This document shows positions 1 to 48,848 of a stretch of DNA of 48,848 nucleotides, piece after piece. Every line of letters begins with the position of its first letter. Within the stretch, counting starts at the first letter, position 1. The translations under genes and the position numbers were made by a program. The DNA comes from Gemmatimonadota bacterium (lineage in GTDB: Bacteria; Gemmatimonadota; Gemmatimonadetes; Longimicrobiales; Gaopeijiaceae), in assembly GCA_002718595.1 (NCBI GenBank), contig PBFD01000003.1, positions 109,924-158,771 of the forward strand. The letters run 5' to 3'. Under the pieces are notes generated by a model. It worked only from the letters and a program-made list of their open reading frames with translations, did not search any database and had not been told where the DNA came from.

Positions 1-52
1 CGAGATTACTCACACTGGAAAACACTCAGATGTAAAAGGACCGATTGAAATA

Positions 53-1198
53 ATGTACCGAGCTGAAAGAGCCCTTTTCGAACTAAGGCAAGGTCGACCT
101 ATCTGGATCAAAGATCAGGTACACTCCCGGGCCACATTCTCTTCGATCGTAGCACCCGTAGAGACCCTCACGGATACTTATCTCAGTGCATTGACAAATT
201 TGTCTGACACTAATTTAAAACTGATAATAACTGCTAGTAGGGCCAAAGCTCTGAAAATACTTGCAAATGAAGCTCCTGGCTTGTTGCCGGATGCTATATC
301 ATTGTCACTTGATTCCACATATGACCTGAACCAATTGTTACATTTGTCTAGTGGCCTTAGGCAGGAAAACAGCATGCCAAATGAACCGGCTTATCGACTT
401 GAGACTGAAGCTCTCTCATTAATCAGGCTTTTGAGACTTATACCAGCTGCAATTAGCTGTCGTATCACCCCAGAATATTACAAGACGGCAGAGAGTTTTG
501 CCAAAACCTTCGATATCCTCAGCACCACCGCAGAGGAGATCTCGGAGCTTACAGACACGGCCAACTCTAGTATCGCCCGAATAAGTGAGGCCAATGTTCC
601 CCTGAGAAACGTTTCGGGGGCCAGATTTATATTGTTTAGAGAAAACAATACCCTTTTTGAACATCTCGCAGTGTTGGTCGGAGAACCACTCCAAACAGGA
701 GACCCAGTGCCTATTCGATTGCACTCAGCTTGTCTCACAGGTGATTTGTTTGACAGCCTGAAATGCGATTGTGGAGAACAGCTTCACAAGAGCCTTGACT
801 ACTTCACTCAAAATAACGGTGGAGTTTTTCTTTATCTCAATCAAGAAGGGCGTGGTATTGGCCTCGGTAACAAATTGAGGGCATACCAACTGCAGGACGA
901 ACTCGGTTTGGACACTATCGATGCCGACTGCGCATTAGGATTTCGGTCAGATGAGCGGGACTACGGTGTAGGCATGAAAATGCTCAATAATCTTGGAGTG
1001 AACCGCATAAACATTTTGACCAATAATCCTGACAAGGTTAGTTGGGCAGAAAAAGCAGGCTTAGAAGTGGCAAATCGAGTGCCTCTTTTTGGAAAGCCTA
1101 ACCCACATAACCTTCCCTATGTCAAAGCTAAAATAGAAAGAGCAGGACACTTTCTAGAGGCAATGTTGGAGGAAGGGCAGAAGGCGAACTCACGTTAG
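53..1198 (+). CDS. ribA: GTP cyclohydrolase II with N-terminal extension (RibA type)
   Basis: GTP cyclohydrolase II opens GTP to 2,5-diamino-6-ribosylamino-pyrimidinone phosphate, the first step of riboflavin synthesis in the cytoplasm. The catalytic domain is about residues 188-370. It has the zinc cysteines C227, C238 and C240 in SACLTGDLFDSLKCDCGEQ, then QEGRGIGL (263-270), Y278 and R302 in DERDYG, which match E. coli Tyr105 and Arg128. The first ~180 residues have no counterpart in the ~200-aa E. coli enzyme. Long RibA proteins of this kind are, as far as I recall, common in alphaproteobacteria, and I see no DHBP synthase (RibB) signature here. The reading frame stays open to the left edge of the window, so ATG 53, which has only a weak AGGA upstream, may not be the true start and the gene may be 5'-partial. 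An SDR gene follows 47 nt downstream. Confidence 0.9.
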   Translation: MYRAERALFELRQGRPIWIKDQVHSRATFSSIVAPVETLTDTYLSALTNLSDTNLKLIITASRAKALKILANEAPGLLPDAISLSLDSTYDLNQLLHLSSGLRQENSMPNEPAYRLETEALSLIRLLRLIPAAISCRITPEYYKTAESFAKTFDILSTTAEEISELTDTANSSIARISEANVPLRNVSGARFILFRENNTLFEHLAVLVGEPLQTGDPVPIRLHSACLTGDLFDSLKCDCGEQLHKSLDYFTQNNGGVFLYLNQEGRGIGLGNKLRAYQLQDELGLDTIDADCALGFRSDERDYGVGMKMLNNLGVNRINILTNNPDKVSWAEKAGLEVANRVPLFGKPNPHNLPYVKAKIERAGHFLEAMLEEGQKANSR

Positions 1199-1245
1199 TC
1201 TTTGACCACTCGGTGTAATCACCCTACCACTGTGAGGATTAAGCA

Positions 1246-2010
1246 TTGAAACTGCAAGGGAAAACGGCACTAGTCACCGGAGCCTCTCGTGGAATAGGAA
1301 GATCAATAGCATTGGGGCTAGCGAGTGAAGGTGCCGACATTGCCATCAATTACAAAAAAGAGGAGGCCGCAGCGGAGCGGGTAAAGAAACAAATCCAGTC
1401 TAAGTCTACTGGAAACAAGGTAATAACAGTCAGAGGATCCACTTCCACAAAAAAAGATGTACGACTCGTCGTCGATAGAACGATGAAGTGTTTCGGCAAA
1501 ATCGATATTCTCATCAACAATGCTGGGATTCTGACCAGAACTCCCTTTCTGGAAATTCCAGAAACTGAATGGGATTCCATAATTGAAACCAATTTAAAAG
1601 GCTATTTCCTGATGAGTCAGGCAGTCGCGTTGACCATGGTTCAGAATGGAATCAATGGGTCCATTGTCAACATATCCTCTGTCTTGGAGAAAATTACCGC
1701 TCCAAACCTGACTCATTATTCAGTGACTAAAGCGGGTGTCTCCATGTTGACGAAACAGACCGCCCTTGAATTGGCTCCTCACGGTATCCGAGTGAATGCT
1801 CTCGCCCCTGGTTTTATATCTACTGATATGAACCGTCAAGAATTGGATAACAAAGAATTCAAAGAAGCGGCGCTAGGGGACATCCCTCTTGGAATAATTG
1901 GACGACCAGAAGACATAACCGGATCAGTTGTCTTTCTCTGCTCCGACAAGGAAACGAGGTTAATCACGGGAACCACCATTTTCATAGATGGTGGACGTAG
2001 CTTAAAATAA
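1246..2010 (+). CDS. SDR family NAD(P)-dependent oxidoreductase (FabG-like)
   Basis: A classical short-chain dehydrogenase/reductase of 254 aa, a normal length for the family. The Rossmann nucleotide motif TGASRGIG is at 11-18, NNAG at 91-94, and the catalytic tetrad is N116, S145, Y158 and K162 (YSVTK). The C-terminal FIDGG near 247 is also typical. It resembles FabG/3-oxoacyl-ACP reductases, but the family is too broad to name a substrate, and no acyl carrier or fatty acid genes lie nearby. The start is TTG at 1246, chosen because GAGGA lies 7 nt upstream and the next residues already form the first beta strand. It is probably co-transcribed with the upstream ribA-like gene. Confidence 0.9.
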   Translation: MKLQGKTALVTGASRGIGRSIALGLASEGADIAINYKKEEAAAERVKKQIQSKSTGNKVITVRGSTSTKKDVRLVVDRTMKCFGKIDILINNAGILTRTPFLEIPETEWDSIIETNLKGYFLMSQAVALTMVQNGINGSIVNISSVLEKITAPNLTHYSVTKAGVSMLTKQTALELAPHGIRVNALAPGFISTDMNRQELDNKEFKEAALGDIPLGIIGRPEDITGSVVFLCSDKETRLITGTTIFIDGGRSLK

Positions 2011-2198
2011 CAATCGATCGTTCTGTCCCGACCCGGCCGACCCTTACATCTCCACAAAGCCTTTGTAATTCGAGAAAGGACCATTATCTTACACGGTCCA
2101 AACCACTTTTTAACCGGTTTCTCAAATAGATGATTCGCCTAAAGCTTCCAGTTTCAACGTTGTCACGGCCAATTGTGTGGAGCATCTGCAAATCCCAA

Positions 2199-3530
2199 AT
2201 GATTTTAAATGCTAGGATCTGCTTTGATCGAGTCGTAACAACCACTGTTATTGCTATCTCGATTGCTTCTGCCCCATTGCTAGGTCAAACACCTGAACTT
2301 GTCCAAGAAAGTCAACTTCCAAGAATTTTCTTTGACTGCGAAGGACAGACCTGCAGACTAACCAATGAAGTACGGATCCAGATACCCTGGGTGACTTGGG
2401 TTAGAGATCAAAGTGATGCTGACCTCCACGTTATCACAACTTCAACTAGTACTGGATCTGGGGGAGTTGTAATGCAGGTGGACTATATAGGCCTAGGATC
2501 CTTTTCGGAGTATAGCGATCAAATGGAGTTTTTCGCTTCGCCAACGGATACGTCGAGAGAATGGACTGATTCAGGAACCCACACTATTGCACTCGGGTTG
2601 GCCAGATTCGCCGACATTGGTGGTTATAGAGGTATAGTGAGCTTGATCGGATCTGATTCAAACGAGAACTTAGCAACTGAGAGAGTAGTATCTCGGGAAG
2701 AAGTCGAAGATCCCTGGAATCTATGGGTCTTCAGACTAGATACAAACGGTAACTTTGATGGAGAATCCTCTCGTAAAACCTTGAGAACGAGTGGAAGCTT
2801 TAACGCTTCGAGAGTGACACCCACTTGGAAACATAACTTCCGAGTCAGTGCGAACTCGAACCGAATAGAGCAAAAACTTGCCCAAGGATCCTTTGAAGAC
2901 ACCAGGGTAGACTGGTCGGTGACACAATATTCGGCCTACGCCTTAACCAATCACTGGTCTGTAGGAACACGATTTGAAAGTCGAAGGATGCAGAAATACA
3001 ACCAGAAAATTCGGTTCGAATTAACACCAGCTATTGAATACAGTGTCTTCCCTTACCCTGAAGCCACTAGACGAGCGTTTACCTTCTCCTACCTGATAGG
3101 ACCAGCTTACCGTCAATACTTCGAAGAGAGTATATGGGGCTTCACAGAGGAAACGCGATGGGAACAAGCAGCGGAAATAGAATTTTCTCAAAGGCAAACC
3201 TGGGGGGACGCGTCCATAGAAGCCAAGGCCTCGCACTTTCTCCATGACATAGACCGTCACAACGTCTCATTGAGTGCCAATGCAGATATTCGAATAACCA
3301 GAGGTTTAAACCTCAATTTACGAGGCAACGTCTCCTGGGTTGACGATCAGATATGGTTGCCCGCACGAGGCATCTCTGACGAGGAAGCGTTGCTCGATCT
3401 CCAAGCTCAGGCCACAGACTACAGGTATGGTTTTGATATCGGTTTGTCCTTTCAGTTTGGATCAATTTTCAATAATGTGGTCAATAATCGTTTCAGAGGT
3501 ACAGAAGGGTTTGGTGGAAGAGGTAGATAA
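2199..3530 (+). CDS. Predicted outer-membrane beta-barrel protein, uncharacterised
   Basis: I do not recognise a named family. The start at ATG 2199 gives a conventional signal peptide (basic start, hydrophobic VVTTTVIAISIASA, cleavage near LLGQ). An ATG at 2130 is in frame but adds 23 polar residues, and neither start has a clear ribosome site. The first mature part has two close cysteines (FDCEGQTC) and then RIQIPWVTWVRDQSDADLHV. I have the impression that this block recurs in uncharacterised Gemmatimonadota/Acidobacteriota proteins. The last ~250 residues are alternating polar/hydrophobic strands rich in Tyr, Trp and Arg, as in an outer-membrane barrel. A glycine/arginine-rich tail (GFGGRGR) ends the protein. 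The function is unknown. Confidence 0.65.
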   Translation: MILNARICFDRVVTTTVIAISIASAPLLGQTPELVQESQLPRIFFDCEGQTCRLTNEVRIQIPWVTWVRDQSDADLHVITTSTSTGSGGVVMQVDYIGLGSFSEYSDQMEFFASPTDTSREWTDSGTHTIALGLARFADIGGYRGIVSLIGSDSNENLATERVVSREEVEDPWNLWVFRLDTNGNFDGESSRKTLRTSGSFNASRVTPTWKHNFRVSANSNRIEQKLAQGSFEDTRVDWSVTQYSAYALTNHWSVGTRFESRRMQKYNQKIRFELTPAIEYSVFPYPEATRRAFTFSYLIGPAYRQYFEESIWGFTEETRWEQAAEIEFSQRQTWGDASIEAKASHFLHDIDRHNVSLSANADIRITRGLNLNLRGNVSWVDDQIWLPARGISDEEALLDLQAQATDYRYGFDIGLSFQFGSIFNNVVNNRFRGTEGFGGRGR

Positions 3531-3579
3531 ACACCTCATTAGATTCCTAAGCACGATTTAGTTGCTATTGTGGCCACAG

Positions 3580-3599
3580 TTGGATCATTATGGATCCAA
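3580..3599. repeat. Short inverted repeat between two genes
   Basis: TTGGATC and GATCCAA form a perfect 7-bp inverted repeat around the 6-nt spacer ATTATG. It lies 50 nt after the barrel gene and 36 nt before the DUF1028 gene. It has no T-tract, so it is a weak terminator candidate or a protein-binding site. Confidence 0.3.
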
Positions 3600-3634
3600 G
3601 GCTTTGTCACATTTCTCAAATCAAAGGAATCTCC

Positions 3635-4678
3635 ATGCAACGCATTTTGTTTCTCGTGATTATCGTGATTCTCACACCCTCAGGTTACTCAGCACAAGAA
3701 CCCACTAGCTGGGGCGGAGAAGAGTTACTTTTTGAAACTTTTTCAATAGCCGGAGTAGACCCCATGACTGGGGAATCTGGGGTAGCAGTGACAACACGCC
3801 GGCCCTGCGTGGGGAATGGAGTTCCGTGGGTGAGGGCTGGTGTGGGAGCCGTAGCTACACAAGCCTCTACTAGGGTGGCTTACGGAGAACAACTGCTCAC
3901 AATGATTGCAGAAGGTGAAGATCCGGCCGAAGCATTGAAGTCAGCTCTATCTGGTGATTCACTGGCCCACAGAAGACAAGTTGCATTAATAAGCATCAAT
4001 GGGAAAAGTGCGCAACATACTGGATTCGCAACCAACCCTTGGACTGGTCATCGATCGGGGAACAATTATGTTGCTCAGGGAAATGGTCTGGTTGGCGCGG
4101 AAGTGTTAGCAGCCGTTTCTGCTTCTTTCGAATCGACAGCACGAAGTGGGCGTCACCTGGGGGATCGCCTCATCGAAGCCCTGTACGCAGGACAACTTGC
4201 TGGTGGTGACCAACGTAAGGGAAGGATCCAGTCAGCAGCACTGCGAGTGGCTGATCCAAGACCCGGATTTTCTAGGAGGCCTGATGGAGTCACAACATTC
4301 ATTAGCATCTGTGAAGGTGATACGCCCGTATCTGAGTTGAGAAGGATCTATGATAATGTTTCTGAAACCTTAGGATATCGAATGCTACAAAAGTTTGACG
4401 GAGAGGACATCCGTCAACTGAAAATCCTTCTAGAAGCACTCGGATTCCTTGATTTAAAAACCAATGCTACTGAAGAAGAAAACCTTTTCTACGATGATAC
4501 TATGGTTCAAGCAGTAGACAAGTTCAGACTATCCAGAGGTCTGGCTGTATATCCAAGATCACCAGCAGGTCTAGTTGACGAAGAAACCGTCGAAAACCTT
4601 TGGTTAGCCATAGATGAGATTGGAAAAGGCGAAGAAATTCGGTCCCTAGTGAGGGATATCGCAAGAGTAAGGCGCTAG
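3635..4678 (+). CDS. Secreted DUF1028 protein with C-terminal peptidoglycan-binding-like region
   Basis: DUF1028 proteins have an Ntn-hydrolase-like fold and no firmly established activity. The family hallmarks are SIAGVDPMTGESGVAV soon after the signal peptide, WVRAGVGAVATQA, and a later AALRVADP. About 90 C-terminal residues (IRQLKILLEALGFLD, MVQAVDKFRLSRGL, GLVDEETVENLW) have the repeat pattern of a PG_binding_1 domain, a combination known in DUF1028 proteins. The start at ATG 3635 is preferred over an in-frame ATG at 3590 because AAAGGA lies 6 nt upstream and a clean signal peptide (MQRILFLVIIVILTPSGYSA) begins there. The stop overlaps the stop of the convergent aminotransferase gene in the palindrome CTAG. 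Confidence 0.85.
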   Translation: MQRILFLVIIVILTPSGYSAQEPTSWGGEELLFETFSIAGVDPMTGESGVAVTTRRPCVGNGVPWVRAGVGAVATQASTRVAYGEQLLTMIAEGEDPAEALKSALSGDSLAHRRQVALISINGKSAQHTGFATNPWTGHRSGNNYVAQGNGLVGAEVLAAVSASFESTARSGRHLGDRLIEALYAGQLAGGDQRKGRIQSAALRVADPRPGFSRRPDGVTTFISICEGDTPVSELRRIYDNVSETLGYRMLQKFDGEDIRQLKILLEALGFLDLKTNATEEENLFYDDTMVQAVDKFRLSRGLAVYPRSPAGLVDEETVENLWLAIDEIGKGEEIRSLVRDIARVRR

Positions 4679-5820
4679 GTTAACAAAAGAGATTTTACCG
4701 TCTCCGAGAATTCGATTATTTCTTCTCGTGTATTGTAACAATGCGGCGCAACTCTGATTCTGCCACGCCTCATAGATACAATGATGTTAGCCTTGGTTAA
4801 TTGTTCTAGTAACCAATCGGTAGCAAGCGCATCGTGTCGGAAGGTGAGAATATGTCTTCTTACACCAGAATGCGGACCAACGTCACATCCTAAATCTGAA
4901 AGATTTTGACCTAGTACTTCCAATAAATTACTGATATGCTGCTCGATTTCTTTAACTCCGATTTCACTTAGCAAATTTAGACTTTCGCTAAAACCCGCAA
5001 TTAAAGGATAGGGCAAACTCCCTTCCTCAAATTTGCCTGAATCCTTAACAAGATCAAATAAAGGAAGATCGAAATCCCATCTATTGGTCGTGCTTCTCCA
5101 ACCCAATAGAGGAGGGTGCACATGGTCCACAATCTCTGAGTCAACATATAGGCAGCCGATTCCCATTATACCGAGCATCCATTTGTGGGAATCCGCAGAC
5201 AAAAAATGAATTCCCATTTTCTTGACGTCAGTGGGAAGCACGCCTACTGTCTGTATCCCGTCAACACAGAAGAGAATCCCATAATCACGACAGAGGTCCC
5301 CTAGCTTCTGGAGATCAGCAACCTCACCTGTTGCGTAGTTAGCCGAACTCACTGCAAGAAGTCTAGTTTTATTAGTGATAGCTTTTTCTATGGCTTTAAA
5401 ACTTAGGTACCCTTTGGGAGTATCTATTACGTCAAGATTAGCGACTCCACGTTCTTCCAAGTCAAGCCAAGGGTAAACATTCGACGGGTACTCAAGTGAG
5501 GTGGCCACCATCACCCTATCATCTTTACACCAATTCAGGCCATTAGCTACGATAGAGATGCCATGAGAAGTGTTTCTCACAAACGCTACTTCTTGTTGCC
5601 GACCTCCTATCAATTCTGCGAAACGGGTCCTACAAACATCAGCAACCAATTCCAAATCCTCAAAACTGTGAGACCCATTTGCATGCTCCTCGAGAAATTT
5701 TCCCACAGCCACAACACAGGACTGCGAAGGCGGACTCACCCCAGCATGATTCAGGCTAATATGACTCTCAGAAATGGGAAATTCTTCCCTTAGTCTTGTA
5801 ATTTCCACAAGGTTTTCCAT
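4675..5820 (-). CDS. Class V aminotransferase-fold PLP enzyme
   Basis: A 381-aa PLP-dependent enzyme of the class V aminotransferase/cysteine desulfurase superfamily. The N-terminal SLNHAGVSPPS, the PLP-contacting D187 in CVDGIQ and the Schiff-base lysine K213 in SADSHKWMLG are visible. The RRGRIRVAPHCYNTREEI block near the C-terminus is typical of the isopenicillin N epimerase-like/selenocysteine lyase-like branch. There is no obvious desulfurase active-site Cys loop, and the substrate cannot be told. Because this genome decodes selenocysteine, a role in sulfur or selenium chemistry is possible but unsupported. The start is ATG 5818-5820. A strong AGGAGGAG lies 14 nt upstream, so an in-frame CTG 9 nt earlier cannot be excluded. 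Confidence 0.85.
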   Translation of the reverse strand: MENLVEITRLREEFPISESHISLNHAGVSPPSQSCVVAVGKFLEEHANGSHSFEDLELVADVCRTRFAELIGGRQQEVAFVRNTSHGISIVANGLNWCKDDRVMVATSLEYPSNVYPWLDLEERGVANLDVIDTPKGYLSFKAIEKAITNKTRLLAVSSANYATGEVADLQKLGDLCRDYGILFCVDGIQTVGVLPTDVKKMGIHFLSADSHKWMLGIMGIGCLYVDSEIVDHVHPPLLGWRSTTNRWDFDLPLFDLVKDSGKFEEGSLPYPLIAGFSESLNLLSEIGVKEIEQHISNLLEVLGQNLSDLGCDVGPHSGVRRHILTFRHDALATDWLLEQLTKANIIVSMRRGRIRVAPHCYNTREEIIEFSETVKSLLLT

Positions 5821-5957
5821 GTCTAACAGAAATACTCCTCCTGAAGCATTGAATACTAAGGTTTAGAAAATCTTTGGATCCTAACAACTTTTAGAGTGGA
5901 TCGCGATAGATCCATTTGTTGATTGCCTTCGATCTATCATTTGTCATATCTGTTTGA

Positions 5958-6359
5958 CTACTTCTCTGCGTCCCAGCTAGGAAGAAATAATGTATAGACA
6001 ACAGGTATACCTAGGAGGATTACTATAGTCGATACAAGCATACTCACAGATGTGAGTGGGCCTCCTCTCTGAGCTAAATAATCAATGAGTAAGATGGGAG
6101 CCAACAACTGTAAGACCCACCATCCCGACCTCCCCACGTCATGCAGCCTTCTAACTGCCATTGATGTAAGCGTCAGCAGAAGCATACCAATCCAAGCCAG
6201 CAAAAACCACCACTCCTCAAGGCCAAGCAAATGACTAATAGATACTACAAGTACTGTCACTGCCAAACACAATCCAGTAGAAATACAGAAATCCCGCCGA
6301 GAAATCCTGCCATTAAGATCAGCAAACTTGACAAAGACCAGAAGTAGAACCCTATACAT
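5958..6359 (-). CDS. DUF805 family inner-membrane protein
   Basis: A small (133 aa) integral membrane protein of the DUF805 family. The family signature is seen as FADLNGRISRRDF near the N-terminus and RRLHDVGRSGWW around residues 70-81, with about four hydrophobic helices. The biochemical role is unknown for the family. It begins 12 nt after the acetamidase-like lipoprotein gene on the same strand and probably shares its transcript. No good ribosome site is seen, only a purine-rich AGAGC. Confidence 0.85.
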   Translation of the reverse strand: MYRVLLLVFVKFADLNGRISRRDFCISTGLCLAVTVLVVSISHLLGLEEWWFLLAWIGMLLLTLTSMAVRRLHDVGRSGWWVLQLLAPILLIDYLAQRGGPLTSVSMLVSTIVILLGIPVVYTLFLPSWDAEK

Positions 6360-6371
6360 TCTTAGCTCTGT

Positions 6372-7517
6372 TTAATGATCGAAGATACTCTTGGGTATGA
6401 AGCCCGAAACTACTTGAGTCAGGTCTACTACCTCACTTATTCTTAAGTCCAAAGCAATACTGGATAAGGAAAGTGCAACATCAGGATCTATCCCCATCTC
6501 TTCAACCAGAAATGTGACTGCTTCGTTTGTAGCTTTGACCGCTGCTCTATCTAAATCTATGTCTATACCCATGACGATATAGTGTGTGTCGTTTTCAGCT
6601 CGAGGACCATTTATTGATTTGTCGGAGTGAAGTATGAACCTGAAAGTACCTGTCAAGGATTGCTCTATCGCTGTACCACTGACCTCTCCGTCACCCTGAG
6701 CCCCGTGAGGATCCCCGACATAAAACAACCCTCCTGGCTGAAATACGGGAAGATATAGAGTAGCCCCTTCCTTCAAGTCTTTGACATCAAGATTTCCCCC
6801 AAAATTGCCTGGCGGCCTGGATCCCTGAATACCAAGATCAGTCACTCCTGGATCTCCAATTTTTGGATCAGGGGCAACAGCCAAAATCCCCATAAATGGC
6901 TGCAGAGGCACTTGAATATTCTCTCCCAGTATCGCCACTTCTCCTTGGTCTGTGTTGACTGTCCTAATCAAATGCTGCACTTGTCCACTCATCCCTTCGG
7001 GATGTAACCCAGACTGGGCTCCTGGATAATTGTCGGAGAATATCCCTCCCGTTGGACTAGTACGGTTGATGCCCCAGGAAGCTCGATTTTTTATTTCTAA
7101 AATCTGGATTTCTAAAACATCCCCTGGCTCCGCACCCTCCACATAAATGGGCCCTGTGATCACGTGAGAACTCCTTCCTTCCCTTGGGCGCCCCTCTCTA
7201 GAATTCCAAAAATCTACCACGTCCTGGTGGATTTCCTCCTCGGGCAATCCCAAGGATCCAAGATAGCTGACGGGATGCTCGTCTTGACTCGATCCAGCCT
7301 GAGACAAGGCGTCGATCGTTACAACCTCACCAGATTGAATAGTCAAAACCGGTTCTTTATCCACTGGGAACCATCCCCAACTTACATTTTCTGGAGTTGA
7401 TCCCACAAAATGGTCAACTGCGACCTCTCTCTCAGCCTCCTGATTCGGGGTCTGCTCTACGACACATCCGACAGTCAAGACTACGACCAGGCAAAAGCAT
7501 CTGTCTAATTTGTTCAT
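6372..7517 (-). CDS. Acetamidase/formamidase family lipoprotein
   Basis: A member of the FmdA/AmdA family, which hydrolyses short-chain amides to ammonia and carboxylate. Recognisable blocks are VEGAEPGDVLEIQILEI, GGNLDVKDLKEGATLYLPV, and FYVGDPHGAQGDGEVSGTAIE, the conserved metal-site region. The N-terminus carries a signal with a lipobox (LTVGC), so the mature enzyme is probably membrane-anchored outside the cytoplasm, which is unusual compared with the cytoplasmic Methylophilus formamidase. The start at ATG 7517 is chosen over ATG 7529 because GGAG sits 8 nt before it and the signal peptide (MNKLDRCFCLVVVL) begins there. A ~200-bp intergenic region separates it from the divergent hydroxylase gene. 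Confidence 0.85.
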   Translation of the reverse strand: MNKLDRCFCLVVVLTVGCVVEQTPNQEAEREVAVDHFVGSTPENVSWGWFPVDKEPVLTIQSGEVVTIDALSQAGSSQDEHPVSYLGSLGLPEEEIHQDVVDFWNSREGRPREGRSSHVITGPIYVEGAEPGDVLEIQILEIKNRASWGINRTSPTGGIFSDNYPGAQSGLHPEGMSGQVQHLIRTVNTDQGEVAILGENIQVPLQPFMGILAVAPDPKIGDPGVTDLGIQGSRPPGNFGGNLDVKDLKEGATLYLPVFQPGGLFYVGDPHGAQGDGEVSGTAIEQSLTGTFRFILHSDKSINGPRAENDTHYIVMGIDIDLDRAAVKATNEAVTFLVEEMGIDPDVALSLSSIALDLRISEVVDLTQVVSGFIPKSIFDH

Positions 7518-7729
7518 GATCAACTCCATTTAGTTCCCATTCTATCTAGAGCTTATAGACTAGCTCCAAACATGTCTCTGCAACAATCCCTAGACATTTA
7601 GCAAGAGAATCTCATAGTGCCGAAAAACCTACTCGAAGGCAGGAGAGACACCTTGGAGCCTCTTCACAACATCGCTATCTTTGATCGAACAATACTCACG
7701 ATAACCTGAACAAATTAAATATTTAATCA

Positions 7730-8995
7730 ATGTCATTTAGCAACAGTGAACTAGAAAAATTCGCAGTGAAACACGGTGTCACTCTCGATACTGTTGCCCC
7801 GCCCAACTCTGAAGAAAGACATAAAGCGCTCAAGCAGTTACTTCAAAACAATGATGTTCCCTTTCCAATTTCTCAGGAAAAGGCCGGTCCATACCTTGAT
7901 AATTCCCATAAACCATTCGGAATTGGTACTCTCTCGGAAGAGAAAATCGATCTCGGAGAATACCAAAACCATCAAGATTATGACTCGCTGACTTTTGAGG
8001 AACACCTTAGTTGGGCTTGCTTGATTAAGGATCAAAAGGAGACGAAAGAACGCTACGCGTGCAAAGAGTATCTTCAAGGTGAGGACAGCTTTCCCATTAA
8101 GGGTACGACCATCCCAGATTATCATTTTTTGAATGCCAGACTCTACCAGCAGACTGGTTGGCAGCTGGCAACCGTCAGCACTATTATTCCGTCCTCACTG
8201 TTCTTTCACTGCCACCGCCACAGGTTTTTCCCAGTCACTACAATGATGAGATCTTTGGGGACCGACTATCTAGAAGAACCTGATATAGGACATGACCTAG
8301 CTGGCCATATCGCCACTTTCACAATACCACAAGTTGCACAAGTGATGAACAATCATGGAGTAGCCCATGAATGGATATCAGAACAGATGAGAAAAGAGCT
8401 GATATCAGCCAAAACCCAAGAAGAATCTGAGAGAGTGACCAGTGAGGCTGAGCAATTACTTCTATATGCTGGAAGAATATACTGGTTTACCGTGGAATTT
8501 GGCTTGGTCATGCAAGAGAATGAAATGGTAGCTTTTGGAGCTGGAATACTCTCGTCCCCTGGGGAGACACCCTACAGTATAGAATCTCCTAAGGCCACAC
8601 GAATCCTGATCGATCCCACCTCAGACAGGGACCTCTTGCGCCTGGCCGCTACAGACTACCTAATAGACGAATATCAAAAGACTTATTTTGTGATGAAAGA
8701 TTTCGAGAGCTTGTCGAGTATCACACCAGAACGCATCCTCAGTGTTATTGAAGAAGCTAAACATATTCCCCATCTAGGATGGAGAGACATTGTCGAGGGG
8801 GACAATGTGATCAATTCGGGAGCCGAAGCTATGACACCTGGCGAAAAATTTCAGAAGCTTTCGCAAGGTCGACCAATAGACGAAGCGAGTAAAAGGGTGG
8901 CACTGCGAAACTTAGAACTAGCAGAGTCACAACCTGATGAGGCCTTCGCATTAAGCCCATCTGGGAAGCTCTTGCTGGAGTCGATTCTGCACTGA
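7730..8995 (+). CDS. Divergent aromatic amino acid hydroxylase (phenylalanine-4-hydroxylase-like)
   Basis: A biopterin-dependent aromatic amino acid hydroxylase homologue. The iron triad is visible: H188 and H193 in EPDIGHDLAGH and E256 in YWFTVEFGL. The substrate/pterin region TGWQLATVS (142-150) and the later AFGAGILSSPGE also match the family. At 421 aa it is much longer than typical bacterial phenylalanine hydroxylases (~260-300 aa). It has an N-terminal extension of ~120 residues that I do not recognise as an ACT domain and ~100 residues after the core. The pterin and substrate choice (Phe, Tyr or Trp) cannot be read. No pterin dehydratase (phhB) gene is adjacent. No Shine-Dalgarno precedes ATG 7730, so the start is somewhat uncertain. 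Confidence 0.85.
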   Translation: MSFSNSELEKFAVKHGVTLDTVAPPNSEERHKALKQLLQNNDVPFPISQEKAGPYLDNSHKPFGIGTLSEEKIDLGEYQNHQDYDSLTFEEHLSWACLIKDQKETKERYACKEYLQGEDSFPIKGTTIPDYHFLNARLYQQTGWQLATVSTIIPSSLFFHCHRHRFFPVTTMMRSLGTDYLEEPDIGHDLAGHIATFTIPQVAQVMNNHGVAHEWISEQMRKELISAKTQEESERVTSEAEQLLLYAGRIYWFTVEFGLVMQENEMVAFGAGILSSPGETPYSIESPKATRILIDPTSDRDLLRLAATDYLIDEYQKTYFVMKDFESLSSITPERILSVIEEAKHIPHLGWRDIVEGDNVINSGAEAMTPGEKFQKLSQGRPIDEASKRVALRNLELAESQPDEAFALSPSGKLLLESILH

Positions 8996-9066
8996 TCCAA
9001 GTATCTGTTGATCCAACACTGGTATTAATCCACTACTGTCCGCTCACGGAAGTTATTTGAGTAATG

Positions 9067-9699
9067 TCAATGGTATCTACATGCTGGATAGTTTACCGAA
9101 ACAGTTTCCTCTAACCAGGAACCACATTGGTGACCATTTTCCATCATTCCCCTTGTCCTCAGTTCACCTGATTCCGAAAAGTCCTCAACCATCCCGTGCT
9201 GAACCCCATCAATAAAAATAACACTAACGTTCAACGAACCATCTTCGTAATATCTAAGCCAAGAGCCATCCTGCTTCCCGTCTATGTAACTTCCAGAATA
9301 ATTTAGGGTTTCATTTACGTAGTATTTCCGAAATGGACCATCGTAAATGCCAGCGTTATAAAATCTCTCTTCAAACAAGTTACCATTTTCGTAATAGGTC
9401 TTTTCTAAACCGTCTGGTTGACCCCTGAAATGATTAGCTTCATATGCCAAATTTCCGTTACTATGATACATCCTAACCTCCCCCTGAGTCCTACCATCCG
9501 TCAGGTCAGCAACAACCCTCTCCCTACCAGTATCCCAGTATCGGACGACCGGCCCATTAAATGGTTCCATAAGTAACGGATCCAAAAAGACATCTGCCGC
9601 GCGTACTAAGCTTTCAAGATTAGTTGGTATTTGAGCTCTCAGGACACTTGAGCTCAACGTGAAGCTCAACGCGAGGCTTAAAAATATTTGTATTTTCAT
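9067..9699 (-). CDS. Secreted MORN-repeat (YwqK-like) protein
   Basis: A 210-aa exported protein: a signal peptide (IFLSLALSFTLSSSVLRA) followed by at least five tandem MORN_2-type repeats, such as RMYHSNGNLAYEANHFRG, KTYYENGNLFEERFYNAG, RKYYVNETLNYSGSYIDG and RYYEDGSLNVSVIFIDG. These repeats occur in the so-called YwqK antitoxin family and in many periplasmic or surface proteins. The antitoxin label is not evidence of a toxin here, and no toxin gene is adjacent. The start ATG 9699 is preceded by AGGAG in the minus-strand leader (GGAGAGGTAACGATTCCC before ATG). The function is unknown. Confidence 0.8.
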   Translation of the reverse strand: MKIQIFLSLALSFTLSSSVLRAQIPTNLESLVRAADVFLDPLLMEPFNGPVVRYWDTGRERVVADLTDGRTQGEVRMYHSNGNLAYEANHFRGQPDGLEKTYYENGNLFEERFYNAGIYDGPFRKYYVNETLNYSGSYIDGKQDGSWLRYYEDGSLNVSVIFIDGVQHGMVEDFSESGELRTRGMMENGHQCGSWLEETVSVNYPACRYH

Positions 9700-10006
9700 G
9701 GGAATCGTTACCTCTCCTGTATATGGTCCGATAAATATAGCACAATATCATTTTATGTCGGAATGACCTGTCTAAAATACTAGGTAAATATTTTTCCACA
9801 GTGTGTTTTTTAGTGTATACAGCTAGGATTTAGTATCATGTAAACTACTATATAATAACAATTTACAAACTATCCTGTTAAGAAGGTTGTCCACATAGTG
9901 AAAAACTGTACTATAATGGCTCCTAAAGAGGAATTTTTCTTTGACTTGTGAAGTTTTTCGCTATATTATGAATCTCTACAATAAATGTCATTTAGACTAA
10001 AACTTT
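9700..10006. other. AT-rich intergenic region with divergent control signals
   Basis: This 307-bp stretch separates the divergent MORN-protein and NrtR-like genes and holds no credible reading frame. It is markedly AT-rich. It contains the sigma70-like promoter listed separately and a TAGTA/TACTA inverted repeat (9831-9835 and 9846-9850). A second weak promoter-like pair, TTGTCC (9887) and TATAAT (9912), has a rather long 19-nt spacer. It is the natural place for an operator of the adjacent regulator, but I cannot identify one with confidence. Confidence 0.5.
9941..9969 (+). promoter_or_regulatory. Sigma70-like promoter upstream of the NrtR-like gene
   Basis: A -35 element TTGACT (9941-9946) and a -10 element TATTAT (9964-9969) are separated by 17 nt. 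They lie 37 nt before ATG 10007, leaving a leader of about 30 nt without an obvious ribosome site. Confidence 0.55.
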
Positions 10007-10735
10007 ATGTCCCAATTCGAGCAGCTCTACCTAGACACAGCTTTTCTAGAGCCCTCAGGAGCAAACTTTGAGGTAAACCTTGAGTTTGTAGTGTTTCAAG
10101 TGAGCAAGAGAGATCTAAAAGTTTTAACCCTTCCCGCTGGTCATTCGCCATTTGAAGGAGATCTCTCACTTCCAATGCGTAGGTTGGGTATGGAAGGCCT
10201 TAATTCGACTGGTCATACGTATATTTCGCAAGAATTAGGCATTGATTCATTGGTTCACCTGGAACAGATAACTGCGTATACTGGCTCTAAAAAGAACTCA
10301 CCCGTGAGGCAACTAAACATGCTCCTCTTAGGCCTTGCGGGTCGGATCCCTAAGGCCACACGACGTCAACGTGGCTCATTCACTCCCCTGACGGAGATAT
10401 CTTCGGGACTTGGTTCCATGTCCACCCACGATCAACACATGATACTTTTAGCTAGAGAATTTCTTTCCTCTCTAATACAAAATACAACGGTAGCGACCCT
10501 TTTGTGCCCAGAACAATTCACACTAGGTACCCTAAGAAGAGTCTACGAATGTGTATGGGACACTCCTTTAGATAACGCCAATTTTAGGAGAAAAATACTC
10601 GGGACAGACGGATTTGTAGAATTTGTCTCCAAGGCCAAGCAGCAAAACAAACAGGGTCGTCCATCACATTTATATAAATCTGGATCCCTAGACAAACTGA
10701 ATCCCTCTTTCCAACGGCCACCATTCTCTACATAG
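10007..10735 (+). CDS. NrtR-like Nudix-family transcriptional regulator
   Basis: A 242-aa protein with the layout of NrtR regulators: an N-terminal Nudix-like domain (about 20-155) and a C-terminal winged helix (about 168-225). The C-terminal segments FTLGTLRRVYECVW, LDNANFRRKIL and GRPSHLY are the typical signature. The Nudix box region (57-80, MRRLGMEGLNSTGHTYISQELGI) keeps the spacing but lacks the catalytic REUxEE glutamates. This suggests ligand sensing rather than hydrolysis, as in NrtR, which binds ADP-ribose and controls NAD metabolism. No NAD gene is adjacent, so the ligand and targets are open. A promoter lies at 9941-9969. Confidence 0.8.
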   Translation: MSQFEQLYLDTAFLEPSGANFEVNLEFVVFQVSKRDLKVLTLPAGHSPFEGDLSLPMRRLGMEGLNSTGHTYISQELGIDSLVHLEQITAYTGSKKNSPVRQLNMLLLGLAGRIPKATRRQRGSFTPLTEISSGLGSMSTHDQHMILLAREFLSSLIQNTTVATLLCPEQFTLGTLRRVYECVWDTPLDNANFRRKILGTDGFVEFVSKAKQQNKQGRPSHLYKSGSLDKLNPSFQRPPFST

Positions 10736-10800
10736 TTTAGTAATGCTATATGGATGGCATAATCGAACCCCTTTCTGATACCAAAATACACAGAGGAAAT

Positions 10801-11220
10801 ATGCTTTCTAAGAGTTACAATACAGCTTATTTACCTGTTTTCCTTTCATTGATACTCATCGCCTCACTAGCAGGAAAAGCAATTGGGCAAGAGGCGTTCA
10901 ATCCAAAGGGTCACTATCAATTGACTACCAATGTGTTAGGCTTTGAAGAACCTGTTCAATTCGATCTGGAAGTGACTCCAATTGAACACGGTTACGCCGC
11001 CAATGTTACTAGTGACATTGCGCCGGATATCTCTCGAACTGTACCCGTAGAAGTGACTGGAAGAGAGCTACACTATGAGACCGCTACTCCAAACGGAACA
11101 CTCTCGATCGCTATTTCAGTCGAGCAAGATAATTCGGTTAAGGGGACTTGGAATTTGGGTCTTTTTCTTCGAGGAACTTTAGCTGGCAGAAAACTAGCGG
11201 AAGAATCTTCTGACTCTTAA
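10801..11220 (+). CDS. Small secreted protein of unknown function
   Basis: I do not recognise this family. It is a 139-aa protein with an N-terminal signal peptide (YLPVFLSLILIASLAGKAIGQ) followed by a compact, beta-rich domain of about 110 residues with no cysteines. AGAGG lies just upstream of ATG 10801, favouring this start over an in-frame ATG at 10750. It sits 65 nt after the NrtR-like gene and 47 nt before the propeller-amidohydrolase gene on the same strand, so it may be co-expressed with either one. Confidence 0.7.
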   Translation: MLSKSYNTAYLPVFLSLILIASLAGKAIGQEAFNPKGHYQLTTNVLGFEEPVQFDLEVTPIEHGYAANVTSDIAPDISRTVPVEVTGRELHYETATPNGTLSIAISVEQDNSVKGTWNLGLFLRGTLAGRKLAEESSDS

Positions 11221-11267
11221 GCTTCAAGTCAGTATCAATCACTTTTCTTAACCACAAAGGAATAGCC

Positions 11268-14200
11268 ATGATCAGTGGCTCTAGCCTCAAATTCTCAGTC
11301 GCTTTCGTTGCGATATGTTTCATTCCAGGTCTGGGTTTATGGACGGTGCACACAGAGGAATCACATGAGGATATAGAAGTTCTCCTTTACGAAGGTACCA
11401 ACATGGCTGCTAGCCTGTCCCCCGATGGAGAAAAGCTCGCTATTGACCTAATTGGAAGGATTTGGATTTTAAGCTCTAAGGGAGGCCAGGCCACACCGAT
11501 AACAGACCCAGAAGGTGACGCTAGGCAACCCCAATGGTCTCCCGATGGAACCTGGATAGCTTTTCAGGCCTATTGGAATGGAGACTATGATATCTGGATT
11601 ATTCGAGAGAATGGATCTGGCCTTCGCCAAGTCACGTCTGGACCTTTTGATGACAGGGAACCCCAATGGTCAAAAGATGGGACCAAAATATTCTTTTCTT
11701 CCGATCGCAATGGTAATTACGATATTTGGGAGGTTTTATTGGACAGAGGTGAGACGGTAGCACTCACTAATAGTCCAGAAAATGAATTCTACCCAGCCAG
11801 TTCACCGAATGGTGATTTTCTGGCTTACGTGTCGGACGGTAGCACCCCCGGCATTTGGCTGAAAGAAGCCGATAAGAATCCCTTTATCTTTTTGCAAAGT
11901 GATTTGGAAACATCATTTCATGCTCCAAATTGGTTTCAGAATGGAGATGAACTGTTTCTATCATACAGTTCGCAAAGTCATGGATCCACTGAACTACTGA
12001 TCAGACCCGTGAACCGAGAGACCAATAGCTCCCAAATAATCAGCTCACCTGGAGAAGACGTGTTCCCCTTTCGGACAAGCACTCTCGATTCTCGGTTGGC
12101 ATACACATCTGACGGAAGGATCCGCCTATATGATCTTCAAGAGCAATCGGTGGAAGAAATTCCATTTTCCGCTAGTGTCTCTATAATGCGGCCCTCTTAC
12201 CAAAGGGTACTTCGAAACCTCACTGGTTCAGGATTAAATACTACTAGAGGAATTATCTCCCCAGCAATTTCCCCAGATGGGAATAGAGTGCTTTTTGTGG
12301 CTCTTGGAGACATCTGGATTATGGATTTTGATAATATTCCTAAACGTCTCACGGATGATGCATCTGTGGAAAGAGATCCTAGCTGGTCGCCTGATGGTAA
12401 TTCTATTGCCTACACTTCCGACCGAGGTGGAACTTTTCAGATATGGATTCAAGATTTATCTAATGGAAACACGACACAATTGACCACTGAGGGCGGATCA
12501 TTCGCTAGCTGGTCGCCTGATGGTAATTCTATTGCCTACATTGATTCAGAAAGATTCGATAGCTCTGTTAAAATAGTTTCCCTTTCGTCGGGTTTGTTTG
12601 AGACACTCCGTACTGGTTTGAATGATCCAGGTCGACCAACATGGGCACCCAGTGGACGCTCCATCGTGCTGTCTGCCAAGTGGCAATATTCTACCCGTTT
12701 CAGAGAAGGCATAAATAGACCCTTACAAATCTCAGTCGATGGGCCAATAGCAAGCAGACGAAACATTCCCAACCAACCAACAGAAATTACTGGAGGGCCT
12801 TCGGAGGAAATAGGCTACGATCTTTTTCCTCAAAAACTGATCACTGAGAATGAGCGTTGGTTAGAATTTATTTCTCACGGATCTGTGGGAAGCCGAAATA
12901 CAGACGGTCCAATATGGTCTCCCGATGGGCTAATGATGGCCTACATAGCGGAAGGAGTCCTGTGGATCATTCCAGTAAATCAAGCAGGTGATCCAATAGG
13001 GCCCAGTCGGAGACTTACCACAAAGCTCGCAGACGATCCCTCCTGGGCCGGTGATTCCAAATCTATACTATACCTAACCCCTTCAGGCTTGGAACGCGTT
13101 TGGATACAAGATGGCGCAGTTGACTCGATTCCATTGCTATTAAACTGGCAGAACAAAACTTCTACTGAAGACTACGTAATCCATTCAGCAACTATTTTTG
13201 ACGGGCAATCCCAGGCTCTGCAAAGAGAAAAAGATATAGTAATAAGCGGTGACAGGATCATCAGCATTACCGATCACGACGAGTCTTTACATACTGGAAC
13301 TGTCATCGATGCAAGCCAAGGATACATTGCCCCTGGCTTAATTGAAACTCATACACACGAAGGCCTGGAGGGAGGCGAAGTGTCTGGAAGGGTATACCTG
13401 GCCTACGGAGTCACATCTATCCGCAATCCTACAGGAGACCCTTATGAAATGATGGAACTAAGGGAATCAATTGGGTCAGGAAGAAGAATGGGCCCTAGGA
13501 TTTTTGGCACAGGTAATTCTGTTGATGGGAGTCGGATCTACTATGCTGGCGTACCAACTCTTGGTAGTCCCACCGAAATACCCCTCGAGATAAACAGGGC
13601 AGAACTGCTAGAATACGATCTTATCAAAACTTATGTGCGACTCTCAGACGGCGTGCAGAAGGAAGTCATCAAATCCGCACATTCTATTGGGATTCCAGTA
13701 ACTTCTCATGAACTTTATCCAGCTGTGGCTAATGGGGCAGATGGCGTAGAACATGTAAGAGGTACAAGTCGCAGAGGTTATTCGACTAAGGTTTCGGAAC
13801 TGAATAGGAGTTATCAAGACGTAATAGACCTCCTTGCTGTCTCAGGGATGACTTTAACACCAACGATAGGCATTTATGGAGCTTACGAGCTCGTCGCCGT
13901 TGATGACCCTACAATTTTTGACGACCCAAGAGTGACCTCATTTTTCCCAGAAGCTGCCCTCGGTCATTACATACCACCTGAGTTGCTACCAGCTAGCCGA
14001 AAACTCGTTGAGAACATGGCTTCCCTGCCTAAAAGGGTAGTCGAAAACGGGGGCGTGATTATTATGGGAACAGACACGCCCATAAATCCAAGAGGGTTGA
14101 GTCTTATTTCAGAAATGCAAGCCCTGGTAGACTATGGTGGAATGACGCCACTTGATGTCATGAGAGCTAGCACGTCCATAGCAGCAGAAGCTATGGGATA

Positions 14201-14351
14201 TGGAGCAGAAATTGGTAGTGTAAAAGAAGGAATGATAGCTGACCTAATATTGCTAGATGAAAACCCTCTCGAGGACATCCGAGCGGTACGCAGCCTAAGA
14301 TGGGTTATGAAGGGAGGTGAATTGTTGTCCGTAAAGGAACTCTTGCACTAG
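11268..14351 (+). CDS. Secreted TolB-type propeller fused to an amidohydrolase
   Basis: A 1027-aa exported protein. After a signal peptide (SVAFVAICFIPGLGLW) come two blocks of PD40/WD40-like TolB propeller repeats, recognised by repeated WSPDG motifs between about residues 40 and 610. The C-terminal third (about 635-1027) is a metal-dependent amidohydrolase of the imidazolonepropionase-like group: H695 and H697 in ETHTHEG, HELYPAVANGADGVEH, and GTDTPINPRG carrying the late metal-site Asp. Such enzymes cleave amide bonds of cyclic imides or dipeptides, and the substrate here is unknown. AAAGGA lies 7 nt before ATG 11268. A perfect 36-bp repeat inside the propeller is listed separately. Confidence 0.9.
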   Translation: MISGSSLKFSVAFVAICFIPGLGLWTVHTEESHEDIEVLLYEGTNMAASLSPDGEKLAIDLIGRIWILSSKGGQATPITDPEGDARQPQWSPDGTWIAFQAYWNGDYDIWIIRENGSGLRQVTSGPFDDREPQWSKDGTKIFFSSDRNGNYDIWEVLLDRGETVALTNSPENEFYPASSPNGDFLAYVSDGSTPGIWLKEADKNPFIFLQSDLETSFHAPNWFQNGDELFLSYSSQSHGSTELLIRPVNRETNSSQIISSPGEDVFPFRTSTLDSRLAYTSDGRIRLYDLQEQSVEEIPFSASVSIMRPSYQRVLRNLTGSGLNTTRGIISPAISPDGNRVLFVALGDIWIMDFDNIPKRLTDDASVERDPSWSPDGNSIAYTSDRGGTFQIWIQDLSNGNTTQLTTEGGSFASWSPDGNSIAYIDSERFDSSVKIVSLSSGLFETLRTGLNDPGRPTWAPSGRSIVLSAKWQYSTRFREGINRPLQISVDGPIASRRNIPNQPTEITGGPSEEIGYDLFPQKLITENERWLEFISHGSVGSRNTDGPIWSPDGLMMAYIAEGVLWIIPVNQAGDPIGPSRRLTTKLADDPSWAGDSKSILYLTPSGLERVWIQDGAVDSIPLLLNWQNKTSTEDYVIHSATIFDGQSQALQREKDIVISGDRIISITDHDESLHTGTVIDASQGYIAPGLIETHTHEGLEGGEVSGRVYLAYGVTSIRNPTGDPYEMMELRESIGSGRRMGPRIFGTGNSVDGSRIYYAGVPTLGSPTEIPLEINRAELLEYDLIKTYVRLSDGVQKEVIKSAHSIGIPVTSHELYPAVANGADGVEHVRGTSRRGYSTKVSELNRSYQDVIDLLAVSGMTLTPTIGIYGAYELVAVDDPTIFDDPRVTSFFPEAALGHYIPPELLPASRKLVENMASLPKRVVENGGVIIMGTDTPINPRGLSLISEMQALVDYGGMTPLDVMRASTSIAAEAMGYGAEIGSVKEGMIADLILLDENPLEDIRAVRSLRWVMKGGELLSVKELLH
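12379..12540 (+). repeat. Perfect 36-bp in-frame direct repeat inside propeller coding sequence
   Basis: The same 36 bases occur at 12379-12414 and 12505-12540, encoding SWSPDGNSIAY in both copies. The offset is 126 bp, exactly 42 codons, about one propeller blade. The rest of the two blades has diverged, so this looks like local gene conversion or a recent partial blade duplication. Confidence 0.9.
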
Positions 14352-14384
14352 GAGTCAGGTTTAGTCTTGCTCCCCCACTAGGCA

Positions 14385-14402
14385 AATCCTTGTACAAGGA
14401 TT
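14385..14402. repeat. Perfect 18-bp palindrome between convergent genes
   Basis: AATCCTTGTACAAGGATT reads identically on both strands. It lies 33 nt after the amidohydrolase stop and 28 nt before the convergent triple-RidA stop. It could form a 7-bp hairpin with a GTAC loop, but there is no T-run on either side. It is either a weak bidirectional terminator or a dimeric protein-binding site. Confidence 0.5.
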
Positions 14403-14430
14403 CATCCATCATTCCGGAAAGTCACAAGGT

Positions 14431-15549
14431 TCAATTGGCTGTGACTTGTATCTCCACTTTTGCCCTGCCCATCAAAGGAGCACCAATTACAGTAGGTTGC
14501 GGCATATCCGCGCCAAGTAACTCCTGGACCACCTCCATCACGACTGCATAGTCTCTGATGTCGGTCAAATAAATCCACATATTCTCTATGTCATCAAAAT
14601 CTCTTGATCCAGCTGCTAGAATGGACTCTATTCGAGCCATGACCGCATGTGTTTCATCAACCGCATTCTCTGCCCCAACAACAATTCCAGCCACATACAA
14701 TTTTTCTCCCGATTCAATGGATGGGGAAAAAGGCCTCCTTCGAGTTGGGGCTGTGGGACTTACCATCCTTCTTCGCACTGATTTGTCAGCTATGCACTGT
14801 ATTTCCGAAGAAAACACTTTGTTGACTAAACCAGCCCTTACTGTCGCACGGGCTGGAGGATCCTCGACAGGCATAAACTCGATGTACGCTGCATTCATAG
14901 CTTGGAAATCTCTGGGATCATCCAAAAACACTTTGCAACTTACCAAATTTGAAAATTCCATCCCAGCTTCATCCAATACCAATCCAATATTTCCAAGAAT
15001 CCGCTTGGTTTGTATTCCCACATCACCAGGAACTGGCTGAAATGTTTCTGGGCTGCGACTGGTCGCACCAGAGATGAATAATGTATTATCGACCATTATC
15101 CCCCACGAATAGGGTAATTCAGGAGACTTTAGGCCTGCTGGGGTGATTATTTCTTTAGGCCCATTCGTGGCTACGGCAGAAACTTGGATTAGTGCTTTAG
15201 GATCAAGTAAATCGACTTCTACAGTTGTCCGGGTGGGAGCATCTTCATCGAAGTAAGTTCGGTAGATAGTATTCATGGCTTGAAAGTCTCTAGTATCCTT
15301 CAGAAAAACGTTGGAAACTACAACATCGGCATAGCCAAGCTGTCTCTCTTTAAGGTCATCACCTAGCCTCTCCAGCACAGCTATGGTCTGTTCTTCAATG
15401 GTTCGTAATTCTCTTCCTTGGTCTTCCGTAACAGTAATTTCTGGGAAATAGGAAATCTGAGAGTCTTGTGCTAGCCCATGTGCTGGTATGACAAGAGCCA
15501 AAATTACTAGCTGACTCAGTATGATTGTTTCGCTGGACCTGTAAAACAT
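14431..15549 (-). CDS. Exported protein with three tandem RidA-like domains
   Basis: RidA (YjgF/YER057c) proteins deaminate reactive enamine/imine intermediates and are normally ~130-aa single domains forming trimers. This 372-aa protein has a signal peptide (ILSQLVILALVIPAHGLA) and three copies at about residues 33-129, 131-256 and 265-372. The matching segments are VFLKDTRDFQAMN, VFLDDPRDFQAMN and IYLTDIRDYAVVM. The arginine equivalent to E. coli Arg105 is present in copies 1 (TRTTVEV) and 2 (ARATVRAG) but not in copy 3 (QPTVIGAPL). The start at ATG 15549 is fixed by AGGAG 7 nt upstream, and a longer in-frame ATG at 15600 lacks this. An exported triple domain could be a self-contained pseudo-trimer. 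Confidence 0.85.
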   Translation of the reverse strand: MFYRSSETIILSQLVILALVIPAHGLAQDSQISYFPEITVTEDQGRELRTIEEQTIAVLERLGDDLKERQLGYADVVVSNVFLKDTRDFQAMNTIYRTYFDEDAPTRTTVEVDLLDPKALIQVSAVATNGPKEIITPAGLKSPELPYSWGIMVDNTLFISGATSRSPETFQPVPGDVGIQTKRILGNIGLVLDEAGMEFSNLVSCKVFLDDPRDFQAMNAAYIEFMPVEDPPARATVRAGLVNKVFSSEIQCIADKSVRRRMVSPTAPTRRRPFSPSIESGEKLYVAGIVVGAENAVDETHAVMARIESILAAGSRDFDDIENMWIYLTDIRDYAVVMEVVQELLGADMPQPTVIGAPLMGRAKVEIQVTAN

Positions 15550-15759
15550 ACACTGGCTCCTATTGTGGGTTCTTCTAGTTATGATCCGCCTATGCAACAA
15601 AGTCTGCTACACTAAAAACTCTATCACCTTCAAATGATCTAGAACACCCTTAAAATCCGAGATGATTTAACTTTTGATTAAATTGACTTCAACGACTAGC
15701 TTCTTTCAAACGATAATTGAATGAATAATGCTGGAGCACCCAAACAATCGGAGTTTTCA

Positions 15760-16989
15760 ATGCCACGAGCTTTATTAAAGCTAATAGTCCTCAGTTTTCT
15801 TCTAATCGGGATTCCTGGAAACTTAAGTTCTCAGACCTACTGGCCTGGAAGTCATCCGAACTGGGATAGAAGAGATCCAGCTGAACTGGGATTAAATCCA
15901 GCAAAAATCCAAGAAGCCGTCGAAGCTGCTGTTGCTGGAGAATCCAATTCCCCCAGAGACTTATCATTCAACCATCGCATGACTTTTGGGCGTGAGCCTT
16001 TTGGCGAACCGATTGGGCCTTTTACTACGAGAGCCCCTCAGACAGGCCTGATCGTCTACAAGGGGTATATTGTGGCTGAATGGGGAGACCCCATGAAAGT
16101 CGATAACACATTTAGTGTTTCTAAGAGTTTTCTTTCAACAACAGTTGGCTTGGCGTACGACAAGGGCATCATCTCAAGTGTTCACGACCTAGTCCGTCCC
16201 TATGTCGCACCAATCGTTTTGGACCATGGAGACGGCGAGCCCGGAGATCAAGATGGTAGAAGGGCTAAGTTGTTATTTGAATCTGAGCATAATCGCAAAA
16301 TCACTTGGGACCATCTATTACGCCAAACGAGTGATTGGGAAGGGACTCTTTGGGGTAAACCTGAATGGGCAGACAGACCTAGCGATGAACCTCTTTCATG
16401 GAAAAACCGTCCACGATTTGATCCGGGAACGGCTTATGAATACAACGATACACGTGTAAACCTTCTAGCTTTGGCCACCACTAGCGTATGGAGACGTCCT
16501 CTTCCGGAAGTTCTACGCGAACACGTGATGGACCCAATCGGTGCATCCCCCACATGGAGATGGCACGGTTATGATAATTCATGGATCACCTTGGATGGTC
16601 GTTCGGTACAAGCTGTAAGTGGCGGAGGCCACTGGGGTGGCGGCATGCTCTTGAGTGCATTTGATCAGGCTAGATTTGGCCTTCTAACCATGCACAAAGG
16701 CATGTGGAACGGTAAAAGTTTGATCTCTGAAGAGTGGATAGGAATGGCCAGTACACCTGGTGGAGTAAACCAGGGTTATGGATTTATGAATTTTTCACTC
16801 AACACTGATCGCGGTCGCTACAGTGAAGCCCCCGAATACACTTGGACTCATACAGGTGCGGGTTCTAATCTTATTTATGTTGATCCAGCAAATGAGTTGG
16901 TGATCGTAGCAAGATGGATCAGAGGCAGGGCCTTTACTGATGTAGTCCATGCAGTGCTAGACAGCATGGAAAATCCTGTCAGAAATTAA
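15760..16989 (+). CDS. Serine hydrolase, class C beta-lactamase/CubicO family, exported
   Basis: A penicillin-binding-protein-like serine hydrolase with a signal peptide (LLKLIVLSFLLIGIPGNLSSQ). In the 409-aa form, the nucleophile motif SVSK (S119, K122) is clear, YND occurs in the second-motif region (AYEYNDTRVN), and HTGAG near the C-terminus is the KTG equivalent. Members are peptidases, esterases or beta-lactamases, so a resistance role should not be assumed. GGAG lies 6 nt before ATG 15760, which is preferred over ATG 15721. Its stop overlaps that of the convergent selenoprotein gene in TTAA (16986-16989). Confidence 0.88.
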   Translation: MPRALLKLIVLSFLLIGIPGNLSSQTYWPGSHPNWDRRDPAELGLNPAKIQEAVEAAVAGESNSPRDLSFNHRMTFGREPFGEPIGPFTTRAPQTGLIVYKGYIVAEWGDPMKVDNTFSVSKSFLSTTVGLAYDKGIISSVHDLVRPYVAPIVLDHGDGEPGDQDGRRAKLLFESEHNRKITWDHLLRQTSDWEGTLWGKPEWADRPSDEPLSWKNRPRFDPGTAYEYNDTRVNLLALATTSVWRRPLPEVLREHVMDPIGASPTWRWHGYDNSWITLDGRSVQAVSGGGHWGGGMLLSAFDQARFGLLTMHKGMWNGKSLISEEWIGMASTPGGVNQGYGFMNFSLNTDRGRYSEAPEYTWTHTGAGSNLIYVDPANELVIVARWIRGRAFTDVVHAVLDSMENPVRN

Positions 16990-17594
16990 AGTCCGATTAA
17001 GGCTGCCAAAATATCTTCATTTTCAGGTCGGACACGATAGTCGATCTCAGTCATGTGCCACTGAATACGTCCAGACTTGTCAATGACATAGGTCGTTGGA
17101 TGAGGCATAGGTCGACCACCTGGACCAACCTGACTGAGAAGTCCGTAGCGTTTGATTACACTCCCATCAGGATCTGAAAGCAGAGAGTAGTCTATAACCA
17201 AACCTTCTCTCTCTGTAGCTATATGATCCACCATGGCCTGGAGATCGTCGGGATCGTCGGAAGAGACTGCAATTATCGCTGTGTTTTCTTTCTCGACAGT
17301 GGCCAATAAATCTGACAGCTCACCAAGCTGTTCCGCACAGTAGATTCACCATTTGCCCCTATAGAAAACTAGAACAACATTTTTACTTCCTCGGAATTCA
17401 GACAAAGTTATTGGCGGTTGATTCAACGCACTCAAAGTAAAATCGGGTGCTAAATGACCTGCTTGCACACGTTCTAAATCCAAACCAGACAAATCAAAGC
17501 CGTCTACTGGCCCTAAAACCATCTCGTCATTTTCAGACACACACCCGACCATGAAGCTCACCAAGGAGATCAGAAATTTTGAACTTCTTATCAT
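16986..17594 (-). CDS. Selenocysteine-containing peroxiredoxin-like lipoprotein (in-frame UGA = Sec83)
   Basis: A 202-aa redoxin of the AhpC/TSA (PRX-like) superfamily, interrupted only by TGA at 17346-17348, codon 83. Before it reads APDFTLSALNQPPITLSEF and VVLVFYRGKW. After it, in the same frame, reads IYCAEQLGELSDLLATVEK, followed by a normal C-terminal half including SDPDGSVIKRYGL and PTTYVIDKSGRIQW. Relatives have FYRGxWCPYC at this point, so UGA replaces the peroxidatic Cys and C86 is kept, giving UxxC. A bacterial-SECIS-like hairpin starts at the UGA, and a tRNA-Sec gene is present at 35194-35291. The N-terminus has a lipobox (MVGC), and GAGG lies 8 nt before ATG 17594. The predicted role is thiol-dependent reduction of peroxides at the envelope. 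The alternative is a one-base nonsense mutation; the intact flanks and exact position argue against it. Simple gene calling would split the gene at 17346. Confidence 0.85.
17307..17348 (-). promoter_or_regulatory. Candidate bacterial SECIS element immediately downstream of the UGA
   Basis: On the minus strand the UGA itself starts a 7-bp lower helix, UGAAUCU (17348-17342) with AGAUUUA (17313-17307), containing one G-U pair. An asymmetric internal loop of 10 nt against 1 nt follows. The upper helix is a perfect 6 bp, ACAGCU (17331-17326) with AGCUGU (17320-17315), capped by the 5-nt loop UGGUG (17325-17321). The apical loop begins 20 nt after the UGA and has G as its second base. Both fit the usual description of bSECIS elements (loop about 16-37 nt downstream, a G among the first two loop bases). 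The fold was worked out by eye. Confidence 0.65.
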
Positions 17595-17654
17595 ATGAAA
17601 AACCTCTATTTTTTACATTTGATTCGAAACCAATCAAGAAATTTGCTTCTCGAT

Positions 17655-18092
17655 CTAGCTCAGGTAAATCCCCCTCAAATATTCCCTGAGATGAGCCATA
17701 CGATCTTGGGCTCCTGGCCACTCTTCAACAACTTTTTGCACGTTAACGAGTAAGCTAGGTTGATTTATTTTTTCACGTAACTCATCAATCATAAACTCAA
17801 CTTTACAATAGGTCGCAAGCATCTCTCCACTCACTGCAGTAAACATTTCTCTCTCTATTGCGCCAAAGACAACAAATGACGCTGCCATGTCCCAATACCC
17901 GAACACCATCCTCACATATGTATAATCCTCATCCTGCATAATAGACACGAAGTCTTCAACAGATCCCGGATTAAAGGAACGAACAACCCATGCCCTTGCA
18001 TCTCTGAGTTTTTGTTCCCGACGTAGATCGTACAGTTGCATTAAGGATCGTGCACTTTCACTACGAGTATTGATTGTTCCAAGATTTCCCAT
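17655..18092 (-). CDS. Hypothetical cytoplasmic protein, helix-rich
   Basis: I do not recognise a family. It is 145 aa, with no signal peptide and a predicted all-helical character (SARSLMQLYDLRREQKLRDAR, EKINQPSLLVNVQKVVEEW). The central segment FVSIMQDEDYTYVRMVFGYWDMAASFVV is moderately hydrophobic. A longer frame runs on through the tRNA-Pro gene upstream and is an artefact. The start at ATG 18092 is chosen because GAGGAG lies just upstream. It is 60 nt upstream of the selenoprotein gene on the same strand and may form an operon with it. Confidence 0.65.
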   Translation of the reverse strand: MGNLGTINTRSESARSLMQLYDLRREQKLRDARAWVVRSFNPGSVEDFVSIMQDEDYTYVRMVFGYWDMAASFVVFGAIEREMFTAVSGEMLATYCKVEFMIDELREKINQPSLLVNVQKVVEEWPGAQDRMAHLREYLRGIYLS

Positions 18093-18132
18093 GTCACTCC
18101 TCAGTAAGGCAAACATTAGCATTTTAATTGAA

Positions 18133-18206
18133 TCGGGGCGCCCGGATTCGAACCGGGGACCCCCTGCTCCCAAAGCAGGTGCGCTACCGGACTGCGCCAC
18201 GCCCCG
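18133..18206 (-). tRNA. tRNA-Pro (anticodon TGG)
   Basis: A complete 74-nt cloverleaf on the minus strand. The acceptor CGGGGCG pairs with CGCCCCG, followed by discriminator A. The anticodon stem is CTGCT/AGCAG (minus strand CCTGC/GCAGG) around the loop TTTGGGA, giving anticodon TGG at 18170-18172. The T-arm has GGTTCGAATCC. The 3' CCA is not encoded. It lies between the divergent hypothetical and multicopper oxidase genes, and reading frames crossing it on both strands are spurious. Confidence 0.97.
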
Positions 18207-18286
18207 TCCCATTCGTCCAACCGAATAGAAAACATCTCCAATTTAGCCAAGAAAATCTAGATGCTAATTTCCTTAGGTGGCATAAA

Positions 18287-20587
18287 ATGGATAGGTCAAA
18301 CTCTCTTGTCAGTGTTCCAAGTAATCGAATATCTTTATTCCGATCTAATCCTAGGGAGTCACAATTGAACAATGCCGAACAGTTGAGGGAATACGTTGGT
18401 CCTACACTCGCTTTTTTTACACTTGGAGTGCTAACCCTAAGCTCCCCAGTGCTGGCCACCTCTCAAACTCCCACATGTCCCCCTGCTCCAACCACATTCT
18501 CTAGTGTTCTTAATGCTCAAACAAGAGATCTTTCCACGGGGCTATTCTGCATAGATCTGATCCCCACCAACCGTGTTGGAGGGGCTAGTGGCAATATTCG
18601 CCTTGTCCGTCCTCAGTCACCTTTTGGAGTGGCAGTCACTGCTCAAGGACATCATAGAAACGAACTGCATTTTTCTATACAAGGACTTCCCGACCCAAGT
18701 TCACTAGGGGACTACAACACCTACATCGCCTGGATCTCTCCACTATCACTTTATCCAATAGAAAAATTGGGAACAATCACAAATGGACTGCATACGCTCG
18801 GAGAAGTATCCTTGAACAAGTACATAGTTCTGATCACGGCAGAGTCCTCAAACGCAGCCTCAGAGATGTCGGGGCCCATAGTACTTCGTGGCAGATCCCC
18901 TTCTAGCAAACTTGAAGCACACGACTTGCTGGCCATCGCGCCGGCAGCTGAAATCGGCGAGAGTATGGGAATGGAAAACATGGTGACAGACAACTGGTCT
19001 GCGCCCCCCATGTATCCAGGAATTCCGATGCTTCCTGGAGTTATGGGAGTGCGTCCGAGAACGACCCCTTACGAACTAACTCATGAAGGTGATTTTCCTA
19101 GGGTCGTCCCGCATAAGCTCGTGCAACTCCGTGACGGAGAGACCCTAGACCTTTTCGCTGGTATAGTGCGTAAAACGATTGATGGAAAAGACCTAACAAT
19201 GCTAGCCTTCAATGGACAGCACCCCGGACCCCTTATCCAAGTAAATCAGGAAAGTACTATTTTCGTCAACTTCACGAATAATACACCCTTCCCTAGCGCA
19301 GTCCATTGGCATGGAGTCAGACTCGACAATCAATTCGATGGCGTTCCCGGCATAACCCAAGATCCTGTAGCACCAGGCGCAACTTTCCGTTATCAAATCT
19401 ATTTTCAGGATGCTGGGATTTACTGGTATCACCCGCATCACCGGGAGGATATCCAACAGGAACTTGGACTGGCTGGGAATATCCTTGTCTCACCAGAGGC
19501 CCACAATTATTACAACCCCGTAGACCTAGAAGAAGTCTTGATGCTAGATGATTTTCTTCTTTCAGAAGACCAACCGGTTCCATTTGGTTTAGAAGTTTCG
19601 AACTATGCATTCATGGGACGCTTCGGGAACTTGTTGCTGGTAAATGGTGAGCCAACCTATGATTTGAAAGTGGACAAGAATCAGCTTGTAAGGTTCTTTT
19701 TCACAAATGCCGCCAATACTCGAACTTTTAATTTGTCTTTTGTTCAGAAAAACCGATCAGCCTCATCTTCCTCTAACCTGCCAGTAAAGGTGATCGCCTC
19801 GGATGTAAGTAAGTTCATGAAAGAAACAATGGTCACAAACATCACCCTCGCACCTGCTGAGCGGTATATCGTGGAAGTCCGATTCGATCAGCCCGGGGAG
19901 TACGCTCTTGTAAACCATGTACAAGGAATCAACCACAGAATGGGAGTTTTTGTAGAAGAAAACATAGAGATGGGAACGATATCCGTTTCTGAGTCTCCCA
20001 CAGAAAGTGACCACCATCAGACATTTGACCGGCTTAAAACCAACGAGGATGTAGTAGCTGATATTGAACAATACCGACCTTTGTTTGACCAACCAGTCCA
20101 GCATAACCTGACATTGACCCTTCAAATAGACAGCCTCGCTCCAGCAGTAGAACAGTCAATGCTATTTGATCGTGCTTACTTCAACCCAGTAGAGTGGGCT
20201 GGAACAATGCCAAGAATGAACTGGGCCACTGACGCTAATCAAATAGAGTGGACTCTCCGGGATGAAGATGCGGAACTTAGAAACATGGACATCACCTGGA
20301 GTTTCAAACTAGGAGATGTCGTAAAGATACGAATTCTCAATGATGCCAACGCTTTTCACGCTATGCAACACCCACTCCACATACATGGCCAGCGTTTCTT
20401 AGTTTTAGAACAAGATGGTATTACAAATGAAAACCTAGCTTGGAAAGATACTGTCTTATTGCCAACCGGTTCCACTACCGACATACTTTTAGAATTATCT
20501 AACCCAGGATACTGGATGGTTCACTGCCATATCGCTGAACATCTAGAATCAGGTATGAAATTTGTCTTTTACGTTGAAGAGGAATGA
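18287..20587 (+). CDS. Multicopper oxidase (laccase-like) with an extra N-terminal domain
   Basis: A 766-aa exported multicopper oxidase. The copper sites are visible: HWHG (H340, H342), YHPHHRED (H382, H384), HPLHIHG, and HCHIAEHLESGM (746-757), which contains the type 1 Cys747, H752 and axial Met757. These enzymes oxidise phenols or metal ions and reduce O2 to water. Cupredoxin domains occupy about 270-766. An unusual ~135-residue domain (about 70-210) comes first, with FCIDLIPTNRVGGASG, YIAWISPLSLYPIEKLGTI and KYIVLITAE, which looks beta-rich. A Met/Pro-rich linker (PPMYPGIPMLPGVMG) joins the two parts. The start at ATG 18287 has AGGTGG upstream; the longer frame from 18128 only translates the antisense of tRNA-Pro. 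One nucleotide separates it from the next gene. Confidence 0.92.
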   Translation: MDRSNSLVSVPSNRISLFRSNPRESQLNNAEQLREYVGPTLAFFTLGVLTLSSPVLATSQTPTCPPAPTTFSSVLNAQTRDLSTGLFCIDLIPTNRVGGASGNIRLVRPQSPFGVAVTAQGHHRNELHFSIQGLPDPSSLGDYNTYIAWISPLSLYPIEKLGTITNGLHTLGEVSLNKYIVLITAESSNAASEMSGPIVLRGRSPSSKLEAHDLLAIAPAAEIGESMGMENMVTDNWSAPPMYPGIPMLPGVMGVRPRTTPYELTHEGDFPRVVPHKLVQLRDGETLDLFAGIVRKTIDGKDLTMLAFNGQHPGPLIQVNQESTIFVNFTNNTPFPSAVHWHGVRLDNQFDGVPGITQDPVAPGATFRYQIYFQDAGIYWYHPHHREDIQQELGLAGNILVSPEAHNYYNPVDLEEVLMLDDFLLSEDQPVPFGLEVSNYAFMGRFGNLLLVNGEPTYDLKVDKNQLVRFFFTNAANTRTFNLSFVQKNRSASSSSNLPVKVIASDVSKFMKETMVTNITLAPAERYIVEVRFDQPGEYALVNHVQGINHRMGVFVEENIEMGTISVSESPTESDHHQTFDRLKTNEDVVADIEQYRPLFDQPVQHNLTLTLQIDSLAPAVEQSMLFDRAYFNPVEWAGTMPRMNWATDANQIEWTLRDEDAELRNMDITWSFKLGDVVKIRILNDANAFHAMQHPLHIHGQRFLVLEQDGITNENLAWKDTVLLPTGSTTDILLELSNPGYWMVHCHIAEHLESGMKFVFYVEEE

Positions 20588-20588
20588 C

Positions 20589-21995
20589 ATGAACCTAAGC
20601 ACTAAGCTACTAATACTTATGATTATGGCAGCGATGTCAGCTAATCCAATTATTGGTCAAGATTTTGATGACTTCATAGCTGTTGATTCTGGATTAATTG
20701 CTTTGATGAACGCCAAGACCATCGACGGTACAGGAGATCAATCAAAATTAGGACAAACCATCCTTATAGAAGGGGACAAAATAATTGCTGTAGGGCCTGG
20801 GTCCGACATAACTGTGCCAGATAGAGCTGTTAAAATTGATCTTAGTGGCCACACCATCATTCCTGGATTAATTGGCCTTCACAATCACAGTTTCTATACT
20901 GGTGGTAGAGGGAGATCGGCCCAACTTTCTTTCTCTGGCTCCAGACTATATCTGGGTTCTGGTGTCACTACGATTAGAACAACTGGAGCAAGAGCGCCCT
21001 ACGAAGAACTCAATTTAAAAGACCAAATCGAATCAGGCCAAGCTATAGGCCCTACTATGTATACAACTGGTCCGTACATTACTGGAGAGCAAGGATCGCA
21101 GACAATGGCCAGGCTGAGCGACGCTGGTCAAGCACGTAGGCTGGTTGACTATTGGTCAAACGAAGGAGTCAGCTGGTTTAAGGCCTACACCTGGATAAGT
21201 AGAGAAGAGCTGGGCGCAGTGATAGATGAAGCCCACAAAAACGGTAAAAAGGTCACAGCTCATTTGTGCTCTGTTGGATACCGTGAAGCCGTAGCGCTCG
21301 GCATTGATAACCTAGAACATGGTCTCTTCGCTAATAGTGAATATGCTCCGTCAAAAACTCCAGATCAGTGCCCTCCTGGATTTTCAGGCGCTTATGGTGA
21401 TCTCGATATAAATTCTGAGGCTGTACAATCAACATTTAAAGACATGGTCGACAATGGGGTCTCAATGACTTCAACCTTAGTTGTATACGAAATATCTGTA
21501 GCTGGGCGACCACCTATACATGAACGCGTCTACGACATTCTAGCACCGGAAATAGCTAGTGAGGTTCGGGAAATTGCTGTAGCAAGGCGAGCTGGCCAAG
21601 GATCTATCGACCCTAGAGTGTTTGCTAAAGCCATGCAATATGAAAGAGCCTTTGTAGAAGCTGGAGGTCTACTAGCAGCTGGTGTTGACCCTACTGGATA
21701 TGGTGCTGCACCTCCAGGATTCGGTGACCAAAGAAACTACGAGCTGTTGCTTGAAGCTGGCTTTTCACATCCAGAAGTAGTTCAGATTATGAGTGCAAAT
21801 GGAGCCAAGGTTCTTGGTATTCTAGACGAAGTCGGAACAATCCAACCAGGAAAAACTGCTGATCTTGTAGTTTTAGAAGGAGATCTTGAGGAGATTGGAA
21901 ACCTGCACACAACAAAATTCGTTTTTAAGCAAGGTGTGGGTTGGGACTCTCACAAGCTCATTGAGTCGGTAAGGGGAATTGTAGGAATTCGATAA
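20589..21995 (+). CDS. Exported amidohydrolase, imidazolonepropionase-like
   Basis: A 468-aa metal-dependent hydrolase with a signal peptide (LLILMIMAAMSANPIIGQ). The N-terminal beta strand and metal motif are ILIEGDKIIAVGPG and GLIGLHNHS (H98, H100), followed by KKVTAHLCSVGYREAVALGIDNLEHG and GVDPTGYG, and the C-terminal GTIQPGKTADLVVLEG. The substrate is unknown, though enzymes of this group act on cyclic amides, prolidase-type dipeptides and similar compounds. It starts one nucleotide after the multicopper oxidase stop, with GAGGA overlapping the end of that gene, so the two are translationally coupled. An earlier in-frame ATG at 20562 lies inside the oxidase gene and has no such site. A strong hairpin terminator follows at 22051. 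Confidence 0.9.
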   Translation: MNLSTKLLILMIMAAMSANPIIGQDFDDFIAVDSGLIALMNAKTIDGTGDQSKLGQTILIEGDKIIAVGPGSDITVPDRAVKIDLSGHTIIPGLIGLHNHSFYTGGRGRSAQLSFSGSRLYLGSGVTTIRTTGARAPYEELNLKDQIESGQAIGPTMYTTGPYITGEQGSQTMARLSDAGQARRLVDYWSNEGVSWFKAYTWISREELGAVIDEAHKNGKKVTAHLCSVGYREAVALGIDNLEHGLFANSEYAPSKTPDQCPPGFSGAYGDLDINSEAVQSTFKDMVDNGVSMTSTLVVYEISVAGRPPIHERVYDILAPEIASEVREIAVARRAGQGSIDPRVFAKAMQYERAFVEAGGLLAAGVDPTGYGAAPPGFGDQRNYELLLEAGFSHPEVVQIMSANGAKVLGILDEVGTIQPGKTADLVVLEGDLEEIGNLHTTKFVFKQGVGWDSHKLIESVRGIVGIR

Positions 21996-22050
21996 ATAAT
22001 GGACATTGATCATCATTTTTGAGTTGGTCCCCCAAACTTCGTTGTTACAA

Positions 22051-22089
22051 AAACAAGAGGCATCTCTGGGTAAGAGATGCCTCTTGTTT
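22051..22089. terminator. Strong bidirectional hairpin terminator
   Basis: A perfect 17-bp stem (22051-22067 with 22073-22089) closes the 5-nt loop GGGTA. The stem has AAACAAG on the left and CTTGTTT on the right, so either strand ends in a short U-rich stretch. It lies 56 nt after the amidohydrolase stop and 61 nt before the convergent DoxX-like stop. Confidence 0.85.
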
Positions 22090-22149
22090 GTAGATACAGT
22101 GGTAAAACTGAGTTAGATAGCCATTTGTTTTCAGATTACCCTGACTTCC

Positions 22150-22482
22150 TTAGGCATTCTCTGAAAAAGCAAAGGATGCCCCGGCCAGGCCCAAAGTAAA
22201 CAGAGGAATCGGCATCATGGCTTCGAAATTTGGTAGATGTACGGTAAGAAAAATCGCCATAAGCAAGGCACCCAAAAGTTTATAAGCTAGTTCAGTGTGT
22301 TTCCCTGCCAGTACCCCCAAGGCCCCAGCCAGAAAGCAGAGCCCCGTACCATAAGTCCAAAAGGCTGGGATTGGTAAGTAGCTCGGAACAAAGTTCATAA
22401 AACTTGCTTGCGTGAAATGCATCACTCCGAAGAACCAAAACGGAAGTGTATATAGAAATTTACCCACTCTGCCTAAAGACAT
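22150..22482 (-). CDS. DoxX-like small membrane protein
   Basis: A 110-aa protein with four predicted transmembrane helices. The first helix reads LYTLPFWFFGVMHFTQASFM, and the second pair begins IPAFWTYGTGLCFLAGALGVL. This matches the DoxX/DoxX-like family, whose members are small quinone- or redox-associated membrane proteins of mostly unknown role. The start is ATG 22482. The convergent neighbour is separated by a strong terminator. It is 60 nt downstream of the DUF971 gene on the same strand. Confidence 0.75.
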   Translation of the reverse strand: MSLGRVGKFLYTLPFWFFGVMHFTQASFMNFVPSYLPIPAFWTYGTGLCFLAGALGVLAGKHTELAYKLLGALLMAIFLTVHLPNFEAMMPIPLFTLGLAGASFAFSENA

Positions 22483-22542
22483 ATTCGGACTCCATTGAGA
22501 AATGACACATTGAAACTCTGTAAATCCTTCCAGAGATCATCT

Positions 22543-22869
22543 TCAGTTCGAACTACAGATATCACAGGAACACATGCTTCGCAATAGATCGAAAGAATAG
22601 ATACCTGTGTTATGGCCATCACTCCAACTGAATTGAATCGCATAATTACCTACATACTCTATGGACAACGGATAGATATTTTGGTGGACTTGCTCTTCAG
22701 AAAGGATTTTTTCTCCAGTAAACTCATCAACACACCCAGCACAAGGGCACGCAAGCCTCAGCTCTCTAGGAGAAAACACTGACTCGTGTTCCTTTGTCCA
22801 TTGAATTCTTAATGATAGTCCATCTTCCGTAGGTCCAATTTCGATCGGAACATTTATTTCAAACCACAT
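22543..22869 (-). CDS. DUF971 domain protein with two cysteine clusters
   Basis: A 108-aa protein of the DUF971 family, the fold also found at the N-terminus of gamma-butyrobetaine hydroxylase, where it binds zinc. The family pattern is clear: ESVFSPRELRLACPCAGCVDE in the middle and IQFSWSDGHNTGIYSFDLLR near the end. Cysteines occur as CPCAGC and CSCDIC, which may bind a metal or an Fe-S cluster. It overlaps the end of the rdgB gene by 11 nt, so it is translationally coupled to it. The stop is TGA and is followed one codon later by another TGA, so I do not read it as selenocysteine. Confidence 0.85.
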   Translation of the reverse strand: MWFEINVPIEIGPTEDGLSLRIQWTKEHESVFSPRELRLACPCAGCVDEFTGEKILSEEQVHQNIYPLSIEYVGNYAIQFSWSDGHNTGIYSFDLLRSMCSCDICSSN

Positions 22870-23479
22870 GACTAATCACTTGAAATAGAACTTTGAAGGC
22901 TCTTCCTCTATGACTTAAAAGATTTTTTTCATCTTCGGACATTTCCCCGAAAGTAAAATTTGAATCGTTCGCCAAAAAATAGGGATCGTAACCAAAACCT
23001 TCTGTTCCCCTTCCCGGTGTAATTATTTTGCCCTTCACCTCACCCCTGCTAACCGTCGGGTCTCTACTCTCGGAAACAAAGGTGGCAACACAAACATACC
23101 TAGCATTCCATTCTGTATCTGGGAAATTACTTAAACAATGTATCAGATGCTTGTTGTTTGCTTCGTCTCTTGAGTTACCATCGCCCGCTGAAAAAGGTGA
23201 AAATCGTTTTGATTTGACTCCGGGCGCCCCATTTAGACAGTCCACGACCAGCCCTGAATCGTCTGCAATTACTGGCATTCCAGAAAGCTCATGGAAGTAT
23301 TTCGCTTTCGATAAAGCATTCTCTTCAAAAGTGTCATAAGGTTCGAGTTCCTCTTCTCGCTCTTCGTAGTTCAATCCGACATCCTCTAGGCCAACTAACT
23401 GCAACTTGGAAATCGGCTCGATCAGCGTCCGGATCTCATGGATCTTGTGCTGATTACGGGTGGCCAACAAAAGTTCCAC
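22859..23479 (-). CDS. rdgB: XTP/dITP diphosphatase (RdgB/HAM1)
   Basis: A house-cleaning nucleotide pyrophosphatase that removes XTP, ITP and dITP from the nucleotide pool. It is 206 aa, normal for the family. The motifs are LLATRNQHKIHEI at the N-terminus, VIADDSGLVVDCLNGAPGVKSKRF, GFGYDPYF and SHRGRAF. It begins 3 nt after the RNase PH gene, an arrangement (rph-rdgB) found in many bacteria, and overlaps the DUF971 gene downstream. The start is ATG 23479. Confidence 0.95.
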   Translation of the reverse strand: MELLLATRNQHKIHEIRTLIEPISKLQLVGLEDVGLNYEEREEELEPYDTFEENALSKAKYFHELSGMPVIADDSGLVVDCLNGAPGVKSKRFSPFSAGDGNSRDEANNKHLIHCLSNFPDTEWNARYVCVATFVSESRDPTVSRGEVKGKIITPGRGTEGFGYDPYFLANDSNFTFGEMSEDEKNLLSHRGRAFKVLFQVISHVV

Positions 23480-23482
23480 AAA

Positions 23483-24199
23483 CTACTCCGTAAATAATTG
23501 TCTCTGGAAAGCAGTCAATTCTTCGATGCCACTTAAGGCCATATCTAACATTTCATCAAAGTTATCTCTACTAAAAGGTTGACCTTCAGCCGTACCCTGC
23601 ACTTCTACTAACTCACCTTTAGCAGTTGCTATGACATTTAAATCCACCTGTGCTGCGGAATCCTCTGAATAGTCGAGATCAAGGAGCATTTGACCCCTGA
23701 CGATACCAACACTTACACCCGCTACTAGCGATGACATGGGGCTTCTATCTATCAAACCCTCTCTTACCAGATTATCAAAAGCACTCCCTAGTGCCACTGT
23801 CGCACCGGTAACGCAGGCCGTTCTGGTCCCTCCATCAGCCTGGATTACATCACAGTCAACTATTACAGTTTTCCCTGCAATTACTTCCATATCCACAACT
23901 GACCGTAGGGCACGTCCAATTAAGCGTTGGATTTCCTGGGTCCTGCCACTTACGCGACCACGTTCTCTTCTAGTTCTGGTATGTGTAGCTCTCGGTAGCA
24001 TACTGTATTCCGCCGTGACCCAACCTTTCCCGGATTTTTCTCTCCAAGACGGAACTTCTTCTTGGACGGAGGCCGTACAAAGCACTCGCGTTTGTCCCGT
24101 AGATATCAAGCAAGATCCTTCCGCAAAGGGAGCAGCATCCATTTTGATATCCAATTTACGCAGTTGTCCTGCATTTCTTCCTTCAGATCTATCGACCAA
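23483..24199 (-). CDS. rph: Ribonuclease PH
   Basis: A phosphorolytic 3'-5' exoribonuclease that trims tRNA 3' ends. It is 238 aa, the usual length. Visible motifs are FAEGSCLISTGQTRVLCTASV, the basic loop RATHTRTRRERGRVSGRTQEIQ split around residues 70-91, and VDCDVIQADGGTRTACVTGA (114-133), which includes the phosphate/metal-site region. The start is TTG 24199, with AAGGAG 7 nt upstream. An overlapping ATG in that leader is out of frame and stops after five codons. It lies between hemC and rdgB and is probably part of one transcript. Confidence 0.95.
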   Translation of the reverse strand: MVDRSEGRNAGQLRKLDIKMDAAPFAEGSCLISTGQTRVLCTASVQEEVPSWREKSGKGWVTAEYSMLPRATHTRTRRERGRVSGRTQEIQRLIGRALRSVVDMEVIAGKTVIVDCDVIQADGGTRTACVTGATVALGSAFDNLVREGLIDRSPMSSLVAGVSVGIVRGQMLLDLDYSEDSAAQVDLNVIATAKGELVEVQGTAEGQPFSRDNFDEMLDMALSGIEELTAFQRQLFTE

Positions 24200-24216
24200 T
24201 CGTCATCTCCTTCACA

Positions 24217-25161
24217 TTACATTCCTGGAAACACTATGTCCTTCGATAATTCCTCTAGGAGCATATCTGCCCCTCTTTCTAGTAAGTCTTCTGCTAATTT
24301 TTTGCCTAGGCTCTCCGGATCGGCTGATGAGCCCGTTACGTCTCCTTTTACTATTCTCAATCCATCAGCACTCACGACCATTCCCTTAAGGCGTAGCTGC
24401 TGAGCCTGATACACACATCCAGCTGCTATAGGAACCTCGCAGCCACCACCGAGGGCAGCTAAGACCGACCTTTCCGCAGCAACGGTAGCGTAAGATTTTG
24501 GACAATGAATATCCTGAAGATATTTATCGGTCTTGTAATCATCCTCTCTTATCACAATCCCTAGAGCACCTTGGCCTGGTGCATTTAGCCAGGAATCCCA
24601 CTCAATCCATTCAGATACCCTTTCTATTAATCCAAGCCTCGTCAGGCCAGCACCGGCAAGGATCAAACCATCATACTCCCCTTCATCAAGTCTTCTTATC
24701 CTGCTGTCTACATTTCCCCTTATCGGTGTGGGTTTGAGTTGTGGCCATGTGGCTAGTAACATTGCCGCTCTCCTGATTGAGCTAGTGCCTATTTTACTTC
24801 CAGGGGGCAATGAAGCTAAGGTGACTGTTTGCCCTGCCTGGGCTACCAATACATCCCTTGGGTCAACTCTTTCTGGAGTGGCCGATAAACGCAGTCCTGC
24901 GGGTAATTCCGTAGGAAGATCCTTCAGAGAATGGACGGCTAGATCAATCCTATTGTCTAGCAACGCCTCGTCTAGTTCTTTGGTAAAAACCCCCTTCCCT
25001 GGAATCTCGTGAAAAAAAGAATTCAGTCTTTCATCACCTATAGTCTTAATGACTTCAATATCTATAGAATCGACAATGTCTGGAGTGAGGATTTCCTTAA
25101 TCGAATGGCTCTGAGTTAGAGCCAATGGAGACCCGCGAGAACCCATTTTCAGGGTAGCCAA
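24217..25161 (-). CDS. hemC: Hydroxymethylbilane synthase (porphobilinogen deaminase)
   Basis: It polymerises four porphobilinogens to hydroxymethylbilane in tetrapyrrole (heme) synthesis. In the 314-aa protein I see the N-terminal strand LKMGSRGSPLALTQ, HSLKDLP with the catalytic D81, the Arg-rich SSIRRAAMLL and RGNVDSRIRRL, and C241 in ALGGGCEVPIAA, which holds the dipyrromethane cofactor. The start is taken as TTG 25161. ATG 25146 is an alternative but would cut into the first beta strand. No other heme gene is adjacent. It lies just downstream of the Mrp-like operon (17 nt gap) and may be read through from it. Confidence 0.94.
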   Translation of the reverse strand: MATLKMGSRGSPLALTQSHSIKEILTPDIVDSIDIEVIKTIGDERLNSFFHEIPGKGVFTKELDEALLDNRIDLAVHSLKDLPTELPAGLRLSATPERVDPRDVLVAQAGQTVTLASLPPGSKIGTSSIRRAAMLLATWPQLKPTPIRGNVDSRIRRLDEGEYDGLILAGAGLTRLGLIERVSEWIEWDSWLNAPGQGALGIVIREDDYKTDKYLQDIHCPKSYATVAAERSVLAALGGGCEVPIAAGCVYQAQQLRLKGMVVSADGLRIVKGDVTGSSADPESLGKKLAEDLLERGADMLLEELSKDIVFPGM

Positions 25162-25178
25162 GCCTTATAACCCCCAGT

Positions 25179-26882
25179 TTAAAGGAAAAGGACCAGATAG
25201 ACAGTTAAAAGTATAACAACCCACATGACCATACTACCAGCTGGTACCGCACGTGCCATTGGTCCTTTAGGGCCATGACCTCTTTCCGCTAGGCTCATAG
25301 AGCTGTTAACGACATTGAGTACGCTCGTTCTAATTTTTCTATCTATACTCCCTACCCTACTACCAATACTTCCTATTACACGTGGACCGAGCCAACGGTA
25401 AAACCATTCTACATCAATATTTATCGCTCTGATCTCAGGAGGATAGATACCCGACTTCATCATCCATACCACAGCCAAGGCACCGAAGAAAAGAAGCTGT
25501 AATTGGGTCACCACATGAGTGAGGTCGTAGGGATGATAATCAGCTTCAAAAGGAAGGATTGAATAAAGAAAATCGGGGAAAGTCCCTATCACTACGCATA
25601 AAGTAGCAGCTATTCCCATCGCCATTAACATATTTTTGGGTGGTTCTTTCACACGGATTCCTGAATCGTGTCCAAAAAATGCGAAATATGGGATCTTAAT
25701 TCCTGCGTGTTCAAGGACTCCAGCAGAAGCAAACACCAAAAACGGCCATACCCAGTTATAGCCCTGCTCTAAGGCAGCAGCCATAACCATGGATTTGGTG
25801 ATAAATGCGCTAAACAAAGGAAATGCTGAAATTGCCATTGCCCCGACGATACAAAGACCAGTTGTGATGGGCATCGTCTTATAAAGACCACCCAGGTCGG
25901 AGCCATTGATTCTTCCAGTCATTTGGAGGACTGACCCCATAGTCATAAACAATAATCCTTTAAAAATTACATCCGCAAAAGCATGAGCCACAGCTCCATT
26001 TAGTGCGAGTGCAGTTCCTATGCCAACACCAGTGACCATAAATCCCATCTGGTTTATCATGCTGTAACTGAGAACTCTTCGGAGATCATTCTCAATAACA
26101 GCAAAAAAGATTGGGAAAAAGGTCATTAAAACACCCACGTAAATGAGAGCTTCGGTTCCAGCGAAACTTCGGACAAGGGCAAAAATAGCAACCTTTGTGG
26201 TAAAAGAACTCAAAAAGACGGTTCCAGTTGGAGTCCCTTCGGGATAGGCATCCGTGAGCCAACTATGGAAGAATGGAAATGCAGCCTTTATTCCAAACGC
26301 CACGAGTATGATTATACCAGCAGCCGATCCGTCCAAGCCAATATGGTCAAAACCTATGGATCCAGTATTGTGCGCCCTAAGCAAAGCGCCAGAGAGTAGA
26401 AGAACACCCGACAAAACATGGATGACTAGGTATCTAAATCCTGCATTGAAAGAACTTTCCGTTCCTCTGGCAAAAATAAGAAATGCTGAGCTCAATGCCA
26501 GAATTTCCCAGAAGACAAAAAGAGAAATCAGATCTCCAGCATAGACTGCACCTATAGCACTGCCCGCATATATGAGGGCCGAGGTATGTTGCAATCCTGC
26601 GTGTTCCCTATCCTCCAAATGAAGAGCAAAAAGATTGCCTAGAAATGATGCTAGATGAAAAAGATACCCAAACAACATGCTCAGGCCCGTAACTTTGAAC
26701 GGGACCAAGTCATAACCCATAAAGCTCAGGGTCAAACTTGCATCGGGATCCAGGCTCCGTAGGTTTAAAGCTCCAAGAATTGGAATCAATAGCATTAAAC
26801 TACTACGCAATCGGCCACGTGTTATTGCGACCAGAACTGCCCCTGCGAAGAAAATAGCTGCGGGAGGGTAACTAGAGATCAT
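25179..26882 (-). CDS. Mrp-like antiporter membrane subunit, third MrpD homologue
   Basis: A 567-aa polytopic proton-conducting transporter subunit (Proton_antipo_M family, related to MrpD and NuoL/M/N). The conserved charged residues of the ion path are visible: E126 in FVFWEILALSS, K199 in AFGIKAAFPFFHSWL and K230 in SSFTTKVAIFAL. It carries a C-terminal tail of about 100 residues with YPPEIRAINIDVEWFYRWLGPR, also seen, as I recall, in D-like subunits of proteobacterial Mrp-like operons. It is the last gene of the ten-gene operon and overlaps the preceding small gene by 11 nt. It probably couples cation export to proton entry at the inner membrane. Confidence 0.9.
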   Translation of the reverse strand: MISSYPPAAIFFAGAVLVAITRGRLRSSLMLLIPILGALNLRSLDPDASLTLSFMGYDLVPFKVTGLSMLFGYLFHLASFLGNLFALHLEDREHAGLQHTSALIYAGSAIGAVYAGDLISLFVFWEILALSSAFLIFARGTESSFNAGFRYLVIHVLSGVLLLSGALLRAHNTGSIGFDHIGLDGSAAGIIILVAFGIKAAFPFFHSWLTDAYPEGTPTGTVFLSSFTTKVAIFALVRSFAGTEALIYVGVLMTFFPIFFAVIENDLRRVLSYSMINQMGFMVTGVGIGTALALNGAVAHAFADVIFKGLLFMTMGSVLQMTGRINGSDLGGLYKTMPITTGLCIVGAMAISAFPLFSAFITKSMVMAAALEQGYNWVWPFLVFASAGVLEHAGIKIPYFAFFGHDSGIRVKEPPKNMLMAMGIAATLCVVIGTFPDFLYSILPFEADYHPYDLTHVVTQLQLLFFGALAVVWMMKSGIYPPEIRAINIDVEWFYRWLGPRVIGSIGSRVGSIDRKIRTSVLNVVNSSMSLAERGHGPKGPMARAVPAGSMVMWVVILLTVYLVLFL

Positions 26883-27159
26883 AATAGTCCTCCCGACGCA
26901 TTAAAAGCTTCCTCATTACCTTTGCTATCAGCACAAGCAAAACAATCCCACCGAAAGCGTAAACAGGATAGAAACCCAACAAACCTTCGAGTGAGTGGTA
27001 TTCATGCCTATGCTCTTTAAAAACCAAGTTGGTCAATTGCATGTCTAGTTCTACGAGCAACAAAATTGCACATCCAAAATAAAAAACCTTAAAAAGTTGA
27101 TTGGTTCGCTTCGGCTTCATATCGTCCTTTTCAACATTCCGATGCCCTAAATCGCTCAT
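26872..27159 (-). CDS. Small two-helix membrane protein of the Mrp-like operon
   Basis: A 95-aa protein with two hydrophobic helices (VFYFGCAILLLVELDMQL and GFYPVYAFGGIVLLVLIAKVM), separated by a His/Glu-rich loop (KEHRHEYHSLEG) and ending in LLMRREDYYDL. I recall similar unnamed proteins between D-like subunits in proteobacterial Mrp-like operons. It is tied to both neighbours by overlaps (4 nt upstream, 11 nt downstream), which argues that it is a structural or assembly subunit. No enzymatic motif is seen. Confidence 0.75.
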   Translation of the reverse strand: MSDLGHRNVEKDDMKPKRTNQLFKVFYFGCAILLLVELDMQLTNLVFKEHRHEYHSLEGLLGFYPVYAFGGIVLLVLIAKVMRKLLMRREDYYDL

Positions 27160-28619
27160 GATCCAAACACCATTTTCATCATTTCATAAAGGAAATCAGG
27201 GAATAAAAACAAACCAAGAGTGAGCCCGCTTGAGACTCCCATTGCTACCAAGCAAGGCCAAGGCGCTTCTTTCACTCCTGTCTCTTGCTCAACCCCACTG
27301 GGTGAACTAAAGAAGGCTCGGACTGGAACCTCTAATAGATAAACCAAACTTAATAAGGAACTCAACATAAGGACCGCCAACAATCCTTGTTCGTTTGCCT
27401 CAAGTGTGCCCAAACCTAGGAACCATTTGCTCCATGCCCCTCCAGCTGGAGGAACCCCAATGATACTCAGTGAACCTACGAAGAAAGCACCAAATGTTAG
27501 CGGCATCTTTCGGCCTAAGCCTCTCATGTCGCTGATGTCTGTCTTATGAGCGGCTACTAGTATGGCACCCGCTGCAAAAAACAAGGTTATTTTCCCAAAA
27601 GCATGCATAGCTATGTGCATGCCCCCACCTATAATAGCAAATTCATTTGCCAAGAGAGCCGCCAAAACGATATAAGAAAGCTGACTTATAGTAGAGTAGG
27701 CCAACCTGGCTTTTAGGTTGTCTTTGGTGAAGGCCACTAGAGACCCTAGTATGATAGTCACAGCCGCAATCCACCTTAGCCATGGTGTACTTGCTAGCTC
27801 AGACAAGGTACTTAGCCCAAAGGTATAGATTGCCACTTTTAGAATTGTAAAAACACCGACTTTAACTACTGCCACAGCGTGTAGCAAAGCTGAAACTGGT
27901 GTAGGTGCAACCATCGCAGCTGGAAGCCACCTGTGGAATGGCATCACCGCAGCCTTCCCTACTCCAAAGACAAACAGTGCAATCAGTATGCTCAATACAC
28001 TATTGGAAGCGGTCCCTCCTAAAATTCCTCCAGGTCTGAAATCTAAGGTGCCAGTTAAATTCCAAGTCCATATTATTGCTAACAGTTGTAAACCTACTGA
28101 TGTCGACAGCAGGATCCCTAGATATACCCTTCCAGCCCTCTTTGCTTCTGGCGTGCCGTGATGAGTTACCAGAGGGAAAGTACACAATGTCAACAGTTCA
28201 TAAAATGCGAATAGCGTGAAAAGATTAGCCGAAAAGGAAACCCCCATCGCTCCACCAATAGCAATGGCAAAACATGCAAAAAATCGGGTCTGGTTCTTCT
28301 CATGGTGTCCCCTCATATAACCTACGGCATAAAGTCCGGTCACTATCCAGAGGAAAGACGCTACAAGGGCGAATAACAAGCCCAAAGGTTCAACATTCAA
28401 TGCCAAAGAAATTCCCGTCGTGACTTCTAGCAAGGTAACCTCATGGAGAGAACCTTGTCTGAGCGGTTCTATCAGTTGGTACACGCTTGCACAAAGTATA
28501 GTAGCGACGACAAAGCTTATACTGTCACGTAGGTTGGGGTACTTCCCCGTGAGCAATATTAAACCAGCACCCATGAAAGGAATGCTCACTATCATGCATA
28601 GCATGAGAGGGTAGCTCAT
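27156..28619 (-). CDS. Mrp-like antiporter membrane subunit, second MrpD homologue
   Basis: A 487-aa subunit of the same Proton_antipo_M family with about 13-14 helices. Conserved ion-path residues are E141 in FAFYELLTLC, K222 in FGVGKAAVMPFHRWLPAAM, and K253 in AVAVVKVGVF. The sequence is as close in style to NuoM/MbhH as to MrpD, so it may stand in for part of the missing MrpA. ATGA overlaps of 4 nt join it to both neighbours, a sign of translational coupling. Confidence 0.9.
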   Translation of the reverse strand: MSYPLMLCMIVSIPFMGAGLILLTGKYPNLRDSISFVVATILCASVYQLIEPLRQGSLHEVTLLEVTTGISLALNVEPLGLLFALVASFLWIVTGLYAVGYMRGHHEKNQTRFFACFAIAIGGAMGVSFSANLFTLFAFYELLTLCTFPLVTHHGTPEAKRAGRVYLGILLSTSVGLQLLAIIWTWNLTGTLDFRPGGILGGTASNSVLSILIALFVFGVGKAAVMPFHRWLPAAMVAPTPVSALLHAVAVVKVGVFTILKVAIYTFGLSTLSELASTPWLRWIAAVTIILGSLVAFTKDNLKARLAYSTISQLSYIVLAALLANEFAIIGGGMHIAMHAFGKITLFFAAGAILVAAHKTDISDMRGLGRKMPLTFGAFFVGSLSIIGVPPAGGAWSKWFLGLGTLEANEQGLLAVLMLSSLLSLVYLLEVPVRAFFSSPSGVEQETGVKEAPWPCLVAMGVSSGLTLGLFLFPDFLYEMMKMVFGS

Positions 28620-30100
28620 GATCCAATCCCCATCAGGTTAGCTACAGCAGACGATGCGCCAAATGTCGTCAATGTAGCATCAATTCCAAAATAGACACAC
28701 AAAATGGCTAAAGTCCAAGTCGGAATCAGAAGACCTATAGGAGCTTCAGAACAGTCGCTATTCACTGAACCAGGATCTTCAGAGAAATACACGGTTTCTA
28801 CAACTTTCCAGATATATACCACAGCCATTAGGGAGGTTAGTAACACCAGCACTGCAACAGGCCAAAGCCCCTTCTCTAGGGCTCCTTGAATCAGGTACCA
28901 TTTACTTATGAATCCTGCTGTAAAAGGAACTCCAATTAATCCAAATCCTCCAACAAGGAAGGCACCCATTGTAAGTGGCATTTTCTTTCCCAAGCCCATC
29001 ATATCATCAAGCTCTACCGAGTTAAGCCGATACATCACGCATCCCAGAGCCATGAAGAGACAACCCTTGATAACAGCATGATTAAAAAGATGTAAAATAC
29101 TCGCGGTCATTCCCGTGCTTGAGAAAAGGCTGATCCCTAAAATGATATAACCTATTTGGGCCAAGCTAGAGTACGCCAACATTCTTTTGACGTTAGCCTG
29201 GAAAATAGCAACCAAAGACATACTGAATATGGCTATCAAAGATAGTGGCAATAGATAAGTTCCCAGCTGCATTTCCAGAAAGGAATAATCAGATCCAAAA
29301 ACAGTATAGAAAAGTCGCAAAAGAACATAGATTGCCACCTTGGTCGCTGTGGATGCTATAAAGGCTGTAACAGCCGAAGGTGCAAAGGTATATGCGTTAG
29401 GCAACCACATATGTAGGGGGAAAAGAGCTAACTTCAGACAGACTCCCACTGTTAGAAACGCAAAAGCGACTGGTATCGTTCTATTCGAGGAAAGCTCTGG
29501 CAAAAGGATAGCTAAATTTGCCATATTCAGACTGCCAGTCATCACATACAGCATGCCAATTCCAATGACTATAAAAGTGGCACCCACACTGCCCATAATT
29601 AAGTACTGATAGGAAGCTCTCAAGGCCCTCCTATCTTTTCCCAGGGCTATGAGCGCATAAGCAGACAACGACGAGATTTCGAGGAAGACAAATACGTTGA
29701 ACATATCACCTGTTACGACAATGCCTAACAAACCAGCTAGACAAAGCAGAAAAGCAGCATAAAAAAGAGCTTGTTTAGATTTATCTACTTCTTTTCCGAC
29801 ACTCTCCAGTGCATACGGAGTGACGACTGCTCCTACGAGTGTGACTACCATTAGGACAAAAGTTCCTAATGTGTCGATTCTATATTCGATACCTCCCTCT
29901 GAGGCAGACCAACCACCCAGGCTATAAGATATAGCACCAGTAGAGTGCACGACCTGGAATATCTCCCAAGCTATCCAAAACGCCGCCCAACTACTTGCTA
30001 CCGCAATACCCCAAGCCACCCGGCCATTTCTGACGAGGGCGCACAAGGGAGCTGCGAGCAAAGGCACCATTACCTGCATTACCGGTAAATGAGCCATCAT
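28616..30100 (-). CDS. mrpD: Na+/H+ antiporter subunit D (MrpD/MnhD)
   Basis: The most canonical MrpD of the three: 494 aa, directly after mrpC as in classical mrp operons. Ion-path residues are E141 in VFVFLEISSLSAYAL, K223 in GVCLKLALFPLHMWLPNAY and K254 in STATKVAIYVLLR. YSSLAQIGYIILG and the later LGKKMPLTMGAFLVGGFGLIG are typical of the family. It forms the proton/cation path of the complex in the inner membrane. It overlaps mrpC and the next D-like gene by 4 nt each. Confidence 0.92.
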   Translation of the reverse strand: MMAHLPVMQVMVPLLAAPLCALVRNGRVAWGIAVASSWAAFWIAWEIFQVVHSTGAISYSLGGWSASEGGIEYRIDTLGTFVLMVVTLVGAVVTPYALESVGKEVDKSKQALFYAAFLLCLAGLLGIVVTGDMFNVFVFLEISSLSAYALIALGKDRRALRASYQYLIMGSVGATFIVIGIGMLYVMTGSLNMANLAILLPELSSNRTIPVAFAFLTVGVCLKLALFPLHMWLPNAYTFAPSAVTAFIASTATKVAIYVLLRLFYTVFGSDYSFLEMQLGTYLLPLSLIAIFSMSLVAIFQANVKRMLAYSSLAQIGYIILGISLFSSTGMTASILHLFNHAVIKGCLFMALGCVMYRLNSVELDDMMGLGKKMPLTMGAFLVGGFGLIGVPFTAGFISKWYLIQGALEKGLWPVAVLVLLTSLMAVVYIWKVVETVYFSEDPGSVNSDCSEAPIGLLIPTWTLAILCVYFGIDATLTTFGASSAVANLMGIGS

Positions 30101-30450
30101 AGTGATTCATCCATTTGGGCTATCTCGTCCTCTTCTATAGTCCCATAAGCCTCTTTTATACGAACCACCAGGCTAAGCCCCAAAGCACTGGTAGCAACAC
30201 CAACAACAATAGCGGTGAGGATGAGAACATGTGGTAAAGGATTGGAATAAACGGACCATTGGGTATCCAATATCGGTGCAGTTCCACCAGTTATTTTACC
30301 CGCACTTATGTAGAGAATGAACACTGAAGTTTGAAAGATATTCAACCCAACAATTTTCTTTACTAGATTACCCTGGGCTATGAGTACATAAAAACCAACC
30401 ATCATAAGTATTATAACGAACCAATAATTCAGAAAGCTCAGCGCACTCAT
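30097..30450 (-). CDS. mrpC: Na+/H+ antiporter subunit C (MrpC/MnhC)
   Basis: A 117-aa NuoK-like subunit with three helices. The family pattern is GFYVLIAQGNLVKKIVGLNIFQTSVFIL followed by DPLPHVLILTAIVVG-type sequence (here NPLPHVLILTAIVVG), with the conserved helix running into ALGLSLVVRIKEAYGT. It sits in the usual B-C-D gene order and overlaps its neighbours by 4 nt on each side. Confidence 0.92.
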   Translation of the reverse strand: MSALSFLNYWFVIILMMVGFYVLIAQGNLVKKIVGLNIFQTSVFILYISAGKITGGTAPILDTQWSVYSNPLPHVLILTAIVVGVATSALGLSLVVRIKEAYGTIEEDEIAQMDESL

Positions 30451-30875
30451 TCCTCGACCCTCCCCCGACCAGCGAAGGAATAAAAGATGACAACCATAAC
30501 CCCAAATACAGTAGTCAAGACACCGAGTTCAACCAACAAAATACCCAAATGTTGACCATGTTCGGCATCATGGGAATCCAAAAAGCCATACTCTAAGAAA
30601 CCCCCTCCCAGGAACATGGTTGCAATTCCAACCCCTGCGTAGATCAAGACTCCTAGAGCTCCACATAAAGCTGCAACTCCCATAGGCAATACGAGACGAG
30701 CTGTTTCTATCCCATAAATCAGGGCGTAAAGAACAAAGGCCGCCGCAAAGATTACTCCAGCCTGGAAACCACCACCTGGACCGTAATCCCCATGGAATTG
30801 AACGTAGAGAGCAAACATTAGTATGTAGGGCGTCATAATCTTAGTCGCTATTCGCAAAATTGGGTTACTCTCCAT
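30447..30875 (-). CDS. mrpB: Na+/H+ antiporter subunit B (MrpB/MnhB)
   Basis: A 142-aa subunit. Its hallmarks are ILRIATKIMTPYILMFALYVQFHG followed by GPGGGFQAGVIFAAAFVLY, which are close to invariant in MrpB. The start at ATG 30875 is preferred over an in-frame ATG at 30896 because GGAGG lies 8 nt upstream of the former. It overlaps the DUF4040 gene upstream by 11 nt and mrpC downstream by 4 nt. Confidence 0.92.
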   Translation of the reverse strand: MESNPILRIATKIMTPYILMFALYVQFHGDYGPGGGFQAGVIFAAAFVLYALIYGIETARLVLPMGVAALCGALGVLIYAGVGIATMFLGGGFLEYGFLDSHDAEHGQHLGILLVELGVLTTVFGVMVVIFYSFAGRGRVEE

Positions 30876-31389
30876 CGTCAGCCCCTCCAGTCCCATCCTT
30901 TTTACGTCCTGACATTAGTAGCAAGACTCCTACCATAGCAGTAAATATGACTGTGGTTTCGCCCATGGTGTCGTACCCTCTATAACTCGCTAAAACTGAA
31001 GTTACTACGTTGGGCATCCCAGTTTCGTGACTAGACTCCTCCAGATAATGTACGGTTGTCTCGTGAAGGTGTATCGGGTTATCTGCTTCACCAAAGGGAG
31101 GGATATCCAAAGTGCCATACATTAGAATCAACCCCGTAACGGTCACGATCAGCAACGGTACTATTTGAACCGTTCGCTGTTTCTTCTGCCGATGGCCAAC
31201 CAACGACAAGGTTCCCAGCATCAACACAGTCGACACTCCAGCACCAACAGCAGCTTCAGTGAAAGCTACATCTACAGCATCTAGCAGAGTAAAAAAAGTG
31301 GCCGAAAGAAGGCTATAGATACCTGTCAGCATAGCCACTGCAAACAAATTTTGTGTGCGAACCACAATTAAAGCAGTAACCGCGAGCAT
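30865..31389 (-). CDS. MrpA C-terminal-like subunit (DUF4040/MbhD-MbhE type)
   Basis: A 174-aa membrane protein matching the C-terminal part of MrpA as a free-standing subunit. The first half is DUF4040/MbhD-like (VVRTQNLFAVAMLTGIYSLL, DAVDVAFTEAAVGAGVSTV). The second half is MbhE-like (VTSVLASYRGYDTMGETTVI). The annotated ATG 31389 has no ribosome site, whereas GGGGAGG at 31435-31429 is followed by the in-frame codons ATC, ATA, GAG, ATT. A non-AUG start near 31422 would add 11 residues (IEILINVFLLT after the start codon) that look like the missing first half of the first helix. It overlaps mrpB by 11 nt. Confidence 0.85.
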   Translation of the reverse strand: MLAVTALIVVRTQNLFAVAMLTGIYSLLSATFFTLLDAVDVAFTEAAVGAGVSTVLMLGTLSLVGHRQKKQRTVQIVPLLIVTVTGLILMYGTLDIPPFGEADNPIHLHETTVHYLEESSHETGMPNVVTSVLASYRGYDTMGETTVIFTAMVGVLLLMSGRKKDGTGGADDGE

Positions 31390-31405
31390 GGTGAGTAGGA
31401 ATACG

Positions 31406-31741
31406 TTAATTAGAATCTCTATGATCTACCTCCCCACTTTCTTCTTGCAAGGGTTGGACACCTCCATACAATGCAGCTCTAGCCAAAGCATGAGTACCTA
31501 CCGGACTAGTAAAAAGCAAAAAGATCCAGATTAATATCAACCTTAACGAGATCAGAGTGAAACCTTCATTTAAAGACAATCCTATCAGTAGAAATCCAGC
31601 ACCCATGGTGTCAGTCATTCCAGCCGCATGTAACCTGCTGTAAACGTCTGGCATTCTCAAAACTCCAATAGCTCCGACCACAGTGAAAAACAAACCGAAG
31701 CCGACTGCTACCCAAGCCAGGGCAAGGATAACCTGCTCCAT
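31406..31741 (-). CDS. mrpG: Na+/H+ antiporter subunit G (MrpG/MnhG)
   Basis: A 111-aa subunit with three helices. The family signature FFTVVGAIGVLRMPDVYSRLHAAG and the following TDTMGAGFLLIGLSL are very well conserved. A short C-terminal acidic tail (QEESGEVDHRDSN) ends it. It shares one base with the mrpF stop region upstream and precedes the DUF4040 gene. Confidence 0.93.
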   Translation of the reverse strand: MEQVILALAWVAVGFGLFFTVVGAIGVLRMPDVYSRLHAAGMTDTMGAGFLLIGLSLNEGFTLISLRLILIWIFLLFTSPVGTHALARAALYGGVQPLQEESGEVDHRDSN

Positions 31742-32031
31742 CAGTCCACCCTCTCTTCAGAATCTTTCAAGGTTCGCCCTAGATCTCCAACCTCAAAATA
31801 TTTCAAAACTGCCACCGTACCGATAAAGTTGATCAAAGCGTAAACCAGAGCCAAATCCAGGAATTCTGGGCGTCCCATTAGAAAACCTAAAACAGCTATT
31901 AGGAGGACTGTTTTAGTTCCGAAACTATTGAGCGCCAGGACCCTGTCATAAATAGTAGGACCTAACACTGCTCGAATCATTACCATAACCATGGCAATAC
32001 CCAGACCTACGGATGCAGCAACAAACATCAA
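31741..32031 (-). CDS. mrpF: Na+/H+ antiporter subunit F (MrpF/MnhF)
   Basis: A 96-aa three-helix subunit. The family pattern is VLGPTIYDRVLALNSFGTKTVLLIAVLGF, then PEFLDLALVYALINFIGTVAVLKYF. The frame opens with TTG 32031 directly followed by ATG 32028. Both lie at plausible distances (7 and 10 nt) from GGAGG. The ATG overlaps the mrpE stop as TGATG, so coupled re-initiation is likely. Confidence 0.92.
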   Translation of the reverse strand: MMFVAASVGLGIAMVMVMIRAVLGPTIYDRVLALNSFGTKTVLLIAVLGFLMGRPEFLDLALVYALINFIGTVAVLKYFEVGDLGRTLKDSEERVD

Positions 32032-32510
32032 GATGAACCCTCCACCCTAGTGACACGGATGTTCATTTCATCTTCTTCACCCTGTGTGTCAGCCAGTGTG
32101 AGGCAATGCACCTGCAATCCTTCCTCACAGATATCGGTCACGATAGTCCCAGGTGTCAATGTTATCGAATTGGCATAAATGAATCGTCCGAGATCTGTAC
32201 TTTGTCCAGATCTAAACATGGTCATGCGTGGATTAATTGGTAGCCCCGGATTCAGAATAATTTTTGCTACAGTAACATTACATTTTAGAGTTTCTTTTAT
32301 AAGCCAGGGGAAATACCCAAGGAATCGACCCCCGAGGTTCAGCGGAAGCCCTTCACTGTCGATAAAATCCATACGCCTGGTGATATAGACCACCAGTACA
32401 CATGATCCAATTGCGAATCTTTGTAGCAGACTATGCTCTATGGTCAATGATCCAGAAAGGACCATCCAAAAAGCCAACATAGCTAACCCCAGACCGACTG
32501 CTCTGCCCAA
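32028..32510 (-). CDS. mrpE: Na+/H+ antiporter subunit E (MrpE/MnhE)
   Basis: A 160-aa subunit and the first gene of the operon. It has two N-terminal helices and then the conserved LGYFPWLIKETLKCNVTVAKIIL, followed by ANSITLTPGTIVTDI, characteristic of MrpE. The cytoplasmic C-terminal part ends with LADTQGEEDEMNIRVTRVEG. The start of the operon lies 47 nt after the LptE-like gene on the same strand, so the antiporter genes may be transcribed together with envelope genes. Confidence 0.92.
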   Translation of the reverse strand: MGRAVGLGLAMLAFWMVLSGSLTIEHSLLQRFAIGSCVLVVYITRRMDFIDSEGLPLNLGGRFLGYFPWLIKETLKCNVTVAKIILNPGLPINPRMTMFRSGQSTDLGRFIYANSITLTPGTIVTDICEEGLQVHCLTLADTQGEEDEMNIRVTRVEGSS

Positions 32511-32557
32511 TTAATACTCCTGTTTCATATTGAATATCAACCCAATTCGGGACCAAC

Positions 32558-33082
32558 CTACCAGTTTGATTGCGCCCCGTCCACAATACGTTGAACTAAA
32601 AGCTCGATTGCCTCAGCCCTTCCAACTTCTTCACCTTCACTTTCTTCAGCATATTGGCCCTGTATTCCAAGGCTTGAATTATCCCAAAGAACCTGATTTT
32701 CTACAGTATCAATAAATTCTACTTGAACCTGAATTCCCACCTGCCTTTGAAGAACATCAATTTGATCAACACCAGCGCCAGGCCGGTAAAGCGGAGTCGT
32801 CAAATCATAACGGAGTATTCTTCCTCTTATTACTGATTGAGCAGCGTCTTCAGCAGCATTAGTAATACCCAAAGCTCTAGGCAACTCCTGCAATAATGCC
32901 TCATGTATTTCTTGAGTCAACTCGAAGCGGTTAGTCTCATTTTCAAAAGGAAGAATAGCGACTGTGCGAATATGGTCGGGGAAACTTCCTGACCTGAAGC
33001 TGTAATTACAGGAGAAGGAACTCGCCACAAAAATCAGGACTCCCAGTACCTTAATCGGAAGGATGCCAGATATTCTCTTCAT
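32558..33082 (-). CDS. lptE: LptE-like lipoprotein (LPS assembly)
   Basis: LptE plugs the LptD barrel that places lipopolysaccharide in the outer leaflet. This 174-aa protein has a lipobox (SSFSC), then NYSFRSGSFPDHIRTVAILPFENETNRFELTQEI, which fits the divergent LptE family seen outside proteobacteria. The assignment rests on this N-terminal pattern and size, without catalytic residues. The start at ATG 33082 is favoured by GGAG 9 nt upstream over TTG 33097. It overlaps the preceding lipoprotein gene by 32 nt. Confidence 0.7.
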   Translation of the reverse strand: MKRISGILPIKVLGVLIFVASSFSCNYSFRSGSFPDHIRTVAILPFENETNRFELTQEIHEALLQELPRALGITNAAEDAAQSVIRGRILRYDLTTPLYRPGAGVDQIDVLQRQVGIQVQVEFIDTVENQVLWDNSSLGIQGQYAEESEGEEVGRAEAIELLVQRIVDGAQSNW

Positions 33083-33773
33083 ATGACTCAACTCCAACAG
33101 TTGTTTCTAATTCGATCACCAATTCACGATACGAAATCAGATTGCGATATGTCGCTTTCAATGGCAACCTTTCCTTTGATTTTGTTTCCAGATCAACCAC
33201 GTGAACAATCTGTCCATTTTCGATCAAACTCACTTTTTCTATAACTCCGTTTGACATATCGTAGCTTATTCTAGAACCCGACGGGAGAGAGTAAACCAAT
33301 CGTACCCTGTCGATTCCTATATTTTGCGAGGTGACTAGCGCGACATTATCCCCGGGCCTAAATAACCCTAACGAAGCCCACAAGAGTGGAGGGGATGGAA
33401 TCACTCCAAGATATCCTTGCTCTTGTCCAATTCGGATATCGTCCCCTACCAGTGCCGCTGCTAAAACAGATTCGCCATTTTCAAGAAACAGGTCTACCCT
33501 CGCTTTGTCTGGCACTCCGAGCCTTACAACACCCTGGCCCTCTACTCTCAAATCAGGTTCCCTAAGTTGCCACTTGAAACGCACGAAGCTATTAGCAACG
33601 AGGGATGTTTTATCACTCAAATTCTCCGCTAACCATTCGTCCGTCACATCTGGAGACAGGTTTGACACTTGATAAGTCGCACAGCCAGTTAGAAGACAAA
33701 TTAATACCCAGGACAAGCGCGCTGATTCTAGAAACCCTAGATTTTTCTGGACCAATACATTGTAAAAATTCAT
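33051..33773 (-). CDS. DUF4292/LolB-like lipoprotein
   Basis: A 240-aa lipoprotein with lipobox LLTGC and then ATYQVSNLSP. The mature part is predicted all-beta. VRFKWQLREPDLRVEGQGVVRLGVPDKARVDLFLENGESV resembles the LolB/LolA-fold DUF4292 proteins, which may carry lipoproteins or outer-membrane components. The start at ATG 33773 is favoured by AAGGG a few nucleotides upstream; the longer frame from 33812 lacks one. It overlaps the LptE-like gene by 32 nt and is divergent from the LpxH gene. Confidence 0.6.
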   Translation of the reverse strand: MNFYNVLVQKNLGFLESARLSWVLICLLTGCATYQVSNLSPDVTDEWLAENLSDKTSLVANSFVRFKWQLREPDLRVEGQGVVRLGVPDKARVDLFLENGESVLAAALVGDDIRIGQEQGYLGVIPSPPLLWASLGLFRPGDNVALVTSQNIGIDRVRLVYSLPSGSRISYDMSNGVIEKVSLIENGQIVHVVDLETKSKERLPLKATYRNLISYRELVIELETTVGVESYEENIWHPSD

Positions 33774-33842
33774 TAGTCCCTTTGAAAAAGAAACAAACAA
33801 GTACTTCCTCACTCAATTATAGCTTCTTAGCTTCCTACAATC

Positions 33843-34607
33843 ATGTATAACAAACCTATCTATTTGACCAGTGATGTTCACCTGGGTGCTCTCAATAATG
33901 ATGACGAATCCTCTTTTCTCAACTGGATAAATTGGGCGAGCACCAACGCTGCTCAAATCATAATTAACGGCGACCTATTCGATTTTTGGTTTGAATTCCG
34001 CACTGGGATCCCTCCTGGCTACCAGAATTCACTCTCCGTTTTAAAAGCAGTAATACAAAATGGAGTTCCAGTCACTCTGCTGGGCGGCAATCACGATTGG
34101 TGGGCTGGGAGGTATCTGCAGGAAGAGGTGGGGATTTCCTTTGAACCAGATCCATTACTATTAAACCTGGCTGGCTACAAAGTCTTCATGGCCCACGGAG
34201 ATGGCTTAGGACATGGGACAAAAGTCTATAAATTAGTCAGATATTTCTTGCGCTCCCGAGTTTTGACGAGTCTTTTTTCGCTACTTGACCCTAATTGGGG
34301 ATCGTGGATTGGAGCCAAAGTATCACGAACTAAACAGAAAAGACTTCAACCTTCTTCACTGGAACATCACCAATCGGAAAATCTCAAAAAATGGGCACTC
34401 AACAAACTGAAGGAAGAACCCAATTACGACCTAATCGTTCTTGGGCACACCCACATTCCGTGGATAGAAAGAATAAAGAACAATCGCTACTACATTAACA
34501 CTGGTGATTGGTTACACAACCGAACATTTGCAATCCTAAATCAGGGAGAGCAACCCTCTTTGTATTACTGGAAAAATGGCCGACCTTCGCCTTATCTACC
34601 TGAATAG
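33843..34607 (+). CDS. lpxH: UDP-2,3-diacylglucosamine diphosphatase (LpxH family)
   Basis: A calcineurin-like metallophosphoesterase of lipid A synthesis that makes lipid X from UDP-2,3-diacylglucosamine at the inner membrane. Metal-binding motifs are SDVHLG (D11, H13), NGDLFDFW (D44), GGNHD (N83, H84), MAHGD and LGHTHIPW. The context of LptE- and LolB-like genes just across the divergent promoter supports an outer-membrane role. The first ATG (33843) gives the usual beta strand IYLTSDVHLG. The stop overlaps the convergent DUF5683-like gene by 12 nt. Confidence 0.85.
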   Translation: MYNKPIYLTSDVHLGALNNDDESSFLNWINWASTNAAQIIINGDLFDFWFEFRTGIPPGYQNSLSVLKAVIQNGVPVTLLGGNHDWWAGRYLQEEVGISFEPDPLLLNLAGYKVFMAHGDGLGHGTKVYKLVRYFLRSRVLTSLFSLLDPNWGSWIGAKVSRTKQKRLQPSSLEHHQSENLKKWALNKLKEEPNYDLIVLGHTHIPWIERIKNNRYYINTGDWLHNRTFAILNQGEQPSLYYWKNGRPSPYLPE

Positions 34608-35168
34608 ATTCACAGGCAGACTTAAACCCAATCCAACACCTGACTCTGGACTAACCTCGAGATTGGCTTCAAGCGCTTCCGGAAAATCCTGTAAATGAGC
34701 TGTCACAAAAGCATCTGCAGCACCAAAGAGTAGAAAGAATATACTGACAGCCATCCAGTCTTCTCGCTGCTGTGATCGATTTTCAACCAAAGTAGAAGCC
34801 TCACTTACACCCTTATATTCCTTAACTGCTTGATCCAAAGCGGATCCCTGCAAACCTTGACTCATTGCGAGCTCTACTCTGGCACCGTCCTCCAATGTTT
34901 TTAGTTGGCTCCTAGCACTACTTAAATTCCTGGCAGTCTTCAATACCATCCATATACTTGCCCCTTCTACTCCAAAATAGAAAGCCCCCCGACCCGGCGA
35001 ACCAGCTGCTGATTGACCCCAACCTGGAACTATGAGCGATCTAATAAAAGCACCGGTCGCCGACACTCTATCCGGCTGGGAATCTAAAGACTGCCCAGAC
35101 ATTATAGTCTCTGAGACTACTCCAGACCTTAAACTTTGACCTGACAAACTTGCTGGAATTATAGTCAT
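34596..35168 (-). CDS. DUF5683-like membrane protein, uncharacterised
   Basis: About 190 aa. The core FIRSLIVPGWGQSAAGSPGRGAFYFGVEGASIW is the pattern of DUF5683-like proteins, which have a PGWGQ turn and a hydrophobic helix. A second helix (MAVSIFFLLFGAADAFVTAHL) comes near the end. The frame continues upstream straight through the tRNA-Sec gene, and that part is spurious. ATG 35168 is the first ATG after the tRNA, but the residues before it (FIICFCLY) would complete a signal peptide, so a non-AUG start (ATT or ATC) just downstream of the tRNA is possible. The function is unknown. Confidence 0.6.
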   Translation of the reverse strand: MTIIPASLSGQSLRSGVVSETIMSGQSLDSQPDRVSATGAFIRSLIVPGWGQSAAGSPGRGAFYFGVEGASIWMVLKTARNLSSARSQLKTLEDGARVELAMSQGLQGSALDQAVKEYKGVSEASTLVENRSQQREDWMAVSIFFLLFGAADAFVTAHLQDFPEALEANLEVSPESGVGLGLSLPVNLFR

Positions 35169-35193
35169 ATAAAGGCAAAAACAAATGATAAAA

Positions 35194-35291
35194 TGGCGGG
35201 AACGTGTGGGAATCGAACCCACCAACCGAGGGTTTAGCTCGGCAAGCTGGTTTTGAAGACCAGTGGGGCCACCAGACCGCCATCCGCTCCC
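35194..35291 (-). tRNA. selC: tRNA-Sec (selC), anticodon TCA
   Basis: A 98-nt tRNA on the minus strand that delivers selenocysteine to UGA codons. The acceptor GGGAGCGG faces ACGTTCCC (seven pairs with one G-U, the eighth a G-A mismatch), then discriminator G and an encoded CCA. The anticodon arm CTGGT/ACCAG closes the loop CTTCAAA, the same loop as in E. coli selC, with TCA at 35254-35256. A long variable arm has the stem CCGAG/CTCGG. The T-arm is GTGGG TTCGATT CCCAC. The long variable arm, extended acceptor and UCA anticodon exclude an ordinary Ser or suppressor tRNA. It lies between ridA and the DUF5683-like gene. No selA, selB or selD gene is in this window. Confidence 0.96.
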
Positions 35292-35311
35292 TTTCCTGTT
35301 TTGAGATATAG

Positions 35312-35695
35312 TCACCCTATGACAGCGATAGCATCAATCTCAATAGAAATTCCTTCTGGAAGGCCTACTTCAACCGTAGCCCTTGCTGGTCTGTGTCCTT
35401 CGAATGATTCGGCATACACTTTGTTCATTTCCTGAAACAAATTCAAGTCTGCGAGATAAACTGTTGTCTTGACCACCTTGTTCAAAGAACTACCAGAAGC
35501 TTCTAACACGCCCGAGACATTTTTTATCACCTGTGCAGTCTGACTTTCTATCCCACCGTCGACCATACTGCCAGTATTGGGATCAATTGGAATTTGACCC
35601 GACACGAAAATGAGATCTCCCATCTGTATTCCTTGGGAATATGGTCCTATTGCACCCGGAGCTTTCGATGTTTCTATCGATTTCAAAATTGCCAT
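35312..35695 (-). CDS. ridA: RidA family enamine/imine deaminase
   Basis: A 127-aa cytoplasmic RidA (YjgF) protein that hydrolyses 2-aminoacrylate and related reactive imines released by PLP enzymes. Conserved features are APGAIGPYSQGIQ, LIFVSGQIPIDPNTG, KTTVYLADLNLFQEMNKVY and the active-site arginine in RPARATVEV. It lies 50 nt downstream of a fold-III PLP enzyme, a fitting neighbour, and 20 nt upstream of tRNA-Sec. It is the normal single-domain form, unlike the exported triple-domain protein at 14431. Confidence 0.95.
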   Translation of the reverse strand: MAILKSIETSKAPGAIGPYSQGIQMGDLIFVSGQIPIDPNTGSMVDGGIESQTAQVIKNVSGVLEASGSSLNKVVKTTVYLADLNLFQEMNKVYAESFEGHRPARATVEVGLPEGISIEIDAIAVIG

Positions 35696-35745
35696 TATAC
35701 CTGCACTCTCCCCTGTGTATACTTGTCATTTTTCATGGATCTACT

Positions 35746-36840
35746 TTAAACCTCAAATATTTTACGCCCTCTCGCTTCCATTTCCCATTCCTCGATATCG
35801 TCACCATCCATGACAATTAAGCTATCCTGGAGATTGGCCGAAACACAAACGTGGCTGGGTAAAACTCTCACCGTTTCTCCCACTCTGGGTTGCCACTTAC
35901 TATCCGATAGGTCAATTACTCCGTGCTCTTCAGTAACTGCCTTTACTCTCACTTCAGGATGTTCTAGGATCACTCCAAAAGCACCATCTGAACCCCTACT
36001 CTCTTTTGACAGCGCCTTCGAACCAGCATCGATAACAGCTTGACCAGGTATAGAAGTGCTGACTACCGAACTGACTACCGAATAAGCTACCTCATTAGAG
36101 TGAGCAACACCTATGTGAAGATCCTCCACATCATAAAATATACAGGTGCCTGATCGTATTTCAGTCAAAGCACCCATTTTGTGGCTGTTCCATATAGTTG
36201 GAGTCGATCCACCGCTGATTATTTCTGGGTAAGACCCCGCAGTTGTTAGACCGTCAATGATTCTGGAAAGCCTGTTATTTACTTTTTTCAGTCCCTCTTC
36301 TTGACAATTCTGTTGCATCCTAATGTGTCCTGGATAAAACATGATACCCTTGTATTCCGCCGAAGAGTCCTGCTTAACTAGTTCAGCGAGGCCAACAATC
36401 TGTTCAGTGCTTTGTAATCCAACTCTTCCCATTCCAACATCAGCCTCCACCAAGATCCTGATTTTGCGACCGGCTCGTTTAGCTGCTTCTGTCGCGGCAT
36501 TCAATGTTTGTGCCGAATCAATCGCCATCATTAACTGTACCGAGTGGGGAATATTCATAATCCTATCCAACTTTGATTGACCCCAAACAGGATAAGCAAC
36601 CAGCAGATCATCGCATACCGTGGACATTACTTCAGCCTCGCGGGGTGTTGCCACTGTCAAACCAATCGCGCCGGCTTCCATTTGGATGGATGCAATTGTT
36701 CTGGATTTATGTGTTTTGACGTGTGGCCTCCAATGAATCCCATGCCCTTGGCAGTACTTGGTGGCCTTAGCAGCGTTAGCCTGGACCTTATGTCGATCCA
36801 CAAGCGCAAAAGGTGTCTCAACCAGGCTAGAGTCAAACAA
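35746..36840 (-). CDS. D-threonine aldolase/D-serine dehydratase-like PLP enzyme
   Basis: A 364-aa fold-type III (alanine racemase-like) enzyme. The PLP lysine is K42 in WRPHVKTHKS. VEADVGMGRVG and the glycine-rich ISGGSTPT bind the cofactor phosphate. The C-terminal PSHVCVSANLQDS has the His and Cys that hold the metal ion in D-threonine aldolase and eukaryotic D-serine dehydratase. It should act on D-beta-hydroxy amino acids, but aldolase and dehydratase cannot be told apart by eye. It lies upstream of ridA, which would detoxify the 2-aminoacrylate made by a dehydratase. Confidence 0.88.
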   Translation of the reverse strand: MFDSSLVETPFALVDRHKVQANAAKATKYCQGHGIHWRPHVKTHKSRTIASIQMEAGAIGLTVATPREAEVMSTVCDDLLVAYPVWGQSKLDRIMNIPHSVQLMMAIDSAQTLNAATEAAKRAGRKIRILVEADVGMGRVGLQSTEQIVGLAELVKQDSSAEYKGIMFYPGHIRMQQNCQEEGLKKVNNRLSRIIDGLTTAGSYPEIISGGSTPTIWNSHKMGALTEIRSGTCIFYDVEDLHIGVAHSNEVAYSVVSSVVSTSIPGQAVIDAGSKALSKESRGSDGAFGVILEHPEVRVKAVTEEHGVIDLSDSKWQPRVGETVRVLPSHVCVSANLQDSLIVMDGDDIEEWEMEARGRKIFEV

Positions 36841-36875
36841 ATTGCGACGCCTCAGTTTTACGGTTCATATAGCGC

Positions 36876-37403
36876 TTATTCCAATTCAAATGCTTGTTCC
36901 AGTGCACTTTCAAAATCTGGATCCTTCTCCGCTATTGGGCCTATCCTATTATAAAGTATAGTGCCGTCCCTTCCGATCAAAAAAGAAGCTGGTAAGCCAA
37001 CTACGGAAAATACATCGGTGGAAGTCATGGATGGATCCAACCCAATGTCATAAGTCACTGAGTTTTCCTTCAAGAATGACTTGATCATATCCTCTGCCCC
37101 AGGGGAATCAACCGAAATCCCCAAAATTTTGAGGCCTTGATCTTGAAACCTTTCGTAAGTTTCTTGGAGAAAAGGTGTTTCCACCCTACAAGGAATGCAC
37201 CAAGTTGCCCATATATTGACAAGTACTGTTTCTCCTTGGTAATCAGATAGTAGCACGGGCTCACCAGATTCAAGCATTTCTGCTTGAATCTCAGGAGCCA
37301 TATCCCCAGTTCGGGGGACGCTCGGAAGCTCTACACCATCCACGCACGCTGATAGCAGTATTGAAATATTAAGGGCAAAGGCCATACTGTTTTTCCAAAA
37401 CAT
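36876..37403 (-). CDS. TlpA/ResA-like thioredoxin-fold lipoprotein
   Basis: A 175-aa thiol-disulfide oxidoreductase of the TlpA/ResA family. The signal ends in a lipobox (LLSAC20). The redox motif is C69-I-P-C72 in NIWATWCIPCRVETP, encoded here with ordinary cysteine codons. GLKILGISVDSPGAEDMI and VGLPASFLIGRDG with the cis-proline are typical. It probably reduces disulfides of exported or cytochrome-type proteins at the envelope. GGAG lies 5 nt before ATG 37403. It is 35 nt upstream of the PLP enzyme gene. Confidence 0.9.
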   Translation of the reverse strand: MFWKNSMAFALNISILLSACVDGVELPSVPRTGDMAPEIQAEMLESGEPVLLSDYQGETVLVNIWATWCIPCRVETPFLQETYERFQDQGLKILGISVDSPGAEDMIKSFLKENSVTYDIGLDPSMTSTDVFSVVGLPASFLIGRDGTILYNRIGPIAEKDPDFESALEQAFELE

Positions 37404-37789
37404 GCTTGCTCCATTGTTTGTTATTAGTCCACGGGAGTGATCGAATTAAAGCCCAGCAACATCTCCCAGTTATCCCTGGTGGTCTCCAAGATAAACCAAT
37501 AAAAAAACCCTAAAAAATAATCCGTCTTACTTCAATGATAAAAGAACTTATTTGGTTATGAGCCCCTGCACCAGGAATTTGACGCCTCCAGCACATCGTA
37601 CATTATAATCATACCTTGACAGACAGTTTATTAGTTATACATTACTTTAACATTTCTTATACATATGTTAGTCAAAGACGGAGCTGCAATTGTTTGATCT
37701 AATGGGCCCTCACTGGGCACCTGGTATCACTTTTGCAGTAATTGGTTATATTGTCGCTACCAAAAACCTCTCGCCAGGAGCTTTAGCAC
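37404..37789. other. Intergenic region with promoter and possible small ORF
   Basis: This 386-bp AT-rich region separates the TlpA-like gene (minus) from the large HExxH-propeller-barrel gene (plus). It holds the promoter-like pair at 37616-37643 and the small reading frame at 37690-37803, both listed separately. I see no RNA gene or strong hairpin in the rest. Confidence 0.5.
37616..37643 (+). promoter_or_regulatory. Candidate sigma70-like promoter
   Basis: The -35 element TTGACA (37616-37621) is perfect. A -10-like TACATT (37638-37643) follows after a 16-nt spacer in an AT-rich stretch. It precedes the small reading frame at 37690 and the large gene at 37790. Confidence 0.45.
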
Positions 37790-37803
37790 ATGCAGACTCG
37801 TGA
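37690..37803 (+). CDS. Possible 37-aa membrane peptide/leader ORF
   Basis: A TTG at 37690 has GGAG 6 nt upstream and opens a 37-codon frame: start-FDLMGPHWAPGITFAVIGYI, then VATKNLSPGALAHADS and TGA. The middle is hydrophobic enough for one short membrane helix. It overlaps the ATG of the large downstream gene by 14 nt, so it could be a coupled leader peptide. I recognise no homologue, and it may be chance. Confidence 0.3.
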   Translation: MFDLMGPHWAPGITFAVIGYIVATKNLSPGALAHADS

Positions 37804-40800
37804 TTCACATTCCATGACAGGACCATCTGTGCTGTGCTCTCTTGTCATACTTTTTTCCTTACTGACCCCGGCCACTGGTCACGGGCAATATTTTGGACAA
37901 AACAAAGTCAACTACGAAGACTTTGATTTCAAAATTATTAAGACGCCTCACTTTGACGTGCATTTCTATCCCGAGGAAGGCGCTGCGGTAGAGGATGCAA
38001 CAAGGATGGGCGAACGTTGGTATGAACGTCTCGCGCGGCTATTTGAGCACGAATTCGAGAAGCCCAAACCAATTATACTATACGCGGACCACCCCGACTT
38101 TCAGCAGACCAACACACTCTCAGGCCGCCTGAGTCAAGGCACAGGCGGCGTGACCGAGGGTCTCAAGAATAGAGTAATCATGCCCCTCACCGGATCATAC
38201 TGGGACACAGACCACGTCCTTGGCCACGAATTGGTGCACGCTTTTCAATATAATATCGCCCAGAGCAGAAGCTCTGCAGGATTAAGAGGATTGATGACCC
38301 TGCCGCTATGGTTGATTGAAGGGATGGCTGAATATCTCTCGGTTGGAAGAGAGGATCCTCTAACTGCCATGTGGTTAAGAGATGCTATTCGGCGAGATGA
38401 TCTTCCAACCATGACTCAGATGACTAATGAACGTCGCTTTTTCCCATATCGGTTTGGACAAGCCTTGTGGGCTTACATCGGTGGCACATACGGTGACGAA
38501 ACTATTGTGGAGCTCTTCAGGGCCGCCCTGAGAGTGGGTTGGGAACCCGCTATTGAAGAAGTGCTACTTATGTCATCCGACAGTCTTTCCGCTGATTGGA
38601 AACAAGCAGTCCAAAGCGAATACTTACCTCTGATGCAAGGTAAAAGAGACCCTGCTGAATCGGGAGCTCTCTTACTGGCCCCTTCAACTGGCGCAGGTAA
38701 CCAAAACATTTCTCCTTCAGTGAGTCCAGATGGGACAAAAGTGGCTTTTCTGTCTGAAAAAGATCTTTTCAGTATAGATCTTTTCATTGCCGATGCCCGC
38801 ACAGGGGAGATAGAAAAGAAGTTGATCAGTGCTAATTCAGACCCCCATTTCGATGCCCTTGGATTCATGGAGACTTCTGGTGATTGGTCCCCTGATGGAA
38901 GGCAATTCGTTTTCACCGTGACAGCACAAGGAGATAACGAACTCGCAATCATTGATGTCGAGAATGGGAATATCACAAAAAAAATCGATGTTGAAGGGAT
39001 TGGTGCCATCAAGAGCCCTGCATGGTCCCCTGATGGCACCCTCATTGCTTTCTCTGGATTGAAGGGAGGCATCAGTGACATATACACCTGGAATATCGAT
39101 ACCGAAGAATTAGATCAGTTGACCGATGATAAGTACGCTGATCTGCAACCCACATGGTCACCTGATCAGTCTAGTATAGCATTTGTTTCAGATAGATATA
39201 ACGGTTCAGACTTCGATCAATTAACCTATGGCAAATTTGGTTTAGCTTTTCTTGACTTGGAATCCGAACAGCTTTCCACCCTCGAACCCTTTGGAGAAGT
39301 TAAGCATACCAATCCCCAATATTCCCCTGACGGCCGAAGCATTTATTTCATCTCAGATCAAGACGGCTTTAGCGATATCTATCAATACACTTTCGACAGT
39401 GGAGACCTCCGAAGGATCACCAATATACAAACTGGTGTGAGCGGAATCACTGGAATGTCTCCAGCACTTTCTGTCGCGAGTGAGGCTGGCACTATTCTAT
39501 TTTCAGTCTTCGATAATTTTGAATTTCACATATATTCACTACAACAAGGACAAGCAGCCGCTGGTGGCCAGCCCATCAACGCAGTTTCGAGCAACAACCC
39601 CGGGCGCTTGCTACCGCCAAACAGGCATGAAGGACTGCAAGGAACCAACCTGATTAAGAATTATTTGTCAGATCCTTTCACTGGACTAGTTCCAAAGGAT
39701 ACTTATCCTGTTGAAAGCGCTGTCGACTACAACTCGTCCCTCCAACTAGACTATGTGGGACAGCCTAGTATAGGAGTTGGAACTGACAGATACGGTAACT
39801 ACGCCGCTGGTGGAGCATCTGTGTTTCTTAGTGACATGTTGGGGAATCGATCTTTAGGAGCGATGTTGATGGCGAATGGCAGGGTGAAAGATTTCGGCGG
39901 TCAGACCTTTTACTTAAATCAGGAAAACCGGCTTAACTGGGGCCTTTCAGTTGGACGAATACCTTACCTTTACGGCTACTCGTCTTACGGTAGTAGTGGA
40001 GGTGCTGTGAATATCCAACAGACCACACAACGCATTTACATGAGCCAAGCGAGCTATCTGCTAGCCTATCCATTCTCAACTACCAGGAGAATTGAGAGCA
40101 ATATCGGTGTGCAACGAATATCCTTTGATTTGGAACGTGAAACTTTCCAGTACATCATGAACCGTTGGCGTCCAATTGAACGCATCTCTTTACCCACGCG
40201 TGATGCTGTTAACTTAGCTACAGCTTCAATAGCACTCGTTGGGGATAATTCAAATGCTGCATTCACCTCCCCAGTCAACGGGGGACGCTATAGACTTGAA
40301 ACCGGTTACGCTGCTGGAACTAAGAACTTTACGTCTGTAATAGCAGACGTGAGGCGATACTTCAGCCCCAGTAATGCAATTACATTTGCCGTACGAGGAT
40401 TACATTTCGGACGTTACGGTAACAATCTGGATCCAAACAGGACAACTGCAGCTATTCAACCGTATTTCCTGGGCTACGAAACTTTTGTCAGAGGCTATTC
40501 TTACGAGAGTTTTAACGCTGCTGAGTGCCAAGCTTCTGCATTGGCCATAGTCGGCATGAGTGCTTCTGGGTGTCCAAGTTTTGATAGACTCTTTGGTCAT
40601 CGACTGGCAGTTGCCAATGCCGAAATCAGATTGCCTGTCGTGGGCACTTCGCAGTTTGGTTTTCTTAATTTCTCTGCATTGCCAACCGAACTTTTCGCTT
40701 TTGCTGATGGCGGATTCGCATGGAACGACAATGATGAACTGGATTACCGATTTGTCAGATCCGATAGTGAGAAGGTTCCCGTTTTCTCCACGGGTGTGGG

Positions 40801-40912
40801 AGCCAGAGTGAATATATTGGGGTTCATGATCCTAGAGATCTACTACGCGCAGCCTTTTCAACGGCCCAACAAAGGAAGTCACTGGGGCTTCTCACTTGCA
40901 CCTGGATGGTAA
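37790..40912 (+). CDS. HExxH peptidase-like domain + TolB propeller + outer-membrane barrel
   Basis: A 1040-aa exported protein with three parts. After a signal peptide (VLCSLVILFSLLTPATGHGQ), residues about 40-285 form a gluzincin-like peptidase domain with HELVHAF (H146, E147, H150) and WLIEGMAEYLS supplying the downstream glutamate (E177 or E181). Residues about 290-600 are TolB/PD40 propeller blades with repeated WSPDG motifs. The C-terminal ~390 residues alternate in beta strands and end ILEIYYAQPFQ...FSLAPGW, as in the BamA/Omp85 surface-antigen barrel. It may be an outer-membrane-anchored surface or periplasmic protease. AGGAG lies 9 nt before ATG 37790. It converges on the Mla operon 45 nt downstream. 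Confidence 0.85.
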   Translation: MQTRDSHSMTGPSVLCSLVILFSLLTPATGHGQYFGQNKVNYEDFDFKIIKTPHFDVHFYPEEGAAVEDATRMGERWYERLARLFEHEFEKPKPIILYADHPDFQQTNTLSGRLSQGTGGVTEGLKNRVIMPLTGSYWDTDHVLGHELVHAFQYNIAQSRSSAGLRGLMTLPLWLIEGMAEYLSVGREDPLTAMWLRDAIRRDDLPTMTQMTNERRFFPYRFGQALWAYIGGTYGDETIVELFRAALRVGWEPAIEEVLLMSSDSLSADWKQAVQSEYLPLMQGKRDPAESGALLLAPSTGAGNQNISPSVSPDGTKVAFLSEKDLFSIDLFIADARTGEIEKKLISANSDPHFDALGFMETSGDWSPDGRQFVFTVTAQGDNELAIIDVENGNITKKIDVEGIGAIKSPAWSPDGTLIAFSGLKGGISDIYTWNIDTEELDQLTDDKYADLQPTWSPDQSSIAFVSDRYNGSDFDQLTYGKFGLAFLDLESEQLSTLEPFGEVKHTNPQYSPDGRSIYFISDQDGFSDIYQYTFDSGDLRRITNIQTGVSGITGMSPALSVASEAGTILFSVFDNFEFHIYSLQQGQAAAGGQPINAVSSNNPGRLLPPNRHEGLQGTNLIKNYLSDPFTGLVPKDTYPVESAVDYNSSLQLDYVGQPSIGVGTDRYGNYAAGGASVFLSDMLGNRSLGAMLMANGRVKDFGGQTFYLNQENRLNWGLSVGRIPYLYGYSSYGSSGGAVNIQQTTQRIYMSQASYLLAYPFSTTRRIESNIGVQRISFDLERETFQYIMNRWRPIERISLPTRDAVNLATASIALVGDNSNAAFTSPVNGGRYRLETGYAAGTKNFTSVIADVRRYFSPSNAITFAVRGLHFGRYGNNLDPNRTTAAIQPYFLGYETFVRGYSYESFNAAECQASALAIVGMSASGCPSFDRLFGHRLAVANAEIRLPVVGTSQFGFLNFSALPTELFAFADGGFAWNDNDELDYRFVRSDSEKVPVFSTGVGARVNILGFMILEIYYAQPFQRPNKGSHWGFSLAPGW

Positions 40913-40957
40913 GAGAAAAGAACGATCTGCCTAAATATCAGCTACGACTCTAGATGT

Positions 40958-41884
40958 TTAGAAGATTGAAATATTGATGTAGCGTCTGGGATTCTCCCGC
41001 AGATCATCCATCAAAAACCTAGCGCTTTCGAGTGCGTCTTTCAGACTGTGGAACAGTTCATCATCAGTCGATAGCTTGCCCAAGGTGCCCTGCCCATTGT
41101 TGATTCTGTCTAGTACAGAACTAAGCGAAGCCATTGTACCCTCGAAATCCGATACTCTTTCCGTAAGTGTCACTACCAATGAATCAGCCCTTACTACAGT
41201 CCCCAACAACTCTTCTCTCAATTCTGGGGTCGCACCAGCAAGGTCTTCAGCTGCACTACTTAGGGCTGTGATCAAACCCTTAATCTCTTCACTTTCAGAT
41301 CCCATGACACTCGCTATTTCCTCAAGTATACCTTCTAAATATCTTGCCCCTTCATCCACTGACTGAATAGTCGAATCAGACAGCAGTGCTGCAATCTGGT
41401 CCAAAACCTCCATCCCCTTTCCTCCCAGGGACTCGGTATCATCAAAGAGACTTTTAGCCACTGACCCTGGAAGAACGGCTCCCTCTCCAATCTCTCCTGG
41501 TCCTGGTCCTGGTACTATTTCTACTGTCCGTGGATCCATTATTCCTGTACTTACGAGCTGCGCCCTTGAACCCACCGGTATGCGCCATTTTCCCTCTACC
41601 TCAAGAATCACTGTCACTTCCTCATTCTGTGCCTCTAGATTGAAATCGTGCACTCGTCCTATCGGAACACCTCGCATTTGTATCGGGTCACCCTTTCTGA
41701 GTCCCATTACATCAGTAACTGTAGTTGTCACTTTATAGCGACCTCTGAACGTAGCTGGATCAGTAAGCAAATACAGCATGAACACAACGGCTGAAATACC
41801 TAAGATGACAAACACCCCTACCCTTGTCTCTCTCTGTACAGCGGGCGTGGGCATATTTCTAGCCGCATTATTATGTGTGGACAT
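40958..41884 (-). CDS. mlaD: MCE/MlaD family lipid-transport protein
   Basis: A 308-aa substrate-binding component of an Mla-type phospholipid transporter. It has one N-terminal membrane anchor (VGVFVILGISAVVFMLYLL) followed by an MCE domain (DVMGLRKGDPIQMRGVPIGRV, VGSRAQLVSTGIMDPRTVEI). A long helical C-terminal region holds coiled-coil-like stretches, so it is more like MCE proteins of actinobacteria/chloroplasts than the short E. coli MlaD. A PGPGPGE linker sits mid-protein. The start at ATG 41884 is favoured by GAGG 5 nt upstream over GTG 41905. It is the last gene of mlaE-mlaF-mlaD. Confidence 0.88.
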   Translation of the reverse strand: MSTHNNAARNMPTPAVQRETRVGVFVILGISAVVFMLYLLTDPATFRGRYKVTTTVTDVMGLRKGDPIQMRGVPIGRVHDFNLEAQNEEVTVILEVEGKWRIPVGSRAQLVSTGIMDPRTVEIVPGPGPGEIGEGAVLPGSVAKSLFDDTESLGGKGMEVLDQIAALLSDSTIQSVDEGARYLEGILEEIASVMGSESEEIKGLITALSSAAEDLAGATPELREELLGTVVRADSLVVTLTERVSDFEGTMASLSSVLDRINNGQGTLGKLSTDDELFHSLKDALESARFLMDDLRENPRRYINISIF

Positions 41885-41928
41885 ATTATCCTCTTTTTTA
41901 ACCACTGAGTTCTCCCTTTCTATATTTA

Positions 41929-42720
41929 CTATCGGATATCGAGGATATCTAGCGCAGCGTTAGCCGCTCTACGATCAGTGAATGCTTTAACAACAGAATC
42001 CTCGGAATCCCTAAACTCTTCAGGAGAGCCACAAAACCTCAGGCTTCCTCCTTCAAGCATCGCAACCCTATCACACATTTCCAACCCCCCTTCTACGTCA
42101 TGGGTAACAAGTAGAGAGGTTACATGTAGTTCCTCCGACAATCTCTTTATCAATCTTTCGATTGCTGCAGTATTTACCGGATCCAAACCAGTGGTGGGCT
42201 CGTCCCAGAGTAGAATTTCCGGTTTACCTGCAATTGCCCTAGCAATTCCGACTCGCTTCTTCATACCCCCACTTAATTCGGCCGGGAATTTCGCCCAAAC
42301 CTCTCCAGGATCGAGGTTGACCAACTCCAGTGACTCCCAGATGCGCTCCTGCAACTCTTCAGGTCCCATTTTCTTTATTGTGGCCTCAGACAAACCCATC
42401 TCTACATTCTCTGCAACAGAAAGCGAATCAAATAAAGCGGCATACTGAAACACATACCCTATAATTTCCCTGATACTGGTTAATGTGTCTTGAGACCCAA
42501 AGTATACAGATTCCCCATTGATCAGAACATCACCTCTGTCCGGTACAATTAGACTGAGAGTGGTTTTCAGCAAAACACTCTTTCCTGTACCAGACGGTCC
42601 AAATAGAGCAAACATTTCACCGGATTTAACGGACAAATCTATTCCCGAGAGAACTGGGCTATTAAAGGCTTTCTCTATACCCTTGTATTCTATCGCCATA
42701 TTTTCCGATGAACTAATCAA
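41929..42720 (-). CDS. mlaF: Mla-type ABC transporter ATP-binding protein
   Basis: A 263-aa cytoplasmic ATPase that powers phospholipid movement between inner and outer membranes. The Walker A motif is GPSGTGKS (41-48), the Q-loop Q92, the signature LSGGMKKR (149-156), Walker B ILLWDE (169-174) and the switch histidine H207. The signature and FQYAALFDSLSVAENVEMGL are those of MlaF/MkL-type ATPases. The start is taken as TTG 42720, with AGGTGG nearby; ATG 42699 is possible. It starts 8 nt after mlaE. Confidence 0.94.
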   Translation of the reverse strand: MISSSENMAIEYKGIEKAFNSPVLSGIDLSVKSGEMFALFGPSGTGKSVLLKTTLSLIVPDRGDVLINGESVYFGSQDTLTSIREIIGYVFQYAALFDSLSVAENVEMGLSEATIKKMGPEELQERIWESLELVNLDPGEVWAKFPAELSGGMKKRVGIARAIAGKPEILLWDEPTTGLDPVNTAAIERLIKRLSEELHVTSLLVTHDVEGGLEMCDRVAMLEGGSLRFCGSPEEFRDSEDSVVKAFTDRRAANAALDILDIR

Positions 42721-42728
42721 ATCGCCAC

Positions 42729-43517
42729 CTACTGAAGAAAAAGTGGAGGGAACATAGCGTCTATAACAAGAATAGTTAGAATCATTAAAACCACCGATTC
42801 TGTAGTAGTGCGCCCTACTCCTTCAGCTCCCCCTCTGGTTCTGAGACCCATATGCACAGCGATCAATGGAATAGCTATTCCAAAAAAGAAAGCCTTTAAA
42901 AGTGAATAGAACATGTCATAGGAATGCCAGAAAAGCCTAGCACCGTAAAAGAACCTCTCTGCACCTAAACCTAGTGTATATTGAGCCGATATCATCCCTG
43001 TCAAAATCCCTACCATATTGGCTAAAGCTACTAAAACAGGCATAGATATCACCATAGCCAAAACTCTAGGTGCGGCCAAAACTTCGACTGGGTCACGTCC
43101 AACTGAATAGAGAGCGTCTATTTGCTCGGAAACCCTCATGGTACCAAGCTCTGCAGTAATGCGGGCCCCTACTCTTCCTATCATCACTATTGCAGTCAAA
43201 ACTGGTCCCATCTCTAGTATCACACTCTCAACTACTATTGACCCCATGATATATACGGGGAGGCTACTCTGCATCTGATAACCGCCCTGTTGACTGGTCA
43301 CTATCCCCACCAATCCTGCCGCCAATAAAACTATGGGAACACTCTGGATGCCTACTAGATGCACTTGCCTGAAAATAGCTTTGGCCGATACCCTGAATCG
43401 AAGTGACGCCCAGATCAAATTGAAAAACAAAATACCAATTTGCCCTGCATGTTCAGCCAAGAGCTTAGTCTTTTTTTCGACACTGGAAACAATGCCAAGG
43501 CTCAAACCAGAGTTCAT
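42729..43517 (-). CDS. mlaE: Mla-type ABC transporter permease
   Basis: A 262-aa integral membrane permease with the MlaE signature: VESVILEMGPVLTAIVMIGRVGARITAELGTM in two adjoining helices, followed by EQIDALYSVGRDPVEVLAAPR, and the C-terminal GAEGVGRTTTESVV. GGAG lies upstream of ATG 43517. It is the first gene of the mlaE-mlaF-mlaD operon, expressed leftward from the 150-bp region shared with the M20 peptidase gene. Confidence 0.94.
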   Translation of the reverse strand: MNSGLSLGIVSSVEKKTKLLAEHAGQIGILFFNLIWASLRFRVSAKAIFRQVHLVGIQSVPIVLLAAGLVGIVTSQQGGYQMQSSLPVYIMGSIVVESVILEMGPVLTAIVMIGRVGARITAELGTMRVSEQIDALYSVGRDPVEVLAAPRVLAMVISMPVLVALANMVGILTGMISAQYTLGLGAERFFYGARLFWHSYDMFYSLLKAFFFGIAIPLIAVHMGLRTRGGAEGVGRTTTESVVLMILTILVIDAMFPPLFLQ

Positions 43518-43669
43518 ACCCTACTTCTCCGCCATACTTTCCAATGATTGAAGTATCTTGCTGCCATTTTCCTGTCTCACTTGTTACAAAAAAATCTATT
43601 GACCCATAGATATAACTTAACTCCTAACTACTTTATAAGTATATCCCGACAAAAAGGAGCGAGAATAAG

Positions 43670-44968
43670 ATGATTCCACAAGCCAACAAAATAATTGGGC
43701 TCCCCTTAACCCTCATTACACTTTTCAATACTTCGTTAATTGCGCAAGAAAACCAAATCTTAGATGATGTCCGCCAAGTCATGGAAGACAGTCGCGTAGT
43801 GGCAGCATTCGAATATATAGACGCTCATGACGAAGAAACTGTGAACACCCTGATAACCTTAACAGAAATTCCAGCACCACCTTTTGCTGAAACAGAGAGA
43901 GCCCTGGCTTTTCTAGAAATGCTTAATTCAATAGGAGTAGATGATAGCTACATCGATGAGGTCGGTAATGTCATAGCTCTAAGAAAGGGTTCTGCTGTAA
44001 ACCCAAACACGATGGTAATATCTGGACACCTAGATACTGTGTTTCCCGAAGGCACTAACGTACAGGTACAACAACTGGGCGATACCCTCAAAGCGCCCGG
44101 CATAGCTGATGACACTAGGGGCTTAGCAGTTCTTCTGACTATCCTTAGATCGATGAATGCTAGCAATATAGCGACTGACAACAATATCCTTTTCGTAGGC
44201 ACAGTGGGTGAAGAAGGCTTGGGAGATTTAAGGGGTGTAAAGCATTTATTTAATGATAGTCAGTTGGAGATTTCAAGTTTCATTTCAGTAGACGGAACGA
44301 ACGACAATCGTGTGACTCATCAAGGTCTGGGGTCACACCGTTACCTGGTAACATTCAGTGGTCCAGGAGGCCACTCTTGGGGTGCCTTTGGATTGATCAA
44401 CCCCGCACACGTGATGAGTCGTGCGGTTCACTACTTTGAACTCGCTGCGGATGTATATACGAGGAGTGGGCCCAAAACCAGTTTCAATATCGGTACAGTT
44501 CAGGGAGGAACTTCAGTTAACTCAATTCCAGCGAACGTCTCCATGCTAGTCGACATGCGATCTGAAAGTCAGGATCGCCTCATTGAAATTGACAGTATTT
44601 TTCATAGGTCCATCTACAGAGCTGTTGATGAAATGAATGGCAATCGCAGGTCTGGAGACCCTTTGGTAGTTGACATTGAATTGATTGGTGATCGACCTTC
44701 TGGTGAAATCGACTCTTCTGAACTCCTGGTCCAGAGAGCCATGGCGTCCACTACTTTACTGGGCTTACCCCCATATTTAGGAAGGAGTTCTACCGACTCC
44801 AATATTCCTATTTCCCTAGGAATTCCTTCAATCACAATCGGGGGAGGAGGAATAGGTGTGGCTTCTCATTCGCCAGATGAATACTACATCAACCAAAATG
44901 GACCTAGAGGTATCAAGAGAGCACTTCTGATTCTTCTGTCCCAAGCTGGGCTGGTACCCTTGAGCTAG
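43670..44968 (+). CDS. Exported M20 family metallopeptidase
   Basis: A 432-aa zinc peptidase of the M20 family (peptidase T/carboxypeptidase G2-like), with a signal peptide (LPLTLITLFNTSLIAQ). Metal and catalytic residues can be seen as SGHLDTVFPEG (H120, D122), GIADDTRGLAVLL (D147), GTVGEEGLGDLRG (E181/E182), SVDG (D208) and HSPDEYY near the C-terminus. GGPGGHSWGAFG marks the dimerisation domain. It should cut di- or tripeptides or amino acid conjugates in the periplasm. AAGGAG lies about 10 nt before ATG 43670. It is divergent from the Mla operon. Confidence 0.92.
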   Translation: MIPQANKIIGLPLTLITLFNTSLIAQENQILDDVRQVMEDSRVVAAFEYIDAHDEETVNTLITLTEIPAPPFAETERALAFLEMLNSIGVDDSYIDEVGNVIALRKGSAVNPNTMVISGHLDTVFPEGTNVQVQQLGDTLKAPGIADDTRGLAVLLTILRSMNASNIATDNNILFVGTVGEEGLGDLRGVKHLFNDSQLEISSFISVDGTNDNRVTHQGLGSHRYLVTFSGPGGHSWGAFGLINPAHVMSRAVHYFELAADVYTRSGPKTSFNIGTVQGGTSVNSIPANVSMLVDMRSESQDRLIEIDSIFHRSIYRAVDEMNGNRRSGDPLVVDIELIGDRPSGEIDSSELLVQRAMASTTLLGLPPYLGRSSTDSNIPISLGIPSITIGGGGIGVASHSPDEYYINQNGPRGIKRALLILLSQAGLVPLS

Positions 44969-45033
44969 CTCCTTCCACGACCTGCCCCTAGAAAAGTGTG
45001 TAGTGAAACTCTAAAACCTGTCGCCTCACTCTT

Positions 45034-46089
45034 TTAGCGCTGCCTCCCTCCGGGACCATGTCTTATAGGGAGTAAGGGCACCGAATCGCCTGGTGCCACA
45101 TGCCAGTCCTCATACCTTTGATATCTCTGCAGGTAATCACCCGTTGGCAGGCTTTTCCAGATTATTGCTTCTCTCGGAAGCAGATAAGAAACTTCTCCGT
45201 CCAACAAGACAGGAGGGAACAATGCGGTACCCCCAGAATTTTCAAGTGGCTCCGGCGTCTTGTGAGTCCACCTTACTGCGACCACCGTTGTGTCAGGTGC
45301 GAGACTCATGCTGCCACTGATCGAAGGATCACTATCATCCTTAGGGCAAAAGGACAATCTCCATCCCTCAGAACTCTCTTCTAAAATTCTCAGATAATGT
45401 CTTTCCCCGAATAATTCATCTATGAAATGAGGTGCAAAATCCGCTTCTAGGGGAGGGTACACCCACGATTCATACACTTCCACTCCATCAGTGGCTCTTG
45501 TACTAAATGCATAACCTTGTCTCGATATCCTTCTGGTCCAACTGAACCGAAGCAATGACGAAGAACCTCTTTGATTCAGGTTTAATACTGGCAGTTCAAG
45601 AGTTCCTAGATCTGAGATAGAAATCACAGTGTCGGCTTCTGCCAAATAACTAGCAATCCCTAAAGTGTCCATTAGTCCATGGTATTTACCACTTGCCTGT
45701 TCCCACAGAAACCTGGCCCTTACGTCCCCCTGTGGAAACTCACACATATTCTGATTAGTCATTACTACCAAGCCGTCAATTACCAGTGGATCTTCATCTA
45801 ATATGATAATGTATCCTTTAATCGCACGATCAATACCGATTTCAGCCACTTGAAAACCCAAACCAGAAGCGCGCAGACGAACTATACGCGATTCCACATC
45901 TGCTGGAAAAAGAAAAGTTCCGGCACTGTCTGAAAGAACAGCGGCTATCCTCTGGGACTGCGTCCAAGCTTCGACTGTAACGCCCGATACAGGAACACCA
46001 CTGCCAGTCTCAACAGACCCTCTTATTTGCCCAGTCAGTCCGTCGATCGGAACTATCAGGATCATCAAAAATATTACCCAGTGCTTCAC
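45034..46089 (-). CDS. Secreted protein with CarboxypepD_reg-like domain
   Basis: A 351-aa exported protein. After the signal peptide (VIFLMILIVPIDGLTGQ), residues about 21-110 form a carboxypeptidase-regulatory-like Ig fold (IRGSVETGSGVPVSGVTVEAW, DSAGTFLFP). These are usually found at the N-terminus of TonB receptors, but this protein stops without a barrel. The remaining 240 residues are beta-rich and I do not recognise them. It starts 58 nt after the M14 peptidase gene on the same strand and is likely co-expressed with it. Confidence 0.75.
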   Translation of the reverse strand: MKHWVIFLMILIVPIDGLTGQIRGSVETGSGVPVSGVTVEAWTQSQRIAAVLSDSAGTFLFPADVESRIVRLRASGLGFQVAEIGIDRAIKGYIIILDEDPLVIDGLVVMTNQNMCEFPQGDVRARFLWEQASGKYHGLMDTLGIASYLAEADTVISISDLGTLELPVLNLNQRGSSSLLRFSWTRRISRQGYAFSTRATDGVEVYESWVYPPLEADFAPHFIDELFGERHYLRILEESSEGWRLSFCPKDDSDPSISGSMSLAPDTTVVAVRWTHKTPEPLENSGGTALFPPVLLDGEVSYLLPREAIIWKSLPTGDYLQRYQRYEDWHVAPGDSVPLLPIRHGPGGRQR

Positions 46090-46147
46090 GCCTCTATCAC
46101 TCCTCTACTTCTGGTATGGACATAACCGTTTTCTCGTATTTCGCCAC

Positions 46148-48847
46148 TTACTCCCTGCCTGCACTCCCGTAAAATATTCCATTAAATAACAATGGGAATG
46201 CCGCATGAGATTGTGATCGGAAAGTGATTTTGGGAGAGAATAGGAACATTTTGCCAGCTCCTAATTGGACCTCCAAGAGGGCAGTTCCGTTTTCCATTCT
46301 TTCTTGCCCCCAAGCCCAACCACTCTTTAATGGTTGGCTCGTATCAAACCAACCCACTCGACGAACTCCTTGTTCTTCGTGGCCCTCATTCAGGCTAAAA
46401 ACGGGACTGTGACTAATTATGACATCCAGATGTTCACCCAAACCGTGAGTGAGCGGACTACTGCTTTCTAACTTTATTGAATGAATGGATCCTGGTGTAA
46501 AATATTCGTCTCGGGTTACTGGTCTACCAGCTTCCATTAGATGATCGGAGATAGGAAGGCCAGCATGGTAGCCCAGGACTGCAGATCCTCCAATTGCAAT
46601 GACCACTCCCCCTTGTTCCACAAAAGCCAAAATCTCAGGAATTCCTTCTTCGATCGTTATAGCTCCCAGTCTATTTTGATACTCTTGTGGGATCCTGTCG
46701 GGATCGATTCCTCTCATTTGTCTACCGAAGTCTGGAACTGCACCGTCTTCTAAAATGAGAACATCATAGTCAGAAGATAAACGATTACTGGTAATCTCCT
46801 GTGGAAACACAACTGTGAAATCAAATCCGAAATCCTCCAAAATTTTTCTTGTCCAACCCGATGGCATTGAACCACCATACCTATCCCATAGAGCAATTCT
46901 TGGCTTATCCAACTGGAGAGTCTCGCCCTGGGGTTGAACTGAACTGTAAAAGTCTACTCCTACCCCTTCTGTGAGCATCTCTACATCTCCAACTGACAAC
47001 CCTTCACTGGAAACATAAAATGCTCCTGGTGACAACTGCGAGGCATCTGAATCATCCAGTAACCAATGTACTTCTTGACCTTTTTGTAACAACTTATTTA
47101 CGACCAGAAAGGAATTATTCTGGCCGTGGTCGAAAATATAGCCGTCCGCCGAACTACCTATGACCTGACCGTCGGAGACTTCCTGGAGCCCTTGCAGTTT
47201 CTCAAAGGGACCTTCGAAACCGTCAAGCACTGGATCAAATTCTATTCCCATCTGATAAGCCAATGTCCATCCAGCATTGTCGTATGGAGGTGTCGGAGGT
47301 CCACCTGGATATGCAAAATCATTAGGATGCTGCTGTGCCATAAACATATCCATGACATGAGGTCTAAAGGCTTGATTAGTCCTAACAACATAAGATCCTA
47401 GTGGATACCTGCTGTTACCTACTGTGAAGTCTTCAGTTGCCCTGTGAACATCCACACCATTTTTAATGAGTGTATTGACGAATTTTGTAGCTGTAGCGAA
47501 ATCCCTCTGATCTGAAGGCATGATGAAACCCCTTGGATCTCGATCCTCAGGAGATTGCAATGACTCCTTATAGTCTGGAAGTCCTCCCAACGCATTGCCC
47601 CCTAACGCTTCTTCAGCCCTTTCAACTTCGAAGGGTAACACGGTCCATGTATCCCTGTTACCTCTTTCTATAGAATTCATTCCCATCCGCCATATATTGA
47701 ACAATAGATGATCACTATTCCTGGAGGCATAATCCAGCACAGCCCAGTTTGCAGTCTGGGAATATTCCACCGACTGGCGAAAATGCCAGATCCCTGGCTC
47801 GACGGGCAACGGAAGATCACCATGAGAAATCTGACGGTCAGGCTTGAATGGTATGGATATCGGAGTTGGATTACCCACAGTTTCTGTAAGCAATCCAATC
47901 ATGTTCTTGAAATAGGGAGTTGTTCTTAGGCCACCATTCCACCAAGTAGAGTATCCGGCACCAGTCCTCATTGTGGTACCCCCTTTTCCCTCCTTCACAA
48001 ATCTTCCGTGCATTGCAGCGCCCACTCCATCCAGTCCAGTAATTATCATAGGATCTAAATTGTGGTTTGGAGGATCCCGAAATGGTGGAGCGAACATGAT
48101 CGTTCCTGTGGGACCTGTCTGGTGATGATTATAAACAATTTGAGGGAACCACTCTCGGTAGAGCATTGTGTTTATATTAGTGGTTTCAGCAAGGGCTGAC
48201 ATGTAAAAATCTCTATTGTTATCATGCCCAGCATACTTCTGATACAACACGGGAACACCGCTGGTAGTTCTTTTTAATGGATCTTCCTCTCTCATATACC
48301 AGTTCGATACTAATTCCATACCATCTGGATTGGCGTGAACAGCCAAGATTATTACATCTTCAAGAATGCGTTCAGTCTCAACATCATCATAACTTACAAG
48401 GCGATAGACCATTTCCATTAACTGAGCTGGACCCAACACTTCCGTCGCATGCAATCCTCCGTCGATCCACACAACTGCCTTGCCCTCTGTGGCCAACTCT
48501 AAGGCTTCACTTTCACTGACCCCTTCTGCCTTAGCTAATCTCCTGGAAATCTCCTTATATTTTTCTAGGTTGGCGTGATTTTCAGGGGCTGTAATCACTG
48601 CCATTATTTGAGGTCTTCCTTCCTCAGTGTAACCTATATCTTGGACGACCATCCTCTCTGATTCCAGAGCTAATTTTTGCCAATACTCATAAAGATCGGT
48701 GTAATTAGGTAAAACATAGTCGGCACCAAGTTCGTGACCGAATTGCTCCATTGGAGTAGTGACCGTCACCTGCCCGTCCACCGACTGGACACCAAAGACC
48801 ACAGCCATTAAACTCACATAAACGGTTGCTTTGAAGTTATGTATCAT
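46148..48847 (-). CDS. Exported M14 family zinc carboxypeptidase with C-terminal GATase-like domain
   Basis: An 899-aa secreted peptidase. After the signal peptide (VYVSLMAVVFGVQSVDGQ), the M14 domain (about 45-400) has zinc ligands H133 and E136 in DGGLHATEVLGP, N211-R212 in HDNNRDF and H242 in YNHHQTG. The region about 655-880 resembles a DUF4350/GATase-like fold (PRIALWDRYGG, VLILEDGAVPDF). Such large M14 proteins are common in peptide-degrading marine bacteria. Its ATG is 1 nt from the window's right edge, so the upstream ribosome site and promoter are not visible and an earlier start cannot be excluded. Confidence 0.9.
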   Translation of the reverse strand: MIHNFKATVYVSLMAVVFGVQSVDGQVTVTTPMEQFGHELGADYVLPNYTDLYEYWQKLALESERMVVQDIGYTEEGRPQIMAVITAPENHANLEKYKEISRRLAKAEGVSESEALELATEGKAVVWIDGGLHATEVLGPAQLMEMVYRLVSYDDVETERILEDVIILAVHANPDGMELVSNWYMREEDPLKRTTSGVPVLYQKYAGHDNNRDFYMSALAETTNINTMLYREWFPQIVYNHHQTGPTGTIMFAPPFRDPPNHNLDPMIITGLDGVGAAMHGRFVKEGKGGTTMRTGAGYSTWWNGGLRTTPYFKNMIGLLTETVGNPTPISIPFKPDRQISHGDLPLPVEPGIWHFRQSVEYSQTANWAVLDYASRNSDHLLFNIWRMGMNSIERGNRDTWTVLPFEVERAEEALGGNALGGLPDYKESLQSPEDRDPRGFIMPSDQRDFATATKFVNTLIKNGVDVHRATEDFTVGNSRYPLGSYVVRTNQAFRPHVMDMFMAQQHPNDFAYPGGPPTPPYDNAGWTLAYQMGIEFDPVLDGFEGPFEKLQGLQEVSDGQVIGSSADGYIFDHGQNNSFLVVNKLLQKGQEVHWLLDDSDASQLSPGAFYVSSEGLSVGDVEMLTEGVGVDFYSSVQPQGETLQLDKPRIALWDRYGGSMPSGWTRKILEDFGFDFTVVFPQEITSNRLSSDYDVLILEDGAVPDFGRQMRGIDPDRIPQEYQNRLGAITIEEGIPEILAFVEQGGVVIAIGGSAVLGYHAGLPISDHLMEAGRPVTRDEYFTPGSIHSIKLESSSPLTHGLGEHLDVIISHSPVFSLNEGHEEQGVRRVGWFDTSQPLKSGWAWGQERMENGTALLEVQLGAGKMFLFSPKITFRSQSHAAFPLLFNGIFYGSAGRE

Positions 48848-48848
48848 G

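Follow-up and report, generated by a model that had tools for sequence, protein, structure and literature searches.

An in-frame UGA very probably read as selenocysteine in an exported peroxiredoxin-fold protein of Gemmatimonadota

Can a gene whose reading frame is interrupted by a stop codon encode a full-length enzyme? The locus lies in a stretch of 48,848 nucleotides of Gemmatimonadota DNA (the window), in a host genome of 2.0 Mb that is 94% complete. An earlier note, made from the letters of the window, proposed that the codon specifies selenocysteine (Sec). This proposal is borne out: relatives conserve the TGA, the host genome has the full Sec machinery, a SECIS hairpin is conserved, and one lineage that lacks the machinery carries Cys and serves as a natural control. 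On this comparative evidence, we put at about 0.95 the probability that the UGA is read as Sec and that the gene encodes a genuine selenoprotein. The two central features are as follows.

16986..17594, minus strand: predicted selenoprotein gene, AhpC/TSA (Prx-like) fold; 202 aa with Sec at codon 83, ending in TAA
17346..17348, minus strand: in-frame TGA, predicted Sec83 of a UxxC motif with Cys86; 93 distinct homologous genes have TGA in this column

A conserved TGA within one reading frame

The minus strand from 17594 to 16986 translates into 202 residues, interrupted only by a TGA at codon 83 (17348–17346) as the note had described, and ends in TAA; standard ORF calling reproduced exactly the split into 17346–17594 and 16986–17306 that it had foreseen. 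By eye, the ATG is preceded at 8 nt by a Shine-Dalgarno-like AGAGG. The joined protein, in which the local motif reads FYRGKWUIYC, matched PF00578 (AhpC-TSA) at 4.8e-30 (104.5 bits against a cut-off of 26) over residues 46–179; the match spans the TGA. No NCBIfam model reached its own cut-off for the joined protein (best, 48 bits), which therefore lacks a curated family name. The nearest named relatives are metagenome-assembled Longimicrobiales/Gemmatimonadota genomes (L043, 68% identity).

Searching genome contigs with the single protein yielded no confirmed relatives, presumably because the query was one divergent sequence with the Sec column read as TGY. A homologue search of genome contigs using an alignment with the Sec column masked returned 391 relatives. 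A close orthologue was found in 50 of 146 relatives searched, each with exactly one in-frame TGA. Loci from 30 of these 50 carriers, together with 80 further named loci, made up a set of 110 best loci from Gemmatimonadota, Acidobacteriota, Myxococcota and one contig labelled Proteobacteria. All 110 have TGA at the same column and none has the Cys form there. As some loci represent the same genome obtained through two collections, the set reduces to 93 distinct gene sequences, mostly from Gemmatimonadota; the check for homologues with TGA at this column thus returned TGA in every distinct gene. The family motif around the TGA is FYRGHWUPYCAxQLGEL. F77, Y78, R79, G80, W82, C86, Q89 and L90 are invariant in an alignment of 30 sequences, and Cys86, the retention of which had been claimed, is invariant in an alignment of 24 sequences as well.

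Two loci call for separate comment. L133 (G305:C308) is a second copy beside a normal one, in which the TGA is kept and Ser replaces Cys86 (UxxS). L130 (G311:C73:206462-207001) showed a TAG besides the TGA in the genome search; the fetched frame has only the TGA before its stop, and the TAG is probably the natural stop within the aligned span.

A lone sequence of this kind would look just like an ordinary Cys gene that had been pseudogenized by a nonsense mutation or misread at one codon during assembly, and TGC versions do exist in the same class. However, many genomes and assemblies contribute to the 93 distinct genes that share the TGA, and purifying selection continues downstream of it. 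In seven of seven gene pairs spanning the divergence range, dN was much lower than dS on either side of the TGA (downstream, dN 0.22 and dS 1.9 for the window compared with a same-genus relative), which rules out a decaying 3′ half. Conservation already refutes mutation or assembly error, to which we give next to no weight.

A downstream hairpin and the selenocysteine machinery

Immediately past the codon, the message can form a hairpin.

17315..17331, minus strand: bacterial SECIS (bSECIS) hairpin ACAGCU-UGGUG-AGCUGU; 7 bp and a GGU triloop, or 6 bp and a 5-nt loop

The hairpin begins 14 nt past the UGA, and its apical loop lies 20–21 nt from it. The published bSECIS model has a stem of 4–16 bp, a loop of 3–9 nt with G in the first two positions, a distance of 16–37 nt from the UGA and a minimum free energy of −7.5 kcal/mol or lower (PMC13188914). 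The window hairpin agrees with this model in its stem of 6–7 bp, its loop GGU (or UGGUG) and its spacing of 20–21 nt; the predicted energy is −9.6 kcal/mol for the region of UGA plus hairpin and −6.8 for the 17-nt hairpin alone. By itself, this structure does not stand out (z between 0.15 and −0.65): of the TGA sites in the window, 2.9% have a model-like hairpin of equal stability. No known RNA family was found over the gene with Rfam at gathering or relaxed thresholds.

Across the family, CAGCT-N5-AGCTG starts exactly 15 nt past the TGA in 110 of 110 loci, and the CAGCU/AGCUG core is invariant in all 93 distinct genes. The stem overlaps codons for Q-L-(G/V)-(E/K/Q)-L. Synonymous codons are available, and the amino acids alone do not force the stem sequence: CAA, TTR, GAA and other codons for the second Leu are never used at the stem columns, and in the window's own genes CAG accounts for 38% of Gln, GAG for 32% of Glu and CTG for 16% of Leu. 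Of 88 codon columns, the five with the strongest codon conservation include columns 5, 7, 10 and 11 after the TGA; the fifth, column 38, is explained by small-sample effects at a nearly invariant Met. Just outside the stem lies a further base pair: T-A in 49 genes, G-C in 32 and A-T in 1 (the window). It is formed in 82 of 93 genes, whereas independent columns would give 43. This covariation is not independent of descent, and its three independent contrasts on the tree (two concordant, none discordant, one neutral) are too few changes for significance alone.

Bacterial Sec insertion generally competes with termination, and the hairpin also scores as terminator-like. Both points would suit a UGA that acts mainly as a regulatory brake, the usual product being an exported peptide of 82 residues and Sec read-through being rare. 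The short form would lack most of the redox fold, however, and selection downstream of the TGA is as strong as upstream, which makes such a brake very improbable.

The window also carries the gene for the tRNA that reading UGA as Sec requires.

35194..35291, minus strand: selC, tRNA-Sec, anticodon UCA; found by ARAGORN and by Rfam RF01852 (65.2 bits, gathering 47)

An ORF called at 34596-35315 overlaps selC; for this reason its start is probably misplaced, or else the ORF is spurious.

In the host genome, selA (515.6 bits, cut-off 267.9), selB (328.5 bits, cut-off 242) and selD (370.1 bits, cut-off 125) were all detected. SelD itself has one in-frame TGA at the catalytic HGAGUAC (L039 1531-1533, G000:C7), so that the host has at least one other predicted selenoprotein. 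Carriage of the orthologue goes with the machinery: selA was present in 48 of 50 carriers versus 51 of 96 non-carriers (Fisher p = 2e-8), and the two carriers without selA, both of which have selB, are assemblies that are 85% and 76% complete. The frame would be open under any sense reading of UGA, including insertion of another amino acid such as Trp through a variant code or a suppressor tRNA. Against this, tRNA-Sec and the full Sec machinery are present, TGA serves as the true stop of many same-family homologues, and the UGA, where it has been replaced, always becomes Cys TGC; we regard the chance of such a reading as negligible. For selenocysteine, the comparative evidence suggests that SelB bound to Sec-tRNA-Sec would recognize the hairpin just past the UGA and insert the residue at position 83 instead of allowing termination.

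Export, fold and active site of the predicted protein

The N-terminus of the protein carries the last feature needed here.

17541..17594, minus strand: export signal with lipobox-like MVGC, Cys18 being the predicted lipid anchor (from sequence)

A hydrophobic N-terminal segment is present in 94 of 95 family members, which upholds the export that had been claimed. The lipobox claimed with it fared less evenly. MVGC (residues 15–18) is plausible and lipobox-like, with M at −3, and a same-genus relative has GLGC; yet only 27 other members share a lipobox-like motif with the window protein (28 of 95 in all), the remainder having a signal-peptide-like or membrane-anchor-like N-terminus. The contrast between 94 and 28 of 95 members therefore suggests that export is the conserved feature, whereas lipid anchoring would be lineage-specific.

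An AlphaFold (AF2) model built with 30 homologues reached a pLDDT of 84.6. Its top match in the PDB was AhpE of M. tuberculosis (1xvw; Foldseek E 6e-12), with a TM score of 0.64 by query length and 0.80 by target and 32% identity; other peroxiredoxins also matched. In this alignment, read with the catalytic residues of AhpE (Pro, Thr, the peroxidatic Cys and Arg116), Sec83 corresponds to Thr, Cys86 to the peroxidatic Cys, Arg79 to Pro and Pro166, which sits in an invariant PHP motif, to Arg116. The earlier note had placed the TGA at the position of the peroxidatic Cys, and this has to be corrected: the codon aligns with the Thr of the Prx TxxC, and it is Cys86 that occupies the peroxidatic position. 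Only that Cys is kept from the canonical peroxiredoxin PxxxT/SxxC and catalytic Arg, the window protein having R79, U83, C86 and P166 at these sites. Because the Prx Pro and Arg are missing too, we predict a thioredoxin-like active site made up of UxxC, with the invariant PHP motif further on.

The likeness to AhpE, a 1-Cys peroxiredoxin, and the alignment of Cys86 with its peroxidatic residue would fit a genuine 1-Cys or 2-Cys peroxiredoxin in which Cys86 is peroxidatic and Sec83 only tunes or resolves. We consider this unlikely, although it deserves some weight, given that PxxxTxxC and the catalytic Arg are replaced (Arg79, Sec83 and Pro166 stand instead) and that position 83 is kept as Sec despite its special decoding and as a thiol in the Cys lineage; such retention fits the attacking residue of a thioredoxin-like CxxC.

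Under the preferred, thioredoxin-like reading, the product would be exported, probably lipid-anchored at Cys18 in the window species, and would work in the cell envelope as a redox enzyme with a peroxiredoxin fold. The Sec83 selenolate would attack a peroxide or an oxidized thiol substrate, Cys86 would close a Sec83–Cys86 selenenylsulfide, and a reductant would then restore the enzyme. We infer this as the most economical chemistry because the protein has three Sec or Cys residues in all, Sec83, Cys86 and Cys18; with Cys18 set aside as the putative lipid anchor, the UxxC pair alone is left for redox work. Gene context suggests no partner, since no neighbour is widely conserved (the largest neighbour family occurs in 19 of 81 loci).

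By domain and motif, the predicted protein belongs to the known 'Prx-like thiol:disulfide oxidoreductase' selenoproteins, a subfamily defined by pfam00578 and UxxC/UxxU (PMC9312934; PMC13188914). Sec-containing Prx-like UxxC proteins were described from the Sargasso Sea in 2005 (PMC1088965) and from Geobacter and others in 2006 (PMC1794560), and with these it shares PF00578, a Sec that is first in a thioredoxin-like UxxC, and a bSECIS immediately downstream. Prx-like 1 of the 2008 GOS survey comprised 225 Sec forms and 2,740 Cys homologues (PMC2398784), whereas the window branch is exported, centred on Gemmatimonadota and very rarely in the Cys form. AhpE shares the overall fold, but its motif is TxxC, not UxxC, and it has the catalytic Pro, Thr and Arg of peroxiredoxins, which the window protein lacks. 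Sec-containing peroxiredoxin (TxxU, PrxU; NF040737) belongs to the same superfamily and likewise has active-site selenium, but its Sec is the peroxidatic residue and that of the window lies three residues upstream (38.9 bits against a cut-off of 270). The SelL-related redox proteins (NF040769; 47.2 against 120) and the ResA-like WAxxUGC proteins (NF041054; 18.5 against 300) are related Trx-fold redox proteins with different motifs. Gemmatimonadota are not mentioned in two reviews (PMC9312934 and PMC13188914), and, among the papers listed by a literature search on selenoproteins and Gemmatimonads, no account of the branch is apparent from titles and abstracts. With this locus, Gemmatimonadota gain a branch of exported selenoproteins that is well supported and the genes of which standard gene callers split in two.

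A cysteine-coding genus and other features of the window

A family-profile search of 395 Gemmatimonadota genomes gave 86 matches, of which 82 have TGA, one is partial and covers only sequence past the Sec column, and three contain no stop. The stop-free genes (L125, L126 and L127, in genomes G169, G189 and G334) come from one genus and have TGC at the Sec column. In these three genomes selA is absent and no selB exceeds the cut-off; Rfam matches to tRNA-Sec over threshold in two of them proved on inspection to be tRNA-Ser. Two of the three are single contigs, with sizes of 4.72 and 5.18 Mb. By contrast, the same-family TGA genomes G218 and G240 both have selA and selB. The branch is therefore almost always selenium-dependent, and Cys occurs only in one genus without selenium machinery. 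TGC relatives lacking selA and selB, which the earlier note had named as a sign of mutation or artefact, do exist in these three genomes, but the pattern points away from mutation, as Cys was found only where the machinery is absent.

The SECIS hairpin is gone in the Cys genes. L127 still encodes QLGEL, as CAA CTC GGT GAG CTT, and hence lost the stem by synonymous changes. In the tree, the Cys genes form one supported clade nested within the Sec genes, and the Cys form is likely to derive from the Sec form in this genus; we say likely, short of proof, because the outgroup branch is long. The outgroup consists of two plasmid TGC 'peroxiredoxin-like' proteins. A tblastn search of plasmids returned 107 records, all below 60% identity, and the two inspected were 34% and 33% identical, with TGC; no homologue was found in viral contigs. 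On balance, we lean towards a branch that was ancestrally a Sec-dependent, exported redox family, in which one genus of the same class would have switched from Sec to Cys and lost the Sec trait, its SECIS decaying partly by synonymous change. Sec-to-Cys switches in bacteria are called rare in a 2026 review and are documented mainly for FdhA and SelD (PMC13188914), which makes this genus worth following. Because one bacterial class offers matching orthologues with Sec and with Cys, two of the Cys genomes being single contigs, the benefit of selenium to the enzyme and the route of Sec loss can be tested directly.

Other features of the window were noted in passing. A second selenoprotein candidate, a two-TGA frame at 22150-22869 (minus strand), was rejected, as it appears to be a tandem pair of ordinary ORFs in which TGA acts as a normal stop; the first of the pair has a weak match to the N-terminal region of a gamma-butyrobetaine dioxygenase model. 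A multicopper oxidase is encoded at 18128-20587 (plus strand), and its called start overlaps tRNA-Pro (18133-18206). Its copper-oxidase domains start only at about residue 350, which points to a long extension of the N-terminus or else to a misassigned start. Last, a cluster of three Proton_antipo_M subunits at 25179-30100 (minus strand) is probably an Mrp-type Na+/H+ antiporter operon.
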